From Thalassospira sp. MCCC 1A03138 (GTDB lineage Bacteria; Pseudomonadota; Alphaproteobacteria; Rhodospirillales; Thalassospiraceae), in the NCBI RefSeq assembly GCF_002115785.1, contig NZ_JFJY01000004.1, positions 186,001 to 250,000 on the forward strand: a DNA stretch of 64,000 nt. Reading direction: 5' to 3'. The position numbers were made by a program, and so were the translations under genes. Shown piece after piece: positions 1 to 64,000 of this stretch. Each line of letters begins with the position of its first letter. The first letter of the stretch is position 1. The notes beneath the pieces were generated by a model that saw only the letters and a program-made list of their open reading frames with translations, was not told where the DNA came from and searched no databases.

Positions 1-464
1 CTGGCGACATCTATCCGGCACTTGAACTCGGCACGATTGACGCGACCGAATTCTCCATGCCGGCGATCGACCTTAAACTGGGCTTCCATCAGGTCGCCAA
101 ATACTACTACTTCCCGGGCTGGCATCAGCAGTCCACCTTCTTCGATCTCATGATCAACAAGGAGAAGTGGGACGGTCTTGACAAAACCCAGCAGGCACAG
201 ATCGAAGCCGTCTGCAACGACAACCTGGCTTATGGTTTCGCCGAAGGTGAAGCAATCCAGTTCTCGGCCCTGAAAGAACTTCAGGAAAAAGGCGTGAACA
301 TCAAGAAATGGTCGCCTGAAATGCTTGATGCCATGCGTGGTGCATGGGAAGAGGTTGCAGGCGAACTTTCTGCGCAGGATGCGGACTTCAAAGAAGCCTA
401 TGACAGCCTGCAGGGCTTCCGTGCCAACTACAAAATCTGGAAAGACATCGGATATCTCGATTAA
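1..464 (+). CDS. TRAP transporter substrate-binding protein, DctP type (3' part)
   Basis: This is the C-terminal part of a periplasmic TRAP solute receptor. The reading frame is open from base 3, so the start lies outside the window. The visible segment begins GDIYPALELGTIDATEFSMP, which is the typical DctP-family region where the ligand-contacting helix follows a GTIDA/E motif. The rest is the mixed helical C-terminal lobe ending DIGYLD. The family delivers carboxylate-containing ligands to a DctQ/DctM permease in the inner membrane. Both permease genes follow on the same strand after 114 bp, which supports one operon. The ligand cannot be read from this fragment; 2-oxo acids (TakP-like) are one possibility only. 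Confidence 0.9.
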   Translation, partial: GDIYPALELGTIDATEFSMPAIDLKLGFHQVAKYYYFPGWHQQSTFFDLMINKEKWDGLDKTQQAQIEAVCNDNLAYGFAEGEAIQFSALKELQEKGVNIKKWSPEMLDAMRGAWEEVAGELSAQDADFKEAYDSLQGFRANYKIWKDIGYLD

Positions 465-578
465 TCTTTCCCGGTCCTGATGCGACCTTGTGTCGGACCA
501 CAAAAAAGTCTCGGCAAGGCCGGGCGCCAATGGCCCCGGCCTTGACCGCGATTAAGAAAAGACCCGGGAGGCTTTTTA

Positions 579-1169
579 ATGGAAGCGCTACTAAAACTGA
601 GTGACGGCATTGATGCCATCGTTTCCCGTATCGGGAAATGGGCCGCCCTGCTCGCCATTCCGCTGATGCTGACGATCATGTTTGACGTGATCCAGCGTAA
701 ATTCGGCGGTCAGGGTTCCATCAAGCTGCAGGAACTGGAATGGCATCTCCATACCGGCCTGTTCATGCTGTGTTTCGGTTTTGGCTATATTCGTGACTCT
801 CATGTCCGTATCGAACTGATCCGTGACAATCTGCGCCCGCGCACACGCGCCATCGTCGAGATGATCGGCGCGATTATCTGCATTCTGCCGTTCTGCGCAC
901 TGGTGATTTATTTTGGTTATGATTTTGTCCTTCGATCCTTCGAAAACCACGAAGTCTCTGCCTCGACCACGGGGCTGACCCATCGCTGGCTCATCAAATC
1001 AACCATCCCCATCGGCTTCGGCCTTCTCGCCATGGCCGGTTTTTCGGTCTTCCTGAAATGCTATGTCTTTGTGTTCGGCCCTAGCAACCTGCGCAGCCGT
1101 GCGGGTCACTATGTCGGCGCAACACATCACGCAGACCTTGGCAACAAAGCCGCCAGGCTCAAAGACTGA
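579..1169 (+). CDS. TRAP transporter small permease, DctQ type
   Basis: 196-residue inner-membrane protein with four hydrophobic segments (about residues 22-42, 52-70, 88-112 and 135-160). The conserved SHVRIEL motif after the second helix is typical of DctQ subunits. The family pairs with the large permease in a sodium-dependent TRAP complex. A GGGAGG ribosome binding site lies 8-9 bases before the ATG. It sits between the binding-protein gene and dctM, in the usual dctP-dctQ-dctM order. It is the normal length for a small subunit. Confidence 0.93.
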   Translation: MEALLKLSDGIDAIVSRIGKWAALLAIPLMLTIMFDVIQRKFGGQGSIKLQELEWHLHTGLFMLCFGFGYIRDSHVRIELIRDNLRPRTRAIVEMIGAIICILPFCALVIYFGYDFVLRSFENHEVSASTTGLTHRWLIKSTIPIGFGLLAMAGFSVFLKCYVFVFGPSNLRSRAGHYVGATHHADLGNKAARLKD

Positions 1170-1192
1170 TTGCGGAACGGGGATAATTCCAA

Positions 1193-2584
1193 ATGGAAAA
1201 CTTCTATATCGAAGACTGGTTTCCGCTGATCATGTTTGCCTCGCTGGGCATTCTGGTCTTCTCGGGGCTGCCGGTCGCATTCGTCATTTCGGGCATCGGG
1301 ATCGCCTTTGGCTTCCTTGGCATGGCCTATGACGTCTTCTCATTCATTGAATTCTTCAACATCGTATCGCGCATCTGGGGTGGCATCGCCGAAAACATGG
1401 TGATGGTTGCCGTTCCGATGTTCATCTATATGGGCACGATGCTGGAAAAAAGCGGCGTTGCCGAAGACCTGCTTGAATGCCTGAACGTGCTGATGCGCAA
1501 GGTTCCCGGTGGTCTGGCACTTTCGGTTACCCTGATGGGTACGATTATGGCCGCCACCACCGGCATCATCGGTGCATCGGTTGTGATGATGACCCTGCTT
1601 GCCCTGCCGGTCATGCTGCGCCGTAATTATGATCCATCGCTTGCGACCGGGACGATTGCCGCATCGGGAACGCTCGGCATTCTGATCCCGCCAAGCATCA
1701 TGCTGGTTCTGATGTCCGACCTTCTGTCGGTATCGGTCGGCAACCTGTTTCTGGCGGCGATCATTCCGGGTTTGCTGCTGGCGTCACTTTATACGATCTA
1801 TATCTTTGTGCGTTGCCAGATGCAGCCGCATCTTGCCCCGCCCCTGCCTGATGCTGAAGCCGTCCATGGCATGGATATGGTACGCATGATGCTGCGCAGC
1901 TTCATCCCGCCGGTCTTCCTGATTGTTCTGGTGCTGGGCTCGATCTTTGCCGGTTTTGCCACCCCGACCGAGGCCGCAGGCGTTGGTGCGGTTGGTGCGA
2001 CCTTCCTGGCACTGGTCAAGGGCCGCCTGAAATGGGATGTGCTTAAGGACGTCTGCGAACGGTCGGCTTTGACCGGCGCCATGCTGTTCTTCCTGTTTGC
2101 CGGTGCAACCGTCTTCTCCTATGTGTTCCGTTCACTGGGCGGTGATGATCTGGTTGTTGATCTGGTCGACAGCGCCGGCCTTGGCGCATGGGGCGTTCTG
2201 TTCCTGCTGATGCTGATCGTGTTCATACTTGGCTTCTTCTTCGACTGGGTCGAAATCACCCTGATCGTGTTGCCGATCTTTGCCCCGGTCATTGCACAGC
2301 TTGATTTTGGTGATCACCTTGCCGTTGCCGGCATTGGCCCGACCGAGACACAGGTACTGACCTGGTTTGCCGTCATGGTTGCGGTCAACCTGCAAACCAG
2401 CTTCCTGACACCGCCCTTCGGGTTTGCCCTGTTCTATCTTAAGGGCGTCGCACCGAAATCGATCACCATCCAGCAGATTTACAAAGGCATCATTCCCTTT
2501 GTCATCCTGCAGGTGATCGGGCTGTTGCTGGTGATGTATTTCCCGGAACTGGCGCTGTGGATGCCAAATACCATTCTTGAATAG
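1193..2584 (+). CDS. TRAP transporter large permease, DctM type
   Basis: 463-residue integral membrane protein of normal family length. It has about twelve hydrophobic segments and the recurrent DctM signatures GASVVMMTLLALPVM, SGTLGILIPPSIMLV and FATPTEAAGVGAVGA. It forms the sodium-coupled translocation channel for the ligand handed over by the binding protein encoded upstream. It starts 23 bp after dctQ and is followed at once by an intrinsic terminator, so it is the last gene of this operon. Confidence 0.95.
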   Translation: MENFYIEDWFPLIMFASLGILVFSGLPVAFVISGIGIAFGFLGMAYDVFSFIEFFNIVSRIWGGIAENMVMVAVPMFIYMGTMLEKSGVAEDLLECLNVLMRKVPGGLALSVTLMGTIMAATTGIIGASVVMMTLLALPVMLRRNYDPSLATGTIAASGTLGILIPPSIMLVLMSDLLSVSVGNLFLAAIIPGLLLASLYTIYIFVRCQMQPHLAPPLPDAEAVHGMDMVRMMLRSFIPPVFLIVLVLGSIFAGFATPTEAAGVGAVGATFLALVKGRLKWDVLKDVCERSALTGAMLFFLFAGATVFSYVFRSLGGDDLVVDLVDSAGLGAWGVLFLLMLIVFILGFFFDWVEITLIVLPIFAPVIAQLDFGDHLAVAGIGPTETQVLTWFAVMVAVNLQTSFLTPPFGFALFYLKGVAPKSITIQQIYKGIIPFVILQVIGLLLVMYFPELALWMPNTILE

Positions 2585-2602
2585 GCTTATGTCTGTCACA
2601 TC

Positions 2603-2632
2603 AAAGGCACCGTGCAAACGGTGCCTTTTTTG
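2603..2632 (+). terminator. Rho-independent terminator of the first TRAP operon
   Basis: The perfect 8-bp stem GGCACCGT/ACGGTGCC with a GCAA loop is followed by six T. It lies about 20 bp after the dctM stop. Confidence 0.88.
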
Positions 2633-2653
2633 TTTCCATCCCCTGCAACCCAA

Positions 2654-2679
2654 AGAAAAACCGCCCCGACAGGGCGGCT
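2654..2679 (-). terminator. Rho-independent terminator of the DUF2336 gene
   Basis: The stem CCGCCC/GGGCGG with a five-base loop reads into TTTTT on the minus strand. It lies about 30 bp past the stop of the minus-strand gene ending at 2710 and back to back with the dctM terminator. Confidence 0.8.
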
Positions 2680-2709
2680 GTAATCTTTAATGTCCAAAGG
2701 GATGCCGGA

Positions 2710-3849
2710 CTATTGCTGCGGCAGGTTCCGCTCGCTTGGCAATTGCAGCATACGGCCCATCAGGTAATCGACATCGTCTGAATCGAATTCGACACCAAGA
2801 TCACCATACTGGGTCAGAACCCGTTCAATCATCCGGCGTGAATAGCGTTCCCGATCACGTTCCCCGCCATCAAGGTCGGTTTCACGCGCAACTTCTATGG
2901 CCGCGCGAATGCCCGGGAAGAAATGTTTGGGCATGTCAGCCTTGTTGTAAATCGCTTCAAGCCCGAACGGGCCGCTATCATGGATCAGAATGCGGGTATT
3001 GATCAGTGACACCCCGGCACGGCGCGCAAGGGCGGCTTCGAAAAAGGCAACATCGCCCATGCAAAGCGCACGCAGGATTAGACCGCTGGTCAGACGGTTG
3101 TTGGTGTGAAGATGTTCAACCAGAAGCTCGACATCGCGTTCTTCCGCGCCATCCCCCAGAAGGCCGATGGTCGCACTTTCCTGCGACTGGGTCATGACCG
3201 CATTCACGATCCCCTCAGGGATGTGGCCGCGCGCAATCAGTTCGGATCGCATCCGGTCAGACACCAGCGTCACCAGCCGTTCGGCAATCGTGATCGGCAG
3301 ATGGTTGCGTTCGATCATCGGCTTTTGGATGCGCTCGTTCTCGCCGAATTCATCCACAACCTTTTGCAGCGAATGTTCGCTGATCTGTGCGCCGTCATTC
3401 GAAATCAGATCGACCATCACGTCTTCATGACCGATATCGACAAGAGTTGCCGAAACGATTTCCGACACATGCGGACGCGATGCGATGGCACGCTGTTTTT
3501 CAACACTGTCGGCATTGTCACCGATAATGTCGACCAGATCCTCGTCATTGAGAACTTCGGAAAATTTCAGGATCGGCAGGGCCACATCATCGACATCGCG
3601 TGCAAGGGTCGCGGCAACATCGTGGGGCACAAGCGGAGTCTGCTTAAGGTTCTTGGCCAGCGCCTTGCGCACACGCACTTCCGCGTCACGCACCATCAGC
3701 CGGAAAATATCCTCGGCAAGAATGCGTTCGCTGTCACTCAGGCTTTCAGCAGAAAATTCACGGCTGATTTTCTCGGCCGTTTCGGCACGATTCTTCCCGG
3801 AAGGATCCTGGATCAGATTGTTAAGATCTTCTTTGGTTATACGCGGCAA
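2710..3849 (-). CDS. DUF2336 domain-containing protein
   Basis: 379-residue soluble protein, rich in helices with HEAT-like periodicity across its length. It matches the alphaproteobacterial DUF2336 family (ERILAEDIFRLMVRDAEVRVRKAL early; LMGRMLQLP at the end). The function of the family is not established. The start codon appears to be TTG: no ATG is in frame nearby, and GGGAG lies 7 bases before the TTG at 3849. It stands alone, divergent from the cytochrome c gene across 266 bp. Confidence 0.8.
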   Translation of the reverse strand: MPRITKEDLNNLIQDPSGKNRAETAEKISREFSAESLSDSERILAEDIFRLMVRDAEVRVRKALAKNLKQTPLVPHDVAATLARDVDDVALPILKFSEVLNDEDLVDIIGDNADSVEKQRAIASRPHVSEIVSATLVDIGHEDVMVDLISNDGAQISEHSLQKVVDEFGENERIQKPMIERNHLPITIAERLVTLVSDRMRSELIARGHIPEGIVNAVMTQSQESATIGLLGDGAEERDVELLVEHLHTNNRLTSGLILRALCMGDVAFFEAALARRAGVSLINTRILIHDSGPFGLEAIYNKADMPKHFFPGIRAAIEVARETDLDGGERDRERYSRRMIERVLTQYGDLGVEFDSDDVDYLMGRMLQLPSERNLPQQ

Positions 3850-4041
3850 TGGAGTTCTCCCGGCACGCTAAGCAATCGGCTGCCAACCATTTGTAATTCT
3901 TTATACACCGTAGGGCCGATTGACTAAACGCAAATTATTCAGTTCCTGCATGTGGTAAATGTCGTGTCGAATTCGGGAAACTCAACAGTAAGCCGATCTT
4001 TTTTAACGAAAAGCGAATTTTTGCTTCTGTTTATGTTTTTC

Positions 4042-4057
4042 GGTTCACTTGTGAACC
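4042..4057. promoter_or_regulatory. 16-bp inverted repeat upstream of the cytochrome c gene
   Basis: GGTTCAC-TT-GTGAACC is a perfect 7-bp palindrome with a 2-bp centre. It lies about 58 bp before the cytochrome c ATG, inside the divergent promoter region shared with the DUF2336 gene. It could be an operator; which protein binds it is unknown. Confidence 0.4.
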
Positions 4058-4115
4058 AACCAACGACACAATGTAGTGGGGACCCTACCACCGCAGACCA
4101 AGAGAGGCCCGCAAT

Positions 4116-4511
4116 ATGAATTGGACCAAAACGCTTACCATCGCCGCCACTCTGGCCGTACTCGGCATGGCACCGGCAATGGCTGGTGATGCCGAAAAAG
4201 GCGAAAAAGTTTTCAAGAAATGCGCTGCCTGCCACAGCATTGAAGCCGGCCAGAACAAGGTCGGCCCATCGCTGGCGGGTGCGTTCGGCGCACAATGTGG
4301 CCATGTCGCCGACTTTAAATACGGCAAAGGCTATCAGGCTGCTTGTGAAAAAGGTTTCACCATCGATGAAGCCTTCCTGGTTGATTATCTTCAGGATCCG
4401 TCAGCCAAGCTTAGCGAAATCTCGGGTTCGAAAGAACGCTCGAAGATGACCTTCAAGCTGAAAAAAGAAGACGAAATTGCCGATGTCATCGAATATCTGA
4501 AAGCGCACTAA
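4116..4511 (+). CDS. Periplasmic c-type cytochrome (cytochrome c2/class I like)
   Basis: 131 residues with a signal peptide cleaved after AMA (about residue 23). There is one haem site, C36-A-A-C39-H40, and a likely axial methionine, M111, in SKMTF. This is the class I layout of small soluble electron carriers. A second pair of cysteines, C61 and C77, lies in the loop between the haem site and the methionine; it could form a disulphide, which is not usual for c2. It is a monocistronic gene with an inverted repeat upstream and a strong terminator downstream. The partner enzyme cannot be told from context. Confidence 0.9.
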   Translation: MNWTKTLTIAATLAVLGMAPAMAGDAEKGEKVFKKCAACHSIEAGQNKVGPSLAGAFGAQCGHVADFKYGKGYQAACEKGFTIDEAFLVDYLQDPSAKLSEISGSKERSKMTFKLKKEDEIADVIEYLKAH

Positions 4512-4536
4512 ACCTTTCGATATCCGGTACCGGAAT

Positions 4537-4572
4537 AAAAAACGGCCAGTGCTTCTGCATTGGCCGTTTTCA
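4537..4572. terminator. Bidirectional terminator between convergent genes
   Basis: The hairpin ACGGCCAGTGC/GCATTGGCCGT (one G-T pair) has a TTCT loop, A-rich 5' and TTTT 3'. It serves the cytochrome gene on plus and the 246-residue gene on minus. Confidence 0.85.
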
Positions 4573-4586
4573 TGCGTGCAAAGATA

Positions 4587-5327
4587 TCACGCTGCGGCGC
4601 GTCGCCGACCAAGTTCCTCGGTGATCGCGCGGATTTGCTCCTCGACCCGGATGTCAATGGTCGATGTCACTTCCAGGTCGCGATCTTCGTAAACATCGCG
4701 GTCAGGATACTTTTCACGCCATTCGTTGATTGCCACATCACGCAGGCGGATCAGCTGTTCGATTTGCGGCCGATACAAAAAGATCATCCCCGATATCCAG
4801 CGATTTACCGGCCAGGATGGTTGCGCATGATCAATGATGAAGTTTTCGAGCATATTGATCACGGTTTCGCCGTCATACCAGACTTCGCCGGTCACCCAGC
4901 GGTTGGTGGTGAACAGACGCTGGGCAAAACCGTATTCATCCATCGATACCGCAACCAGGTGCGACAGCGCGTCATTTGGCCCTTCGGGATAGTCAAATCC
5001 CTCAATCGGTACCGGCTTTGACCCGGACGGCATACCGCGCGGCCGCAGGAAGGTATGGAAATGTCCATGCTCGTTCCAACTGCGCTGTTCGTCTTTGGGA
5101 TGGGCATGATAATAAAACTGGGCGTGCGAATTGCGGTCATACACATCCCCTTCGGGATAATGCGTCCATTCATAAAAAGGCCCCGCCGTCTTGATCAGTT
5201 CACCGACAACATTATCGCCTGTCACCGTCAAGACCCGGTGGCATTCCATAACATCGCGTCCCGCAGTCAGCATCCGTTCAAGCCGTCCGGTCGGAAGCGA
5301 TGTCCAGTCAATTGCAATTCCGGTCAT
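4587..5327 (-). CDS. Conserved protein, DUF6969-like
   Basis: 246-residue soluble protein without signal peptide or membrane helices. It has two histidine-rich stretches, YYHAHP (H74, H76) and EHGHFH (H87, H89, H91), followed by FLRPRGMP. The histidines suggest metal binding, but this is inference. It resembles proteins annotated as DUF6969; that family name is from memory and unchecked. It shares a bidirectional terminator with the cytochrome gene and has no operon partner, so no pathway can be assigned. Confidence 0.6.
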   Translation of the reverse strand: MTGIAIDWTSLPTGRLERMLTAGRDVMECHRVLTVTGDNVVGELIKTAGPFYEWTHYPEGDVYDRNSHAQFYYHAHPKDEQRSWNEHGHFHTFLRPRGMPSGSKPVPIEGFDYPEGPNDALSHLVAVSMDEYGFAQRLFTTNRWVTGEVWYDGETVINMLENFIIDHAQPSWPVNRWISGMIFLYRPQIEQLIRLRDVAINEWREKYPDRDVYEDRDLEVTSTIDIRVEEQIRAITEELGRRRAAA

Positions 5328-5466
5328 TCCAACACCAGTAACCTTGCGATGAGAATCCTATCCGCAGCGGCAGAAATAACCCGTCCATGGCCATGACGGC
5401 CAATTAATCCCGTTCAAGAATTAGTGATTCTGTCACAATGTGCAAGCCTGCTTCGAAAACAGGCCG

Positions 5467-6336
5467 CTATTCATGCATCAACCGAAATCCGATAAGGATA
5501 TGCTGCATATGTTCCGGCCTGCCATGGCGGGCGGCGGGGCGGCAAACACCGCATCCCCGATCATCCCAAGATCCGCCCTTAACAATACGGTATCCGGCTT
5601 GCAAACTGGTGGCCGTCCATTCAAACACCTGCCCCGCCCCGTCATACAGCCCATAAGGCCCCGGTTCGAACTGCCCCACCGGGACGGTATCAAACGGGCC
5701 GCGATCGGCACTGTTCAATTGCAGCGGATCATAAATATTTCCCCAGGGATAGAAAATGCCGTCCGCACCGCGAACCGCCTTCTCCCAATAGATTTCTTCG
5801 GGGATTCGCCACTTGATGCCGGTTTTCAAACTTAGCCAGATGGCATAATCCTGGGCATCACGCCACGACACCAGAACAACCGGATGATTGCCCTTGCCAC
5901 GCGGCGGCTCGCCATTCTGCCACGCAAACGGACGGGTCGCGTCATATCCGTAAATCAGACCAAGACTTTCCCAGTCTTCCTCGCTGATATCAGGCGCTTC
6001 ACGACCGGTATCCCGGACAAAGGCGGCATACTGATCATTGGTGACCGGCGTTTTCATGATGAAATAGTCGGGCAGATAAATGTGCCATTTATCGACTTCA
6101 ACATCGTACCAGCGATTCCGGCGGCTGATGTCATGGCCATAGACCTGCTCATCAATCTGATAGGCATATTGCCGTTCAATCGCATCCGATCCCTGAAAGA
6201 ACCAACCGGCCGGAATTTCCGCCACATCAGCATAGGGTACATCCGCGGACTGCGCCCGCACAGAACCGGGCAACGACATCGCGGCCAAAACGGCCGCAAA
6301 AAGACCGCCGATCATGTGACTCTGCTGTTTTTTCAT
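5467..6336 (-). CDS. Secreted formylglycine-generating-enzyme-fold (SUMF1/FGE-sulfatase) protein
   Basis: 289 residues with a signal peptide (cleavage near AQS, residue 30), so it is probably periplasmic. The FGE-sulfatase fold is recognised from FIMKTPVTNDQYAAF, NHPVVLVSWRDAQDYAIWL, IPEEIYWEKAVRGADG..PWGN and the C-terminal KGGSWDD..GFRL block. The family includes formylglycine-generating enzymes, PvdO and EgtB. Near the end C262 and C265 sit in DRGCGVCRPAARHGRP. True copper FGEs carry an active cysteine pair in about this place with a different spacing, so catalysis of the FGE type is uncertain. It is transcribed away from the Cys-repeat gene at 6673 across a shared 336-bp region. Confidence 0.82.
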   Translation of the reverse strand: MKKQQSHMIGGLFAAVLAAMSLPGSVRAQSADVPYADVAEIPAGWFFQGSDAIERQYAYQIDEQVYGHDISRRNRWYDVEVDKWHIYLPDYFIMKTPVTNDQYAAFVRDTGREAPDISEEDWESLGLIYGYDATRPFAWQNGEPPRGKGNHPVVLVSWRDAQDYAIWLSLKTGIKWRIPEEIYWEKAVRGADGIFYPWGNIYDPLQLNSADRGPFDTVPVGQFEPGPYGLYDGAGQVFEWTATSLQAGYRIVKGGSWDDRGCGVCRPAARHGRPEHMQHILIGFRLMHE

Positions 6337-6672
6337 TGTCTGTTCCGGTCTCCGTGATGGCTGTTCTCACGGTTTATTCAACCGTACGCCATGCTCCGCT
6401 CCCCGTATCCCTGATTTCTTAAATGCGTAAAATCTATCGATTTTTCAATCGTTTTGATACCAAAGCATAAAAAATCAAACATAAATTGTTCGCCACTCAT
6501 TCAACCTTGGGCATCTTTTGACCGCTTCTCTCACACGGCTCTCTCACACAACAGTGAAACCATGTGACGTTCCGGGCGACCTGATTTGGCGCATATTGGC
6601 CTGCATCGGACGAAAAACATTCAACGTCCCTACCGTCAGATCGAAATGAACGCTTAATCAGTGAGGCAATCA
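6337..6672. other. 336-bp divergent promoter region, no gene seen
   Basis: This region separates the FGE-fold gene (minus) from the Cys-repeat gene (plus). The part at 6410-6490 is A/T-rich with runs of A and T. No ORF with a ribosome binding site is seen. AAC and CGTC elements 15 bp apart near 6618-6640 could be an ECF-type promoter for the Cys-repeat gene, but the match is weak. Confidence 0.4.
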
Positions 6673-6993
6673 ATGTCCAAAAAATCCAGCTTCTTCTCCC
6701 AGTCGGCCCTGATCCCCGCGATTGCCGTTGGCGCCGGCCTTGCCATCGCGGCCCCGATGGCAATGGCAGCCCCGCTTCCGACACCGACCGCCGAAGTCGC
6801 GACGTGCACAGCCAATCCTTGCGCGGCCAACCCCTGTGCCGCAAACCCCTGTGCCGCAAACCCGTGCGCGGCCAAAAAGGTCGTCAATCCCTGCAGCCCG
6901 TGCGCAGCCAACCCTTGTGCTGCAAATCCTTGCGCGGCGGCTAACCCCTGCGCTGCCAATCCGTGTGCGGCAAATCCCTGTGCTGCCAAATAA
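6673..6993 (+). CDS. Secreted Cys-repeat protein with tandem Asn-Pro-Cys-Ala-Ala units
   Basis: 106-residue small protein. Residues 1 to about 34 form a signal peptide ending APMAMA. The mature part has a short Pro/Thr linker and then low-complexity repeats: ten NPC units in two blocks split by AKKVVNPCSPC, with 12 cysteines in all. The codons of the repeats differ (AAT or AAC, four Pro codons, TGC or TGT), so the repeat is old and kept at protein level. GAGG lies 7 bases before the ATG at 6673; the upstream GTG at 6661 overlaps that site and is less likely. I do not recognise a named family. Metal binding, or a substrate for Cys modification, are possibilities. It is followed by a strong terminator. 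Confidence 0.8.
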   Translation: MSKKSSFFSQSALIPAIAVGAGLAIAAPMAMAAPLPTPTAEVATCTANPCAANPCAANPCAANPCAAKKVVNPCSPCAANPCAANPCAAANPCAANPCAANPCAAK

Positions 6994-7021
6994 CCGGGCC
7001 GATCCGTCGCCCTGACCATGC

Positions 7022-7056
7022 AAAAGGGGCAGTGCTTTTGGCGCTGCCCCTTTTCA
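7022..7056. terminator. Bidirectional terminator after the Cys-repeat gene
   Basis: The hairpin AAAAGGGGCAG..GC / GC..CTGCCCCTTTT lies between the convergent Cys-repeat gene and the universal stress gene. Confidence 0.87.
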
Positions 7057-7078
7057 TGTCTGTCCGGAACGATAGCAA

Positions 7079-7507
7079 TCAGTCGCGAACCACCATCACC
7101 GAACAATCGGCATGGCGCACAACGCGTGCGGCGTTCGGCCCCAGAAGGTAATCCTTCAATTCGGGGCGGTGTGCCCCAATGACGATCAGATCGCAATTGG
7201 TCTTTTTCGCCATTTTCAGGATCACTTCATAAACCGTCCCCTGGCCCACGATATGCTGAACCTTAAGGTCGGACGGAATATGTTCGGAAACGAACTGGTG
7301 CAGTCTTTCGTTATAGGCATCAAGAACCTTTTTCTCGTAACCCTTGGGGAAAAACTGCCCGACCATCGACATCCCGACCGTGGGAACCACGGTCAGGACA
7401 TGAAGGCGCGCATTGAATGCCTGGGCTTGCTTGATTGCAACCGGAATGGCTTTTTTCCAGGACAGATCGTGATCAAGATCCACTGTAACCAGAATATCCT
7501 TATACAT
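7079..7507 (-). CDS. Universal stress protein (UspA family), TRAP-associated
   Basis: 142 residues covering one Usp domain: MYKDILVTVDLDHD at the start and the nucleotide-site pattern GAHRPELKDYLLGPNAARVV near the end, which corresponds to the ATP-binding G-x2-G-x9-G loop in slightly altered form. AGGAGG lies 9 bases before the ATG. It lies 14 bp after the fused TRAP permease gene. A TRAP-linked Usp, TeaD of Halomonas, is known to regulate the ectoine TRAP transporter TeaABC, so a role in tuning this TAXI transporter is a reasonable inference. Confidence 0.88.
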   Translation of the reverse strand: MYKDILVTVDLDHDLSWKKAIPVAIKQAQAFNARLHVLTVVPTVGMSMVGQFFPKGYEKKVLDAYNERLHQFVSEHIPSDLKVQHIVGQGTVYEVILKMAKKTNCDLIVIGAHRPELKDYLLGPNAARVVRHADCSVMVVRD

Positions 7508-7521
7508 GGACTTGGCCCTCC

Positions 7522-10113
7522 TTAGGCCGCTTCGGCACGACGGCGACGGCGTTGCAATACGATGATCCCGCCCAGCAGAATAAACGCCGGGATAAAGAAC
7601 ACCTCTTTGGGCATGCGGTCGGCTTCGATCTTGATCGCGGTGATTTCAAAGTCGAAATCAAGTCCCGCTTTCTCGGCCGGACCACCAAATACCAGATCAT
7701 CGATAAAGACCTTGCCGTCTTCGTTGCGAACCGCAATGCCCGCATTGTAAAGACGGTCTTCACCCGATGCTTCCGGCCCCAATGGCAACATCACCGATTT
7801 GCTGACTTCGTCGCCTTCAAGACTGATGCCCTCGACATCCAGAAGAATGCTGGTATTGGCGGGCATATCGGCCGCCTTTTCAACAATCTCGGTCGCGGGC
7901 AGGTTTTCATAGGGCGGCTCCAGCAGATCAAGCCAGAAACCCGGACGGAACAGGGTAAAGGCAATCAGCAGAAGTGCCGCACTTTCCCACAGTTTCGACC
8001 GGGTGAAGAAATACCCCATCGTCCCTGCGGCAAAGACCAGCATCGCAACAATCGCGACAAAGATCACCATCACCACTTCAAACGGATGATCAAGCCCGAT
8101 CAGCAGAAGCTGCGTGTTGAACAGGAACAGGAACGGCAGAACGGCGGTACGCATGCTGTAAAAGAACGCGACGAAGCCGGTCTTCATCGGGTCGGCCCCC
8201 GAAACCGCAGCCGCAGCAAAGGATGCCAGACCAACCGGTGGCGTCACATCGGCCATGATGCCGAAATAGAACACGAACAGATGCACCGCAATCAACGGCA
8301 CGATCAGGCCGTTCGCAGCCCCCAGTTCAACAATCACCGGTGCCATCAGGCTCGACACCACGATATAGTTCGCCGTGGTCGGCAAGCCCATGCCAAGGAT
8401 CAGGCTGATGATCGCGGTAAAGATCAGGATCAGCATCAGATTGCCGCCCGAAATCAGTTCAACGAATTCGACCATCACCTGACCGATCCCGGTCAGCGAC
8501 ACCGTACCCACGATGATACCGGCCGCCGCCGTCGCGACCCCGATCCCGATCATGTTGCGCGCCCCGGTGGCAAAACCGTCAATCACATCGGCAATGCCTT
8601 CCTTCACACTGGCCATATAGTCCGGCTGCTTGCGGAAGAACGCCTTGACCGGACGCTGGGTCAGCATGATGAACAGCATCAGAACCGTCGCCCAGAAGGC
8701 CGACAATCCGGGTGATTTCAACTCGATCATCAGGAACCAGACCAGAACCACGACCGGCAGCAGATAATGCAGGCCGGACTTGGCGGTTTCGCCCAGTGCC
8801 GGAAGCTCCAGCACCGGCTTGTTGGGATCATCCAGTTCAAGATCAGGATATTTCGCCGCATAATACAGACCGGCAAAATAGATCGCGGCACATTCGACCG
8901 CGACAATCCAGCCCACCGCGTTACCGAATATCTGTTTCTGGAAATTGATCGCGTAGTAAATCACACCCGCAAGAATAACCAGCGACAGCACGAACAGAAG
9001 CGAACGCATCAGCACTTGCTGCACGGTGGATGTCTGACGTTTCGGCAGGCCCTTCATATCGGCCTTAAGCGCCTCAAGATGAACGATATAAATCAGCGCG
9101 ATATAGGAAATCGTCGCCGGCAGGAAGGCATGCTTGATGACTTCCGGATAGGGAATACCGACATATTCCACCATCAAAAAGGCCGCAGCCCCCATGACCG
9201 GCGGCATGATCTGCCCGTTGACCGACGATGCGACTTCGACCGCACCGGCCTTCTCGCCCGAGAAACCGACACGCTTCATCAACGGGATGGTAAAGGTCCC
9301 GGTCGTCACCACATTGGCAATCGAGGAGCCTGAAATAAGCCCGGTCATCGCCGATGCCAGAACTGCAGCCTTTGCCGGACCGCCACGCATGTGACCAAGG
9401 GCTGCAAACGCCACCTTGATGAAATAGTTGCCAGCCCCGGCTTTATCGAGCAACGAGCCAAACAGCACAAACAGGAACACGAAGCTGGTCGAAACGCCAA
9501 GCGCAATCCCGAACACGCCTTCGGTCGTGATCCACTGATGCGACATCGCCTTGGAGAAGCTTGCACCCGCCCATTGCAGGACATCGGGCACCCACGGCGC
9601 ATTGCCAAAGAAAACATAGGCAAGGAACACCATCGCCACGACCATAAGGGGCGGGCCAAGTGCGCGGCGCGTTGCTTCAAGCAACAGCACCAGACCGGCA
9701 CCGGCAACCACAAGATCCTGCGTGATCGGCAAGCCCGGACGCGATGACAGCTCGCGGTAGAAAATAAAGATATAAAGGGCACAGAATGCCCCGGCAGCCG
9801 CCAGGACCCAGTCAAAAACCGGAATATAACTTCGCGGTGAATTCTTGAAAGCCGGATAGGCCAGAAACGCCAGGAACACGGCAAAAGCCAGATGGATCGA
9901 CCGTGCTTCGGTCGAATTGAAAACCCCAAAACTGACAATATAGGGCAGTGGCGATGCCAGCCACAGCTGGAACAGCGACCAGGCCACGGCAACATACAGC
10001 AAAATTTTTGCCGTCATGCCGGTCGGCTGGCGCGCGCCTGTATCATTTTCTGCGATCAGATCCTGAAGATCCTGGTCCGATGGACCCTGTGTCGCGCTTT
10101 TATCGTCGGTCAT
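7522..10113 (-). CDS. TRAP transporter fused permease (4TM/12TM) with C-terminal DUF3394 domain
   Basis: 863 residues when started at the ATG at 10113, which has GGGAG about 8 bases upstream; a longer frame back to 10194 lacks a site. The first third is the DctQ-like part with four helices. The rest is the DctM-like part with VSTSFVFLFVLFGSLLDKAGAGN, ASAMTGLISGSSIANVVTTG and GMGLPTTANYIVVSSLMAPV. After the last channel helices comes a periplasmic PDZ-like DUF3394 segment with a final hydrophobic helix and an Arg-rich tail. This fused form works with TAXI-type binding proteins; such a gene lies just upstream in the transcription direction (10323-11300). Confidence 0.95.
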   Translation of the reverse strand: MTDDKSATQGPSDQDLQDLIAENDTGARQPTGMTAKILLYVAVAWSLFQLWLASPLPYIVSFGVFNSTEARSIHLAFAVFLAFLAYPAFKNSPRSYIPVFDWVLAAAGAFCALYIFIFYRELSSRPGLPITQDLVVAGAGLVLLLEATRRALGPPLMVVAMVFLAYVFFGNAPWVPDVLQWAGASFSKAMSHQWITTEGVFGIALGVSTSFVFLFVLFGSLLDKAGAGNYFIKVAFAALGHMRGGPAKAAVLASAMTGLISGSSIANVVTTGTFTIPLMKRVGFSGEKAGAVEVASSVNGQIMPPVMGAAAFLMVEYVGIPYPEVIKHAFLPATISYIALIYIVHLEALKADMKGLPKRQTSTVQQVLMRSLLFVLSLVILAGVIYYAINFQKQIFGNAVGWIVAVECAAIYFAGLYYAAKYPDLELDDPNKPVLELPALGETAKSGLHYLLPVVVLVWFLMIELKSPGLSAFWATVLMLFIMLTQRPVKAFFRKQPDYMASVKEGIADVIDGFATGARNMIGIGVATAAAGIIVGTVSLTGIGQVMVEFVELISGGNLMLILIFTAIISLILGMGLPTTANYIVVSSLMAPVIVELGAANGLIVPLIAVHLFVFYFGIMADVTPPVGLASFAAAAVSGADPMKTGFVAFFYSMRTAVLPFLFLFNTQLLLIGLDHPFEVVMVIFVAIVAMLVFAAGTMGYFFTRSKLWESAALLLIAFTLFRPGFWLDLLEPPYENLPATEIVEKAADMPANTSILLDVEGISLEGDEVSKSVMLPLGPEASGEDRLYNAGIAVRNEDGKVFIDDLVFGGPAEKAGLDFDFEITAIKIEADRMPKEVFFIPAFILLGGIIVLQRRRRRAEAA

Positions 10114-10280
10114 TGCAAACTCCCGGTCTGAACGCGGTTTCTGTTTCGGGTGGCCCAAACCAATAGCCCAGAAACAAAAAACCTCCGTCGACACTTACCC
10201 GGTCGCCCACGGAGCATATCGGCACATCATCGTGCGCCATTTTGATCAAATTTTTTTAAGATGCCCGCAGGACGGAAGAA

Positions 10281-10316
10281 AACAAAACGGGAGGCACGCC
10301 GTGCCTCCCGTTTCAA
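10281..10316 (-). terminator. Terminator after the TAXI binding-protein gene
   Basis: A 13-bp perfect stem AAACGGGAGGCAC/GTGCCTCCCGTTT has a three-base loop and then TTTTGTTTT on the minus strand. It should limit read-through into the permease gene, as often seen when a binding protein is made in excess. Confidence 0.85.
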
Positions 10317-10322
10317 CCTGTC

Positions 10323-11300
10323 TTACATCAGGCCAGCTTCTTTGAAGTATTTGACAGCGCCGTCATGCAGCGGTGCCGAAAGGCCGTCTTTGACCATTTC
10401 TTCTTTTTTGAGGATCGCAAAAGCCGGGTGCAGCTTTTTGAAATCGTCAAAGTTTTCAAAGACTGCTTTGACAACATTGTAAACGACGTCCGCATCGGTT
10501 GCGGTCGATGAAACGAAGGTCGCGCCAACACCGAAGGTTTTCACGTCTTCCGGGTTACCGCGATACATGCCGCCCGGAATGGTGGCAACACGGTAATACG
10601 GGTTATCGGCAACCAGTTTGTCGATTTCCGGACCGGCAACTTCCACCAGAACAGAATCACAGGAAGATACAGCTTCCTGAATCGAACCGGACGGATGACC
10701 AACGACATAAAGCATCGCATCGATCTTGTTATCGCAAAGCGCCTGCGACTGTTCAGCCGGCTTCAGCTCGGATGCCAGTGCGAAATCGTCAAGGGTCCAG
10801 CCCTTGGCGTTCATCACGATTTCCATGGTGTCGCGGCTACCCGAACCCGGGTTACCGATATTGACACGTTTGCCTTTAAGGTCATCAAAGGTTTTGATGC
10901 CGGAATCAGCGCGGGCAACAATGGTGAACGGCTCTGGATGGATCGAGAAGACAGCACGCAGTTCCGGGAACGGGCCGACGTCTTTGAATGCTTTTTCACC
11001 ATTCAGGGCATAGTACTGAACGTCAGACTGGGCAACGCCAAGATCCAGCTCGCCCGAACGAATGGTGTTGATGTTGTAGGACGAACCACCAGTGGACTCG
11101 ACCGAGCAACGAATGCCATGCTCTTTACGGTCTTTGTTCACAAGACGGCAGATTGCACCACCGGTCGGATAGTAAACGCCCGTCACGCCACCGGTACCGA
11201 TGGTGATAAAACGGTTTTCCTGTGCCGATGCCTGTCCGGCGAACAGCGACGCACCTGCCAAGGTGGCAATGGCACCCGCTACAGCAATAAGTTTCTTCAT
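10323..11300 (-). CDS. TAXI family TRAP transporter solute-binding protein
   Basis: 325 residues from the ATG at 11300 (AGGGAG about 10 bases upstream). The signal peptide [14 protein letters not shown].. is cleaved after ASA. TAXI hallmarks are [20 protein letters not shown] at the mature N-terminus, [24 protein letters not shown], and [24 protein letters not shown] proteins bind carboxylate substrates such as glutamate or 2-oxo acids; the ligand here is not known. Its neighbours are the fused permease downstream and the BKACE, aminotransferase and RpiR genes upstream, all on the minus strand, which points to a catabolic unit. Confidence 0.95.
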
Positions 11301-11507
11301 CAGGATTAGCTCCCTATTACACCCTGTTATAAAGTTTTCAACCACACCGCGAGGATGCGACGGAAAAACATGGAAACATCAGATAAATCAGATGTTTCAG
11401 CGAGGGGATTATAATGACGAGCCTCAAGAATTGAAACCCTATAACCCCGAAACCCCCTGATACTTTTATGTCAGGTAACCAGTCTGTTTTCATTGGCGCA
11501 CCACAGT

Positions 11508-12338
11508 TCACCACTGTGGTTGCATGATTTTTCGCGCCTGATCACTGGTCGCAACAGTCCGCCCCATAAGATACGCGCCTTCGCGCGCCTGAACGATCAA
11601 AGCAGCATTGTCGACCGCACCCGAACGGTCAACCAAAAGATGATTATTTTCAAAACCAATACGCGCATGACCACCCAATCCGGCAGCCGTCAACGCGCAG
11701 GCATTTTCATGCGCCCCGAAGGCGCACAGCATCCATTCCGACACAAAGGGCGACGTCTCTAGATACGGCAAAAGGTCCTTGGGATCGGATACCTGCCCCG
11801 TGGTGTAACGGCCCAGAACATAAAGCGCCGGCAGCTTTTCACCCGGAATGACGCCATCACGCACAAGCTGGTTGAACCGTATCACGTCTCCTGGCGCATA
11901 AAGGATGAATTGCGGCAGGATATCCGCCTCGCGCATGAAGGCAAAGAAATCGCGCAGTTCGTTCAGGTCGGCATTTTCCGGCGCAATTTCGCGAACCGCG
12001 ATTGAAACGGCTTCGGGCACAAGCCCGCGAATCATCGCCATCTGGTCCTGCGCGCTATACATGCCGACCGCCTCGCTTGTGACCTGAAGCAGCATGTCAT
12101 CCCCGACACTGGCCCTGACCTCGGTCAGCATTTCACGATAACGGCCCACATCAATGCTGTGCTTCTGATCGTCATCACGCACATGCAGATGCATCATTGC
12201 CGCCCCGGCGGCCTTGCAGTTGGCGGCTTCTAGTGCCAGTTCCGCTGGTGTAATCGGAATGCTGGGCAGATCGGCCTTGGTTTTGCGCGCGCCATTGGGG
12301 GCCGATGCGATCAGAAACGGGGTTTCACCATAAGACAT
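11508..12338 (-). CDS. Beta-keto acid cleavage enzyme (BKACE, DUF849)
   Basis: 276 residues, close to the family length. BKACE enzymes are zinc proteins that condense a beta-keto acid with acetyl-CoA to give acetoacetate and a new acyl-CoA; Kce of lysine fermentation is the model. The zinc ligands are visible: H50 and H52 in MMHLHVRD and E230 in IGFENN, the same spacing as in Kce. The glycine-rich ALTAAGLGGHARIGFEN end is also typical. The gene overlaps the stop of the aminotransferase gene by one base (TAATG), so translation is coupled. The aminotransferase could supply the beta-keto acid. Confidence 0.9.
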   Translation of the reverse strand: MSYGETPFLIASAPNGARKTKADLPSIPITPAELALEAANCKAAGAAMMHLHVRDDDQKHSIDVGRYREMLTEVRASVGDDMLLQVTSEAVGMYSAQDQMAMIRGLVPEAVSIAVREIAPENADLNELRDFFAFMREADILPQFILYAPGDVIRFNQLVRDGVIPGEKLPALYVLGRYTTGQVSDPKDLLPYLETSPFVSEWMLCAFGAHENACALTAAGLGGHARIGFENNHLLVDRSGAVDNAALIVQAREGAYLMGRTVATSDQARKIMQPQW

Positions 12339-13699
12339 TACAAAAGCCCCTCGGCGGCAAACACGTCATTCATCGCCAATTCAAACAGTTCAACGATCCT
12401 TGCTACATCATCCCCGGTCACGATAAAGGGCGGCGCAAACAGCACGTGATCGCCGCGCACGCCATCAATCGTGCCCCCCATCGGATAGGCCATCAACCCG
12501 CGCGCAAAGGCCGCCTTCTTGATCCTGGCGTTGATCTTGCGCGCCGGATCAAACGGGTCTTTAGTTTCGCGATCCGCGACCAGCTCAACACCCCGGAACA
12601 ATCCCCGGCCCCGAATGTCGCCAACAAACGGGTGCTGCCCGAACCGTTCGCGCAATCCATCGGCCAGCAATTCGCCCTGCTTGACGACATTGGCCAGAAG
12701 GTCGCGTTCACGGATGGTCCGCTGGGTTGCAAGGGCTGCGGCACAGGCGGTTGCATGCCCCTGATAGGTATGACCGTGCTGAAAGAAACCCGATCCATTG
12801 GCAATCGCATCATCGATTTTCTTCGACACCAGGATCGCACCAATCGGCTGGTATCCGGCACCCAGCCCCTTGGCGATGGTTTGCAAATCACCCGAAATGC
12901 CTTCCTGTTCAATCGCATGCAGGGTGCCGGTGCGCCCCATACCGCACATGACCTCGTCAAGGATCAGAAGCACACCATACTGATCGCAAATCTCGCGGAT
13001 GCGTTTGAAATATCCCGGCACTGGTACAACCGCACCCGATGTTGCGCCGACAACCGGCTCGGCGACAAAGGCGGCAACGCTGTCGGCCCCCAGTTCAAGG
13101 ATCGCGGTTTCAAGTTCATTGGCGACCCGCAAACCATACGCCGCATCACTTTCGCCCGGCAACTGGTCGCGATACGGATAACAGGGCGCGATATGGCTTG
13201 CCGTAATCAGCAGCGGTTCGAACTGCTTGCGACGCCACATATTCCCGCCAACCGAAAGCGCGCCCAGCGTATTGCCATGATAGGACTGGCGGCGCGCAAT
13301 CACGTATTTCCGGTCCGGCTGCCCGATCTCAAGGAAATATTGCCGCGCCATTTTAAGCGCCGCCTCGGTCGCCTCGGACCCGCCCGAGACGAAATACGCC
13401 TTGGCAATGCCTTCGGGGGCATGGGTGACAAGGTCTTCGGCCAGTTCTTCCATCGCATCGGTGGAAAAGAAACCCGAATGGGCATAGGCAATCTGATCAA
13501 TCTGTGCATGCATCGCTGCACGCACCGCCGGGTCGGAATGCCCCAGGCACGAAACGGCGGCTCCACCGCTGGCATCCAGATAACTTTTGCCATTCTGATC
13601 AAAGATATAAATGCTTTCCCCCCGCACCGCACGCGGCGGGGTCGCAAGACTGCTGCGATGAAGGACATAGGTTTCGGGCTTGCTGTGGGGCTGTGTCAT
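12338..13699 (-). CDS. Class III PLP-dependent aminotransferase
   Basis: 453 residues. It shows the fold type I class III motifs: SGGSEATEAALKMARQY at 105-121 (cofactor phosphate), LILDEVMCGMGRTG with D248 (pyridine nitrogen contact), and the Schiff-base lysine K277 in QTIAKGLGAGYQPIGA. Such enzymes move omega- or beta-amino groups to pyruvate or 2-oxoglutarate. It overlaps the regulator gene by four bases and the BKACE gene by one, so the three form a tight operon. A beta-amino acid substrate, giving a beta-keto acid for BKACE, is inferred from context. Confidence 0.93.
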   Translation of the reverse strand: MTQPHSKPETYVLHRSSLATPPRAVRGESIYIFDQNGKSYLDASGGAAVSCLGHSDPAVRAAMHAQIDQIAYAHSGFFSTDAMEELAEDLVTHAPEGIAKAYFVSGGSEATEAALKMARQYFLEIGQPDRKYVIARRQSYHGNTLGALSVGGNMWRRKQFEPLLITASHIAPCYPYRDQLPGESDAAYGLRVANELETAILELGADSVAAFVAEPVVGATSGAVVPVPGYFKRIREICDQYGVLLILDEVMCGMGRTGTLHAIEQEGISGDLQTIAKGLGAGYQPIGAILVSKKIDDAIANGSGFFQHGHTYQGHATACAAALATQRTIRERDLLANVVKQGELLADGLRERFGQHPFVGDIRGRGLFRGVELVADRETKDPFDPARKINARIKKAAFARGLMAYPMGGTIDGVRGDHVLFAPPFIVTGDDVARIVELFELAMNDVFAAEGLL

Positions 13700-14598
13700 G
13701 ATCGGGAATTCCGGGTGGGGGCGGCTTCTTCATGATAGGCATCGAAAGCCGCAAGTTGTTCTTCCGCAACGGCAATCCGTTGCAGTACCTTTTGACCGCC
13801 GCGCGCAACCAGAAGGGCGACAAGCGCCTGCATGACCGAAACGCTGGTGGTAAAGCTTTGGAAAAAGGATGGGGAACGGTCTGATACGACCAGCTTTGCA
13901 ACCGCATCGACCGCAATCGGCGCAACGTTCGAATCACAAACCGCAATCACCGGGCAATGCTGTTTGCGGGCAAACGCAACCGCGCGCACCGTATCGCGAA
14001 TATAGGGGCGTGCCCCGACGGCAATCAGAACGTCCCGCGGGCCAATCCCGCGCAACTGATCGCCGAATGCGCCTGCATGCCCGTCAACCAGAACACCATT
14101 TTCGTTAAACAGCCGATAGGCATAGGCAAACTGATACGCCGCCGGATAGGCCGCACCACGCCCGACGACAAAAACCTGACGGGCGCGCGCAATATGTTCA
14201 CACGCGTCCTTCATGCATTCGCACATTTCCGGTGCGAATGCATGCCCGATATTGGCAATCTCCGCCGCCGCGATGCTTTGCAGCAGATGTGCATCGCGAT
14301 GGATATCGGCTTCGCTGTTTTGCAGTTCTCGGGCCCGGTGTGCGTAACTTGCCGGCAGGTCAAGCAACCGGTTCTGGTAACTGTCGCGAAACTGCTGCCA
14401 CGTATCAACACCGATGGCTGCCATCAGGCGCGTGACCGTGCTGGGCGGGACATTCGCCGCACGCGCAAGGGCGCGCATTGATCGCAGGGCAACATCATTG
14501 GGATGATCAAGGATATGGCGCGCTGCCTTCTGCATTTGCGGGCTCAGCGTTGCATAGTCCGAAATCAGCTTTTCGCGCAAATCGGTGTAAACACCCAT
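13696..14598 (-). CDS. MurR/RpiR family transcriptional regulator
   Basis: 300 residues: N-terminal helix-turn-helix of the RpiR type (residues about 5-75, with LARAANVPPSTVTRLMAAIG) and a C-terminal SIS domain (about 130-270, with FVVGRGAAYPAAYQFAYAYR). SIS domains of this family bind sugar phosphates or, in some members, other small acids. It is the first gene of the regulator-aminotransferase-BKACE operon and probably controls it together with the TAXI genes. Three TGTTTCA-type half-sites lie in its own upstream region. Confidence 0.92.
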   Translation of the reverse strand: MGVYTDLREKLISDYATLSPQMQKAARHILDHPNDVALRSMRALARAANVPPSTVTRLMAAIGVDTWQQFRDSYQNRLLDLPASYAHRARELQNSEADIHRDAHLLQSIAAAEIANIGHAFAPEMCECMKDACEHIARARQVFVVGRGAAYPAAYQFAYAYRLFNENGVLVDGHAGAFGDQLRGIGPRDVLIAVGARPYIRDTVRAVAFARKQHCPVIAVCDSNVAPIAVDAVAKLVVSDRSPSFFQSFTTSVSVMQALVALLVARGGQKVLQRIAVAEEQLAAFDAYHEEAAPTRNSRS

Positions 14599-14663
14599 TT
14601 TCCTGCGTTCCTGTGGTCAATTGATCGAAAAACTACGCCACAGCGCCACCGGATTTGCAACGA

Positions 14664-14714
14664 ATGTTTCAATTATGCAGCTCAATGAAACGTTTGTTTT
14701 GCAAAATGTTTCAT
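14664..14714. promoter_or_regulatory. Candidate RpiR operator: three TGTTTCA/TGAAACA half-sites
   Basis: The sequence holds ATGTTTCAA at 14664-14672, AATGAAACG at 14684-14692 and ATGTTTCAT at 14706-14714. The last two form an inverted pair ATGAAAC..GTTTCAT. They sit in the 276-bp gap between the RpiR gene and the divergent receiver-Hpt gene. RpiR-family operators are commonly such inverted repeats, so autoregulation is likely. Confidence 0.45.
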
Positions 14715-14874
14715 GACCAAGGCAGACTTGTGGGCTGCAATTGGTAAAAACCATGGACTTATAAGAAAAAGATGTAACAATACCAAATTCGCGGCAGGAA
14801 CGTTTACGTTTCATATAAAGATATAAATCTACATTCGCGATGTGGGACTGGGCACCGAATCGATAAGGTGGCCA

Positions 14875-15969
14875 ATGAATAACCAGATCATCGATGCACT
14901 GGCACAGACAAGTGCAGGCATCGCTCTTTTTGACAGCAATGAACGAATCATCTATGCGAACCCGGCTTGGGAACAGCTGATTACCGGCGTTGCCGAGGAA
15001 GACCTGCTGTTTTCCGAGACCGAGCTTGCTGATGGCGGCATGATTTCCGTCTGCTTCGTCAAGCCGCAGGCGGAGCATCCCCACCCGATTGCCCTTCCGG
15101 CATCGGCCAATGACACCAAAATCGGTACCGTGATCATCGCCGATGACAGCGAAAGCAACCGCATGGTCGCGCGCCGCATCCTGCAAGCCGAAGGATACGG
15201 CATTGTCGAGGCCACCAACGGACAGACCGTGCTGAACATGCTGCGTCGCGGGGTCACCGCCGATCTGATCCTGATGGATGTTGAAATGCCCGATATGGAC
15301 GGATTGCATACGACGCGCCGCATCCGCCACATGCAGGGGCCGGTTGCCCATACCCCCATCATTGCCTTGTCTGCCCACCAGTCGCGCGACTGGAACGTCA
15401 TTGCGCGTCAGTCCGGCGTGGACGAATTCATCAACAAACCGATCCAGCGGACCAAGCTTCTTGATACCATCCGCGACCTCATCAGCCGGTCCCCGGACGG
15501 TGCGACCCCGACCGCACGACTGTCACCGCCGCCCGTGCTGCGTTCCAAGGGCGCTCGCCTCACCCGCCCGGAACGCCTTGATCCCCCCTCAAGCCCGGTT
15601 CTTGATATCCGCACCCTCGAACAGCTTTATGCCGACGCCGGGGACGAAGGGGCATCATGCGGTATCGACCTTTTCATCAATGAAACCGAAACCCGCTTGG
15701 TCAAAATTGACAACGCGCTGTCAAATGACGACCTCGCAACCGTCCGGGACGAGGTCCATGTGCTCAAAAGCACCTCAGGCACCTTTGGCTTGCGCCAGCT
15801 TTCCGATTTGTGCGGGGTCACACAGAATTTCTTTGAAGAAGACGATATCGACGAAGGCCGCATCCTCGCCCTGTCACGCCAGGTCGTACTGCTGGCACCA
15901 ACGGCCCTGACCGCGCTTAATCTTTACCGCCGCTCACGCGGCTGGGGCAATCCGCAAGGGCCTCAATAG
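14875..15969 (+). CDS. Orphan receiver-Hpt phosphorelay protein with PAS-like N-terminus
   Basis: 364 residues from the ATG at 14875, which has TAAGGTGG 6 bases upstream; the earlier GTG at 14842 has no site. Residues 1 to about 60 look like a truncated PAS core (AGIALFDSNERIIYANPAWEQL). Residues about 85-210 are a receiver domain with acidic pair DD in IIADDSESNR, phospho-acceptor Asp in LILMDVEMPDMDG and Lys in FINKPI. Residues about 240-355 form an Hpt domain with the His in VHVLKSTSGTFGL. There is no kinase domain, so it must receive phosphate from another protein. It is divergent from the RpiR gene and otherwise alone. Confidence 0.85.
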   Translation: MNNQIIDALAQTSAGIALFDSNERIIYANPAWEQLITGVAEEDLLFSETELADGGMISVCFVKPQAEHPHPIALPASANDTKIGTVIIADDSESNRMVARRILQAEGYGIVEATNGQTVLNMLRRGVTADLILMDVEMPDMDGLHTTRRIRHMQGPVAHTPIIALSAHQSRDWNVIARQSGVDEFINKPIQRTKLLDTIRDLISRSPDGATPTARLSPPPVLRSKGARLTRPERLDPPSSPVLDIRTLEQLYADAGDEGASCGIDLFINETETRLVKIDNALSNDDLATVRDEVHVLKSTSGTFGLRQLSDLCGVTQNFFEEDDIDEGRILALSRQVVLLAPTALTALNLYRRSRGWGNPQGPQ

Positions 15970-16135
15970 CCTGCCCCCACGACAACTCTCGCCACCCCGG
16001 CCACACCTCCTACAGAGGCCGGGGCCGAGGTTAAGCTTAAGGCAGAGACAGCATTAAAGACTGAGCCCGAAACCTCGGCAAAACCTCAGTCCAAGCTCCC
16101 AGCCCACACCCAAGTCCAAGCCAAATGCACGATTT

Positions 16136-18055
16136 TCACATCGCTGCCTCGGACAACGTTTCTGCTTGAACAGCCGCCTTTATCGATCCACCCACGCTGC
16201 CTTTTGCATACTTGATCTCTGCCCCGCGATCCGTTGCAAGATGCGTCTGCCAAATCCGCCAAACGAGTAACGCCCAAAGGCCAAGCGCCATATCCTGCTC
16301 GCCATGCCGTGTTGCCCTGCGCCAGTAATCCTGCCGCGCGCAATCCAGTATCGGCAGATCAGCAAACAGCATCTGGATAATCCGGGCCTCGCACCCCCAC
16401 AAAAGCCCACCAAGCTTTACCAGCCAGTCCGACACCGGTGGATTGAAGCCGACCTTGGATGCACGGAGATAGCCATCCGGCATCATCGGCGCGATGGCCG
16501 CACGCAACAACGACTTCGCACCGTCCCGCAGATGCCCGCGTGCCGCAACACGCCCGGCAATTGCCATCACGTCATGGCCCAGCAATGGCACCCGGTATTC
16601 CAGCCCATATGCCATGCCACATTGGTCCGACATCGCAAGCTGATTTCCCGGCAATGTCACCCGTCGGTCAAACGCCATCATCTGATCGCACAAATCACCG
16701 TCTGGCAAACCCTCGGGTACCACTAACCGCGCGCCCAATTCCGTCAATCCGCAACGATCATTCCAGTATTGAAACGCCCTTTGTGCGTCGCCCTGCCCGC
16801 CCCGAACAAACCGCGCCCCCCCGCGCGGCAGCAACCGGGCAATATTGCCTGCCATCTTTCGTCGGATGAAACCCGGAACAGACTGCCACGCACCGAATAT
16901 CGCGGCCGCCTGATAGCGCGGATAGCCCCCAAACAGCTCATCCCCGCCATCCCCTGCCAGACAGATCGGCACGTGCCTTGATACCGCCGCACCAAGCGCC
17001 TGCATCAAAACAACCGACGGATTGCCAAAGGGCGCCCCAAAAGCCCGCAGGCCATCATTCAGATGCGCCAGAATTTCTTCGGGCCCGTCAGGTGCCACGA
17101 CAATGTGCAACTCCATGCCCAGATGCTTTGCCAACTGCCGCGCCCGCGGTGTTTCATCCATCTCGGCATTGTCAAATTGCATGACAAATCCCGGCGGCGG
17201 CTTTTGCCCGCGTTCACGCGCGACATCACACGCCATGGCGGCAATCGCACCACTATCCACTCCACCGGACAAAAGCATGCCAACATTACGGTCCGCATCC
17301 ATCGCATCGGCCACCGACTGGCGAATGGCCCGGCGCAGATCGGCAACTGTGTTGCCACCAGCAGCTCGGTGGCAAATGGCTGGCCGGATCATCCGGCTAT
17401 CAATCTTACCATCCTGCCAGCAGATCAGTTCCCCCGGCCTTAACTGCCGGATATCGACAAAGCCCGTCGCAGGTGCAGGCACAAATAGGTGCGCAAGATA
17501 ATGCGGAAAAACATTCTGGTCCGGCATGGCCGGTATGATGCAACGCAGGGCTGCGACCTCGGACGCAAACGCCACGTTCCCGTCGCTACATTCTGCAAAA
17601 TGAAGCGGCTTTATCCCGACCGGATCGCGCCCCAGCCAAAGCTGCCGCAAGACGCAATCCCAAAGCGCAAAGGCATACTGCCCGGAAAGATCGGCAAGTG
17701 CTTTGGCAGGATCAGCATCATCACGCAGGGCATTGCCAAGAACCGCCAGAACCAGCGCCGCGTCACTGTCGCTTTCAACGACGGAACCTTTTTCACGCAA
17801 AGACAAAATACGCCGCCGATGCCCCGCGATATAACCATTGAACGCCAATACAAACCGACCATCGGGTGAAATCAGGGGCTGGTTTGCCGCCATCCCCGGA
17901 TCGGTTGTGATCAGCCGACGCACGCCAAGCGTTAGCGCACCCGAGCGATCAGACCAGCACCCTTCATCATCAGGTCCCCGATGGGCAAGCGCATGCAGCG
18001 CTGCCAGAACGCGCTGACGCTCAGTACTCCCCGTCGCCCCCGCCAATCCGCACAT
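16136..18055 (-). CDS. Asparagine synthetase B-like glutamine amidotransferase
   Basis: 639 residues. The class II glutaminase domain (1 to about 200) starts with catalytic C2 in MCGLAG and has AHRGPDDEG, FNG and GRDPVGIKP. The synthetase domain has the PP-loop LLSGGVDSGAIAAM and CLAGDGGDELFGGYPRY. The usual FNGEIYNH glutaminase loop is altered to FNGYIAGH. Proteins of this type make asparagine or amidate sugars or peptides; many lie in surface polysaccharide loci. It is preceded by GGGGAG and lies 22 bp after a sugar epimerase gene, so a role in surface sugar amidation is possible but not shown. Confidence 0.88.
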   Translation of the reverse strand: MCGLAGATGSTERQRVLAALHALAHRGPDDEGCWSDRSGALTLGVRRLITTDPGMAANQPLISPDGRFVLAFNGYIAGHRRRILSLREKGSVVESDSDAALVLAVLGNALRDDADPAKALADLSGQYAFALWDCVLRQLWLGRDPVGIKPLHFAECSDGNVAFASEVAALRCIIPAMPDQNVFPHYLAHLFVPAPATGFVDIRQLRPGELICWQDGKIDSRMIRPAICHRAAGGNTVADLRRAIRQSVADAMDADRNVGMLLSGGVDSGAIAAMACDVARERGQKPPPGFVMQFDNAEMDETPRARQLAKHLGMELHIVVAPDGPEEILAHLNDGLRAFGAPFGNPSVVLMQALGAAVSRHVPICLAGDGGDELFGGYPRYQAAAIFGAWQSVPGFIRRKMAGNIARLLPRGGARFVRGGQGDAQRAFQYWNDRCGLTELGARLVVPEGLPDGDLCDQMMAFDRRVTLPGNQLAMSDQCGMAYGLEYRVPLLGHDVMAIAGRVAARGHLRDGAKSLLRAAIAPMMPDGYLRASKVGFNPPVSDWLVKLGGLLWGCEARIIQMLFADLPILDCARQDYWRRATRHGEQDMALGLWALLVWRIWQTHLATDRGAEIKYAKGSVGGSIKAAVQAETLSEAAM

Positions 18056-18077
18056 AAGGCTCCCCCCTTATGAAGGT

Positions 18078-19055
18078 CTAGCTTCCCTGTTTGCCAAACC
18101 ACGCGCCAGTACGGCGCAATCCGTCATACGCATCCACAGGCGGTTGCCAGTCCAGCAGTCGACGAATGGCGCGACTGTCAATTTGCAACGAGCCCGTCAA
18201 ACGCGAAACCTGCGCACTTTTGCCGGTTACCCGACCCAGCAGGGCCAGAACCCCTTCGGGTACCGGCAGCAAAACCGGTTTTTTTCCCATTCCCTCTGCC
18301 AGCAGGCGGATCATCTGGCCAATTGAATGATCAACCCCGTCCGAAACAAGGAAGGTCTGATTTGCCGCCCCGGGATGTGCCACCGCGGCCACACACGCAT
18401 CCGCCAGATTATCGACATGCACAAGGGAACGGTGATTGTCTATCGCCCCCAATGGCAACGGCATTCCACGACGGACCAGCTTCGTCAGTGCCGCAAAATT
18501 CGCCCCGACATTTGGCCCATACACCAAAGGCGGCCGCAAAATGGTGACTTCCAGACCGGTTTGCGCAGCAATGTCGCGTAGCATCTGTTCCGCCTCGGCC
18601 TTGGATTGCCCATACGGGTCTTCCGGTGCCGTCGGACTGCTTTCATCAAAGGCCCGGTTTGTCGTCGCCTCGCCGTTCACCTTGATCGAGCTCATGAAAA
18701 TCAGCCGCTTAACACCCTGCGCATGTGCCGCCCGTGCAAGGCCCGCCGTCCCGTCAACATTGACCGCGCGAAATGCCGCCAGCGGATCATCGGACTGGTC
18801 ATTCATGACATGCACGCGCGCGGCCAGATGAATAACCGCCTGCACATCTTTCAGATGATCTTTCCAATCGGTTGTCGCATTGATATCGCCAACAACCCGG
18901 CTATCGATTGCCACACCATCGACAGGCTGCGCCAAGGCATCCGCGCGGCGCAACAATGCGCGTACCCTGTATCCCTTCGCCAACAGCGTTCTGCAAACCG
19001 CCTGCCCGACAAAGCCATTGGCACCCGTCACGGCAACCCGTACCGGTTCACTCAT
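18078..19055 (-). CDS. NAD-dependent epimerase/dehydratase (extended SDR, nucleotide-sugar type)
   Basis: 325 residues from the ATG at 19055. The Rossmann motif TGANGFVGQAV is at the N-terminus. Catalytic residues are S in FMSSIKVNGE and Y-x3-K in DPYGQSKAEAE, and the substrate end has LRPPLVYGPNVGANFAALTK. This is close to the UDP-glucose 4-epimerase-like family found in O-antigen loci. It overlaps the ribbon-helix-helix gene by 8 bp and precedes the AsnB-like gene by 22 bp, so the three are likely one transcript. The exact sugar is not known. Confidence 0.88.
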   Translation of the reverse strand: MSEPVRVAVTGANGFVGQAVCRTLLAKGYRVRALLRRADALAQPVDGVAIDSRVVGDINATTDWKDHLKDVQAVIHLAARVHVMNDQSDDPLAAFRAVNVDGTAGLARAAHAQGVKRLIFMSSIKVNGEATTNRAFDESSPTAPEDPYGQSKAEAEQMLRDIAAQTGLEVTILRPPLVYGPNVGANFAALTKLVRRGMPLPLGAIDNHRSLVHVDNLADACVAAVAHPGAANQTFLVSDGVDHSIGQMIRLLAEGMGKKPVLLPVPEGVLALLGRVTGKSAQVSRLTGSLQIDSRAIRRLLDWQPPVDAYDGLRRTGAWFGKQGS

Positions 19056-19314
19056 TCTCCATATCCCCTGTTTCGGATGATCCTGCACCGTCTGACGAAT
19101 TCAGCCGCCCCTGCAAATCCGCCAGTACATATAACCGCAGGGCACTTGAAAGGTTGCCGTCGCGGCCTTCGTCAACCTCGGCTACCAGTTCGGCAATTGC
19201 CATGTCGCGCCGTGTTGCGATGCCCTGAAGTTCGGACCAGAATGCATCTTCAAGCGAGAAACTCGTCCGGTGTCCGGCAATTGTCACAGATCTTTTGCGA
19301 ACGTCGCTGCTCAT
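19048..19314 (-). CDS. Ribbon-helix-helix (RHH_4) protein
   Basis: 88 residues from the ATG at 19314, chosen because family members begin shortly before a KRSV.IAGH.TS.SLE strand; the upstream ATG at 19356 would add 14 residues. The motif KRSVTIAGHRTSFSLEDAFWSELQGIA, followed by LVAEVDEGR..NLSSALRLYVL, is typical of alphaproteobacterial RHH_4 proteins. They are presumed small DNA-binding regulators; the targets are unknown. It overlaps the epimerase start by 8 bp and is divergent from the phosphodiesterase gene. Confidence 0.82.
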   Translation of the reverse strand: MSSDVRKRSVTIAGHRTSFSLEDAFWSELQGIATRRDMAIAELVAEVDEGRDGNLSSALRLYVLADLQGRLNSSDGAGSSETGDMENE

Positions 19315-19392
19315 CGGCCTGTATATCTTCCCAATCCTCGGCAACTCGATCATCATGCCGGTGGCGTCACCCGATCATGATAAGGCATCCCT

Positions 19393-20169
19393 ATGAAATT
19401 CATACATCTTTCCGATACGCATCTGCTGGCCCGTGATGATCTTTCGCGTCCGCCGCATTCGGGTGAAACGCTGCGTGCCGTCATTGCCGAGATCAACGAA
19501 TATCATGCTGATGCCGCGATCTGCGTGATTACCGGCGACATCACCCATCATGGCCGCCCGGAACAATATGACCACGCGGTCGAACTGTTCGCGACCCTTG
19601 CCATGCCGTTTATCATGATCCCGGGCAACCACGATATCCGCGAACCGATGCTGGCCGCCTTCCCCGATGTGCCGCGCGATGAAAACGGCTTTATCAATCA
19701 TGGTCAGACAATCGGCGGCATCCGCTTTGTGATGCTTGATACCATCGTCCCCGATGCCCATCACGGCACATTGTGCGATACCCGGCTTGACTGGCTGAAA
19801 CGCGAACTGGCAGAGCACCAAAACCTGCCAACGTTCCTGTTCATGCATCACCCGCCGCTTGATATGGGCCTGCCGTTTCTTGATTCGATCCGGATGGATG
19901 CAGACGCCGAACTGGCCGCCATCATCAAGAACAATCCGCAGATCAGGCATATCTTCCTTGGCCACCTCCACCGCCCCAGCAACGGCATCTGGCAGGGTAT
20001 CCCGTTCAATGTCGGCGGCAGCAGCCAGAAGGGCGAACCGTTCGACATGCGTCATGAAAAGGAAGAAGAACTGGTTGAACGCGCCCCGTTAAAGCCGATG
20101 TTCGGCATCGTACTGACCGATCCGTCGGGCAATGTGCGCTATCATTATGAAACGGTACCGTTCGACTAG
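19393..20169 (+). CDS. CpdA-like metallophosphoesterase (3',5'-cyclic nucleotide phosphodiesterase type)
   Basis: 258 residues, the size of CpdA-class enzymes. All five metallophosphoesterase motifs are present: D-x-H in LSDTHLL, GDI in VITGDITHHG, GNHD in MIPGNHDI, H in FMHHPP, and G-H-x-H in FLGHLHRP. The family uses two metal ions and hydrolyses cyclic nucleotides or other phosphodiesters. AAGG lies 8 bases before the ATG. It converges with queG with only a 2-bp gap, so the two ends share no terminator. The true substrate is not proven. Confidence 0.88.
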   Translation: MKFIHLSDTHLLARDDLSRPPHSGETLRAVIAEINEYHADAAICVITGDITHHGRPEQYDHAVELFATLAMPFIMIPGNHDIREPMLAAFPDVPRDENGFINHGQTIGGIRFVMLDTIVPDAHHGTLCDTRLDWLKRELAEHQNLPTFLFMHHPPLDMGLPFLDSIRMDADAELAAIIKNNPQIRHIFLGHLHRPSNGIWQGIPFNVGGSSQKGEPFDMRHEKEEELVERAPLKPMFGIVLTDPSGNVRYHYETVPFD

Positions 20170-20171
20170 GA

Positions 20172-21326
20172 TCACGGAGCGGGGCGCGCCCATTCCGCCA
20201 GCACCACCGGATCACTTTCCATGCGTTCATGACGGGATCGCAGGGCGTCAAACGCCTTGCCATCCATCAATTGCGACAGCGCCCAGACCGCCGATCCGCG
20301 CACAAGCGGGCTGTCGTCGGTCAAAAGGCTTTCGACACGCGGCACAAGATTGACCGCCCCGCTATTGCCCACCGCCGTCAGGACATTGCGCAAAAACTTC
20401 GCCCGCCCGATCCGCTTGATCGGCGATCCGGCAAAGAAACTGCGAAATGTCTCGTCATCAAGATCAAGGAAATCGGCAAGCCTTGGCGCAGTCAGTTCGG
20501 CGCGCGGGATAAAGGCCATTTCCTGCGTCCGGCTGGCAAACTTGTTCCACGGGCACACCGCCAGACAATCGTCACAGCCATAAATCCGGTTCCCCATCGC
20601 GCGTCGAAACTGGGGCGGGATCAAGCCATCATGCTCGATCGTCAGATACGAAATGCATTTGCGCGCATCAAGTTTGTAGGGCCCCGGAAACGCATCGGTC
20701 GGGCAGGCCGAAAGGCATTTGGCGCATGACCCGCAATAATCGATTTCCGGTTCAGCCAGATCAAATTCAAGCGTCGTGAAAACCTCGCCCAGAAACAGCC
20801 AACTGCCATAGTCGCGCGACACAAGATTGGTATGCTTCCCCTGCCAACCAATCCCGGCGGCCTGCCCCAGCGGCTTTTCCAGCACCGGAGCGGTATCGAC
20901 AAACACCTTGACCTGTTCGCCATCAGCACCCGCTTTCTGCGCCTGTTCGATCATCCAGCGCGCAAGCTGTTTGAGGCGTTTCTTGATCAGGTCATGATAG
21001 TCGCGATTTCTGGCATAGACCGAAATCATCGCCCGGTCGGGATGGTCCAGAAGGGTTAGCGGATTTTCCGCAGGGCCATAGTTGGAACCCAGAACAATGA
21101 CGGATTTGACATCCGGCCACAGCATTTTCGGATCGCGACGGCGCGGCAGCCGTTCCGGGTCATTCATCCAGTCCATGGTGCCATATTCTGCAGCGGCGAC
21201 AAATTCATCGAGCCGCGCCTGATTGCGTTCGTCAATCTGCGGGCGCGCCACGCCACAGACATCAAAGCCGATTTCACGGGCTTTGGCCTGAAGGCTTTCA
21301 AGGGTGATGGCAGCAGCAACCGTCAT
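20172..21326 (-). CDS. queG: Epoxyqueuosine reductase QueG
   Basis: 384 residues. QueG removes the epoxide from epoxyqueuosine in tRNA, the last step of queuosine synthesis, using cobalamin and two [4Fe-4S] clusters. The first cluster motif is CGSCAKCLSACPTDAF and the second CDDCLAVCPWNKFA. The N-terminal cobalamin domain and KLDARKCISYLTIEH are also conserved, and a HEAT-like tail closes the protein (GSAVWALSQLM). The remaining queuosine genes of the window (queF, tgt, queA, yhhQ) lie 5 kb away on the same strand, separated by an iron-uptake cassette. Confidence 0.95.
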   Translation of the reverse strand: MTVAAAITLESLQAKAREIGFDVCGVARPQIDERNQARLDEFVAAAEYGTMDWMNDPERLPRRRDPKMLWPDVKSVIVLGSNYGPAENPLTLLDHPDRAMISVYARNRDYHDLIKKRLKQLARWMIEQAQKAGADGEQVKVFVDTAPVLEKPLGQAAGIGWQGKHTNLVSRDYGSWLFLGEVFTTLEFDLAEPEIDYCGSCAKCLSACPTDAFPGPYKLDARKCISYLTIEHDGLIPPQFRRAMGNRIYGCDDCLAVCPWNKFASRTQEMAFIPRAELTAPRLADFLDLDDETFRSFFAGSPIKRIGRAKFLRNVLTAVGNSGAVNLVPRVESLLTDDSPLVRGSAVWALSQLMDGKAFDALRSRHERMESDPVVLAEWARPAP

Positions 21327-21388
21327 GGCAAAACATCTGGGTCGTTTTCTCTCTCTGTGCTGCCTTATATATGTTTGTCACCGAAACG

Positions 21389-21421
21389 CAAAAGGCCGCA
21401 GCACATGGCTGCGGCCTTTTG
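21389..21421 (-). terminator. Terminator of the TonB receptor gene
   Basis: A 12-bp stem AAAAGGCCGCAG/CTGCGGCCTTTT with a 7-base loop lies 20 bp past the stop of the minus-strand receptor gene and isolates it from queG. Confidence 0.85.
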
Positions 21422-21439
21422 AAACGACACCGAGCGAAA

Positions 21440-23917
21440 TCAGAAGCGATATCGCAGCGTCGCCAGAATTGTGCGTTCCTCGCCATAATAACAGTTATCC
21501 GACCACTGCGTGATCAGGCAGGATGCGACATATTCCTCGTCCATCAGGTTGTTCACATTCAGCCGGAAATCGGCATTGTTCATGCCAACCTGCGCCAGAT
21601 CATAGTTCAGCACTACATCAACCAGCGTGTAGTCCGGAACCATAAGGGTGTTCGCCTCGTTCGCGGCAGTTTCACCGACATAACGGATACCCGCCCCGAT
21701 GCCGAGCCCGTCAAGCGCCCCCTGATCAAAGCGGTAATGCCCCCAAAGCGACACCATATGTTCGGGCACCTGCTGCGGGCGATTGCCATCCTTGACCGAA
21801 CCCGGCGCATCAAACGACGCGTCGGTATAAGTGTAACCGGCCAGCACGCTAAGATTGTCGGTCAGTTCGGTCCGCGCCTCAAGCTCAATGCCTCGGGATT
21901 CAATCGTTCCAACCGGCTCCCATGCCGTCGTCAGGTTGTTATAAACCGCAACGTTTTCCTGTTCGATATGGAATGCCGCTGCACTCAGCATCGTTCTGCT
22001 GCCTTCAGGCTGGAATTTTACACCGACTTCATATTGCGTGCCTTCGGTCGGTTCTAGCGGTTTGCCGGATGCGTCACTCGACAGGCTGGGATTGAAGGAT
22101 TCCGAATAATTGAAATAGGGCGCGATGCCGTTATCAAACAGATAAAGCACACCACCGCGTTTGGTAAGCTTGCTGCGATCTTCACCCTGTTCAACATTGG
22201 TCAAACGGTTCAGGTTGCTGGTTTCCAGCCAATCCTGCCGAAGGCCAAGCGAGAAACGCCAGTTTTCATAGGCCAGCTGATCCTCGGCATAAAGCCCTGC
22301 CTGTTCAAGGGACCGGCTGTTGCTGTTGGTGATTGTTCCCAAAGCAACCCCGGGGCTACCATAGACCGGATTGAATGCATCAATGTTCGATGCCCCGGTA
22401 AACAGCCATTCGTTTTCACTTTTACGATCCTGATAGTCAAAGCCCATCAGAACCGTGTGATCGATCTCGCCCGTGGCAAAATTGGCTTCGGCCTGGTTAT
22501 CCACCGTAAAGGCCCGAAGGCTTTCATCCCCACCGCCATAGGTACGGGTCAATTCGTTTAAGGTGCCGCTCCAGCCCGTCTGATAGATCTGGTCAAGATG
22601 CACATCGGCATCAAGGAAGCGGAAATTCTGGCGCACCGTCCAAGTATCGTCGAAATCGTGTTCAAACTCGTAACCAACCATATTCTGGGTGCGCTCGAAA
22701 CTTTCCAATGCCGGATCACCGTCAAAGAAAGTGTTTGAGATATACTGGCCGTTACGCGGGAAAAGCGTGCCTTCGGACGGAAGCCCATTATGGGTGCCAC
22801 CTTCCGGGTCTTTCTGGAAATAACCCGACAGTGTCAGGCGTGTATCATCGCTGATATTGGCTGTCAGTGACGGGGCAATGGCATAACGTTCTTCTTCGGT
22901 GCCTTCGAACTGGGTGTCGGATGCATCTGCCTTGCCGACAACGCGATAGGCAAGCTTGCCCGCCTCGTCCAGCGGACCGGTGAAATCAAAACCGACCCCG
23001 CGCTGATTGCGGCTGCCATAGGAAAGTTCGACTTCGCCCTGCTGTTCGAATTGCGGCTTCTTGCTTGATAATGCCACCAGACCACCGGGCGAACTGCGAC
23101 CATAGAGAACCGATGCCGGGCCTTTGACCACATCGGCACGTTCGACGAAATAGGGATCGATCTGCATCGAGCTATAGGTCGAATCATCGCTCATGGTTTT
23201 CAGGCCATCGAGATAGATATTATCGATACTGCGATCCACCAGACCACGCAGGATAATGTAATCGTACCGGTTTGATGCACCGACCTGTCCGGTAAAGGCA
23301 CCGGGCGTATAGCGCATCGCCTGCATCACCGTCTGCGATCCCTGATCTTCCATCTGCTCCTTGGTCACCACGCTAATGCTTTGCGGTGTTTCAAGGATCG
23401 GCGTTCCTGTTTTGGTTGCCGCACGCGACCGGGTCGCGACATACCCGTCCACCGGCCCATCGGCGGTTTCGGTGACCGCATTGGCTTCGACCCGCACCGG
23501 ATCAAGCACCGTTTCACCACTGGCGGCAATCTGTTCAATCGTGACCGTGTTATCCTCGGTAAAGTGCCAGGTGTAACCCGTCCCGCTCAGAAGCTGCCCC
23601 AGTGCCTGATCAACCGTCATTTCCCCCTGAACAGCGGATGCCTGAACCCCGGAGATCCCGCCGGACGGGAAGAACAGACGCACACCTGCCTGATCGGCAA
23701 GGCTGGTCAGGGCCCGGTCAAGGTCCTGTGCCGGGATGCTGAAATCAATCACGCTCGCCTGTGCGATTTCGGCATTGTCCCGCGACGCGGCAATATCGGC
23801 CGCCGTCGCATAAAACGGTGTAATAGCAACAATGCCGGAAATCACCGTGGTTACCGCAAGACGGCGTTTCCAGCCCATCAGCATCATCCGCCGGGCCACA
23901 CAAACGTTTGTATTCAT
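21440..23917 (-). CDS. TonB-dependent siderophore receptor with N-terminal signalling (STN) domain
   Basis: 825 residues from the ATG at 23917 (AAGG about 9 bases upstream). After a signal peptide comes the STN domain (about residues 55-110, FSIPAQDLDRALTSLADQAG and QGEMTVDQALGQLLSGTGY), then the plug (TGTPILETPQSISVV..RGLVDRSIDNIYLDG) and a 22-strand barrel ending in the aromatic residue F. The receptor imports a ferric siderophore through the outer membrane; the STN domain signals to a FecR-type partner, and a FecR and an ECF sigma gene lie just upstream. The siderophore type cannot be read from the sequence. Confidence 0.95.
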   Translation of the reverse strand: MNTNVCVARRMMLMGWKRRLAVTTVISGIVAITPFYATAADIAASRDNAEIAQASVIDFSIPAQDLDRALTSLADQAGVRLFFPSGGISGVQASAVQGEMTVDQALGQLLSGTGYTWHFTEDNTVTIEQIAASGETVLDPVRVEANAVTETADGPVDGYVATRSRAATKTGTPILETPQSISVVTKEQMEDQGSQTVMQAMRYTPGAFTGQVGASNRYDYIILRGLVDRSIDNIYLDGLKTMSDDSTYSSMQIDPYFVERADVVKGPASVLYGRSSPGGLVALSSKKPQFEQQGEVELSYGSRNQRGVGFDFTGPLDEAGKLAYRVVGKADASDTQFEGTEEERYAIAPSLTANISDDTRLTLSGYFQKDPEGGTHNGLPSEGTLFPRNGQYISNTFFDGDPALESFERTQNMVGYEFEHDFDDTWTVRQNFRFLDADVHLDQIYQTGWSGTLNELTRTYGGGDESLRAFTVDNQAEANFATGEIDHTVLMGFDYQDRKSENEWLFTGASNIDAFNPVYGSPGVALGTITNSNSRSLEQAGLYAEDQLAYENWRFSLGLRQDWLETSNLNRLTNVEQGEDRSKLTKRGGVLYLFDNGIAPYFNYSESFNPSLSSDASGKPLEPTEGTQYEVGVKFQPEGSRTMLSAAAFHIEQENVAVYNNLTTAWEPVGTIESRGIELEARTELTDNLSVLAGYTYTDASFDAPGSVKDGNRPQQVPEHMVSLWGHYRFDQGALDGLGIGAGIRYVGETAANEANTLMVPDYTLVDVVLNYDLAQVGMNNADFRLNVNNLMDEEYVASCLITQWSDNCYYGEERTILATLRYRF

Positions 23918-23947
23918 TCCATAAGCCTTTTCGTCAGAAACCCCAAT

Positions 23948-23978
23948 GCGAATGAAATTAAGAACCGAAATCATTCGC
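23948..23978. promoter_or_regulatory. Inverted repeat upstream of the TonB receptor, possible Fur or sigma-linked site
   Basis: GCGAATGA and TCATTCGC form perfect 8-bp arms around a 15-bp A-rich spacer, 30-60 bp before the receptor ATG. The GCGAAT element resembles half of the Fur box found upstream of the sigma gene. Iron control is inferred. Confidence 0.35.
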
Positions 23979-24099
23979 TGTTGTTTCTGAGACGAAACCG
24001 CCTAACGTGATTTGCAGTAAAAAATTCAAAAAATTTTCCGAAGCCGGATAGAGACAGGAAAAAGGCCAAAAAACAGGGGATTGGGCCGCCGGCAGAAGA

Positions 24100-25164
24100 T
24101 CAATAGATGACGGTCAGGAGCGGCAACCGGGTGACACGCGCCGACGTCGTCTGTTCGATGGAGGCGAAAATCGCATCAAGGTCGGCGGTTTCAAACACCC
24201 CCGTAACCTTAAGCCCGCGCAACGCATCCCGCGCCACAACGATTTTCCCCGGCTGATAGCGTTGCAGTTCTTCCATCACATCCGAAAGGGTCCGCTGATT
24301 GAAAATCAGCTTACCGCGCTGCCAGCTGCCATAGGCGGCAAGATCGGCATCCGTGATCTTTTTCAGCCCGCCATTGCCATCATAACGCACCTGTTGCCCG
24401 ACGGTGATCCGCACCGGTTCACTGTCGCCACTGGTGACTTCGACAATGCCTTCGCGCACGGTGACATTCGCCGCGTCCCCGTCAAGCCGAACCCCGTAAA
24501 CCGTGCCAACCGCGCGTGCTGCCCCCCCATTGGCGGAAACGACAAACGGATGATCGGCATCCTTTGCCACGTCAAAAATCACTTCGCCCGATGCAAGGCG
24601 GATTTCGCGGCGCGGACCGGAAAAATCAACGGAAAAGGCCGATGCGGTATTCATATGCGCAACCGACCCATCGGCAAGCGTCACCACGCGCTGCTGCCCG
24701 ATGGCCGTACTGTAATCCGATGTCCAGCGCGCGATGGGCCCGGTTGCTTCCACCCCACCAAACACCGCCAGCATCAAGGCACAGACCATTGCCCCGGCAA
24801 TGACAAGGCGTCCGGGCCGGGGGCCGGATACCCTGCGTTGTGCCGGTTGTAGCGTAAGTTGCCTGCGGGGTGTTGCGGTCCCCGGCGCGGGTGACTGGAA
24901 ACTGCCGATCTCGTGCAGGATATCGGGATTTTCCTGCCATTGCTGCGCGGCTTCGGTTTGACCGACGGCGGCAAAAAGGCTTCGGGCCTCGGCCGCGGCA
25001 CGGGCATAATCCGGGCTTTGCGCGCACCAGTCGGCAAAGGCTGCACGATCCCGCGCACCGGCATCGCCCGATTGCAACATCACGAGCCACTCGATCGCCT
25101 GATCGCCAAGATCAGTCGCCACTGGCCTGTCTGTTGACTGCGGATCCGAATGCGCGGTTTTCAA
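24100..25164 (-). CDS. FecR family transmembrane anti-sigma regulator
   Basis: 354 residues. The N-terminal cytoplasmic DUF4880-type segment (about 22-60, WLVMLQSGDAGARDRAAFADW) is followed by a single membrane helix (about 122-145). The periplasmic FecR domain includes RREIRLASGEVIFDVAKDADHPF, and the tail resembles an STN-like domain. It relays the receptor signal to the ECF sigma factor. The assigned start is TTG at 25164 with only a weak site; a GTG 15 codons in, after AGG, is an alternative. It lies between the sigma factor and receptor genes in the usual fecI-fecR-fecA order. Confidence 0.9.
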   Translation of the reverse strand: MKTAHSDPQSTDRPVATDLGDQAIEWLVMLQSGDAGARDRAAFADWCAQSPDYARAAAEARSLFAAVGQTEAAQQWQENPDILHEIGSFQSPAPGTATPRRQLTLQPAQRRVSGPRPGRLVIAGAMVCALMLAVFGGVEATGPIARWTSDYSTAIGQQRVVTLADGSVAHMNTASAFSVDFSGPRREIRLASGEVIFDVAKDADHPFVVSANGGAARAVGTVYGVRLDGDAANVTVREGIVEVTSGDSEPVRITVGQQVRYDGNGGLKKITDADLAAYGSWQRGKLIFNQRTLSDVMEELQRYQPGKIVVARDALRGLKVTGVFETADLDAIFASIEQTTSARVTRLPLLTVIY

Positions 25165-25261
25165 AACCCGATACCCCGAAAATGGTTCTGTCCGGCCCCG
25201 GTTGCGGGGCCCTTACTGTTAAGACGTTTGGGCAGGGGCAAATCCACAATGATTTCCGTCA

Positions 25262-25786
25262 TTATTTTTTACCCTCGCGCAGAAGCTCGTCCCGACAATG
25301 TTGCAGCGCGCGCACGATATATTTCGCCACCATGCTGTTCGATACGCCAAGGCGCCTGGCAATTTCACTGTGCGACAAACCATCAACCCGAAACATCAGC
25401 AACGCCATACGTGGCTTTTCTGGCAGTTTTTCCAATGCTTTATCAAGCAGTAAAATCTGTTCGCGATCCAGCACGATGTTTTCGGGGCCGGGTTTGGGAT
25501 CGTGGATCGCATCGGTATCCTCGTCCATGTCGTGATGGGCGGTGATGCGTTTTTCGCGCCTGAGTCCGTCAATCGCAAGGTTCCCGGCAACCCGATAGAC
25601 ATAGGCACGCGGATTTTCGATCACGTCCCCCTGATCGGGTGTATCGGCAAGCCGCACATAGGTATCCTGCACGACATCGGCTGCGCGTTCATGGTCCCCG
25701 CCCAGCTTTCGGGTCAGAAACCGGAAAAGCTGTTCGTAATTTTCCTGAAAGCTTGCGATCAGAACCGATGCGCTGTTGCGCGCCAT
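25262..25786 (-). CDS. ECF sigma factor, FecI-like
   Basis: 174 residues from the ATG at 25786. Sigma region 2 is at about 10-75 (FRFLTRKLGGDHERAADVVQDTYVRLA) and region 4 at about 115-165 (LEKLPEKPRMALLMFRVDGLSHSEIARRLGVSNSMVAKYI). The sequence fits iron-starvation sigma factors that transcribe a TonB receptor gene when FecR is activated. A Fur box lies about 85-100 bp upstream. The spacing to fecR is 97 bp. Confidence 0.93.
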   Translation of the reverse strand: MARNSASVLIASFQENYEQLFRFLTRKLGGDHERAADVVQDTYVRLADTPDQGDVIENPRAYVYRVAGNLAIDGLRREKRITAHHDMDEDTDAIHDPKPGPENIVLDREQILLLDKALEKLPEKPRMALLMFRVDGLSHSEIARRLGVSNSMVAKYIVRALQHCRDELLREGKK

Positions 25787-25868
25787 GGTCTTGCCCAAAC
25801 GTGCCGTTGTCAAATGATACAGGTTCCCCCGTTCCGCCCGTGTATTAGCAAGAACCACAACACAAAAC

Positions 25869-25887
25869 AATGAGAATAATTCGCATT
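25869..25887. promoter_or_regulatory. Fur box
   Basis: AATGAGAATAATTCGCATT is a near-perfect palindrome of the 7-1-7 type (TGAGAAT-A-ATTCGCA) and matches the Fur consensus TGATAAT-N-ATTATCA well. It lies upstream of the ECF sigma gene, so iron-replete repression of the cassette is likely. Confidence 0.7.
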
Positions 25888-25915
25888 GTTAATAACTATA
25901 CATACCGGTACCCCC

Positions 25916-25957
25916 CAAAACAAAAGGCTGCCACCGGTTTCCCGATAGCAGCCTTTG
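25916..25957 (-). terminator. Terminator of the queuosine operon (after queF)
   Basis: The 9-bp stem AAAGGCTGC/GCAGCCTTT with a 16-base loop reads into TTTTGTTTT on the minus strand, about 30 bp after the queF stop. Confidence 0.75.
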
Positions 25958-25987
25958 ATTTTGCATCAATTCCGGCAGACCTGGCTA

Positions 25988-26455
25988 CTAGCCACGCCCG
26001 CGATAGGGCGCCACCCCCTGATCGGGGATCCACACCCCTTCGGGGGCCGGGCCGGTCTGGTAAAACACGTCAATCGGAATGCCGCCGCGCGGATACCAGT
26101 AGCCACCAATGCGCAGCCATTTCGGATCAATCATATCGGCAATCCGTTTGCCGACCTTGACCGTGCAATCCTCGTGGAACGAGCCATGATTGCGAAACGA
26201 CGTCAGAAACAGCTTCAGCGACTTGCTTTCCACCAGCCAGTCACCCGGCACATAATCAATCACCAGATGGGCAAAATCCGGCTGACCGGTGATCGGGCAA
26301 AGCGATGTGAATTCCGGTGCGACAAACCGCACACAGTAATCGGTTCCCGCCTGCGGGTTCTGCACCCGTTCAAGAACCGCTTCATCCGGGCTGGCGGGCT
26401 GTTCGGTGGTCCCGCCCAGCATGGTCAGGTTGTCGTAAATGGTTTGATCGGCCAT
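25988..26455 (-). CDS. queF: NADPH-dependent 7-cyano-7-deazaguanine reductase QueF
   Basis: 155 residues from the ATG at 26455, the size of the short unimodular type. QueF reduces preQ0 to preQ1. The nucleophilic cysteine is in [13 protein letters not shown], the NADPH motif is ESKSLKLF, and the acid side chain is in SFHEDC. It starts 4 bp after the tgt stop. The upstream in-frame extension to 26551 overlaps tgt and has no ribosome binding site, so it was dropped. Confidence 0.95.
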
Positions 26456-26459
26456 GTGA

Positions 26460-27602
26460 TTAATCCTCGATGATCGGTACGGGATCAATGTCCCCGCCTT
26501 CCTGCCCGGCGTAAAAATCACGGGCGAACTGTTCCATGCGGCGCTGGGCAATGGCGTCGCGCATGCCGCGCATCAGGTCCTGATAATAGGCAAGGTTATG
26601 CCACGTCAGCAGAACCGCACCCAAAATCTCGCCTGCCTTGATCAGGTGATGAAGGTAGGCGCGCGAATATTTCGTGCAGGCCGGGCAATTGCACTGATCG
26701 TCAAGCGGACGATCATCATCGCGATGACGGCCGTTCTTAAGGTTCAGCGTCCCGCGATGGGTAAAGGCCTGCGCATTGCGGCCCGAACGGGTCGGCAAAA
26801 CGCAATCGAACTGGTCAATCCCGCGCATCACCGCACCGACAAGGTCCGATGGCTTGCCAACCCCCATCAGGTAACGGGGCTTGTTGGCCGGCAGCATATC
26901 GACACAGAAATCAAGTGTATCGAACATGATCTGCTGGCCCTCGCCAACCGCAAGACCGCCCACCGAATGCCCCGGAAGGTCAAGTTCGGCCAGTTTTTCG
27001 GAACTTTCGCGCCGCAGGTTTTCAAAAACACTGCCCTGCTGAATGCCATAAAGCGCATAGCCTTCGCGTTCGACAAACGCATCCTTGGACCGTTTTGCCC
27101 AGCGCATCGACATGCGCATGGAATCTGCGGCCTGCTGTTCGGTCGCCGGGAACGGGGTGCATTCGTCAAACGCCATGGTGATGGTCGATCCCAGCAGATG
27201 CTGGATTTCCATCGACCGTTCCGGCGACAGCGCAAATTTGCGCCCGTCGATATGGCTTTTGAACGTAACACCATCTTCGGTGATCTTGCGCAGCTTGGAC
27301 AGTGACATCACCTGATACCCGCCGCTATCGGTCAGGATCGGCTTGTCCCAATTCATGAATTTGTGCAAACCGCCAAGCCGCGCGATGCGTTCCGCACCGG
27401 GGCGCAGCATTAGGTGGTATGTATTGCCCAAAAGGATTTGCGCGCCGGTATCGGCAACGTTTTCCGGCAACATGCCCTTGACCGTGGCGGCCGTTCCGAC
27501 CGGCATGAAGGCCGGGGTATCGATCACGCCGTGGGCGGTATGAATGCGGCCAAGACGGGCCTTGCCGTCGGTGGCCAGAAGTTCATAACGGAATTCAGTC
27601 AT
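26460..27602 (-). CDS. tgt: tRNA-guanine transglycosylase
   Basis: 380 residues, the standard bacterial length. Tgt swaps guanine-34 of Asp, Asn, His and Tyr tRNAs for preQ1. Conserved sites seen: [20 protein letters not shown] (catalytic acid region), [13 protein letters not shown] (second aspartate region), and the zinc ligands in [23 protein letters not shown]. It is in a tight cluster: its start overlaps the queA stop by one base and queF follows 4 bp downstream. Confidence 0.97.
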
Positions 27603-28651
27603 CAGCTTTTTTCAATCTTGCTGGCGCATTCAAGCAAGCTGCAATCGCCATAGGAATAGAAACGGTATCTGTTTTCAATCGCGTGGCCATAGGCCGCCTT
27701 CATGCGATCAAACCCGGCAAAGGCCGATACCAGCATGAAAAGGGTCGACCGCGGCAGATGGAAATTGGTCAGCAGCATATCGACCGCCCGGAATTTATAG
27801 CCCGGCGTGATAAAGATGTCGGTTTCGTTCTCGAACGGTTCAACCACCCCGTCTTCGCGCGCCGCACTTTCAAGCAGCCGAAGCGACGTCGTCCCCACCG
27901 CAATCACCCGTCCGCCCCTGGCGCGCGTTTCGTTGATCAGGTTGGCGATCTCGGGCGATATGCTGCCCCATTCGGCATGCATTTTGTGATCGTCGGTATC
28001 ATCGACCTTGACCGGCAAAAACGTGCCCGCCCCGACATGAAGCGTGATCGTGCGGCGCTCAATACCGCGCGCATCAATTGCTGCCAGCAATTCCGGGGTA
28101 AAATGCAAACCCGCCGTCGGGGCTGCTACCGCACCGTCATGCTGGGCGAAAATCGTCTGATAATCCGATCTGTCCTGATCATCCCCGCCCTTTTCACGCC
28201 GGATATAGGGCGGCAACGGCATCACGCCATGTTTTTCAAGCGCTGCAATCAGATCGGCACCGGCAACGTTAAACCGCAGCAACACCTCGCCGCCGTCTTT
28301 CTTTTCCATGACTTCGGCTTCGAAATCATCGGCAACCCTGAAGGTTTCGCCAATGCGCAGCTTCTTGGCCGGTTTGGCAAAGGCGCGCCATTGAGCAAGA
28401 CCTTCCTGCTTGTGCAGGGTCACTTCAATGCCTGCATCCCCGCGCTTGCCAAACAGGCGGGCCGGGATCACGCGGGTATCATTGGAAATCAGAAGGTCGC
28501 CGGGCTGCAGGATATCAGGCAGTTCGCGAACGATGCGGTCATGCGTTTCCCCGCCCGTCAGGTCAAGCATACGGGCACTGTCACGCGGATTGGCCGGATG
28601 TTCGGCAATACACTCACGCGGCAGATCGAAATCGAACAGATCGACTTTCAT
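27602..28651 (-). CDS. queA: S-adenosylmethionine:tRNA ribosyltransferase-isomerase
   Basis: 349 residues. QueA adds the ribosyl unit of SAM to preQ1 in tRNA to form epoxyqueuosine. The family start [20 protein letters not shown], the block [33 protein letters not shown] and [18 protein letters not shown] are all present. It is the first gene of queA-tgt-queF on the minus strand. A possible terminator separates it from the downstream end of yhhQ. Confidence 0.97.
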
Positions 28652-28684
28652 CAGAAAAACAAAACCTGCAATTATCAGAAAAAA

Positions 28685-28716
28685 TCAGAGGGGCGCTTTA
28701 TACCGCCCCTCTTTGC
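28685..28716 (-). terminator. Terminator after the queuosine precursor transporter gene
   Basis: The 9-bp stem AGAGGGGCG/CGCCCCTCT reads into a T-rich tail on the minus strand, about 40 bp after the stop at 28755 and before queA. Confidence 0.75.
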
Positions 28717-28754
28717 AAAACCTCAAGGCATCGCGTCGGAATATCAGCCCTGCA

Positions 28755-29300
28755 TCAACCTTGCGCCGGCTCGGCATTCATCCGCGGGGTAATGATCGCC
28801 ATCAGCAGACGGAACGGTGCCAGACAGGTCAGCGCCATGATGATCTTGGCGGTGAAATCGCCCATCGCCCATGTCTGCCAAGGAAGCCCGGTGCCAACGA
28901 ATGCGATGGAAAAGAACAGCGCGGTATCCACCGCCGACCCGATCCCCGATGAAATCAGCGGTGCCTTCCACCAGGTTGCGCGGCGCAGCCTGTCAAACAC
29001 CGTCACGTCAAGCATCTGCGCAATCAGAAACGCCGTTCCCGATGCAATCGCGATGCGCGTATCGGCAACGATCAACGACAGACCAACCGCAATCGCAAAC
29101 CCGGCCAGCACCACAAGGCGTGCTGCCGCTGCCCCGCGTGCGCGGTTGGTCAGGTCAGTCACCAGAAACGCCACCGGATAGGTAAACGCCCCATAAGTCA
29201 GCCAGTCGGCCAAAACGCCCGGCAGCGGATATTCAACCAGAATGTTCGATGCAACAACCGTCACGGCCATTGCCAGAACGCCAATGATGGTGGCTTTCAT
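28755..29300 (-). CDS. yhhQ: Queuosine precursor transporter, YhhQ/QPTR family
   Basis: 181-residue membrane protein with about six hydrophobic segments. The family motif around TYGAFTYPVAFLVTDLTNR and the late GIGSAVDTALFFSIAFVG match YhhQ/DUF165. YhhQ imports preQ0 and preQ1 in E. coli. AAGGA lies 7 bases before the ATG. It lies upstream of queA on the same strand, which supports the assignment. With queF also present, the cell can both import and convert precursors. Confidence 0.92.
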   Translation of the reverse strand: MKATIIGVLAMAVTVVASNILVEYPLPGVLADWLTYGAFTYPVAFLVTDLTNRARGAAAARLVVLAGFAIAVGLSLIVADTRIAIASGTAFLIAQMLDVTVFDRLRRATWWKAPLISSGIGSAVDTALFFSIAFVGTGLPWQTWAMGDFTAKIIMALTCLAPFRLLMAIITPRMNAEPAQG

Positions 29301-29442
29301 CGTTTTTCCTTAACCAAAATCCTGACCAAAAGCAGAACGCACGCATAAGAAATCTCGCGGCCCACTTTGATTGGGCGACGATTCGGCACGGGTTTGATTC
29401 AAATTATGGTTGGGGTAGATACGCTTGCAGGCCCCACGCGTC

Positions 29443-29481
29443 AAGGAAAAACGGCGGTCAGACAAAGCCTGACCGCCGCTG
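29443..29481 (-). terminator. Terminator of the phosphate transporter gene
   Basis: The hairpin ACGGCGGTCAG/CTGACCGCCG(T) is followed by TTTTT on the minus strand, about 80 bp after the stop at 29562. The rest of 29301-29561 holds only the yhhQ leader; I see no clear riboswitch there. Confidence 0.8.
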
Positions 29482-29561
29482 CAGATCGCCACAAGCTGCT
29501 CCGGGGAAAAGGAGGAGCACCGTGCCGCGAAACTTCAATTCTGCGCCTAATTCCGGCGGAA

Positions 29562-31091
29562 TTAAAGCATGATCCCGCGAATGGTGAAAAACAGCAACGC
29601 ACCAAGGAAAGCCCCGGCCGGAACCGTGATCACCCACGCGGTCGCAATCGTCACCGCATAACGACGCCGCACCAGCAACCGCTTGCGCAGTTTCTTCTCG
29701 GCCTTTTCGGCCTGTGCCGGATCAAGCTGGCGCAGGGCTTCGATATGCTGTTTCTGTTCGTCGGTTTCGGTGTCTTCGCCAACCAGCATCGGCGCATTAT
29801 CAACCCGGCGACGATGGCTCAGCGTTTCACGCAGGAACCCAACCCCAAACACTGCACCAACCGCGATATGGGTCGAACTGACCGGAAGGCCAAGCGCGGA
29901 CGCCACAATCACAGTCAAAGCCGCCGACAGCGCCACGGTATAGGCCCGGATCGGGTCAAGCTTGGTAATCTTCGATCCGACCGTCTTTATCAGTTTCGGC
30001 CCGAAAAGGATCAGACCCGCCGAAATGCCAATCGCCCCAATCACCATCACCCATATCGGGATCGGGGCCGATGTGACGATCTCGCCGCTATCCACACCCG
30101 AAACGATGGCCGCCAACGGACCAATCGCATTCGCCACATCGTTTGACCCATGCGCGAACGACAGAAGGGCTGCCGATACAATCAGCGGAATACGAAACAG
30201 CGATGCGATTTCCTTGCGCCGCCCGGTCATGTTACGCGACGCATGCAGCACGGCCTTGCGGGTCGGCAACAGGGTGACGAAAAAGGCTGCGATACCGATA
30301 ACAATGACCTGCCACGTATCAGCAGCCCAGATCTTTTTGATCCCCTTCATCATCAGATACATGGTGAAGGCCGATACCATCACACCAACCAGGATCGGCA
30401 CCCATTTGCGGGCCGCTTCGACGCGGTTGTCGGTATAAAGAATTCTGAACTTGATAAAGGCAAGGAACCCGGCCGCGATCACCCCGCCCAGAACCGGTGA
30501 AATCACCCAGCTTGCGGCAATCGTGCCCATGGTCGGCCAGTTAACCGCGCCAATGCCGACGGCTGCCATACCGGCCCCCATCACACCGCCAACGATGGAA
30601 TGGGTGGTCGATACCGGCGCGCCAAGCCACGTCGCAAGGTTAAGCCAAAGAGCGGCTGCCAGAAGGGCCGCCATCATTGCCCAGACAAAGGTCTGTGCAT
30701 CGGGCATCTGGGTCGGGTCGATAATGCCGTTCTTGATCGTGCCAACAACATCGCCACCGGCGATAATCGCCCCTGCGGCTTCAAACACGGCTGCAATCAA
30801 AAGGGCGCCAACCATGGTTAGCGCCTTTGAACCAACAGCAGGACCAACATTGTTGGCGACGTCATTTGCACCGATATTCAGTGCCATGTAACCGCCGATC
30901 ACCGCAGCGGCGATCAGAAATCCGCTTTGCGGCAAGCCCCCCATGTGAAAGGCGACAAAGGCGCTGCACGCCAAAAGAAAGACAAGCGCAAGTCCGAGCT
31001 TCGCACTCAGGGAGGCCGTCTCTCCGGCACCCGCATCCATGCGGCGCTGCCATTTGAGATCCTTATCCAGAGCGGTTTTCTTTGCGACCAT
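29562..31091 (-). CDS. Inorganic phosphate transporter, PiT family
   Basis: 509 residues from the ATG at 31091. The two PiT signature repeats are visible: GGYMALNIGANDVANNVGPA near the N-terminus and LSFAHGSNDVANAIGPLAA near the middle. There are about ten membrane segments and a long charged cytoplasmic loop around residues 395-445 (LRETLSHRRRVDN..EAEKAEKKLRKR). The family imports phosphate as a metal-phosphate or by cation symport. No PhoU-like DUF47 partner gene is next to it. Confidence 0.94.
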   Translation of the reverse strand: MVAKKTALDKDLKWQRRMDAGAGETASLSAKLGLALVFLLACSAFVAFHMGGLPQSGFLIAAAVIGGYMALNIGANDVANNVGPAVGSKALTMVGALLIAAVFEAAGAIIAGGDVVGTIKNGIIDPTQMPDAQTFVWAMMAALLAAALWLNLATWLGAPVSTTHSIVGGVMGAGMAAVGIGAVNWPTMGTIAASWVISPVLGGVIAAGFLAFIKFRILYTDNRVEAARKWVPILVGVMVSAFTMYLMMKGIKKIWAADTWQVIVIGIAAFFVTLLPTRKAVLHASRNMTGRRKEIASLFRIPLIVSAALLSFAHGSNDVANAIGPLAAIVSGVDSGEIVTSAPIPIWVMVIGAIGISAGLILFGPKLIKTVGSKITKLDPIRAYTVALSAALTVIVASALGLPVSSTHIAVGAVFGVGFLRETLSHRRRVDNAPMLVGEDTETDEQKQHIEALRQLDPAQAEKAEKKLRKRLLVRRRYAVTIATAWVITVPAGAFLGALLFFTIRGIML

Positions 31092-31205
31092 GATCAACCG
31101 TTACTCAAAAGGGAATCGACGCGCGGATCATGTCGAAGCAAACCCGGTTTGTTAAGGTTTTTTTGCCTTTTCATGACAGCCATGTCCCGCAGCCACCCTC
31201 AAAAC

Positions 31206-31240
31206 AGCAAAACGGCCCCGCACTGCAGGGCCGTTTTACG
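31206..31240 (-). terminator. Terminator of the AsmA gene
   Basis: The hairpin AAAACGGCCC/GGGCCGTTTT with a loop of about ten bases lies just past the AsmA stop on the minus strand. Confidence 0.8.
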
Positions 31241-31260
31241 TTTGGAATGATCGTTAAAAG

Positions 31261-34200
31261 TTATCGACCGAACTGGTTCAAAAGACCTTTCAGCAATCCC
31301 TTGGCCGCATCCTTGCCGGCATCCTTGCTGGATCCGCCACCATCGGACGAACCACTGCCGCCAAGCGCCTTATCAAGGATATTATCCAGAACCTTGATCG
31401 CGACCTTGTCCATCCGTCCGGTAATCTCCGGGTTGCTGATATTGCCCTTGGCGTAAACGCTGAACGGCGGCAATTCTTCGATTTTCTCGGAAAAATCGAA
31501 ATCGGCCTGCGTATCCATCTGCCATTTCGGCAGATCAAGGGTCGCATCGGCATCCGCCGTCCCCACACGCGATGTCGCTTCGACACGGGAGGTTTTGGCA
31601 ATCCCGTTGGTAATCGCAATGTCGGCTTCAAGGCTCTGAACCAGATCGTTGTTACCGACCCCTTCAACCACCATTGCCTGCGGTCCCTGCTGCAACAATG
31701 CCTGAATGTTCAGCTTCGGATCGGCCGACCGTTTATCGGCATTGCTGAACCGGACATTGTTCAGAACAAGGTTCGCCGTGCCATTCAACGCACTGACCAG
31801 CTTGCGCGATGTATTGCCCGATGCGGTGACATCAAACTTCGTCGCTGCCCCGCCGATCACCGTGTCATTGGCAACCCGGATCGGGGTCAGCTTTTCGATA
31901 TCCGCCCCGTCAAGATTACCTTTAAGCGCCAGCTTCGGCGTATCGGAATTGCGCGCATCAAACGTGCCATCAATCGACAGATCACCATCGCCCAGAAGGC
32001 CGGTGAATTTCTGAATGGTCAGAAGCCCGGTCACGAGTGTCGCCTTAAGGTCCGGCTCCACAAGGCTGTAGGTGTCGAAATCAAGCTGATCAAGTGCGAC
32101 CGTGATATCCGCATCAATCGACCGCAGGGCCGATACATCAATCACCGTATCATCCCACGGCGTGCCGTCACGGGCATCAACAGTCGTAACCTTCATCGTG
32201 GTCGGCATATTGAAAGCCGCCCGGCGCGCACCGCTACCGCCTTCGGGCATCAGTCCGGCCCGTTTTGCCGCGGGCACGAACGGATCAACATTCAATACCC
32301 CGCCTGAAAGGGCCACGGCCAGTTTCGGCTGCGCCCCGGTGGCATCAAAATCCACATCACCCCTGGTTTCAAACGGACCGATGCCGAACTTCGCGATATC
32401 AAGCGCGATATTCTTGACATTGCCCTTGACCGTGCTGTCCAGAACCAGACGCCCCAGATTGCCCGACGGCTCATAGGTCGGTGCCAGCAACGGTAACACG
32501 CGGTTCAGGCTTGATGCCTGCATCGCAAGTTTGCCATCAATGCCCGGTGTTGCCCCGAACAGGTCGCTCAGCACCCCGTTCAATGCCACCTGCATCAACG
32601 GGTTGGATACATCAAGATCAAGGTTCGGGCCCGTTACCGGACCATTCAGCCCGATATTGGCCTGAATGCTTTTATATTCGCTGGCCGGTGCCGGAAGCGT
32701 CATACCCGTCAGCTTCGCCAGCGGCGCCAGCGTTTTGGCCGTGACTTTAAGCTTGATCCCCTCGAATGCCGGAACAGCCACATCGCCACGGAACACACCG
32801 CTGGCACTGGCCGAAAGTCCGGCCGCATCGGCCACCGCAAAATTGTTCAGCTTGATCTGCGAACCGCTCAGGCTGCCATCAATCGAAATGCCCTTGATCG
32901 ACACGCCCGACGAAATGATTTCATCCGCCGCCAGTCGATAATTGGCCGCAACACCATCAAGCGGCGCCAGCGCATCCTTGATCGTCTTGACCATGGCATC
33001 GCTGCCCGCCGCCGGGCCTGAAGACGCACCCGATGATGTATCAGAACCACCTGTTGTGGTGCCGGAATCCGTTGTTGCCGCACCGTTGCCCGCTGGGCTT
33101 GCCGCATCGCCATTTCCGGCGGCTGGTGCTGCCGAAATATACTGATCCAGATTGATACGATCGAGCTTAAGACCAACACCAAGTGCCGGAAGCCCCTCGC
33201 CGCTCAGATTGGCGACGATGGCACCGCGAATGGCGGTATCATCAATCCGCATATCCAGATCGGAAATATCAAGCTTGTCAGGTGTCCCCTTGACCCCACC
33301 GGTCAACGAGAAACGACGCAGACGGTCAGCACGGATGCCATCAACATCCGCCCCAAGCCAGCGTGCCACCGCCCGAATATTTTCCGATGCCACCTCATAG
33401 GAAAGGGCCGCACTCGGCTTCGGACCTTCGCCGGAAATGCTGCCAAACACCGAGAAATCGGTCCCGCCCGGAAGACCGGCCGAAACTTCGTTCAATGTGA
33501 TCTTGCTGTTGGCAATCGCGGCATTGATCCGCGCATTGTGAACCGGCGTCTGGTTATAGATCAGAGTTTCAACTTCGAAATCAATCGATGCCGTCAGATC
33601 AGCCGGGATCATCGGGCCATTGGCCGCACCCGATGTCTTGTCGCCCTGCGACGGGATGGATTGCCCACCAGCATCGCCCGCCGATCCATTTTCCGGGGTC
33701 GCCGTGCCGCTGCCACCCGTGCTGCCGGCACCGGTGTCCGGATTGGCACCATCACCCATATGGGTCAGGACAAGGATTGAATCGAGGTCAAGCTGATTGA
33801 AACGAAGCGCCACATCGGCCTTCATTTTCGGGTCCTGATCAATCGCAATCGCGCCCGATCCACGGGTTTCACCAAACCGGATCGACAGATCATTGATCGT
33901 GACGGATTTCGCATTGGCGGCAACCTGCCCGCCCAGATTGAACGGCTTGGCCGCGATATCAGGGATATCGGCACCTTCACCGGCAATCCGAAGGGCGGCT
34001 TCGCGCAGATCATCAAACTTGCCGTCAATCTGGCCGTTAAAGCCCGGATATTCCGCCGAAAGATCAACCTGACCGCTTAAATTGATACCGCCATCGACCT
34101 TGTCGATGCCAATCTGCATGCCGACCGGGAACGGGCCGGTCTGGCTGATTTCGCCTACATTGAAATTAAACGTCAGCGGAATCCCGCGATAGAAAACATA

Positions 34201-34860
34201 TCCCTCGCCCTTTGCCGGACCATTCAGGCTGTCGGCCGAAACGCCAAGCGTCAGCCCCTCGATCCGCTCCGTGCTGCCGGGTGTGTGATAAAGGATTGTC
34301 GCATTTTCGATTTCAAGGCGGTCGATCTGGATCGTGCTGGCAAAATCGGATGAACCAGCATCGCTTCCGCCCGATTGAGCATCGGTTGCCGCCTGTTCTC
34401 CATTCGGTGCCGGGGATGCGGATGGCGGTGTGGTGATCGTACCGGCATCCGGCCCGCTGGGGGCCGCCTGTGCCGGATCAAACACCAGATTGTTGCTGCC
34501 ATCTTCGAACGTCTCAATCGAAATCACCGGATCAATAAGGCTGATCTCGGTCACCTGCACATTGCCGGTCAGAAGCGGCATCAGGGCGACCGATATGCGG
34601 ACTTCCTCGACCGACACCATGTCGGGGTCCTGCGCGCCGGGCAGATTACTGAGTGTGACCTGCTCGACCGACAGGGCCGGGAACGGCAGAACGGACATCG
34701 AAAGATCGCCGCGAATTTCAAGATCGCGACCGGTTGCTTCACGCACTGCCTGGGTGATCTGTGGCTTGTAACCGTTCCAGTCAATCAGGGAAGGAATGAC
34801 CAACAGGGCAGCGATGATCACAACCAGAATGGCGCCAATCACGGCAAGGATCTTTTTCAA
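31261..34860 (-). CDS. AsmA family protein
   Basis: 1199 residues. One N-terminal membrane anchor (about 5-25) is followed by a very long periplasmic part, as in AsmA-like proteins that bridge the envelope and help lipid transport to the outer membrane. The N-terminal AsmA block (GRDLEIRGDLSMSVLPFPALSVEQVTLSN) and the C-terminal AsmA_2 block (LRSIDADITVALDQLDFDTYSLVEPDLKATL..NGTANLVLNNVRF) are clear. Three Gly/Ser/Thr-rich linkers occur near residues 140-170, 365-405 and 575-625. The start codon is TTG with GGAG 8 bases upstream. It is monocistronic. Confidence 0.92.
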   Translation of the reverse strand: MKKILAVIGAILVVIIAALLVIPSLIDWNGYKPQITQAVREATGRDLEIRGDLSMSVLPFPALSVEQVTLSNLPGAQDPDMVSVEEVRISVALMPLLTGNVQVTEISLIDPVISIETFEDGSNNLVFDPAQAAPSGPDAGTITTPPSASPAPNGEQAATDAQSGGSDAGSSDFASTIQIDRLEIENATILYHTPGSTERIEGLTLGVSADSLNGPAKGEGYVFYRGIPLTFNFNVGEISQTGPFPVGMQIGIDKVDGGINLSGQVDLSAEYPGFNGQIDGKFDDLREAALRIAGEGADIPDIAAKPFNLGGQVAANAKSVTINDLSIRFGETRGSGAIAIDQDPKMKADVALRFNQLDLDSILVLTHMGDGANPDTGAGSTGGSGTATPENGSAGDAGGQSIPSQGDKTSGAANGPMIPADLTASIDFEVETLIYNQTPVHNARINAAIANSKITLNEVSAGLPGGTDFSVFGSISGEGPKPSAALSYEVASENIRAVARWLGADVDGIRADRLRRFSLTGGVKGTPDKLDISDLDMRIDDTAIRGAIVANLSGEGLPALGVGLKLDRINLDQYISAAPAAGNGDAASPAGNGAATTDSGTTTGGSDTSSGASSGPAAGSDAMVKTIKDALAPLDGVAANYRLAADEIISSGVSIKGISIDGSLSGSQIKLNNFAVADAAGLSASASGVFRGDVAVPAFEGIKLKVTAKTLAPLAKLTGMTLPAPASEYKSIQANIGLNGPVTGPNLDLDVSNPLMQVALNGVLSDLFGATPGIDGKLAMQASSLNRVLPLLAPTYEPSGNLGRLVLDSTVKGNVKNIALDIAKFGIGPFETRGDVDFDATGAQPKLAVALSGGVLNVDPFVPAAKRAGLMPEGGSGARRAAFNMPTTMKVTTVDARDGTPWDDTVIDVSALRSIDADITVALDQLDFDTYSLVEPDLKATLVTGLLTIQKFTGLLGDGDLSIDGTFDARNSDTPKLALKGNLDGADIEKLTPIRVANDTVIGGAATKFDVTASGNTSRKLVSALNGTANLVLNNVRFSNADKRSADPKLNIQALLQQGPQAMVVEGVGNNDLVQSLEADIAITNGIAKTSRVEATSRVGTADADATLDLPKWQMDTQADFDFSEKIEELPPFSVYAKGNISNPEITGRMDKVAIKVLDNILDKALGGSGSSDGGGSSKDAGKDAAKGLLKGLLNQFGR

Positions 34861-35262
34861 CAGTCCGGCTCCGCTTTTTGCTCGGCACCGCTGAAACAGA
34901 CATGTTTGCGCGGTGCGATGTTGTATTTATCTCAGTAGCATATGGCTCGTACCGCTCGTCGCAACAGAAAATGGCAACAAGTTGGTTGATGATACCATTT
35001 ACGCACGTTTTCGGTACGCGCATTTCCCTGTTACCGGTTCACCTATGAATTTGTGAGCAAGACCCGCAGTAATCAAGCATCCCCTATGGAAAACCGCCCC
35101 CGCACCCTCATATGAAAAACCTGTGCCATTGAACACAGCCGATACTGGCAATTGTTTTGCGAAGTGATACTATAAACAAAAAAGAACACACCATCAGGGC
35201 GTTGAGCCTGTGTATCAGCCACCTTGATCAATTCTGATCAACAGGGTGCAGGGAGGATGCAG
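34861..35262. other. 402-bp divergent intergenic region, no gene seen
   Basis: This separates the AsmA gene from the DUF2189 gene and must carry both promoters. No ORF with a ribosome binding site was found. A/T-rich tracts at 35150-35190 are promoter-like, but no clean -35/-10 pair could be assigned. Confidence 0.4.
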
Positions 35263-36099
35263 ATGTCCGAAACCACAATCGAACAACCAACAGGTTCCAT
35301 CGGCGGGCTTCCGCAGGGCATCGCGATCCGCGATGTCACAAGTGACCAGTCCGGCAAATGGCTCGAAGCAGGCTGGCGCGATTTCAAACGTACCCCGGCC
35401 ATCGGTCTTGCCTATGGCGGGCTTTGCGTTATTGCCGGTTATCTTATTTTACTAAGCCTGTTCCAATCGGGTCAGCCCTATCTGACCCTGCCGCTCGGCG
35501 CCGGTTTCATGCTTCTGGCACCGGTGATTGCCGTTGGCCTTTATGAAACCAGCCGCCGCCTTGAAATGGGTGAAAATGTCACCCTGTGGCACAGCCTGAA
35601 CGGTTTCCGGCGCAATCCCGGCCAGCTTGGCGCGATTGGCGTCGTCCTGATGCTGTTCTTTCTGGCCTGGACGCGCATTGCCATGCTGTTATTTGCGCTG
35701 TTTTACAATGGCTCGGTCCCGTCGCTTGATGTGCTGGTCTGGGAAACCTTCTTCTCGCGCGATGCCATCACCTTCCTGATTACCGGCACCATCCTTGGCG
35801 GTGTGCTGGCGATGATGGTGTTTGCCATTACGGTCGTCTCGATCCCGCTTCTGGTGGATCGCGATATTGATGTGATTACCGCCCTGATCATCAGTGTCGC
35901 GGCGTTTCGCAAAAACTGGCGGGTTCTGACCGGCTGGGCAGCCATGATTGCCGTCATGGCGGCGTGTGGCATGGTGGTGTTCCTGCTGGGTCTTGCGGTC
36001 ATGATGCCGCTTCTTGGTTATTCCAGCTGGCATGCCTATCGCGGCCTGATCGACACCGAAAATGCCGAAGCCCGTCGGTTAAGACGCGTGGTGCCATAA
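35263..36099 (+). CDS. DUF2189 membrane protein
   Basis: 278 residues from the ATG at 35263, with GGGAGG ending 6 bases upstream. The short cytoplasmic N-terminus has WLEAGWRDFKRTPAIGLAYG, which is the DUF2189 signature. There are about six membrane helices and the loop GLYETSRRLEMGENV. The function of the family is unknown; members often lie near respiratory genes, which is not the case here. A terminator follows directly. Confidence 0.87.
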   Translation: MSETTIEQPTGSIGGLPQGIAIRDVTSDQSGKWLEAGWRDFKRTPAIGLAYGGLCVIAGYLILLSLFQSGQPYLTLPLGAGFMLLAPVIAVGLYETSRRLEMGENVTLWHSLNGFRRNPGQLGAIGVVLMLFFLAWTRIAMLLFALFYNGSVPSLDVLVWETFFSRDAITFLITGTILGGVLAMMVFAITVVSIPLLVDRDIDVITALIISVAAFRKNWRVLTGWAAMIAVMAACGMVVFLLGLAVMMPLLGYSSWHAYRGLIDTENAEARRLRRVVP

Positions 36100-36120
36100 C
36101 CCCCTTCAAACAGCATTTCA

Positions 36121-36166
36121 CAAAGGCCCAAAGATGCATTAAAGCAGCCTTGGGCCTTTGTTTTTA
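36121..36166 (+). terminator. Terminator of the DUF2189 gene
   Basis: The 10-bp stem CAAAGGCCCA/TGGGCCTTTG with a 20-base loop is followed by TTTTT. Confidence 0.8.
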
Positions 36167-36277
36167 CCAAAAGAAACCCGGCAAAACTAACCCGTGTTAG
36201 CAAGCTCAAAGTTCCCATGTGCTAAACCTTTCGATAGCTTGGCGGAAGTTCCGTCGGGCATTGTTAAGGCACCGCGC

Positions 36278-36658
36278 ATGACACAGAAAACAGTCGAAGC
36301 CGACAAAACGGCCACCTCAATTCCCGCACCCATTCTCGAAGTTTTTAACGGACCGATTGCATCGACGGTTAAAAACAATTCCGAGACCATCGCCAATAGC
36401 ATGCAGGTTGTCCCCGCAAGGCTTGGGGAATTTGTCGCTGGCCGGATCAAGGCCAATGTGCAGCTTTACCAGACGTGTCAGGAATGTACGGATTGGTCGG
36501 ACCTGATGGATGCGCAACAAACCTGGCTAAAAGACACCAATGCCGCGTTCGCCGATCAGACCAATACCATCATCGCGATGACCCAATCCCTTTTTGGCCA
36601 GATCGAAATCCCCAAAGGCAAAGTGGAAACAAAAGTTTCCGATAAAGCCCACAAATAA
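36278..36658 (+). CDS. Phasin-like small protein
   Basis: 126 residues from the ATG at 36278 (AAGG 8 bases upstream). It is almost all helical, with no membrane segment. The layout NSMQVVPARLGEFVAGRIKANVQLYQTCQECTDWSDLMDAQQ..W..F.DQTN.I..M is like phasins that coat polyhydroxyalkanoate granules. Homology is judged from pattern only. No PHA synthase or depolymerase gene is near. It lies convergent to the next small gene. Confidence 0.6.
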   Translation: MTQKTVEADKTATSIPAPILEVFNGPIASTVKNNSETIANSMQVVPARLGEFVAGRIKANVQLYQTCQECTDWSDLMDAQQTWLKDTNAAFADQTNTIIAMTQSLFGQIEIPKGKVETKVSDKAHK

Positions 36659-36710
36659 GATCTGACGACATTGGCGATCTTCGATGTAACAGGCATCGAA
36701 ACACATCACG

Positions 36711-36752
36711 AAAAAGGGCGGGATTTTGCGCCATGCAAGATCTCCGCCCGTC
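36711..36752 (-). terminator. Terminator of the minus-strand small gene at 36812
   Basis: The imperfect hairpin GGGCGG..TTGC-GCCAT-GCAA..CCGCCC reads into TTTTT on the minus strand, 60 bp past the stop at 36812. Confidence 0.6.
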
Positions 36753-36811
36753 CGTGTTAAGATATTGAATAATTCTGTCTGGAAAGCATTTGATGAAAAC
36801 CGTCACCCCGA

Positions 36812-37051
36812 CTAAGCGGGATGTCGCACCGAGTTTCCACCTTTTATAATTGCCTTGATCAAATCATGAACGGCCAGGTGATGGGCATCGTCTTTCCCCC
36901 CGGCTTCAACGACGACATGGGCGTTGGCGGCATCTTCAAGAATACCAATAATATCCTTGTCCGTCATCAGACCCATATCTCCCAGACAAAGCAAGAGCGA
37001 CTCACAAATCGAAAGGGCAGCAGCACCTTGAACGCTGTATTGGTCACCCAC
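36812..37051 (-). CDS. Conserved small protein, function unknown
   Basis: 79 residues. The pattern ALSICESLLLCLGDMGLMTDKDIIGILEDAANAH..H.AV.LI..I..GGNSVR recalls a conserved helical family in Rhodospirillales of about 80 residues, so this is taken as a real gene. GAAGG abuts the ATG at 37060 and so cannot serve it. It lies 9 bases before the GTG at 37051, which I take as the start. An intrinsic terminator follows on the same strand. The function is unknown. Confidence 0.6.
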   Translation of the reverse strand: MGDQYSVQGAAALSICESLLLCLGDMGLMTDKDIIGILEDAANAHVVVEAGGKDDAHHLAVHDLIKAIIKGGNSVRHPA

Positions 37052-37167
37052 GTTATTCATCCTTCAAATGATCTTGAATTTATCGCGTCCATGTTGCGCA
37101 ATATGACCCAAAGATTTATCATCATATTTGCAAAGAAGCGTAAACACAGATCAGGATTTTAAAAATA

Positions 37168-37197
37168 TTGACACAATAATTTTGATTATTTTGTCAA
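37168..37197. promoter_or_regulatory. 30-bp inverted repeat at the promoter of the Crp/Fnr gene
   Basis: TTGACACAATAAT and ATTATTTTGTCAA are 13-bp arms with one mismatch around a TTTG centre. The repeat ends 13 bp before the regulator ATG. TTGACA inside it could serve as -35, so a bound protein would block transcription. Autoregulation by the encoded Crp/Fnr protein is a likely explanation. Confidence 0.6.
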
Positions 37198-37210
37198 GAA
37201 AGAAAAATAT

Positions 37211-37945
37211 ATGATTTCCTCTACAGATTTTGTCGTTAAAAAACTAAAATCTTTTATCGACCTGACCGACAATGAAATTTCCGTATTTTCTTCGCTACCA
37301 CACAGATTGATTACGCTGGCCGCCGGTCGCGAAATTGTCCACGAAGGGCAGCGCGCCCATAACGCCTTTATTCTTGTTGATGGCTGGGTCGCATCATACA
37401 AACTGCTGCCCGATGGCACGCGCCAGATCATCGATGTTCAAATTCCCGGTGATTTTCTTGGCCTGCGAAGCCTGTTGCTGCGTACCTCGGATCACAGCTT
37501 CGAAGCCATAACCGATATTACAATCGCCGAAATATCTGCCCAGAACATGATATCCACCTTCTCGAAATCGCCCCGCCTGGCCAGTGCCGTTCTCTGGGCA
37601 GCATCACGCGATGAGGCAATGGTCGTCGAACATCTGGTCAATATCGGCCGCCGGTCCGCGATTGTGCGCACGGCCCACTTCCTGCTGGAACTTGGAAACA
37701 GATTGAATCTGATCGGGGTTGGCACCAAACACACCTATCCCTGCCCGCTGTCACAGTACCTTCTGGCCGATGCATTGGGGCTAAGCGCGATCCATATCAA
37801 CCGTGTCCTTCGCCAGTTGCGCGAACAGGATCTGATGACCTTCCAGAAGGGGATCGTGCATTTCAAAAATCTTGAAAAACTGATCGCACTTGCCGATTTT
37901 CAGGTCGGCTACCTTGATCAGGACGAACCGATCATCAGGCACTGA
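37211..37945 (+). CDS. Crp/Fnr family transcriptional regulator
   Basis: 244 residues. The cyclic-nucleotide-binding fold spans about 20-130 (REIVHEGQRAHNAFILVDGWVASYKLLPDGTRQIIDVQIPGDFLG), then a long dimer helix and a winged helix at about 165-225 (PLSQYLLADALGLSAIHINRVLRQLREQDLMTFQ). It lacks the N-terminal cysteine cluster of FNR, and the cAMP arginine-serine pair is not evident, so the signal is unknown. A large palindrome lies just upstream. It is probably tied to stress or redox control of the nearby small genes, but this is inference. Confidence 0.9.
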   Translation: MISSTDFVVKKLKSFIDLTDNEISVFSSLPHRLITLAAGREIVHEGQRAHNAFILVDGWVASYKLLPDGTRQIIDVQIPGDFLGLRSLLLRTSDHSFEAITDITIAEISAQNMISTFSKSPRLASAVLWAASRDEAMVVEHLVNIGRRSAIVRTAHFLLELGNRLNLIGVGTKHTYPCPLSQYLLADALGLSAIHINRVLRQLREQDLMTFQKGIVHFKNLEKLIALADFQVGYLDQDEPIIRH

Positions 37946-37981
37946 CATCGGTCGTCCCGGGCATAGATCGCCTTCATGCGA

Positions 37982-38200
37982 TCAAAACACCTTGCCCGCC
38001 ATCCACGCATCGACATCCTTTGTCGCCTGCTCTTCGGAAAGGCTGGCACGGACCTTGATCATATTGCAAAGCTGCCCTTTGGTCCGGATGGTCGAAAGAT
38101 CATAATGCGTCAGGAATTCCCAATGCTTCTGCGCATCTCGCAGATATCCCTTTTTGCGGTCAACAACTTCGGCTGTTTCGTTACCCTGAAAACCAAACAT
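37982..38200 (-). CDS. CsbD-like small stress protein
   Basis: 72 residues from the ATG at 38200 with a strong AAGGAGAG 7 bases upstream; the longer frame has none. The core W-x2-LT-x2-DL-x2-I-x3-(G/Q)LC-x2-I-x6-S-x3-A-x3-V-x2-W is seen in QKHWEFLTHYDLSTIRTKGQ..IKVRASLSEEQATKDVDAWMAG, matching the CsbD pattern. CsbD proteins are general-stress induced and of unknown activity. It converges with the Crp/Fnr gene. Confidence 0.7.
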   Translation of the reverse strand: MFGFQGNETAEVVDRKKGYLRDAQKHWEFLTHYDLSTIRTKGQLCNMIKVRASLSEEQATKDVDAWMAGKVF

Positions 38201-38306
38201 TTCCGCTCTCCTTTTTGTGATCGTCTTGAATTCCAAAATGAAATGAAAGAGCCGGACAGGCCGAATGAACCGGGCCAGAATACACCAGCAAAAAACACGG
38301 GAAACC

Positions 38307-38687
38307 TCAACGCATAACCGTTGCAAATGGCGACCTGGCTGGTGAAGACCGGTTTGCACGGCGGATATCGCTCATCAATCGCAATTCCTGCTCGGAAACA
38401 TCGCTGTCAAACATCGTCAGTTCCTCGGCTGCGATATCATCCATCATCAAGGCAAGCTCAAGCTCCTCAAGACAGACCTGAATGGAAACCCGGGCATCAT
38501 TCGAAGCCGGCTCCCCATTGAGGTGCAAAAGCGTTAGCAACGGGATATAAGTGACGAAACAGTCCCCCGCCTCCAACTCCTCATAGGTTTCAACACAATA
38601 GACCCCCGCTGGCAGGCTGCGCACCCGTCCGGCCAAATGAAACGGATGTCTGAAACAGTAAACCTTTCGGATCGTGCGGACACTCAT
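38307..38687 (-). CDS. Small conserved protein of a two-member local family (copy 1)
   Basis: 126 residues from the ATG at 38687 with GGAGG 6 bases upstream. The N-terminal half shares VRT..K.Y.F.HPFHL.G....PAG.Y.VET.EE...G..FV with the gene at 39810. The C-terminal half is acidic and differs. The family is seen in many alphaproteobacteria and its function is unknown. It has no signal peptide or membrane helix. Confidence 0.72.
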   Translation of the reverse strand: MSVRTIRKVYCFRHPFHLAGRVRSLPAGVYCVETYEELEAGDCFVTYIPLLTLLHLNGEPASNDARVSIQVCLEELELALMMDDIAAEELTMFDSDVSEQELRLMSDIRRANRSSPARSPFATVMR

Positions 38688-38803
38688 GGAAGCCTCCTGT
38701 ATTCTCAAGTCAAACCCTGCTCTTGCGTCATGGCCAGTTAGAAAAAAACCACCCCGACGGAACGCCGGGATGGGAGATGTCAATAGGGGTAGGACATCAA
38801 AGT

Positions 38804-39007
38804 TCAGTTCAAAGCTTTGGTCGCTGCGTCGAGCGATTTGAAGCAATCAGGGTCGTTCTTGGCTTTGTGGGCCGTTTCGGCTGCCTGATAATGCTTCAAC
38901 GCCGCTTCTTTTTTCGGACCGGAAGGCGCCTTATCCCAGGCAGCCTTGACAGTCTTCATTTTCTCGGCAGCGGACTGCCCTGAACTCTGTTGTTCTTTCA
39001 TAGCCAT
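38804..39007 (-). CDS. Small helical Lys/Ala-rich protein
   Basis: 67 residues from the ATG at 39007 (AAGG 4 bases upstream; a second ATG is two codons on). The sequence is highly charged and helical (AAEKMKTVKAAWDKAP, KKEAALKHYQAAETAHKAKN). It is not recognised with certainty. It lies in a group of small minus-strand genes with CsbD-like and DUF3309 products that look stress related. Confidence 0.6.
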   Translation of the reverse strand: MAMKEQQSSGQSAAEKMKTVKAAWDKAPSGPKKEAALKHYQAAETAHKAKNDPDCFKSLDAATKALN

Positions 39008-39212
39008 TGACCTTAAGTCTTGGTTTCGTAAGGGCAATATAGGGGGACTTGTCTTGAGCATCGGGGGTCCGACTTTGGGCGACAAGGATTGTCCTAGCAA
39101 AACCGAATTTGAATAACTGAACATTCAGCATTCATGATCACTTTTAACCGAAATCCCAAAAGACAGAACTAACCTCTGTTTACTTCGGCCAAAATTTTAT
39201 ATCGTCATTACA

Positions 39213-39383
39213 TTAGAAAAATAGCTGAACATCATTTGTGAATGACACGCCAGCGATAATGACAATCAACACAAGTATGATCGAACAGGGGAAATACCCC
39301 CACCTGCGACTAAAAGACCAGATCGGCATGGTCACGACAAATATCGATCCCAAAATCATCAGTATCAGGAAGGTAAGCGACAT
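39213..39383 (-). CDS. DUF3309 family small membrane protein
   Basis: 56 residues from the ATG at 39383 with GAGGG 4-5 bases upstream. Two hydrophobic segments flank the family motif P-x-W-x-(F/Y)-S-x2-WGY in MPIWSFSRRWGYFP, which defines DUF3309. A typical -10 TATAAT is seen at 39457-39462 on the minus strand. The family function is unknown. The DNA here is clearly more A/T-rich than the surroundings. Confidence 0.8.
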   Translation of the reverse strand: MSLTFLILMILGSIFVVTMPIWSFSRRWGYFPCSIILVLIVIIAGVSFTNDVQLFF

Positions 39384-39809
39384 GATGCCCTCGTTGTATC
39401 GAGTTGCCGCCAAGATAAAGTACCTGTCCAAGCGGGGAAAATTTCGTCTTTTCATGATTATACAAAATTAAAATCCACGCACTGATCTGTGTTTGCTTAC
39501 GCAATGAAAAATAAAAATAGACCAATAGATACAAAATTCGGATCAGCGTATAATAATAATCAAAACAAAACGCAAAGTGTGAAAATAAATGAAAATATCT
39601 CCTAACAATATATTCCACACACTCGAAACAAAATCAAATCTTCCTCTTGAAGGTTGCCCGTTCAGTACGCCGACACCTTTGCCAAGGAAAGAACCGGACG
39701 AAGGATATCCTCTGCGCTCGTAAAATGATTTTGCCTTCCCCACCGACGAATGCCCCGCACCATCGGACAAAAGTCATAGCCGGGGCCATCGCAAATGGAG
39801 CCTCATGAC
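39384..39809. other. 426-bp A/T-rich intergenic region
   Basis: This holds the upstream regions of the DUF3309 gene (minus) and of the small gene at 39810 (plus). One short plus-strand frame at 39589-39723 (44 residues, starting MKISPNNIFHTLE) has no ribosome binding site and is not called. The strong A/T bias from 39460 to 39640 differs from the rest of the window. Confidence 0.4.
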
Positions 39810-40175
39810 ATGACGACCGTCAGAACAACCCAGAAAACATATGCCTTCCACCATCCCTTCCATCTGAAAGGCTTCGATCACAGTTTCCCGGCTGGTTCGT
39901 ACAATGTTGAAACCGAAGAAGAAATGCTCGAAGGGCTGTCTTTCGTATCCAACAAACGGATCGGAACCACGCTGCATATGCTTCGAACGGCAACCACCCT
40001 CATTGAACCGAAAATCTTCAATATCGACCCGCGCGATCTTGACCTTGCCGTGCTTCGTGATCGCCATCAATGCGCCGAAGAAACCGGATTGTCAGACGCA
40101 CCATCAATGATGTCACGCGTCGACAAGCTGGCAATAGAAAGAGGCGAAAACGAAGGCATGACGTCCCGTAAATAG
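39810..40175 (+). CDS. Small conserved protein of a two-member local family (copy 2)
   Basis: 121 residues from the ATG at 39810 (GGAG 9 bases upstream). It shares its first 60 residues in pattern with the gene at 38307: VRTTQKTYAFHHPFHLKG, then FPAGSYNVETEEEMLEGLSFV. After that come a TTLHMLRTA segment and a basic tail. The two copies lie in opposite orientation 1.1 kb apart. The function is unknown. Confidence 0.72.
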   Translation: MTTVRTTQKTYAFHHPFHLKGFDHSFPAGSYNVETEEEMLEGLSFVSNKRIGTTLHMLRTATTLIEPKIFNIDPRDLDLAVLRDRHQCAEETGLSDAPSMMSRVDKLAIERGENEGMTSRK

Positions 40176-40222
40176 GAGCCCAAAGGCACCATCTGCCGCG
40201 CCTCTGAATACGCCCAAAAGAC

Positions 40223-40256
40223 AAAACACCGCCCAGTGATACGGGCGGTGTTTTGC
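40223..40256. terminator. Bidirectional terminator
   Basis: The perfect 12-bp stem AAAACACCGCCC/GGGCGGTGTTTT with an 8-base loop lies between convergent genes. Confidence 0.88.
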
Positions 40257-40292
40257 TTTGCACAGGCCATAGTCGAAACCAGCATTTATAAC

Positions 40293-41204
40293 CTAGCTGG
40301 TCGCCGATGCCCGCCGATCCGCTGGCCGTGCCGGGCGCACAAGGAACGTTCCCGCCACCACACAGCCCAGTGTCACGATCAGTTCCGGTCGCAATGTTTC
40401 CCCCAAAAGCAACGTACCCCCCGCAAGACTGGTCAGGGCCATGACATAGCCGATCTGGCTCAGGAATACCGGGCCTGCCACGCGCTGCAATTCGAAATGA
40501 CAGATATACATCATGCTGGCGACCGCCATCTGAACCCCGATGATCAGCCACGCCATGGCATTGCCGAAATCGGGCACATGCAACCGATCACGACCGGTTT
40601 CAAACACAAGACACAGGATCGCACTGAGCAGCATCATCCCCGATGCCAGTGTCAGGGGCGATGCCCCTTTTGGCCATGCCACCGTCCGGTACACATTGCC
40701 AATCGCCAGACTGACCGGGATCAGCGCCGCAATCAGCAGATAAACCAGAAGGGTGCTATCGGGTGCACTGATCTGCGGCACATACAAAAACAGCACACCG
40801 CAAAAACCGACCATCAACCCCATCAGGCGCTTGAATTGCGCGGTTTCAATCCCGATCCCCATCGAAATCAGATAGGTCATCAGCGGTGGAAGCGCGGTAA
40901 ACACACCGGCCATTGATGCCCCGATATAGGGAACCATGAAATAGCCAAGCCCCATCGGAAACGCCAGACTGACCAGACCGGCGACAAAATAATACCGGAT
41001 ATATTTGCCCCGCAGCGGCGGCAAACCACCCCGCCCGACCGACAATATCGCCAGTATCAATCCCGCGCCAAGACACTGCCAGAACAGATAGGAAAGGGCG
41101 GGAATACCTTCCTGCGCGGCAACCTTTGACAGCAGGATGGAACTGCCGCCCATCGTTCCGGAACCAATCAGCAATAAAACAGGTTTGAGCCAGGTGGCCC
41201 TCAT
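40293..41204 (-). CDS. DMT superfamily (EamA) transporter
   Basis: 303 residues with ten hydrophobic segments in two EamA halves. The pattern GGSSILLSKVAAQEGIPALSYLFWQ in the first helix, and the second-half start VASMMYICHFELQRVAGPVFLSQIG, are typical of drug/metabolite exporters. AAGGAT lies 9 bases before the ATG. It is divergent from a LysR gene with a palindrome between them, the usual arrangement for a regulated exporter. The substrate is unknown. Confidence 0.9.
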   Translation of the reverse strand: MRATWLKPVLLLIGSGTMGGSSILLSKVAAQEGIPALSYLFWQCLGAGLILAILSVGRGGLPPLRGKYIRYYFVAGLVSLAFPMGLGYFMVPYIGASMAGVFTALPPLMTYLISMGIGIETAQFKRLMGLMVGFCGVLFLYVPQISAPDSTLLVYLLIAALIPVSLAIGNVYRTVAWPKGASPLTLASGMMLLSAILCLVFETGRDRLHVPDFGNAMAWLIIGVQMAVASMMYICHFELQRVAGPVFLSQIGYVMALTSLAGGTLLLGETLRPELIVTLGCVVAGTFLVRPARPADRRASATS

Positions 41205-41318
41205 GGTCTTGATCCTTCCTCGGGCCGGCGCGAATATGTGGGGCGCGCGGGCAATTTCAATTTTGGTGAAACTAACACAACATTACCAGTCGATCTTGCC
41301 GGTATTTGATCGTAGTTT

Positions 41319-41335
41319 ATTTCCAATATGGAAAT
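41319..41335. promoter_or_regulatory. LysR-type operator between the DMT and LysR genes
   Basis: ATTTCCA-ATA-TGGAAAT is a perfect 7-bp inverted repeat and fits the T-N11-A LysR box. It lies 36 bp before the LysR ATG and 115 bp before the exporter ATG. Confidence 0.5.
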
Positions 41336-41370
41336 TATAGGGTTATTTGACCGGAATACGGGGAACAGGA

Positions 41371-42279
41371 ATGGACCGTCTGCGCGCACTGGAATGTTTT
41401 CGTAAAATCGCCGAACGCGGCACATTTGCCGCCGCCGCCCGCGAACTCAACATGACGCCGGGCTCGATGACCAAGCATATCAACGCGCTTGAAGATCAAC
41501 TTGGCGTGCAACTGATCGCGCGCACCACACGCCGCATGAGCCTGACCGAAGCCGGCGAAACCTATCTTGGCCGGATTACCGGCATTCTTGATGACATGAC
41601 CGATGCCGATGAAACCGTGCGTGATCTTAACGACGGGCCGCGCGGACGGGTGCGTATCGCCGCTCCCATGTCGTTTGGCATCCGGCAACTGTCGCCGATG
41701 ATTGCCGAAATGATTGATGCCTATCCCGAACTGACCATCGAACTTGAACTCAATGACAAGGTCGTCGATCTGGTGGACGAAGGATTTGACATCGCCCTTC
41801 GGATCAGTGAATCACTGCCCAATTCAAGCCTTATTGCCCGGCGATTATGCGGCTATTCTAGAGTCTTATGCGCAAGCCCCGCCTATATTGCCAAATCACC
41901 CCCGCTGACCAGACCCGAGGATCTGTTGCACCACAACTGCTTTGTTTACACCAATGACGGTCGTCCGGGTTTCTGGACCTTTCTTGATGGTGAACATGAA
42001 CGCAGCGTTCAGGTCAAAGGCCGCTTTTATGTCAATAGCAGCCTTGCGAAGCGCGACGCACTGCTGCAAGGTTGCGGCATCACGCTGACACCGCGTCTGG
42101 TTGTCGACGATTTACTGCAAGACGGCAGGCTTGTCAGTCTTCTGGATGATTTCGCCCCGCGCGAGCTGGGCCTTTATGCTATATGTGCACCGCAACGTCA
42201 TAAACTGCGTAAAATCAGGACCGTGATCGATTTCATGGTGCGGAAATTGCGCGTCAATAATGATCAGAGCATTCGATGA
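41371..42279 (+). CDS. LysR family transcriptional regulator
   Basis: 302 residues from the ATG at 41371 (GGGGA 6 bases upstream). The winged helix-turn-helix is at about 1-60 (MDRLRALECFRKIAERGTFAAAARELNMTPGSMTKHINALEDQLG), and the effector domain at about 85-295 starts GRVRIAAPMSFG. It is the CrgA/DmlR-like class. It is divergent from a DMT transporter and overlaps the lipid A deacylase gene by four bases (ATGA), so it may control both. Confidence 0.92.
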   Translation: MDRLRALECFRKIAERGTFAAAARELNMTPGSMTKHINALEDQLGVQLIARTTRRMSLTEAGETYLGRITGILDDMTDADETVRDLNDGPRGRVRIAAPMSFGIRQLSPMIAEMIDAYPELTIELELNDKVVDLVDEGFDIALRISESLPNSSLIARRLCGYSRVLCASPAYIAKSPPLTRPEDLLHHNCFVYTNDGRPGFWTFLDGEHERSVQVKGRFYVNSSLAKRDALLQGCGITLTPRLVVDDLLQDGRLVSLLDDFAPRELGLYAICAPQRHKLRKIRTVIDFMVRKLRVNNDQSIR

Positions 42280-43361
42280 CATCGCCCAAAACCATTTCGA
42301 AAAACCTTCTGGCATCACTGCCCGTCCTTGGTGTTCTGACCCTGGCAAACATCGCCCATGCCCAGCAAAACACCGCATCCGGTCCGCAATCGACCCGCAC
42401 CCCCGATGATAAATGGGGTGTGTCGCTATCGGTTGAAAACGATCTGTTCACCAAGAACAATCAGGACCAGCATTACACCAATGGTGTCCGGCTTGCCTTC
42501 GTTTCCCCCGAAGACAACGCGCCAGAACCGGTGCTCAGTGCGGCCAAGGCCGTGCCGTTTTTCGCCTCAAACGGCCGCATCCGCACCAGCTATGCCATCG
42601 GGCAAAGCATGTATACGCCAAACGACATCACCATTGCCGAAAACCAGCCCAATGACCGCCCGTGGGCTGGTTTGCTTTATGGCAGTGTCGGGCTTCTGTC
42701 CGATACCGGCCTGCAGCGCGAAGAAGAAAGCAACTATTCGCGCATCGACACACTTGAACTGACTCTTGGCGTCGTCGGCCCGGCATCATTTGCCGACAAT
42801 ACCCAGAAAGTCGTTCATAAAATGATCGACAGCCCTGACCCCCAAGGCTGGGACAACCAGATTAAAAACGAACCGATCGTCAACCTTGCCTATGAACGCA
42901 AATACAGAAGCTGGTTCGAAGGCGACGTGCTTGGCCTTGAATATGACGCCACCCCGCATGCGGGTTTCATGCTGGGTAACGCTTACACCAATGCTGAACT
43001 TGGCACCATGTTCCGGCTGGGGTTTGACCTGCCGGCCGATTACGGCCCGCCGCGCATCCGCCCCAGCCTGCCGGGTTCGGACTTCTTTGCGCCCGACACG
43101 CGCGGCTTCCCCGTCAGCGGTTATCTGTTTGCCGGGGCTGCGGGCCGCTGGGTGCTGCGCGACATCACCCTTGATGGCAACACATTCCGCGACAGCAATT
43201 CCATCGACAAGGAACCGCTGGTCGGCGATCTGCAAATCGGTTTCGCCATCATCGTCGGACAGGCCCGCTTCACCTACACCCACGTCTATCGTACCGCCGA
43301 ATTCGAAGGCCAGGACAAGGGCGATCAGTTCGGATCGCTGTCCATGTCCGTCCGTTTCTGA
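42276..43361 (+). CDS. LpxR-like lipid A deacylase (DUF2219), outer membrane
   Basis: 361 residues with a signal peptide cleaved after AHA (about residue 29) and a beta-barrel C-terminus ending in the aromatic residue F (SLSMSVRF). LpxR removes the 3'-acyloxyacyl chain of lipid A. The family start WGVSLSVENDLFTKNNQDQHYTNG holds the conserved Asn-Asp pair and Tyr-Thr-Asn. NDRPWAGLLYGSVGL and GWDNQIKNEP are also typical. Translation is coupled to the LysR gene through a 4-bp overlap. Activity on lipid A is inferred from family. Confidence 0.85.
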   Translation: MTSPKTISKNLLASLPVLGVLTLANIAHAQQNTASGPQSTRTPDDKWGVSLSVENDLFTKNNQDQHYTNGVRLAFVSPEDNAPEPVLSAAKAVPFFASNGRIRTSYAIGQSMYTPNDITIAENQPNDRPWAGLLYGSVGLLSDTGLQREEESNYSRIDTLELTLGVVGPASFADNTQKVVHKMIDSPDPQGWDNQIKNEPIVNLAYERKYRSWFEGDVLGLEYDATPHAGFMLGNAYTNAELGTMFRLGFDLPADYGPPRIRPSLPGSDFFAPDTRGFPVSGYLFAGAAGRWVLRDITLDGNTFRDSNSIDKEPLVGDLQIGFAIIVGQARFTYTHVYRTAEFEGQDKGDQFGSLSMSVRF

Positions 43362-43383
43362 TCCGATAGCCGATATTACCGCT

Positions 43384-43411
43384 CAAAAAACGGGGCCACT
43401 TTGGCCCCGTC
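43384..43411 (-). terminator. Terminator of the FAD oxidase gene
   Basis: The stem CGGGGCCA/TGGCCCCG reads into TTTTTT on the minus strand. On the plus strand the T-run is poor, so it serves mainly the gene ending at 43440. Confidence 0.78.
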
Positions 43412-43439
43412 TTGCATTCATCTGACAGGTCGGACGATC

Positions 43440-44843
43440 TCAAAGACCCGGGATCAGCTTGCCCGGGTTCATCAATCCCTTGGGATCAATCGCTGATTTG
43501 ATGGCACGCATCAGGGCAATCGTATCCGGGCCATGTTCGGCTTCCATGAAATCAAGTTTGCCATAACCGATGCCATGTTCCCCGGTGCATGTCCCGCCCA
43601 GTTTAAGCGCACGTTCCACCATGCGATCATGCAGGCGCTTGGCTTCGGCCATCTGTGCCGGATCTTCGGGATCGAGCAGGATCAGGGTATGGAAATTGCC
43701 ATCACCCACATGGCCGACAATCGTGCAGGTCAGCGGGCTGGCATCGCAATCGGCGCGTGTTTCGCGGATCGCCTCGGCCAGCTTTGAAATCGGCACGCAA
43801 ACGTCCGTCGGCATCCCGGCCTTGCCCGGTTCAAGCTGAAGCGACGCGTAATACGCCTTGTGACGTGCCGCCCACAATTTGTTGCGGTCTTCCTGACGGG
43901 TCGCCCACTGGAATTCCTCGGCACCAAATTCTTCGGCAACCGACTGAACAAACTCCGCCTGTTCCTTCACACCGGCTTCGGTGCCGTGGAATTCGAAGAA
44001 CAGGGTCGGGGCTTCCTTGTGATCGGTCTTGGAATAATTGTTGATCGCCCGGATTTGCATTTCATCCAAAAACTCGATGCGCGCCACCGGAATACCGGCC
44101 TGAATGGTCAGGATAACGGTATCGACCGCCGCATCAACGCTTGGAAACGCACAGACCGCAGCCGACATCGCTTCGGGGATGCCATACAGCTTCAATGCGA
44201 TTTCGGTAATCACGCCAAGCGTGCCTTCGGACCCGACAAACAGGCGGGTCAGGTCATAACCCGCCGATGATTTGCGCGCCCGGTTGGCGGTCTTGATGAT
44301 CTTGCCATCTGGTGTCACGACGGTCAGGTTCAGCACATTGTCACGCATGGTGCCATAACGCACCGCATTGGTGCCCGATGCGCGGGTTGCCGTCATGCCG
44401 CCGATGGAGGCATTCGCCCCCGGATCAATCGGGAAAAACAGACCGGTATCGCGCAGATGATCGTTAAGCTGTTCGCGCGTCACACCGGCCTGAACCCGGC
44501 AATCAAGGTCCTCGTTATTGACCTCAAGGATCGCATCCATCCGCGAAAGATCGATGCAGATCCCGCCGCGAAGGGCCGCGACATGCCCCTCAAGCGACGA
44601 TCCGGTGCCAAACGGCACGATCGGCACGTTATGTTCGGCGCAAAGTGTGACGACCTTCGCGACTTCTTCGGTCGAGGTGGCAAACACCACCGCATCGGGC
44701 GGAGATGCCGCGTGCCAGCTTTCATCCTTGCCATGCTGTTCCAGTACGGCGGGGGCAGTCGACAAACGATCACCCAGCATGTCACGCAGGCTCGCGATCA
44801 GGCTTTCGGGGGTTTCAATGCGTTCATACTGACGGTCGGACAT
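43440..44843 (-). CDS. FAD-binding oxidase, D-lactate dehydrogenase/glycolate oxidase GlcD type
   Basis: 467 residues from the ATG at 44843 (GAGG 8 bases upstream); a longer frame to 44969 has no site. The FAD-binding PCMH domain is at about 40-220 (VPIVPFGTGSSLEGHVAALRGGICIDLSRM..PGANASIGGMTATRASGTNAVRYG). The C-terminal oxidase domain has GHVGDGNFHTLILLDP and GTCTGEHGIGYGK, the conserved GEHG active-site loop. Family members oxidise D-lactate, glycolate or 2-hydroxyglutarate and pass electrons to quinone or cytochrome c. It is monocistronic; a PdhR-like site lies upstream. Confidence 0.92.
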   Translation of the reverse strand: MSDRQYERIETPESLIASLRDMLGDRLSTAPAVLEQHGKDESWHAASPPDAVVFATSTEEVAKVVTLCAEHNVPIVPFGTGSSLEGHVAALRGGICIDLSRMDAILEVNNEDLDCRVQAGVTREQLNDHLRDTGLFFPIDPGANASIGGMTATRASGTNAVRYGTMRDNVLNLTVVTPDGKIIKTANRARKSSAGYDLTRLFVGSEGTLGVITEIALKLYGIPEAMSAAVCAFPSVDAAVDTVILTIQAGIPVARIEFLDEMQIRAINNYSKTDHKEAPTLFFEFHGTEAGVKEQAEFVQSVAEEFGAEEFQWATRQEDRNKLWAARHKAYYASLQLEPGKAGMPTDVCVPISKLAEAIRETRADCDASPLTCTIVGHVGDGNFHTLILLDPEDPAQMAEAKRLHDRMVERALKLGGTCTGEHGIGYGKLDFMEAEHGPDTIALMRAIKSAIDPKGLMNPGKLIPGL

Positions 44844-45026
44844 ATATTTCCTCTTCTTTCCGGGCTGCTTTGTTCGGCGCTGGCACGGATGCCTGGTGCC
44901 GAACATGCAAGGGCCCTGATGGCTTTGGTGGCGTTCGGGCAGCAGACCAATGATATGTCCCGATGACATGTGGGGTCGGCCAGCTGCCCTGAAATCATGT
45001 TGCCTACCCTACGCCGCCAGACGCAA

Positions 45027-45042
45027 AATTGGTATTACCTTT
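45027..45042. promoter_or_regulatory. Candidate FadR/PdhR-type operator upstream of the FAD oxidase
   Basis: AATTGGTATTACCTTT contains ATTGGT-N3-ACC, the left side of the ATTGGT-N3-ACCAAT palindrome bound by PdhR/LldR-type GntR regulators of lactate and pyruvate genes. The right arm is imperfect. No GntR gene lies in the window. Confidence 0.35.
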
Positions 45043-45052
45043 TAACCCGTAA

Positions 45053-45092
45053 AAGCAAAAAACCGCCCGTGATGCCACGGACGGTTTTGTTA
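45053..45092 (-). terminator. Terminator of choX
   Basis: The stem AACCGCCCGTG/CACGGACGGTT with one mismatch reads into TTTTTT on the minus strand, 70 bp past the choX stop. Confidence 0.75.
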
Positions 45093-45160
45093 TATCGCAT
45101 CAATGATCGCATCTGCTTCAACCGCGCCATGATGCCGATGACGCTTCAAACGCGCGTCAG

Positions 45161-46117
45161 TCAGACGCCAAGTGCTTCCTTGACCGCAGCCAGTCCGTCG
45201 CCACCATCCTTGGTGGTAACCCCCTCAAGCCACGCATCAAGAACCGACGGGTCTTCTTTCAGAAGCTTGGTCGCGGCATCATTGGGCGCCATGCCATCAT
45301 TGATGATCAGCCCCATCATGGTGTTTTCCATATCAAGGGTGAAACTGACATTATCAAGCAACTTGCCGACATTCGGGCAGGCCTTGGCAAAGTCGCCGCG
45401 CACCAGCGTGTAGACATCCGCCCCGCCGTAATTCGGGCCGAAATATTCATCCCCGCCTTCAAGATAGGTCAGATCGAACTGGTTGTTCATCGGATGCGGT
45501 GCCCATGCCAGGAACACGATCCAGTCCTTGCCGCGCTCAAGGCGCTTGGCCTGTGCCAGCATCGCCTGTTCGCTGCTTTCGACAAGTTCCCAGCCCTCAA
45601 GACCGAAATCACCGGAATCGATCATTTTCTGGATCAGCTGATTGGCCGGTGCGCCGGGCTCGATGCCGTAAATCTTGTGATCGAACTCTTCAGCATGCGC
45701 CCCCAGATCGGCAAAGCTTTTGATCCCCGCCGCGGCGACATATTCCGGCACGGCAAGCGTGAATTTCGCCCCCTTAAGGTTCACACCCAGATTTTCAATG
45801 CCGCCTTTTTCATTGGCCGCATCAACAAATTTCTGCTGGGCGGGCATCCAGTTGCCCTGAAACACGTCAACTTCCCCGGCGCCCAGCATTTCAAAGGTCA
45901 CCGGAACCGAAATGGTTTCAACCTTCTGCTCGTAACCAAGTGCTTCAAGAACCACACCGGTCAATGCATTGGTCGATGTGATATCGGTCCATTGCGGATC
46001 GGAAAACACCACCGTATCGCATTCTTGCGCATGGGCCGTGCCCGTCATGGCAATGCCGCCCAGAATAATGGCCGTTGCCCCCGCCGCCATTATTCCCCGT
46101 CGTCCCGCAAAACTCAT
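45161..46117 (-). CDS. choX: Choline-binding periplasmic protein of an ABC transporter (ChoX-like)
   Basis: 318 residues from the ATG at 46117 with AGGAGAAT just upstream. The signal peptide is cleaved after AHA. It is the choline/betaine binding fold; the aromatic cage positions known from Sinorhizobium ChoX have clear counterparts: W and D in SDPQWTDITSTNA, W in FQGNWMPAQQ, and W in FLAWAPHPMNNQFDL. It delivers choline to a ChoWV permease-ATPase. Those genes are not adjacent on either side. It is divergent from a LysR gene of the choline-sulfate-utilisation type. Confidence 0.88.
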   Translation of the reverse strand: MSFAGRRGIMAAGATAIILGGIAMTGTAHAQECDTVVFSDPQWTDITSTNALTGVVLEALGYEQKVETISVPVTFEMLGAGEVDVFQGNWMPAQQKFVDAANEKGGIENLGVNLKGAKFTLAVPEYVAAAGIKSFADLGAHAEEFDHKIYGIEPGAPANQLIQKMIDSGDFGLEGWELVESSEQAMLAQAKRLERGKDWIVFLAWAPHPMNNQFDLTYLEGGDEYFGPNYGGADVYTLVRGDFAKACPNVGKLLDNVSFTLDMENTMMGLIINDGMAPNDAATKLLKEDPSVLDAWLEGVTTKDGGDGLAAVKEALGV

Positions 46118-46346
46118 GAAATTCTCCTGACTTTTATAATTGGTTTTCGATCCGCGCCGCCGCGCAGTTGATCCACCGGCACTTGCTCCAAACGCCTGAT
46201 CACACAGCAAGTTCCGCGATCTGCCTTTGGCATTCACAGAAATGATAGTTATCGCCGTCATGGATGAATGTCGCCAATTCTTGCCTATCGGAATTCCTGT
46301 GTGAAGGCCGCTTGCATCGATCATTGGTATCAATATAATTCATGTC

Positions 46347-47246
46347 ATGAAATTCCATCACATCCCCTCGCCGCATGCCCTGATCGCGTTCGAAGCCGCC
46401 GCCCGCTGCGCCAGCTTCACCGCGGCGGCCCGCGAACTGGGGGTGGGGCAGCCCGCCGTCAGCCATCAGATCACCGCCCTTGAAGAACAGCTTGGCCAAC
46501 CGCTGTTTCGCCGTAAACATCGCGGCGTGTCGCTGACCCGCGCCGGGCAGGAACTGTTTGACTGCATTTCGGTGGCCTTCGGGCAGATCGACCGCACGGT
46601 AGAACGCATCAAAACAAGGCGGTCGGCCCGGCTCAGTGTCGGCACCGACTTTGCCTTTGCGTCCTTTATCCTGATGCCGCATCTGCCGGAATTCATCGCC
46701 CGCCATCCCGATATCGAGGTCAATGTCGTCACCAATCAGACCGGGCGTTTTACCGCCGATCAGAATATCGATATCGAAATCTCCTTTGATCATCACCGCC
46801 CCGAAGACGTGATGCTGATCCCCGAACAGGTCACACCGGTTTGCAGCCCCACCTTGCTTGAGGCCCGCGGCCATCCGAAAAACATCGCCGATCTGCGTCA
46901 TTATCCGCTGATCCATCTGGATGATGAAATCGACCATCGCTGGTTTAACTGGGAAAGCTGGCTGCGCACCGCAGGGGTTCGGGAAACCGGGCCGCTTTAC
47001 GGGCACCGGTTCAATACCTATCTGCTGGTCCTGTCGGCCACCCTGTCGGGACAGGGCGTGGCGCTCGGCTGGACCGCCCTGTTGCAGCAGCACCTTAAAA
47101 CCGGGCAGCTTGTCACCCTTGGCGATGTCACGCTGGGCTCGGACCGGGGATATGTCCTGTCCTGCCGGTCAAACACCCACCGGCAGGAACAGATCAATGC
47201 CTTTCTGCGCTGGATGCGCGAACTGGTCGCTCAACCCGCACCCTAA
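46347..47246 (+). CDS. LysR family regulator, probably of choline or choline-sulfate use
   Basis: 299 residues of the GcvA-like class. The helix-turn-helix is at about 5-62 (HALIAFEAAARCASFTAAARELGVGQPAVSHQITALEEQLG). The effector domain has LSVGTDFAFASFILMPHLPEF and SGQGVALGWTALLQ. The sequence resembles regulators annotated for choline sulfate utilisation; this fits its position divergent from choX across 229 bp. No ribosome binding site is evident at the ATG. Its stop overlaps the convergent AIM24 gene by 4 bp. Confidence 0.88.
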   Translation: MKFHHIPSPHALIAFEAAARCASFTAAARELGVGQPAVSHQITALEEQLGQPLFRRKHRGVSLTRAGQELFDCISVAFGQIDRTVERIKTRRSARLSVGTDFAFASFILMPHLPEFIARHPDIEVNVVTNQTGRFTADQNIDIEISFDHHRPEDVMLIPEQVTPVCSPTLLEARGHPKNIADLRHYPLIHLDDEIDHRWFNWESWLRTAGVRETGPLYGHRFNTYLLVLSATLSGQGVALGWTALLQQHLKTGQLVTLGDVTLGSDRGYVLSCRSNTHRQEQINAFLRWMRELVAQPAP

Positions 47247-47950
47247 CCCTTGTTGCGATCCTGCGGCAGGGCCGCGGCAATCCGGTCCGCCAGCCGCGCA
47301 AATGGCAATGTCTGCAACCACACCGTCCCCGGCCCTTCAAGGGTCGTGACAAAAAGCCCCTCGCCACCAAACAGCGCATTGGTAAAGCCGCCAATGAATT
47401 TGATCGAATAATCAACCGATGGCGTCATCGCGACAAGTGTCCCGGTATCCACACGCAATGTCTGGCCCGGTTGCAAATCCTTGCGGATGATCGTGCCCCC
47501 GGCATGCACAAACGCCAGCCCGTAACCTCGCAACCGCTGCAGGATAAAGCCCTCGCCGCCAAACAAACCGGCACCGAGTTTCTTGGAGAATGCGATATCG
47601 ATATCAATGCCCGATGCCGCGCATAAAAACGCGTCCTTCTGGCAAATGATCTCGCCGCCCAGTTCCGGCAAATTCATCGGCACCACCTTGCCCGGATAGG
47701 GGGCAGCAAAGGCGACATGCCCCTTGCCCGATCCTTCATGCACGAAACTGGTGATAAAGAACCCCTCGCCGGTCAGCATCCGTTTGAAGCCGGAAAAAAT
47801 CCCGCCGCCCGTGCCGGTCTGCATGGCAATGCCGTCCGACATATACATCATGGCCCCGGCTTCGGCCCGCACGCCCTCGCCCGGATCAAGTTCGATCTCG
47901 ACAAGCTGCATTTCCTCGCCATGGATTTTATAGTCGATCACGTCTGCCAA
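47243..47950 (-). CDS. TIGR00266/AIM24 family protein
   Basis: 235 residues with the beta-rich AIM24 fold: EIELDPGEGVRAEAGAMMYMSDG, GEGFFITSFVHEGSGKGHVAFAAPYPGKVVP and FGGEGLFVTTLEGPGTVWLQTLP are family signatures. The function is unclear in bacteria. The start codon is TTG at 47950 with GGAG 8 bases upstream; no ATG is available. It ends inside the convergent LysR gene. Confidence 0.9.
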   Translation of the reverse strand: MADVIDYKIHGEEMQLVEIELDPGEGVRAEAGAMMYMSDGIAMQTGTGGGIFSGFKRMLTGEGFFITSFVHEGSGKGHVAFAAPYPGKVVPMNLPELGGEIICQKDAFLCAASGIDIDIAFSKKLGAGLFGGEGFILQRLRGYGLAFVHAGGTIIRKDLQPGQTLRVDTGTLVAMTPSVDYSIKFIGGFTNALFGGEGLFVTTLEGPGTVWLQTLPFARLADRIAAALPQDRNKG

Positions 47951-47981
47951 TTGGGCGTCTCCATTTGTATTGCATAGGATT

Positions 47982-48626
47982 TTACACAGGTTCGGCCATT
48001 CGTCTCCAAACCGCGGGTTCAGTATCTATATTCAGCCCCCAAAAATTCAACTTCCCTTGAATCTCTTCGTTTGTCGGCTCCAAAGGAATGGCATCACTGT
48101 CAAAGCGAGAATATTTAAAGAAATTGGACGTATGAAGGTATAGTTCGGTGGCATCAAATATTGCATCCGCAATGCTTTCCTCAAAGTCAAACGCTACCAA
48201 CTGACGCTGCTCAGGCGCTATATCTCTCAACATTGCTGCTTGAACCTGATACCGAGAAACTAGAGAGCGGACCGCAATACCGATACCTCCATCTGTCGTT
48301 TCAACAATGTCACGAAGCACACTGATAACACCGTCGGAAACCGTCGGCATTGGCCTTTGTGTGTCAGCGTTTTCTCTGAGGGCTTTCGCATACAGTACAC
48401 ACGCCATCGAATAAGCACACATCCGGCTAAGAGCCAAAGGCATCACTGCCCTTGCGGCGCTGTGCCTTCTTTGCGTTTCTAACTGATGCAAAGAGTAGGC
48501 TTGTCTAATTTGGCAAGTAATCGCCAATATCGTACCGAATGCTGCCAATGTGGCCATCATTCCTGTTACCAGCGTTTCATGGTCGTATATCCAAGACACC
48601 GCTCCATATATCCAGTCATTGCTCAT
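47982..48626 (-). CDS. Hypothetical protein with one membrane segment
   Basis: 214 residues from the ATG at 48626 (TGAGG 9 bases upstream; an upstream GTG at 48653 is less likely). There is one hydrophobic helix near residues 20-45 (LVTGMMATLAAFGTILAITCQ), then a long helical soluble part (QAYSLHQLETQRRHSAARA.., ATELYLHTSNFFKY). I do not recognise the family. The base composition is visibly more A/T-rich than the flanking genes, which suggests recent transfer. It is divergent from the LivH fusion gene. Confidence 0.65.
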   Translation of the reverse strand: MSNDWIYGAVSWIYDHETLVTGMMATLAAFGTILAITCQIRQAYSLHQLETQRRHSAARAVMPLALSRMCAYSMACVLYAKALRENADTQRPMPTVSDGVISVLRDIVETTDGGIGIAVRSLVSRYQVQAAMLRDIAPEQRQLVAFDFEESIADAIFDATELYLHTSNFFKYSRFDSDAIPLEPTNEEIQGKLNFWGLNIDTEPAVWRRMAEPV

Positions 48627-48735
48627 GGCTTTATCCTCAGAATGGATCGTCACTGGAGCTTACTCTCACCAAGCACTTGTAAAAACACCCAAATCGCACG
48701 AGGATGAGGTGATCAAGGGCAAGCCGGAGCACCCG

Positions 48736-50157
48736 GTGAACACCAGATCAGGGTCAAGGCATCTTCGTCGCGTTTTCTGGCTGCTGCCACTTCTGGCCGC
48801 AATCCTGTCGTCCTGCGCGCCGCGCGATCCCTATCAGTTCAATATCTGCCGCCTCGCCCTTCCGGGGATAGAGGATGAAGATAAACAGATCCGCCTTGTC
48901 ACCCGGTTTGACGAAACCTCTGACGGCAATCAGATCACCCTGCGTTACCAGTTGCTCGAACCGGGTGAAATCCCCCTGCCCTCGACTGAAACGCACGCCA
49001 TTACGTGTCATTTCGAAGCAGCGACCAAACCCAACACGCCAACCAACCTTTATGCGATTGAAACAACCCGCCTTGGCCCGGTGTCCGATGCCCATATGGC
49101 CCTGCTCAAACGGTTCTGGATTGACCGGGTCGGGCGCACCGCACTCGAAAGCTATATCGATCCCGAAAGCCACGGCCTGCGCGCCGATGTGCCAGATATC
49201 GGGTTGCCCGCGGCCTATGCCACCCAACTGGTGCTAAGCGGCCTTGCGCGCGGTGCGATCTATGGCCTGCTCGCACTTTCGTTTACCCTGATCTATGGCC
49301 TGATCGGGCGCATCAATCTTGCCTTTGGCGAGGTGGTGATGACGGCCGCCCTTGGCACCATCATCACAAGCCTGTGGATATCAGGCATGGTCGGCTGGCT
49401 GATCCCGGTGATGGTGGTCGGATCGGTCGCGATGGCGGCCTTTATCGGATCGGGGTTAAGCCACCTGACATGGCGCAATGTCTTTGGCCCGCTGGGCCGC
49501 CGTGCTGCTGGCGGGCGGGCGATGATTGTCGCGTCCCTTGGCTGTGTGCTGGTCATTCAGGAATTTATCCGGATTGTCATATCAGCACGCAATTTCAACC
49601 TGCCGCCGATCTGGCAGTTTTCCGTACCGCTTCTGCGCGGCGATCATTTCGTCGTGCGCCTGCACGGGTTCGATATGCTGGCCATTGGCGGCGCGGTTAT
49701 GGTTGCGGGCATTCTGGTCTGGATCATGGGCAAAACCGCCTTTGGCCGGAACTGGCGCGCGATCAGCCAGGATCGTCTGGGGGCGGCGCTTTGCGGGGTG
49801 TCGCTTTCGCGCACTGAATCCCAATCCTTTGTTCTGGCAGGATTTTTATGCGGATTAACCGGTGCAATGTTGGCCCTTCGTTATGGTGTCATTAATTTTC
49901 ACAGTGGTACGCTTTTCGGGTTCAAGGCACTGACTGCCGCCATCCTTGGGGGAATAGGACGGATGCGCGGTGCGTGGCTGGGCGGGTTAATGATCGGTTT
50001 GACCGAAACATTATGGTCGGGATATTTCGGCGGGGCCTATCGCGATGTCGCGGTTTTCGGGCTTCTGGCGGCGATCCTCGTCCTGCGCCCTCAGGGGATT
50101 TTGGGGATAAATGACAGACATGACAGCTTGTTCTCCGCACGAAACGGACAAATATAA
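48736..50157 (+). CDS. Branched-chain amino-acid ABC permease (LivH type) with N-terminal lipoprotein-like extension
   Basis: 473 residues from the GTG at 48736 (GGAG 7 bases upstream); a GTG at 48709 is an alternative. Residues 1-30 look like a lipoprotein signal (WLLPLLAAILSSC). Residues 31 to about 155 form a soluble domain I do not recognise (QFNICRLALPGIEDE, TLRYQLLEPGE). From about 160 on it is a normal LivH permease with about eight helices (GLARGAIYGLLALSFTLIYGLIGRINLAFGE, and LTAAILGGIGRMRGAWLGGL near the end). No LivM, LivG, LivF or binding protein is adjacent. The last 47 bases overlap a possible early start of the diguanylate cyclase. Confidence 0.85.
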   Translation: MNTRSGSRHLRRVFWLLPLLAAILSSCAPRDPYQFNICRLALPGIEDEDKQIRLVTRFDETSDGNQITLRYQLLEPGEIPLPSTETHAITCHFEAATKPNTPTNLYAIETTRLGPVSDAHMALLKRFWIDRVGRTALESYIDPESHGLRADVPDIGLPAAYATQLVLSGLARGAIYGLLALSFTLIYGLIGRINLAFGEVVMTAALGTIITSLWISGMVGWLIPVMVVGSVAMAAFIGSGLSHLTWRNVFGPLGRRAAGGRAMIVASLGCVLVIQEFIRIVISARNFNLPPIWQFSVPLLRGDHFVVRLHGFDMLAIGGAVMVAGILVWIMGKTAFGRNWRAISQDRLGAALCGVSLSRTESQSFVLAGFLCGLTGAMLALRYGVINFHSGTLFGFKALTAAILGGIGRMRGAWLGGLMIGLTETLWSGYFGGAYRDVAVFGLLAAILVLRPQGILGINDRHDSLFSARNGQI

Positions 50158-50248
50158 AAGGAACGGACCCCTGAAACGTCTGGTCACGTCGCTGACATCC
50201 GGCAAACCGGACCCATCAGGGAAATGGAGGGACCGGGGGCGTCAGGAT

Positions 50249-51247
50249 ATGGTGCAGTTCAAGACCCGCGACTGGCTTGTCGATGATGATGCCATCGCGC
50301 CGTCACTTGAAAAGTGGCAGCGTGCGGTCGATCTGATGACCGAACTTCTCGGTGCCAGTGCCGGTTTCATTGTCGAATATAATGACCGGCTGGGTTACCG
50401 CGCCGCCGTCACCAGCACCAATCACGCCAATCCCTATTCCGGGCGCGACACCAGCATCACCAAGCTTGATACCAACATCTTCTGCCGTCGTGTGATCACA
50501 CTGGGCAGCAGTTTTTACGAACCCGATGCCCGCGAAAAACCCGAATGGGCGGACAACCCGGAACTGACCGAGGATGGCTTCTGTTCCTATTTCGGGGTTC
50601 CGGTCACATGGTCGAACGGCACGATCTTTGGCACGATCTGCGTGTTTGACTGCAAACCCACCCAATATTCCGACACGCTGCAAAAACTGATCGAAACCAT
50701 CCGCGACCTCATCGAAGCCGACCTTCGGCTGTATGAACAGTTCCAGATCATGCGCAGCATCTCGCTATCTGATCAGCTCACGGGGCTTAACAACCGCGCC
50801 GGGTTTGAAATGCTGGCCCAGCAGAAAATCCGCATCGCCAAACGCTATCACCATCATATCGGCCTGATCTTCATCGATCTTGATGACATGAAACACTGGA
50901 ACGATGATTACGGCCATGCCGCGGGGGATGCAGCACTCAAGGCCGTCGGGGCCGCCATCACCGCCAGCATTCGCGAGGTTGATATTTGCGGGCGGATTGG
51001 CGGCGATGAATTTGCCATTCTGGGCTATGTGCGCAATCGCGGCGATCTGACCACCATCATCACCCGTATCCGCAATGTGCTGCAAACGGCCAAAATTTCG
51101 GTCCCCGGATCAAAAAAACCGATCCACGAAACCCCGAAAATAAGTGCCGGGGCCTCGGTCTTTTTCGAACCGGTCAAGGAAAGCCTCGAAGAAATGATGG
51201 ATATGGCCGACCAGGAAATGTATCGCGACAAAAACCGCAAAAAATAA
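50249..51247 (+). CDS. GAF-GGDEF diguanylate cyclase
   Basis: 332 residues from the ATG at 50249; an ATG at 50111 (378 residues, overlapping the permease gene by 47 bases) is also possible. The GAF domain is at about 15-165 (TELLGASAGFIVEYNDRLGYR.., YFGVPVTWSNGTIFGTICVFDCK). The GGDEF domain is at about 170-330 with SDQLTGLNNRAGFE and an intact GGDEF active site. The I-site RxxD five residues before it (REVDICGRIGGDEF) is intact, so product inhibition by cyclic di-GMP is expected. No membrane segment is present. Confidence 0.92.
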   Translation: MVQFKTRDWLVDDDAIAPSLEKWQRAVDLMTELLGASAGFIVEYNDRLGYRAAVTSTNHANPYSGRDTSITKLDTNIFCRRVITLGSSFYEPDAREKPEWADNPELTEDGFCSYFGVPVTWSNGTIFGTICVFDCKPTQYSDTLQKLIETIRDLIEADLRLYEQFQIMRSISLSDQLTGLNNRAGFEMLAQQKIRIAKRYHHHIGLIFIDLDDMKHWNDDYGHAAGDAALKAVGAAITASIREVDICGRIGGDEFAILGYVRNRGDLTTIITRIRNVLQTAKISVPGSKKPIHETPKISAGASVFFEPVKESLEEMMDMADQEMYRDKNRKK

Positions 51248-51480
51248 ATCGCCTTTTTATCGTCCATTGTGTGGCACATCACTGCACGCGACCTCAAAAA
51301 ATGCGACTTTCACCCAAAGTTCAACCTGTGCTGTGGTGACATTCAAACACACCTTTGGTATGAGCCTCCCACGAAAGTCAGGATCAGACTCAAAACGTGA
51401 CAAAAGCCCGAAAACCCGCATGTTCCGGGCACCGCCTATCGCCTGAAAAGACGCAACAATAAAAAGACAACGAGCCACGA

Positions 51481-51957
51481 ATGCAGATCCGCAAAGGCAC
51501 TGCCAACGACCTCCCCTTCATCCGCGACCTGACCAAACGCGCTACCGACACAACCTATTTCATCGAAGGCATGGGGGATGCCGCCGCGGCAACCGCGGCA
51601 CGCTATGTCGATATGTCGACCGGCGTGTTTGAAAATGCGCTGACCTGCCCCGATCACAGCGTCATCGTCGCCACCCAGAAAGACGACCTGCTGGGCTATG
51701 TCATCACCGTTCACGATATCCCGGAAATCAAATGGATCATCGTCGACCCGGCATCGCATGGCCTGGGTGCGGGCAAGGCGCTGATGATCGCGGCCCTTGA
51801 TGCACTGGCAGAACGCAGACCCGGTGCCACGGTCAAACTGTTGGTCGCCGCCCACAACGAACGCGCCAAGGCGTTCTACCGCAAATTCGGCTTCCTCGTC
51901 ACCGGCCCGATCCCGGGTCGCGATATCCCGACCGTGGAGATGCAGCGGGCGGCGTGA
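51481..51957 (+). CDS. GNAT family N-acetyltransferase
   Basis: 158 residues with one GNAT fold: MQIRKGTANDLPFIRDLT at the start, acetyl-CoA loop IIVDPASHGLGAGKALMIAAL (Q/R-x2-G-x-G/A type) and LLVAAHNERAKAFYRKFGFLVTG at the end. The substrate is unknown. It stands 279 bp before a YjhX-type toxin gene; in E. coli the YjhX toxin is paired with a GNAT (YjhQ), so a link is possible. The gap 51958-52236 holds no gene. Confidence 0.88.
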   Translation: MQIRKGTANDLPFIRDLTKRATDTTYFIEGMGDAAAATAARYVDMSTGVFENALTCPDHSVIVATQKDDLLGYVITVHDIPEIKWIIVDPASHGLGAGKALMIAALDALAERRPGATVKLLVAAHNERAKAFYRKFGFLVTGPIPGRDIPTVEMQRAA

Positions 51958-52236
51958 ACGCCAAGCACGACAACAGCTTGACGAACAGCCGCCGGATTGG
52001 CATTTTGGCGGCGAACCTTTATCGGAGCTTTTATGTCAGAGTCCCGGCACAGTCGCTGATCGCGGCTTAACCAAAATCTGAACGCGACCATCAATTCCGG
52101 TCGTCAGTTTCATCCTTCCGGCCGCTGATCAGCAGATCGGGTTGTCCCTGCCTTAAGACGCAGGCACACCTCCGGCACCTTTGTGCCCGTCCCGATCGGA
52201 AAAACTTCTGACTGACAGTTTTCCGGACTTACGACA

Positions 52237-52494
52237 GTGAATATCTCGAAAAATGAACAGCGCGTTTTGCACGCGCTGGCACAAGGCGGCCTGATCAAGG
52301 TGATCAAGGACGACAAAAACCGTGTCTGCCAAGCCGACTGCATCACGCGCGACGGCTGGTTCCTGACCGCATGCAATATCGACATTTTCAAGAAACTGCG
52401 CAAACGCCGCCTGATCCGATCACGCGGCGGGGCTCCCTATCGCATCACGCGAGAAGGGCTCGAAGCAGTCCGTGCGGAATTATTCCAACGCTAG
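52237..52494 (+). CDS. yjhX: YjhX family (UPF0386) toxin-like protein
   Basis: 85 residues, the family length. MNISKNEQRVLHALAQGG, then TRDGWFLTACNIDIFKKLRKRRLIRSRGGAPYRITREGLEAVRAEL closely follows E. coli YjhX. YjhX is reported as a toxin that inhibits topoisomerase I. The start is GTG at 52237; the ribosome binding site is weak. A GNAT gene upstream may be the antitoxin-like partner. Two hairpins follow. Confidence 0.85.
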   Translation: MNISKNEQRVLHALAQGGLIKVIKDDKNRVCQADCITRDGWFLTACNIDIFKKLRKRRLIRSRGGAPYRITREGLEAVRAELFQR

Positions 52495-52528
52495 AAAAAC
52501 CAAAGCCCGACTGGTTTTCCGGTCGGGC
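52494..52528 (-). terminator. Hairpin, probable terminator of the lipoprotein gene
   Basis: The stem GCCCGACTGG/CCGGTCGGGC (one G-T pair) with a TTTT loop has a T-rich 3' side on the minus strand only. It is 90 bp past the stop at 52618. Confidence 0.45.
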
Positions 52529-52566
52529 CCCCGCTCTCCCCCTCACACGTGAGACAGAATATTCAG

Positions 52567-52600
52567 AAACCCGCAGGTCGTCACCGGTGGGCTTTTTTTG
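52567..52600 (+). terminator. Probable terminator of the yjhX gene
   Basis: The stem CCCGCAGGT/ACCGGTGGG with one mismatch and one G-T pair is followed by seven T on the plus strand. Confidence 0.5.
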
Positions 52601-52617
52601 AACTTCAAGCACAAAAC

Positions 52618-53094
52618 TTACCAGCTCTTTGCTTCTTCATAGGCTTCCGGGTAGAGAAAAAGAAAGGCATTCACGACACTCTCAAGTCGCGTTTCTTCCT
52701 TGAAATTGACGCTTCTGGCTTCGCAACCGTATTTCTCGACACTCACCATGTCGATATCTCTCTTCCAGTCATTTTTCACATACTGGTTTACAAGAAACTG
52801 CGTCGCTTTGCGTTTGACGACCTTGGCATTTTCTGCTGACAAATCGGCACGTTCCTGCAATGTCAGATCGTCGAAATTTTCATAACATTTGAAATCGAAC
52901 GACACGGACGCCAACGAATGTGGACGTCCGGTTTCACCCTGCCAGAAAACGTTTACCGGCGTTGACGTAACCTCGGCAATCGGACCTGCGGTTAAGTCCA
53001 AGTCAGGCGCGCTCTGTCGGGCACATGCCGAAACCAAAACAGACAGACAAACAATCGCCGCCACACGAAACAGTAAAACTCGACCTTGCACCAT
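52618..53094 (-). CDS. Putative lipoprotein, function unknown
   Basis: 158 residues from the ATG at 53094; a GTG at 53112 is an alternative. The N-terminus LFRVAAIVCLSVLVSACARQ has a lipobox LVSAC, so it should be lipid-anchored. The mature part has three further cysteines and a helical end (VVNAFLFLYPEAYEEAKSW). I do not recognise the family. It converges with yjhX and is divergent from the coiled-coil gene at 53332. Confidence 0.65.
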   Translation of the reverse strand: MVQGRVLLFRVAAIVCLSVLVSACARQSAPDLDLTAGPIAEVTSTPVNVFWQGETGRPHSLASVSFDFKCYENFDDLTLQERADLSAENAKVVKRKATQFLVNQYVKNDWKRDIDMVSVEKYGCEARSVNFKEETRLESVVNAFLFLYPEAYEEAKSW

Positions 53095-53228
53095 TTCACC
53101 AAAACCCTGCACGTACTGAAAACATCCTCCGCTTCGGCAAACTGCCTCAGACGGAACATATCGATCCCTACCCTCAATGATTGATGATCCCAGTGACCGT
53201 GATCACTTTGCGGTGAATTTTCTTTTGA

Positions 53229-53276
53229 TGTGAAACGCCCGCAACGAGAACGTTGAGCTTCGTTCTCTGTTTCACA
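53229..53276. repeat. 48-bp compound inverted repeat upstream of the 53.3-55.3 kb gene group
   Basis: The outer arms TGTGAAAC (53229-53236) and GTTTCACA (53269-53276) and the inner arms GAGAACG (53246-53252) and CGTTCTC (53261-53267) are all perfect. The inner loop is TTGAGCTT. It lies 56 bp before the gene at 53332 and could be a double operator or a structured leader. Confidence 0.6.
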
Positions 53277-53331
53277 CTCTGGCTCTGCCGTCGTCTGGGA
53301 AAAAGCAGATATTTTTCACGGACACGCAATC

Positions 53332-53856
53332 ATGCCGAACCTGACGACCTCATTCCAGACAATCGTTGGCAACTATAAAAGCTCTGCGACGAAATTGTTC
53401 ACTTCAGACATGCAGAAGCGTGTCGATAGCAACCTTGCCAGCCTGTCGACACAGATGACGGAACTCGACAACGCATCCGCTGCCACCCACGGCAAAGCAT
53501 TGCCTTCCCCCCAACAGGCAGCAAAAACGCTGGCACAGGCCACCTCGGCGGTTGAACTGTCTCTGAACGCGCTGGAACAGCTCTTTTCAAGCCTCCGACG
53601 CGAACGGCAGACCTTCATAAACAACAAGGCCCTTGTCGAACAAAAGGCCCTTTTTGCAACCGACAAAGTCCAGTCCGAACTCGATCAGAAACTTTTGGCG
53701 TCGATGCGAAACCTCGCGAACTCGATATTGTTTGCAAATGGCCAGAACTACCTTCCGCCACCCAAAACAATCATCCGATCCAAAGAAGACCTTCTGGCCG
53801 TGGACACCAGCAGTTTCGAGGCGTGGCTCGCGGGTTTTGCCGCGCAGTTCCGTTGA
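53332..53856 (+). CDS. Helical (coiled-coil) protein, function unknown
   Basis: 174 residues. It is almost all helical with heptad-like spacing (MQKRVDSNLASLSTQMTELDNA, LSLNALEQLFSSLRRERQTFINNKALVEQKALFATDKVQSELDQK). There is no signal peptide or membrane helix. I do not recognise the family. The ribosome binding site is weak. It is followed after 40 bp by the membrane protein gene, which suggests cotranscription. A compound inverted repeat lies upstream. Confidence 0.6.
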   Translation: MPNLTTSFQTIVGNYKSSATKLFTSDMQKRVDSNLASLSTQMTELDNASAATHGKALPSPQQAAKTLAQATSAVELSLNALEQLFSSLRRERQTFINNKALVEQKALFATDKVQSELDQKLLASMRNLANSILFANGQNYLPPPKTIIRSKEDLLAVDTSSFEAWLAGFAAQFR

Positions 53857-53896
53857 CCAAGGGCACAATACCCATCTATTTCCCCGGGAGATCGCA

Positions 53897-54796
53897 ATGC
53901 CATATGTTGAACGAACAGACGTCGTCATTTCCGACACCGAAGTCCTGATAAAGGCAATCGCGAAATGGCAACGCGATAATAACACCAATGGCTTTGGTCT
54001 GACGGGGAACAATCCCGGCACCGATCTGATGAATATCCTCATGGATATGATTGCCGATCTGCCTACTACTGTTAGGGCTGGATACGAACTCAGGTTCCCT
54101 GACATGACAACAGGACCAAAAGCTGTGTCTCTTCTGAAGGCGACCTACTATGCCTATGCCCGGCATGTGCATAGCGGCGGCCCGAACATCGACATCGCGA
54201 CCAATGAAGTCGATATCACCGATCCCGGTTATGGCCTGTCATGCACTGATTTCGCCATGTATGCGTTCCTGATGCTCCGACTGTTTCTGATCAGCAGCGC
54301 GCTTAGCCTCGAAGGCGCGATTGGCATTGCCGTTGCCTTTTTAACCTGGCAGGCAACCGCCGTTGGTGAGCAGGATAACCATTCCGAACTTTATATAAAC
54401 ATCGCTGGCATGGCGACGCAGTTTGTTCTGTGGATCGCGGGCTGGTTTGCACATGGCTCCTTGCGGGTTGAATGGAAAAAAACCGAAACCATCGCTGACA
54501 AGGCAAGCTTCATCACAAGTCAGGTCGGCACGGTTGCCGCAGCGTCCTCAATGGGTGTACTGGCCTATCTCGGCACACAGGCTGACGCCTCCAACGAAAT
54601 CGGCATCATGCTCTTTGTCCTGATTGGTGTTGTTCTGCTTCAAAACAACAAACCTGCAATCTTGCAGATCGGCAAAGGCATCGATGTGCTGATCCACATC
54701 ATCTTTGCCCTGTTCAGCCTCGTTGGATGGTTCCTGGGAGGCGCGGTCGGCTCTTTTGCTGCTTACGGAAGACAACAAGCGCAACTGCCGCATTAA
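53897..54796 (+). CDS. Multi-pass membrane protein, function unknown
   Basis: 299 residues from the ATG at 53897 with GGGAG 6 bases upstream. Residues 1 to about 115 are soluble. Then about six hydrophobic segments follow (FAMYAFLMLRLFLISSALSLEG, IGIAVAFLTWQA, ITGMATQ-like LYINIAGMATQFVLWIAGWF, VAAASSMGVLAYLG, IGIMLFVLIGVVLLQ, LIHIIFALFSLVGWFLGGAVG). I do not recognise the family. It probably works with the helical protein encoded 40 bp upstream. The last residues AYGRQQAQLPH face the cytoplasm or periplasm without a known motif. Confidence 0.62.
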   Translation: MPYVERTDVVISDTEVLIKAIAKWQRDNNTNGFGLTGNNPGTDLMNILMDMIADLPTTVRAGYELRFPDMTTGPKAVSLLKATYYAYARHVHSGGPNIDIATNEVDITDPGYGLSCTDFAMYAFLMLRLFLISSALSLEGAIGIAVAFLTWQATAVGEQDNHSELYINIAGMATQFVLWIAGWFAHGSLRVEWKKTETIADKASFITSQVGTVAAASSMGVLAYLGTQADASNEIGIMLFVLIGVVLLQNNKPAILQIGKGIDVLIHIIFALFSLVGWFLGGAVGSFAAYGRQQAQLPH

Positions 54797-54816
54797 GTAT
54801 TCTAAAACGCAAAAGC

Positions 54817-54846
54817 AAAGCCCGGGCGGTTATGCGTTCGGGCTTC
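54817..54846 (+). terminator. Weak terminator-like hairpin after the membrane protein gene
   Basis: The stem AAGCCCG/CGGGCTT has a 14-base loop and a poor T-run. The following 54860-55079 is very A/T-rich and holds no other gene. Confidence 0.35.
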
Positions 54847-55079
54847 TCATTTATGCGAGTCTGGGTCTTGCCATTTCCCCGTTATCGCAACAACATCGAA
54901 ATACTATTTTAAGTTGATGATATATTTTCATTTTATTACATATAATTAGAAAAATTAGCCATCTAAGAACCAAAAAAATCTACTTTTGAGGGTAAAAATC
55001 ACATAAACATGAATTGTGATTGATTGAACAATCACGAATTAAAGCAACCATAAATTGCAATCCGAAGGAGTACCCTAAA

Positions 55080-55325
55080 ATGGCGAAGCTTCATTTTTAC
55101 AAAAAGGTGGGGAAAAATTGGTCCAAGATGGCGGATGGTGATGGCACCATCCCCAACACTCAGGATACCGAGTTCTCGGTAAAGATCACCGATGGCTCGG
55201 TCAATAGCGGCATCACCTACGAAGTCCGCTCTGGGCAATCAAGCGACGGCCCGCATTGCCCCTGCACAACCAGCGGCACCTCTCAGCAAAGTGGTGATGC
55301 TAAATTCAAGACGCCGAAAACCTGA
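55080..55325 (+). CDS. Small protein, function unknown
   Basis: 81 residues from the ATG at 55080 with AAGGAG 10 bases upstream. There is no signal peptide or membrane helix. The sequence is beta-prone and Gly/Ser/Thr-rich (MAKLHFYKKVGKNWSKMADG, TEFSVKITDGSVNSGITYEV) with a C-P-C motif near residue 62. I do not recognise the family. It follows the membrane protein gene by 283 bp of A/T-rich DNA and may have its own promoter. Confidence 0.58.
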   Translation: MAKLHFYKKVGKNWSKMADGDGTIPNTQDTEFSVKITDGSVNSGITYEVRSGQSSDGPHCPCTTSGTSQQSGDAKFKTPKT

Positions 55326-55444
55326 AAATGTGATGCCGAAATTCGGGCCTTTGATTGTCGCCCATAAGTGCCCTCCCTCCCAAGGCACCCGGAACCGACC
55401 ATAAACCGTGTAAAAAACACCGCCCGAATACCAAAACCTCAAAT

Positions 55445-55482
55445 CAAAGGGGACCGATCCCAAATGGCACCGGCCCCCTTTA
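55445..55482. terminator. Hairpin between convergent genes
   Basis: AAAGGGGACCG pairs with CGGCCCCCTTT with one mismatch; it has A-rich and T-containing flanks. It may end the small gene (plus) or the glutamate-synthase-like gene (minus). Confidence 0.45.
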
Positions 55483-55522
55483 ACAATATCCGCCCACTGA
55501 CATTGACGGCAAATTATCGCCT

Positions 55523-57202
55523 TTACTGTGCCGCCTTCTCGGTCACGACATTCTTGTGCCGCTTGAACGGTCCGAACGGGATTTCGGACGGGGCAAAGGT
55601 TTCCGCCGATGCCCGGTCCCAGCGTGAATACCAGTCATGCAGCCCCTCGATCTCCGGCCCGCCGGACACAAGGAACCCTTCGGGCAGGTAAGGATAGGCT
55701 TCGTTGCCATCAAGAAACTCGTTGTCCTTCTGGCGCACCATGAAGTGATAGGGCATGAAATTGCGCGGATCGGTCAGGCCCGCCGCCCCGGTAATTTCCG
55801 CCAGCGCATGCATGGTATTATGGTGGAACCGCGCCACCCGGTCGCTTTTATCACCCACATTAAGGGCCCGCTGGCGCAGCGGGTCCTGGGTTGCAATGCC
55901 GACCGGGCAATGGTTGGTATGGCATGACTGCGCCTGAATACAGCCCAGCGCAAACATATACCCCCGCGCCGCATTGCACCAATCCGCCCCCAGCGCCAAT
56001 GTCTGGGCAATATCAAACGCCGAAACGATCTTGCCCGCCGCCCCGATCTTGATCTGATCACGCACACCCGCACCCCGAAGGGCATTATGCACAAATGTCA
56101 GCCCCTCGCGCATCGGCATGCCGACCCGGTTGGCAAATTCAACCGGGGCCGCACCCGTGCCGCCTTCCTTGCCATCGACCACGATGAAATCGGGCAGAAT
56201 ACCGGTTTTCAGCATCGCCTTGACGATGCACATGAATTCGCGCCGATGCCCGATGCACAGCTTGAAACCGACCGGCTTGCCGCCCGAAAGATCGCGCAGT
56301 TTCGCGATGAATTCCATCAGGCCGACGGGGGTGGAAAACGTGCTGTGCGCGGCCGGCGAAATGCAATCGATCCCCATCGGGATGCCGCGTGCCTCGGATA
56401 TTTCCGGGGTGATCTTGGCGGCGGGCAACATGCCGCCATGGCCGGGCTTGGCCCCCTGGCTCAGCTTCACCTCGATCATCTTGACCTGCGGGTCGGATGC
56501 GGTCTCGGCAAAGCGTTCCTCGGAAAAAGTGCCATCATGGTTGCGGCATCCGAAATAACCCGACGCCACCTGATAAATCAGGTCTCCACCGCCTTCACGG
56601 TGATACCGGCTGATGCTGCCCTCGCCCGTGTCATGGGCAAAGCCACCCTTTTTCGCCCCTTTGTTCAGCGCCAGAATGGCATTGCCGGAAAGCGAGCCAA
56701 AGCTCATCGCCGAAATATTATAAAGGCTGGCGTCATAGGGCTGCTTGCAGGCCGTACCGCCGACCCGAACCCGAAAATCGATATCGGTAATGCTGGTCGG
56801 CGTGACCGAATGGGTCAGCCACGCATAGCCGGAACCATACACATCCTCGATGGTGCCAAACGGGCGCTTATCCTCGACCCCTTTGGCGCGCTGATAGACA
56901 AGCCCGCGCGACTGGCGGCTGAACGGCACCTCGTCCTGATCGCTTTCGATCATGTATTGCCGGATTTCCGGGCGAAAACTTTCAAGGATAAACCGGATAT
57001 GACCACTGACCGGATAGTTGCGCAGGATCGAATGCCGGGTCTGGCGCAGATCAAACCAGCCAACCACCATCAACCCGCCAAAGATCACCACCGGCACCCA
57101 GAACCAGACATCGACCACGGCGGCACAGATCAACGAGGCAAAAGTCAAAAGCGTCACGCCAGCCAAAACAGCATAACGCTGATTCAAAATCAGAAACTTC
57201 AC
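55523..57202 (-). CDS. FMN-binding glutamate synthase family protein, membrane-anchored
   Basis: 559 residues. Two N-terminal membrane helices (about 8-50) precede a GltS FMN-binding domain (about 90-520): YNISAMSFGSLSGNAILALN, GAKPGHGGMLPAAKITPEI, DGKEGGTGAAPVEFANRVG, and the iron-sulphur cysteine cluster in CIQAQSCHTNHCPVGIATQD. It has no glutaminase domain, so it is not a classical GltB; the physiological reaction is not established. The start is GTG at 57202. It stands alone between an accessory region and the toxin-antitoxin pair. Confidence 0.9.
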   Translation of the reverse strand: MKFLILNQRYAVLAGVTLLTFASLICAAVVDVWFWVPVVIFGGLMVVGWFDLRQTRHSILRNYPVSGHIRFILESFRPEIRQYMIESDQDEVPFSRQSRGLVYQRAKGVEDKRPFGTIEDVYGSGYAWLTHSVTPTSITDIDFRVRVGGTACKQPYDASLYNISAMSFGSLSGNAILALNKGAKKGGFAHDTGEGSISRYHREGGGDLIYQVASGYFGCRNHDGTFSEERFAETASDPQVKMIEVKLSQGAKPGHGGMLPAAKITPEISEARGIPMGIDCISPAAHSTFSTPVGLMEFIAKLRDLSGGKPVGFKLCIGHRREFMCIVKAMLKTGILPDFIVVDGKEGGTGAAPVEFANRVGMPMREGLTFVHNALRGAGVRDQIKIGAAGKIVSAFDIAQTLALGADWCNAARGYMFALGCIQAQSCHTNHCPVGIATQDPLRQRALNVGDKSDRVARFHHNTMHALAEITGAAGLTDPRNFMPYHFMVRQKDNEFLDGNEAYPYLPEGFLVSGGPEIEGLHDWYSRWDRASAETFAPSEIPFGPFKRHKNVVTEKAAQ

Positions 57203-57262
57203 AGTGATCTATCCCATCCAATGGTGCGGGGAGTGTTGAATGCGGTTCCCGATCCTATCTGC

Positions 57263-57625
57263 TTATGCCGCCGCCGTCAGGGTGAAATCGACATGCACGG
57301 CATCAAACGGGAAAATGATCTGGCCGTTTTCCTCCCGATCCAAAACACCGGCATCCAGCAGGGCATGAACATCGCCATGCACGCTTTTAACATCCCGCCC
57401 GACACGGCGCGCTGCCTCGCGCATGCTCATCGCGCCCTGCCCGGTCATCGCCTTAAGCAATTCCCACCGCTTGGCCGTCATGGTCTGCCAAAGCAATTCG
57501 ACCGACGCGAACGAAATATGCGCGCCTTGCACCGTGCCCTCAAACGCTGCAAGGGCACGCTTGGTCACGTCCTCGCGCGATGCGACCGACAGGGTGACGG
57601 TATTGGCTTTGGTTTTGGTGTTCAT
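57263..57625 (-). CDS. Antitoxin of the HVO_A0114 helix-turn-helix family
   Basis: 120 residues. A winged helix-turn-helix is clear at about 45-105 (WELLKAMTGQGAMSMREAARRVGRDVKSVHGDVHALLDAGVLDREENG). The family is annotated as putative DNA-binding and is often found with TumE toxins. Here its ATG overlaps the TumE stop by four bases, so the toxin gene comes first. It should bind the operators upstream of the pair. Confidence 0.85.
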   Translation of the reverse strand: MNTKTKANTVTLSVASREDVTKRALAAFEGTVQGAHISFASVELLWQTMTAKRWELLKAMTGQGAMSMREAARRVGRDVKSVHGDVHALLDAGVLDREENGQIIFPFDAVHVDFTLTAAA

Positions 57626-57906
57626 TCATGCCTCCATCCATCGACATCGGCCCAAAAATCACGCAGCAATTGCGCCGGTGTGGAAAAATCATAGGCTGTT
57701 TCAACATCGCCGATATGCTTGTGGTCGCCCTTACCCGCTTCATTGTCATAACGAAGCACACATTCCCGGGCCACAACATAAGCCAACGCATATTTGAACA
57801 TATGGTCCGAGCCCCGCACCGATTGCGGCACCCGCCAGATCCGCAATTCAACAAATGCGTCGGGCGCAAGCTGATGACGCTCGCGCATAAGCAATTCAGC
57901 TTTCAT
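57622..57906 (-). CDS. TumE family toxin of a type II toxin-antitoxin pair
   Basis: 94 residues. The pattern ERHQLAPDAFVELRIWRVPQSVRGSDHMFKYALAYV, then CVLRYDNEAGKGDHKHIGD, matches TumE-family (DUF6516) proteins, taken to be small toxins with a conserved GDHKH motif. It overlaps the antitoxin gene by four bases. No ribosome binding site precedes the ATG; a -10 box ends 7 bases before it, so the mRNA is probably leaderless. Confidence 0.85.
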   Translation of the reverse strand: MKAELLMRERHQLAPDAFVELRIWRVPQSVRGSDHMFKYALAYVVARECVLRYDNEAGKGDHKHIGDVETAYDFSTPAQLLRDFWADVDGWRHE

Positions 57907-57958
57907 GTTGGTGTTTATACCAACAAAGTCGGAGTGTTGTCAATTACACCAACACTCC
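57907..57958 (-). promoter_or_regulatory. Promoter and double operator of the toxin-antitoxin pair
   Basis: On the minus strand -35 TTGACA (57943-57938) and -10 TATAAA (57919-57914) are 18 bp apart. The predicted start site is the A of the toxin ATG. The palindrome GTTGGT-N6-ACCAAC (57907-57924) covers the -10. A second copy GTTG-N7-ACACCAAC (57937-57954) lies exactly 30 bp away and covers the -35. GGAGTGTTG and CAACACTCC (57931-57939, 57950-57958) also form a perfect repeat. Confidence 0.75.
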
Positions 57959-58046
57959 GCTTTTTTGTAAATGCTGTGTTCACGAAATCAATACGTGAAA
58001 ATCACTGCCTGTTTATTCCCTACGCCAGTAACTATTGAGAGGCAAC

Positions 58047-58424
58047 TTATTGAGCAAACATCTCTTTTGCGAAAGGCACAGGCCAAATCAATAAATTACT
58101 GAAGATCATACTCTTCTCGTCATACTCTTTGAACGTACAATCAATGTTCACATATGTACGTATGCTTCGCCCTCTCTCTTCACCAACAAGTTCTCCACCA
58201 AACCTATAGGTCTTTTGATCCCCATTTTCCTGCGTTCGGAAGGCGTCTGTATCCATAACAAGATACAACTTGCTCCCATGAAGGGGCTCTCGAGTATGCG
58301 CATACAAAAAGCACATACTGCGAATTGGCTCAGGAACTTTTATAGGCTGCCCATTTTGTGCGAAAGCACCAGCAGATGAAATCAATAGAATTACCGAAAC
58401 AAAAGTCGCCTTCAAAAATGACAT
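58047..58424 (-). CDS. Secreted hypothetical protein
   Basis: 125 residues. The signal peptide MSFLKATFVSVILLISSAGAFA is cleaved near residue 22. The mature part has two cysteines (in RSMCFLYAH and VNIDCTFKEY), likely one disulphide. AAGG lies 8 bases before the ATG. I do not recognise the family. Base composition is A/T-rich compared with the next gene. It lies between the toxin-antitoxin pair and the oxoprolinase locus. Confidence 0.62.
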   Translation of the reverse strand: MSFLKATFVSVILLISSAGAFAQNGQPIKVPEPIRSMCFLYAHTREPLHGSKLYLVMDTDAFRTQENGDQKTYRFGGELVGEERGRSIRTYVNIDCTFKEYDEKSMIFSNLLIWPVPFAKEMFAQ

Positions 58425-58502
58425 ACTCGCACCTTTCAGCCGTAGAAATGCTACTTATAATTTTCATAGATACACAATCCACACGCAACAACCATTTCTA
58501 AT

Positions 58503-58537
58503 TTAAACAAAAAAGCCGCCGGTTTCCCGGCGGCTGC
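58503..58537 (-). terminator. Terminator of the oxoprolinase operon
   Basis: A strong GCCGCCGG/CCGGCGGC stem reads into TTTTTT on the minus strand, about 90 bp past the stop at 58624. Confidence 0.85.
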
Positions 58538-58543
58538 AAGTCT

Positions 58544-58605
58544 GACAGGGAGCATCCTGTCGGGAACACCCCGTGATGAGGGGCGGGCGTTCCCGGATGT
58601 CCTGT
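58544..58605. repeat. Tandem inverted repeats in the oxoprolinase 3' region
   Basis: GACAGG-N6-CCTGTC (58544-58561) is followed directly by a nested hairpin CGGGAAC-A-CCCC-N7-GGGG-N5-GTTCCCG (58561-58595). CCTGTC then recurs at 58600-58605. The whole lies between the stop codon and the terminator, so it would be part of the mRNA 3' end. Confidence 0.5.
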
Positions 58606-58623
58606 CGGCTCTGAGTATTGTGA

Positions 58624-61600
58624 TCAGGCTTTGCCGTAACCGCCACCACCCGGCGTCTCGATGATGAAGACATCACCGGGATACATGGTCGCGCCATCGG
58701 TACCTTTAAGCTCCTCGACCGTGCCGTTGGTGCGCTCGATCGCATTGCGGCCAAGCTGGCCCGGCTCCCCGCCGCCAACGGCCTGAACCGGCACGCGACG
58801 GTGGTTGGACAGGATCGATGCGGTCATTTCCTCAAGGAAGCGCACCCGGCGCACCGTGCCGTCCCCACCCTTGTGTTTACCTGCCCCGCCGGACCCTTTG
58901 CGGATGCCAAAGCTTTCGAGCAGAACCGGGAAGCGCCATTCAAGGACTTCCGGGTCGGTCAGACGCGAGTTGGTCATGTGCGAATGCACACCCGATGTCC
59001 CGTCATAATCCGGGCCCGCACCGGTACCGCCACAGATGGTTTCGTAATACTGGTGCGTATCATTGCCCCAGGTGAAGTTGTTCATCGTGCCCTGCGCACC
59101 CGACATCACGCCAAGGGCGGCATACAGCGTATCGGTGACGTGCTGCGATGTTTCGACGTTCCCGGCAACCACGGCGGCCGGATAACGCGGGTTGAGCATA
59201 GATCCTTCCGGCACGATCAGATTGACCGGCTTTAGGCACCCGGCATTCAGCGGAATGTCATCATCAACCAGGGTGCGGAAGACATAAAGAACCGCCGCCC
59301 TTGTTACCGCCGATGGGGCGTTGAAGTTGTTATCAAGCTGATCAGACGTACCGGTGAAATCAACCGTCGCCGAACGGGTTTCCTTATGGATCGTGACCTT
59401 GGCTTTCACCACTGCCCCGTTATCCATTTCATAGGAAAACTCGCCGTCTTTCAGCACGTCAATCACACGGCGCACACTTTCCTCGGCATTGTCCTGCACA
59501 TGGCCCATATAGGCATGCACAACATCAAGCCCAAAGTGATCGACCATCTTGCGCAGTTCCTGCACGCCCTTTTCATTGGCGGCAATCTGTGCGCGCAGAT
59601 CGGCGATGTTCTGATACGGGTTACGTGCCGGATATTTCGCCCCTTCCAGAAGGGCGGTCAAACCGGCCTCGTCAAACTTGCCCTGATCAACCAGTTTGAA
59701 ATTATCGATCAGAACGCCTTCTTCCTCAAGAATACGGGAATTTGGCGCCATCGAGCCCGGGGTGATCCCGCCCACATCGGCATGGTGGCCACGCGATGCG
59801 ACATAGAACAGGATTTCCTTGCCATCATCACCAAACACCGGCGTGATCAGCGTGATATCGGGCAGGTGCGTGCCACCGTTATAAGGATCGTTCAGCATAT
59901 AAACATCGCCGGATTTCATTTTCCCGGCATTGTTTTCCATAACGGCCCGAACCGATTCACCCATCGATCCAAGGTGGACGGGCATATGCGGTGCGTTGGC
60001 AATCAGAAGACCTTCCTGATCAAACAGCGCGCACGAGAAATCAAGCCGTTCCTTGATGTTGACCGAATAAGACGTGTTGGCAAGTGTGACCCCCATCTGT
60101 TCGGCGATATTCATGAACAGGTTGTTGAACACTTCCAGCATCACCGGATCGGCCTGCGTGCCAATCGCTTCCGACCGTTTCAACGGCACAACACGGGTCA
60201 GCACAAGGTGATCCCGGCCATTAACCTTGGCTTCCCAGCCCGGATCAAGCACCGTGGTCCCGACCGGCTCGACAATCACCGCCGGGCCGCGCACGGTGGC
60301 ACCCGGTTTCAGATCTTCGCGTTTATAGAACGGCGTTTCCTGCGATTTGCCATCAAACACGACCTTGCGGGTGGCAAGCGGATCGGGTTTGACGCCATCC
60401 TTGGAAACCTCGGCTTCGGCATCGGGCAAGCCTTGGGTTTCGCCAATCGCCTCGACCGCAACCGCCTCGACCACCAGCGGCTTTTCATCCATGACAAAGC
60501 CGTAACGCTGCTTGTGCTGTTCTTCGAACTGCGCCTTGATCGATGCAACATCACCGAAATCAACGATCAATGGGTTATCCGTGCCGTCATAACGCAGATG
60601 CAGCTTTTTAAGCATGCTGATCTTGGCATCGGTAATACCCTGCTCATGCAGCTCGCCGCGTGCTTCGGTGGCCAATGCCTCAAGGCTTTCATCAAGCCCG
60701 GCAAGGGCAGCGGTTTCAAGCTTCGCCTCGACCGCCTGTTCGCGCATTGCGCGGATATCGGCAAGCCCCATGCCATAGGCCGACAGAACCCCGGCAAACG
60801 GATGGACAAACACGCGTGTCATGCCCAGCGTATCAGCCACCTGGCAGGCATGCTGCCCACCGGCCCCGCCAAAGCATTGCAGGATGTAATCGGTCACGTC
60901 ATAGCCGCGCTGAACCGAAATCTGCTTGATCGCGTTGGCCATGTTTTCAACCGCGATGCGCAGGAACCCTTCGGCGACTTCTTCGGGTGTGCGCACCTGA
61001 CCGGTGGCATCCTTGATCTTGGCGGCCATGTCGGCAAAGCCCGCCTTGACCGCATCGGCGTCAAGCGGCTCGTTGCCTTCGGGGCCAAACACATTCGGGA
61101 AGAAGTCCGGCTGAACCTTGCCCAGCATGACATTGATATCGGTCACCGCAAGCGGCCCGCCACGGCGATATGCCGCCGGCCCCGGATTGGCACCGGCACT
61201 GTCCGGGCCAACGCGGAAACGCGCGCCATCGAAATGCAGGATCGACCCGCCACCGGCCGCAACCGTATGGATTTTCATCATCGGGGCGCGCATGCGCACA
61301 CCGGCAACCTGGGTTTCGAAATCGCGTTCATATTCGCCGTCATAATGCGAAACGTCGGTCGATGTACCGCCCATATCGAACCCGATGACCTGATTAAAGC
61401 CATCCATTTCCGCGGTCCGAACCATGCCGACAACACCGCCCGCCGGGCCCGAAAGGATCGCATCCTTGCCTTGGAACTTGGCGGCATCGGTAAGACCGCC
61501 ATTGGACTGCATGAACATCAGCTTCACACCGCCCAGTTCACCGGCAACCTGATCAACATAACGGCGCAGGATCGGCGACAGATAGGCATCAACAACCGTG

Positions 61601-62277
61601 GTATCGCCACGCGACACCAGCTTCATCAACGGACTGACCTGATTACTGACAGATACCTGGGTAAAGCCGATTTCGCGTGCGATCTCGGCGGCGGCATTTT
61701 CGTGTGCGGTATAACGATACCCATGCATGAACACGATGGCACATGCCCGGATGCCGTCATCAAACGCTGCCTGCAAATCCTTCCGCAGGTTTTCACGATC
61801 AAGGGCGGTCAGTTCCTCGCCCTGCGCGTCAAAGCGGCCATCGGCCTCGATCACGCGCTCATACAGCATTTCCGGCAGCTTGATATTGCGATCAAACAGT
61901 TTCGGGCGGTTCTGATAAGCAATGCGCAATGCATCACGGAAACCGGTCGTGGTCACCAGAACCGTGCGATCCCCTTTACGTTCAAGCAGGGCATTGGTCG
62001 CAACCGTGGTGCCCATCTTGACGGCTTCGATTTTCTCGGCCGGGATTTTCTCGCCCGCCGGGACGTCAAGCAATTCGCGAATGCCCTGAATGGCGGCATC
62101 GGCATAACGTTCCGGATTTTCCGACAGCAGCTTGTGCGTCAGAAGGCTGCCATCGGGCTTGCGCGCGACAATATCGGTAAAGGTACCGCCACGGTCGATC
62201 CAGAACTGCCATTTCGGCTGTCCCGTCGTCTGATCAGTGGTTTGCGAAGCGGACGAATTTTGGGTGTGCGAAGCCAT
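58624..62277 (-). CDS. 5-oxoprolinase/hydantoinase A-B fusion, ATP-dependent
   Basis: 1217 residues from the ATG at 62277 (AGGAG 9 bases upstream). The first part is the HyuA-like ATPase: [56 protein letters not shown]. The second, from about residue 685, is HyuB-like: [56 protein letters not shown]. The C-terminus [15 protein letters not shown] is typical. Full-length fusions hydrolyse 5-oxoproline or related cyclic amides with ATP. The substrate here is not fixed by sequence. The upstream TRAP permease genes suggest that it is imported from outside. Confidence 0.93.
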
Positions 62278-62345
62278 GATGCTTACTCCTTCAGCATCGT
62301 ATTCAAACAAATCTTGCGAATGCGCCGACCGTTAAACGGCGCGGG

Positions 62346-63647
62346 TCAGCCGTTCATTTTCTGCGGAAGCCAGGTGGCGATTTCGGGGAAGACCGTAATC
62401 AGCAAAACCGCCAGCAACAGCAGGAAGAAGAACGGCAGGGAAGCCCGTGCAATGGAAAACAGGTTTTTGCCTGTCAGCCCTTGCAGAACAAAAAGATTGA
62501 AACCGACCGGCGGGGTGATCTGCGACATTTCGACCACCAGCACCACATAGATGCCAAACCACAAAAGATCGATCCCGGCGGCCTGCACCATCGGCAGGAT
62601 CACCGACGTGGTCAGAACCACCACCGAAATCCCGTCAAGGAAGCAGCCCAGCACGATAAAGAACACCGTCAGCGCGGCAAGCAACGCATAGGGCGAAAGG
62701 TTCATTTCCGCGATCCATGCCGCAAGTTCGCGCGGAATGCCGGTAAAGCCCATGGTGACGGTCAACACCGCCGCCCCGGCAAGGATGAAACCGATCATGC
62801 ACGATGTGCGCGTCGCCCCCATCAGGCCATCGATAAAGCTTGCCCGGTTAAGCGACCCGCTGATCGCCGACAGGATCAGCGCACCGACCACGCCAAAGGC
62901 CGCGGCCTCCGTCGGGGTGGCAATCCCGCCATAGATCGACCCGATCACCGCAGCAATCAGCGCGATCACCGGGATCAGGCGACCGGACGCCCGGACCTTT
63001 TCCATAAAGCCCATATCCGGCCCGGCAGGCGGCATCTTGTCCTTGTTCGCCGTCGCCCAGATCATGACAAAGCCCATGAACAGAATGATCAGCATCGCAC
63101 CGGGCAGGATGCCGGCAATAAACAGGCGCGCAATCGAAAGCTCCGCCGAAACGCCATACACGATCAGGATGATCGAGGGCGGGATCAGAAGCCCAAGCGT
63201 CCCCGACCCGGCCAGCGTGCCAAGGATCAGCTTGTCGGCATAACCCTGCTTGCGCAGTTCCGGGATCGACATCCGGCCAATCGTGGCAGCCGTTGCCGCC
63301 GACGAACCTGATACGGCGGCAAAAATCCCGCAGCCCAGAATATTGACATGCAGCAACCGCCCCGGAAGCTTGTTCAGCCACGGTGCAAGACCGGTAAACA
63401 TGTCCTCGGACAGCCGTGACCGGAACAGGATTTCACCCATCCAGATAAACAGCGGCAGCGGTGCCAGCGACCAGCTTGCAAGCCCCGACCACGCGGTTGT
63501 CGCGATGATCGGTCCGGTCTGCGCACTGGTAAAGAATTCAAGTCCGATGACACCGACCGCAAATAACGACAATGCCACCCAAAGCCCCGCCCCAAGGAAC
63601 AGGAACATCAACCCCATAAGGATCAGGCCGATTTCAAGTACTTCCAT
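62346..63647 (-). CDS. TRAP transporter large permease, DctM type
   Basis: 433 residues, normal length. About twelve helices are present with DctM signatures SGSSAATAATIGRMSIPELRKQGY, AGSGTLGLLIPPSIILIVYGV and GGIATPTEAAAFGVVGALIL. A GGGGGA site lies just before the ATG. It lies 68 bp upstream of the oxoprolinase gene on the same strand and 10 bp after dctQ, which argues for one transport-catabolic operon. The binding protein gene is not in the window. Confidence 0.95.
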   Translation of the reverse strand: MEVLEIGLILMGLMFLFLGAGLWVALSLFAVGVIGLEFFTSAQTGPIIATTAWSGLASWSLAPLPLFIWMGEILFRSRLSEDMFTGLAPWLNKLPGRLLHVNILGCGIFAAVSGSSAATAATIGRMSIPELRKQGYADKLILGTLAGSGTLGLLIPPSIILIVYGVSAELSIARLFIAGILPGAMLIILFMGFVMIWATANKDKMPPAGPDMGFMEKVRASGRLIPVIALIAAVIGSIYGGIATPTEAAAFGVVGALILSAISGSLNRASFIDGLMGATRTSCMIGFILAGAAVLTVTMGFTGIPRELAAWIAEMNLSPYALLAALTVFFIVLGCFLDGISVVVLTTSVILPMVQAAGIDLLWFGIYVVLVVEMSQITPPVGFNLFVLQGLTGKNLFSIARASLPFFFLLLLAVLLITVFPEIATWLPQKMNG

Positions 63648-63657
63648 GACCGTCCCC

Positions 63658-64000
63658 CTATTCCGTCAGTTCGCTGGCTTCGCGCGATGCAAATCCGGGT
63701 GCACGACCGCGCGCCACATCAAACAATGCTTCGAGCATGGCGATGGTAAAAACAATCAGTCCAAAGGCCATCGCCGCTTGCGGGATCCACAATGGAAAGG
63801 CCAGAACACCGGGCGACGTATCGCCATACGAAAAACTTTCCTCGGCCAGCACGGCCATCCAATAGGCAAAATACCCGCCCAGGAAACTTGCTAGCGCCAA
63901 AGTGATGCTTTCAACCACCCGGCGCACGCCGCCCTTAAGGTGGGATAACACGATCAGAACCCGGATATGCGTACCCGCCCGAAGTGCCGGACCAAGCGCC
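63658..64000 (-). CDS. TRAP transporter small permease, DctQ type (3' part)
   Basis: The frame stays open to the end of the window, so the start is missing. The segment reads ALGPALRAGTHIRV, the usual H-(I/V)-R loop of DctQ, then two hydrophobic segments and a short hydrophilic tail (FASREASELTE). It precedes the dctM gene by 10 bp. It would be the second TRAP gene of the operon, with dctP expected further upstream. Confidence 0.85.
   Translation of the reverse strand, partial: ALGPALRAGTHIRVLIVLSHLKGGVRRVVESITLALASFLGGYFAYWMAVLAEESFSYGDTSPGVLAFPLWIPQAAMAFGLIVFTIAMLEALFDVARGRAPGFASREASELTE

Follow-up and report, generated by a model that had tools for sequence, protein, structure and literature searches.

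The window (the whole stretch of 64,000 nucleotides of Thalassospira sp. MCCC 1A03138 DNA that was analysed) contains one form of an uncharacterised module of three genes, which encode an exported array of Asn-Pro-Cys (NPC) units, a DUF6969 protein that is cytoplasmic and rich in His, and a lineage-limited exported protein with the fold of the formylglycine-generating enzyme (FGE). That the three genes are linked we regard as virtually certain. For their function we tentatively favour, at somewhat below an even chance, an exported NPC thiol array that would handle sulfane sulfur together with dedicated partner proteins.

The three genes and their products

The NPC gene (positions 6673 to 6993, plus strand) encodes a protein of 106 amino acids with 12 cysteines. 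We take its start to be the ATG at 6673; the open reading frame (ORF) list begins at an upstream GTG at 6661. By inspection the first 32 residues (6673 to 6768) form a Sec-type signal peptide ending in APMAMA, and the array itself (6814 to 6981) is made of ten NPC units with AA, AAA, AAKKVV and AA-SPC-type spacers, in agreement with the original prediction of ten units and 12 cysteines after a signal peptide. Codon alignments of the window with 22 Thalassospira relatives place the mature region under purifying selection, and the repeat ORF is therefore a real gene. Synonymous and non-synonymous differences number 40 and 0 against L049, 31 and 1 against L033, and 36 and 1 against L035; L034 is near-identical (2 and 1), and the most replacements are found in L054 (36.5 and 13.5). 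Across Thalassospira the number of units varies from 8 to 10, with slight variation in the spacers. Selection thus maintains the repeats as protein sequence, with constraint on the whole NPCAA unit, Asn, Pro and Ala included.

No Pfam family matches the window NPC protein at an E value of 1, no family in PHROG or PADLOC does so, there is no Sox match in Pfam or NCBIfam, and the motif CxPxR is absent. Outside fused haem domains NPC-type cysteine arrays match no family model, so annotation overlooks them. Identity with the CefA 'Cys-every-fifth' RiPP (NF038108) was considered and rejected at 14.8 bits (E 0.02), under the cut-off of 30. A phage or defence role was likewise considered and rejected, PADLOC giving no hit.

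The FGE-fold gene (5467 to 6336, minus strand) encodes 289 amino acids of the SUMF1/EgtB/PvdO superfamily, matching PF03781 with 133.4 bits (cut-off 23.3), and by inspection it begins with a signal peptide of about 28 residues (6253 to 6336, minus strand), so that both products are predicted to be exported, as first proposed. The AF2 model has a pLDDT of 80.7, with residues 261-265 under 50. In VIA comparisons it aligned with S. coelicolor FGE (Z 21.7, rmsd 3.0, 217 residues aligned), ToxD (Z 21.6, rmsd 2.8, 226 aligned), SUMF2 (Z 20.5, rmsd 3.1, 214 aligned) and PorK (Z 22.0, rmsd 2.5, 221 aligned). NCBIfam equivalog cut-offs were missed for EgtB (54.2 of 360 bits), SenA (47.8 of 420), OvoA (30.7 of 400), PvdO (56.4 of 500) and GldK (59.1 of 350). 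NirV, the neighbour of nirK, is another FGE-fold protein. The single PHROG match of the window protein is to a family called 'kinase'.

The protein carries the motif C262-G-V/I-C265 (5542 to 5553, minus strand), invariant by alignment; C262, G263, C265 and R266 are invariant in 23 aligned orthologues. FGE depends on copper, acts on a CxPxR substrate motif and uses C272 and C277 (C336 and C341 in the human enzyme) as active-site cysteines (PMC4505483, in part). In an alignment with S. coelicolor FGE, C262 of the window protein matches the position of the second active-site cysteine (taken as C277), C265 is extra, and C272 lies in a two-residue stretch that the window protein does not have, which bears out the original remark that its cysteine spacing differs from that of true FGE. 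Because the first active-site cysteine is missing, this sequence feature places the protein, FGE-like in fold, outside the sulfatase-maturing family.

An ordinary sulfatase-maturing FGE, set beside the NPC gene incidentally, would nevertheless suit the fact that this is the sole PF03781 match in its genome, which encodes one sulfatase with a CAPGR motif (L277), elsewhere. We consider it extremely improbable. Besides the missing cysteine and the new CxxC, the L277 sulfatase has no signal peptide by inspection, and an exported enzyme would not meet it. Two other Thalassospira genomes (L240, L241) carry a further, separate FGE-fold protein with C-x4-C adjoining a PF00884 sulfatase, which has CTPGR in L240 and no CxPxR in L241.

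The third member of the module, missed by the original prediction, is the DUF6969 gene (4587 to 5327, minus strand), which lies 139 bp downstream of the FGE-fold gene and shares its strand. It encodes 246 amino acids that match PF22308 with 282.9 bits (cut-off 27), and no signal peptide was seen. A His-rich segment, H74-x-H76 ... E86-H87-G88-H89-F-H91 (5055 to 5108, minus strand), is a proposed metal site; H56, H74, H76, E86, H89, H91 and H123 are invariant in 27 sequences. In the AF2 model, which has a pLDDT of 89.3 and is of low quality near residues 51-60, three invariant segments lie on or beside the strands 69-75, 88-94 and 122-129, a placement that would fit a candidate metal site, and DUF6969 is probably a metalloenzyme. 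Foldseek returned no match at E 0.001 or better, the best VIA match reached a Z of 2.6 with 91 residues aligned (rmsd 5.8), and by sequence one PDB chain only was found (E 0.8); such a missing fold match is no proof of a new fold. In the open-licence PMC literature there was no mention of DUF6969 or PF22308, and around the FGE/NPC pairing nothing fitted among the titles listed.

Linkage and co-occurrence of the three genes

The FGE-fold and NPC genes are divergent, as originally described, and are separated by 336 bp (6337 to 6672). An alignment of this intergenic region over 23 Thalassospira sequences shows, upstream of the NPC gene, a conserved block (6544 to 6569, plus strand) whose core, CAGTGAAAC[C/T]ATGTGACG, is kept in 22. 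A regulon marked by the block was considered; the block has an exact match once only in its own genome, with 13 more places at 2 or 3 mismatches, and no regulon is shown by it.

Every one of 29 Thalassospira genomes has this FGE-fold gene, with DUF6969 beside it in all 29, and in 23 of them a regular expression found an NPC gene within 1.5 kb. Among the other six, G023 retains fragments of NPC sequence at this position, G020, G024, G026 and G027 have weaker NPC-like matches elsewhere in the genome (E 2e-6 to 2e-3; the match of G024 is a frame of 161 aa that contains 16 NPC-like units), and G011 has the FGE-fold gene and DUF6969 with no NPC array found. With a stricter spacing pattern no array was found in G020, G024, G026, G027 or G011.

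At least 566 DUF6969 loci were confirmed, and the best 80 of them (14 from Thalassospira) were examined with up to 10 kb of flank, some of it short. Twenty-one of these 80 hold DUF6969 with both the FGE-fold and NPC genes, 30 have the FGE-fold gene with no NPC gene in the fetched flank, 4 have NPC without FGE, and in 25 DUF6969 stands alone, with neither partner in the fetched flank. In the NPC-less loci another conserved Cys-rich gene beside FGE and DUF6969 was looked for in 36 chosen loci, and the matches listed looked like off-frame noise rather than a conserved gene.

Strand and layout were compared in 115 selected loci. Both NPC and FGE-fold genes occur in 27 of them (11 from Thalassospira and 16 others, with L062, L176 and L177 among the 16 being copies of one locus). 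Separation of the two genes in relatives would have told against the pairing first proposed; the two are on opposite strands in all 27, and the gap from the array to the FGE match is 492 bp or less in 26, the remaining one being 1352 bp (L154). DUF6969 shares its strand with FGE in 20 of 26 loci and with NPC in six (the copies L062, L176 and L177, and L063, L160 and L189). Since DUF6969 switches sides and the NPC/FGE opposition is constant, the divergent layout outlives rearrangement. In many loci outside Thalassospira the NPC and DUF6969 genes are themselves adjacent, some of them without FGE.

In a sample of 385 alphaproteobacterial genomes DUF6969 was present in 90, this FGE-fold protein in 32, and NPC arrays in 43, each called from two or more hits of the pattern, or 42 once G290 (a non-coding repeat) is dropped. 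The NPC genomes have DUF6969 in 40 cases of 42 (Fisher 1e-26, descent ignored), and the FGE genomes in 30 of 32 (Fisher 5e-19, descent ignored), which also counts against an ordinary sulfatase-maturing enzyme. Counted by family from list codes (173 families), DUF6969 occurs in 24 of 25 NPC families and 18 of 19 FGE families. The genomes lacking it are G066 and G353 for NPC, and G099 and G182 for FGE. G182 carries FGE and two adjoining NPC genes on a 4.2-kb contig ending in FGE, with DUF6969 found neither on that contig nor in the genome; both NPC genes were missed by the pattern, which therefore undercounts. Within the DUF6969 genomes FGE (30) and NPC (40) are shared in 21 (p 0.0006, descent ignored). 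Co-occurrence holds where the genes are far apart or on different contigs (G087, G140, G392). A small independent-pairs test on the DUF6969 tree (90 rows, 5 to 8 usable pairs, too few to be decisive) gave on average 1.3-1.5 pairs in which the second trait changed in parallel with the first and 0.3-0.4 in which it changed in the opposite direction; it omitted 12 short-flank loci unless both genes were seen, and so leans towards the pair, it omitted the L062 copies L176 and L177, and some short NPC proteins (L254, L255) fell below what the regular expression detects. In a phylum-wide sample DUF6969 was found in 11 of 299 genomes, four of them outside Alphaproteobacteria, which we infer to be Gammaproteobacteria.

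Because 40 of the 42 NPC genomes carry DUF6969, it is the commoner NPC partner, and the FGE-fold protein is accessory. The proposed FGE-NPC pairing thus stands in part: it is divergent and conserved beyond the genus, but FGE is not the main partner.

This linkage could be no more than old synteny, with FGE, DUF6969, a TRAP transporter and DUF2336 kept together by descent and the NPC gene there by chance. Flanking the window locus are genes for USP, cytochrome c, DUF2336 and a TRAP transporter (PF06808, accompanied by a binding protein of PF16868), and of 74 loci around DUF6969, with or without NPC, 32 have homologues of the TRAP permease and 35 of DUF2336, both families being named from the window's own genes; many DUF6969 loci have no NPC gene. 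We nevertheless judge this reading highly unlikely, for the NPC gene sits next to DUF6969 in different gene orders as well, including ones that lack the TRAP genes or come from outside the class, and their co-occurrence persists when the genes are distant or on different contigs.

The layout also bears on a RiPP-like system, in which DUF6969 inside, the FGE-fold enzyme outside, or both would modify the repeated cysteines, much as MNIO enzymes modify bufferins, the modified protein being the active form. A precursor with an export signal, strict repeats and a close link to a His-rich cytoplasmic protein is what such a system would show, the fixed divergence from an exported FGE-fold protein is consistent with it, and constraint on the whole NPCAA unit is as in a recognition motif. 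Modification of the repeats by the enzyme, which the original prediction had raised as an option, is not supported, however: the repeats have no CxPxR and the enzyme is without one FGE active-site cysteine. There is also the absence of any fold match for DUF6969, and FGE-fold proteins can be non-catalytic, since PorK (a ring-complex protein by title) is structural. On balance a RiPP-like system seems rather unlikely.

Gene neighbourhoods and proposed function

The neighbourhoods of NPC genes point more to sulfur than to copper, and the reading we prefer, sulfane-sulfur handling, draws on them. In the window itself no sulfur gene lies beside the locus; an exported c-type cytochrome (PF00034; 4116 to 4511, plus strand) does, and of 39 loci gathered for their NPC genes, 8 contain a homologue of it. 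Elsewhere NPC arrays are fused to haem domains. The P460 domain PF16694 is fused to NPC over the cut-off in L130, L184 and L220, and just under it in L230; the SoxA/TsdA-type cytochrome domain PF21342 is fused over the cut-off in L057 and L252. The latter domains also match the di-haem peroxidase MauG over its cut-off, and with 31.4 they fall well short of the 110 set as cut-off for the SoxA equivalog.

YeeE/YedE transporters are near NPC genes in 7 of the 39 loci (called by PF04143 in L063, L072 and L075 and by BLAST cluster in the remainder), against a background of 12 matches of at least 130 bits in 58 genomes, with any match in 26 of the 58. The genome from which the window comes has a second NPC gene, which adjoins its only full-length YeeE, and in L075 a rhodanese gene is in line with YeeE. 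Two related genomes outside the class (L254 and L255) have the order YeeE half, YeeE half, NPC (77 aa), DUF6969, rhodanese and an ArsR-like regulator; the best NCBIfam match of this metalloregulator in L254 is BigR, under its cut-off. SoxC (603.9 bits, over cut-off) lies about 3 kb further along in L254, and at its place L255 has a molybdopterin enzyme with identical Pfam domain content. G659 has YeeE, a small Cys protein, DUF6969 and rhodanese in that order, and in three genomes of one genus (L224 was scanned) an NPC paralogue lies 1.6-1.8 kb from a nitrite/sulfite reductase gene. In Hyphomicrobium, part of PMC11582611 proposes YeeE-like SoxT proteins as sulfur importers and judges PmpAB, which the YeeE halves resemble, to be unrelated to sulfur oxidation.

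A metal buffer, which the original prediction had allowed for, is possible, but the neighbourhoods favour sulfur (YeeE/YedE, rhodanese, SoxC and a SoxA/TsdA-like fusion) over copper. As a soft-metal buffer the NPC protein would be a periplasmic Cu(I) thiol array like bufferins or metallothioneins, with the FGE-fold protein as a cuproprotein or a copper-dependent partner, and general chemistry would lead one to expect Cu(I) binding by twelve exported thiols. FGE is itself a copper enzyme (PMC4505483, in part), a Buf1, Cytochrom_C and FGE-sulfatase fusion is reported among bufferins (PMC12452194, in part), and in a Skermanella locus DUF6969 and NPC are followed by DUF302, sigma-70 and an NrsF-like fragment (NrsF under cut-off), sigma-70 genes being near two other DUF6969 genes as well. 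Instead of copper genes, sulfur genes recur near NPC genes, and it counts weakly that no copper exporter, CueR, Cop or MNIO was recognised by eye among the recurring neighbour families of NPC and DUF6969, most of them unscanned. Asn, Pro and Ala are constrained like Cys, beyond the needs of a simple metal supply. We regard copper buffering as possible though doubtful.

Since NPC genes are found time and again with sulfur transporters, rhodanese, SoxC or SoxA/TsdA-like domains, sulfane sulfur is the cargo that we suggest for the thiols. In the preferred reading, sulfane-sulfur handling, the NPC array would be exported as a flexible row of thiols, and in the periplasm the protein would act as a multi-site carrier or buffer for sulfane sulfur, as persulfide or thiosulfonate, in a role resembling that of SoxYZ but spread over many cysteines. 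Haem domains of the P460 or SoxA/TsdA-like kind, where fused, may oxidise the thiols or load sulfur on them, and YeeE/YedE and rhodanese partners may hand the sulfur onward. Outside, the FGE-fold protein could act on the NPC cysteines, probably by copper or redox chemistry at its CxxC, which might bind Cu(I) or form a disulfide. DUF6969 would act inside, on the precursor before export or on the sulfur cargo. Taken in its full form, that NPC arrays are a new class of Sox-independent exported multi-site sulfur carriers, matured inside by DUF6969 as a new metalloenzyme family and processed outside by an FGE-fold enzyme dedicated to them, and so match bufferins on the side of sulfur in Alphaproteobacteria and some other Pseudomonadota, the proposal is unlikely to hold in every part. 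Sulfane-sulfur handling, copper buffering and RiPP-like modification may overlap, and their probabilities need not add up to certainty.

Comparison with known systems

The link of the NPC genes to DUF6969 and to a CxxC FGE-fold protein makes this a testable system. If sulfane sulfur is what NPC proteins carry, a periplasmic carrier unrelated to SoxYZ would become known, and a heterotrophic marine genus would be among those that have it; copper binding or modification, if that is their function, would extend the bufferin-like world by further partner families. In either case DUF6969 gains a biological context.

Among sulfur systems the nearest likeness is to SoxYZ with SoxAX/TsdA and the YeeE-like SoxT. 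Both would have periplasmic cysteines carrying sulfane sulfur, as we propose for NPC, and YeeE-like transporters and SoxA/TsdA-like haem domains accompany NPC arrays too. The SoxYZ carrier has one swinging-arm cysteine, whereas the NPC protein has many, matches no Sox carrier family, and has DUF6969 and FGE partners. The FGE-fold protein shares its fold, over most of the chain, with FGE (SUMF1), ToxD, PvdO, EgtB/OvoA/SenA and PorK/GldK (VIA Z about 15-22), and differs from FGE in having no first active-site cysteine and in its invariant CxxC. Metallothionein-like arrays resemble the NPC protein in a density of cysteines able to hold metal or sulfane sulfur, and MT-3 is reported to bind sulfane sulfur too (PMC12618007, in part). 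Unlike metallothioneins, the NPC protein is exported, bacterial, built of NPC units, accompanied by partner genes and without a Pfam match.

Bufferins, MNIO-modified and copper-chelating exported Cys proteins (PMC12452194, in part), are alike in having an exported Cys-rich precursor beside dedicated enzymes. The sigma-70 and NrsF genes of the Skermanella NPC locus recall those of Buf1 bufferin clusters, and one published bufferin is the fusion with FGE and cytochrome c domains already described (both PMC12452194, in part). The window NPC protein has no match to DUF2282 (Buf1 bufferin), no MNIO is present among the six window genes scanned (2710 to 7507), and the window differs from bufferin systems in its partners, DUF6969 and an FGE-fold protein, and in its simple NPC repeats. 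The kind of system, an exported Cys-rich protein with dedicated partners, is thus already known from bufferins, and what is new here is the partners and the repeat.

The DUF6969 gene and the surroundings of the module

The DUF6969 protein encoded at 4587-5327 gave a good predicted structure (pLDDT 89.3), in which five invariant histidines lie on or beside a small sheet. A fold search of the PDB with this model found no match. DUF6969 is present in 90 of the 385 Alphaproteobacteria sampled and is also encoded on plasmids of Sinorhizobium, Azospirillum and Burkholderia glumae. The module is flanked (2710-11345) by genes for a TRAP permease and binding protein, a USP, a cytochrome c and DUF2336, and homologues of the TRAP and DUF2336 genes were found repeatedly near many DUF6969 loci.

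Asn-Pro-Cys arrays and their neighbors

A second Asn-Pro-Cys (NPC) array protein adjoins a YeeE/YedE transporter in the window's own genome (contig C1, locus L066, 8265-8642) and at two further collected loci, L075 (5226-8377) and L076; in L075 a rhodanese gene shares the row. Two loci outside Alphaproteobacteria, L254 (5580-8891) and L255 (5300-8614), contain a compact row of YeeE halves, a 77-aa NPC protein, DUF6969, a rhodanese and an ArsR-like regulator, with soxC nearby in L254.

Other proteins also recur near NPC genes. An exported 183-aa protein (L062, 9364-9912; relatives in L160, L189 and L234) has a C-terminal end that appears cupredoxin-like by eye; it had no Pfam match, and its NCBIfam matches to EfeO were weak and far under the cut-off. 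DUF3179 proteins were found repeatedly near NPC-haem fusion genes (L220-L223, L233 and L252), the family being confirmed for L222 and L252 and assigned by BLAST cluster elsewhere.

An NPC-like tandem 18-bp repeat in genome G290 (L200, C4:45027-45107) holds a stop codon and was left out of the NPC counts as a non-coding satellite.

FGE-fold proteins in other genomes

In genome G182, where no DUF6969 was found, a 4229-bp contig (L243) carries two NPC genes, one short and one long, together with an FGE-fold gene that reaches the contig end and a gene that, by eye, encodes a c-type cytochrome. The window's genome had no second PF03781 match. Two other Thalassospira genomes encode a further FGE-fold protein, with C-x4-C, adjoining a sulfatase (L240, 6606-10405; L241, 4184-6905), and the L240 sulfatase has CTPGR, an example of the CxPxR sulfatase motif recognized by formylglycine-generating enzyme.
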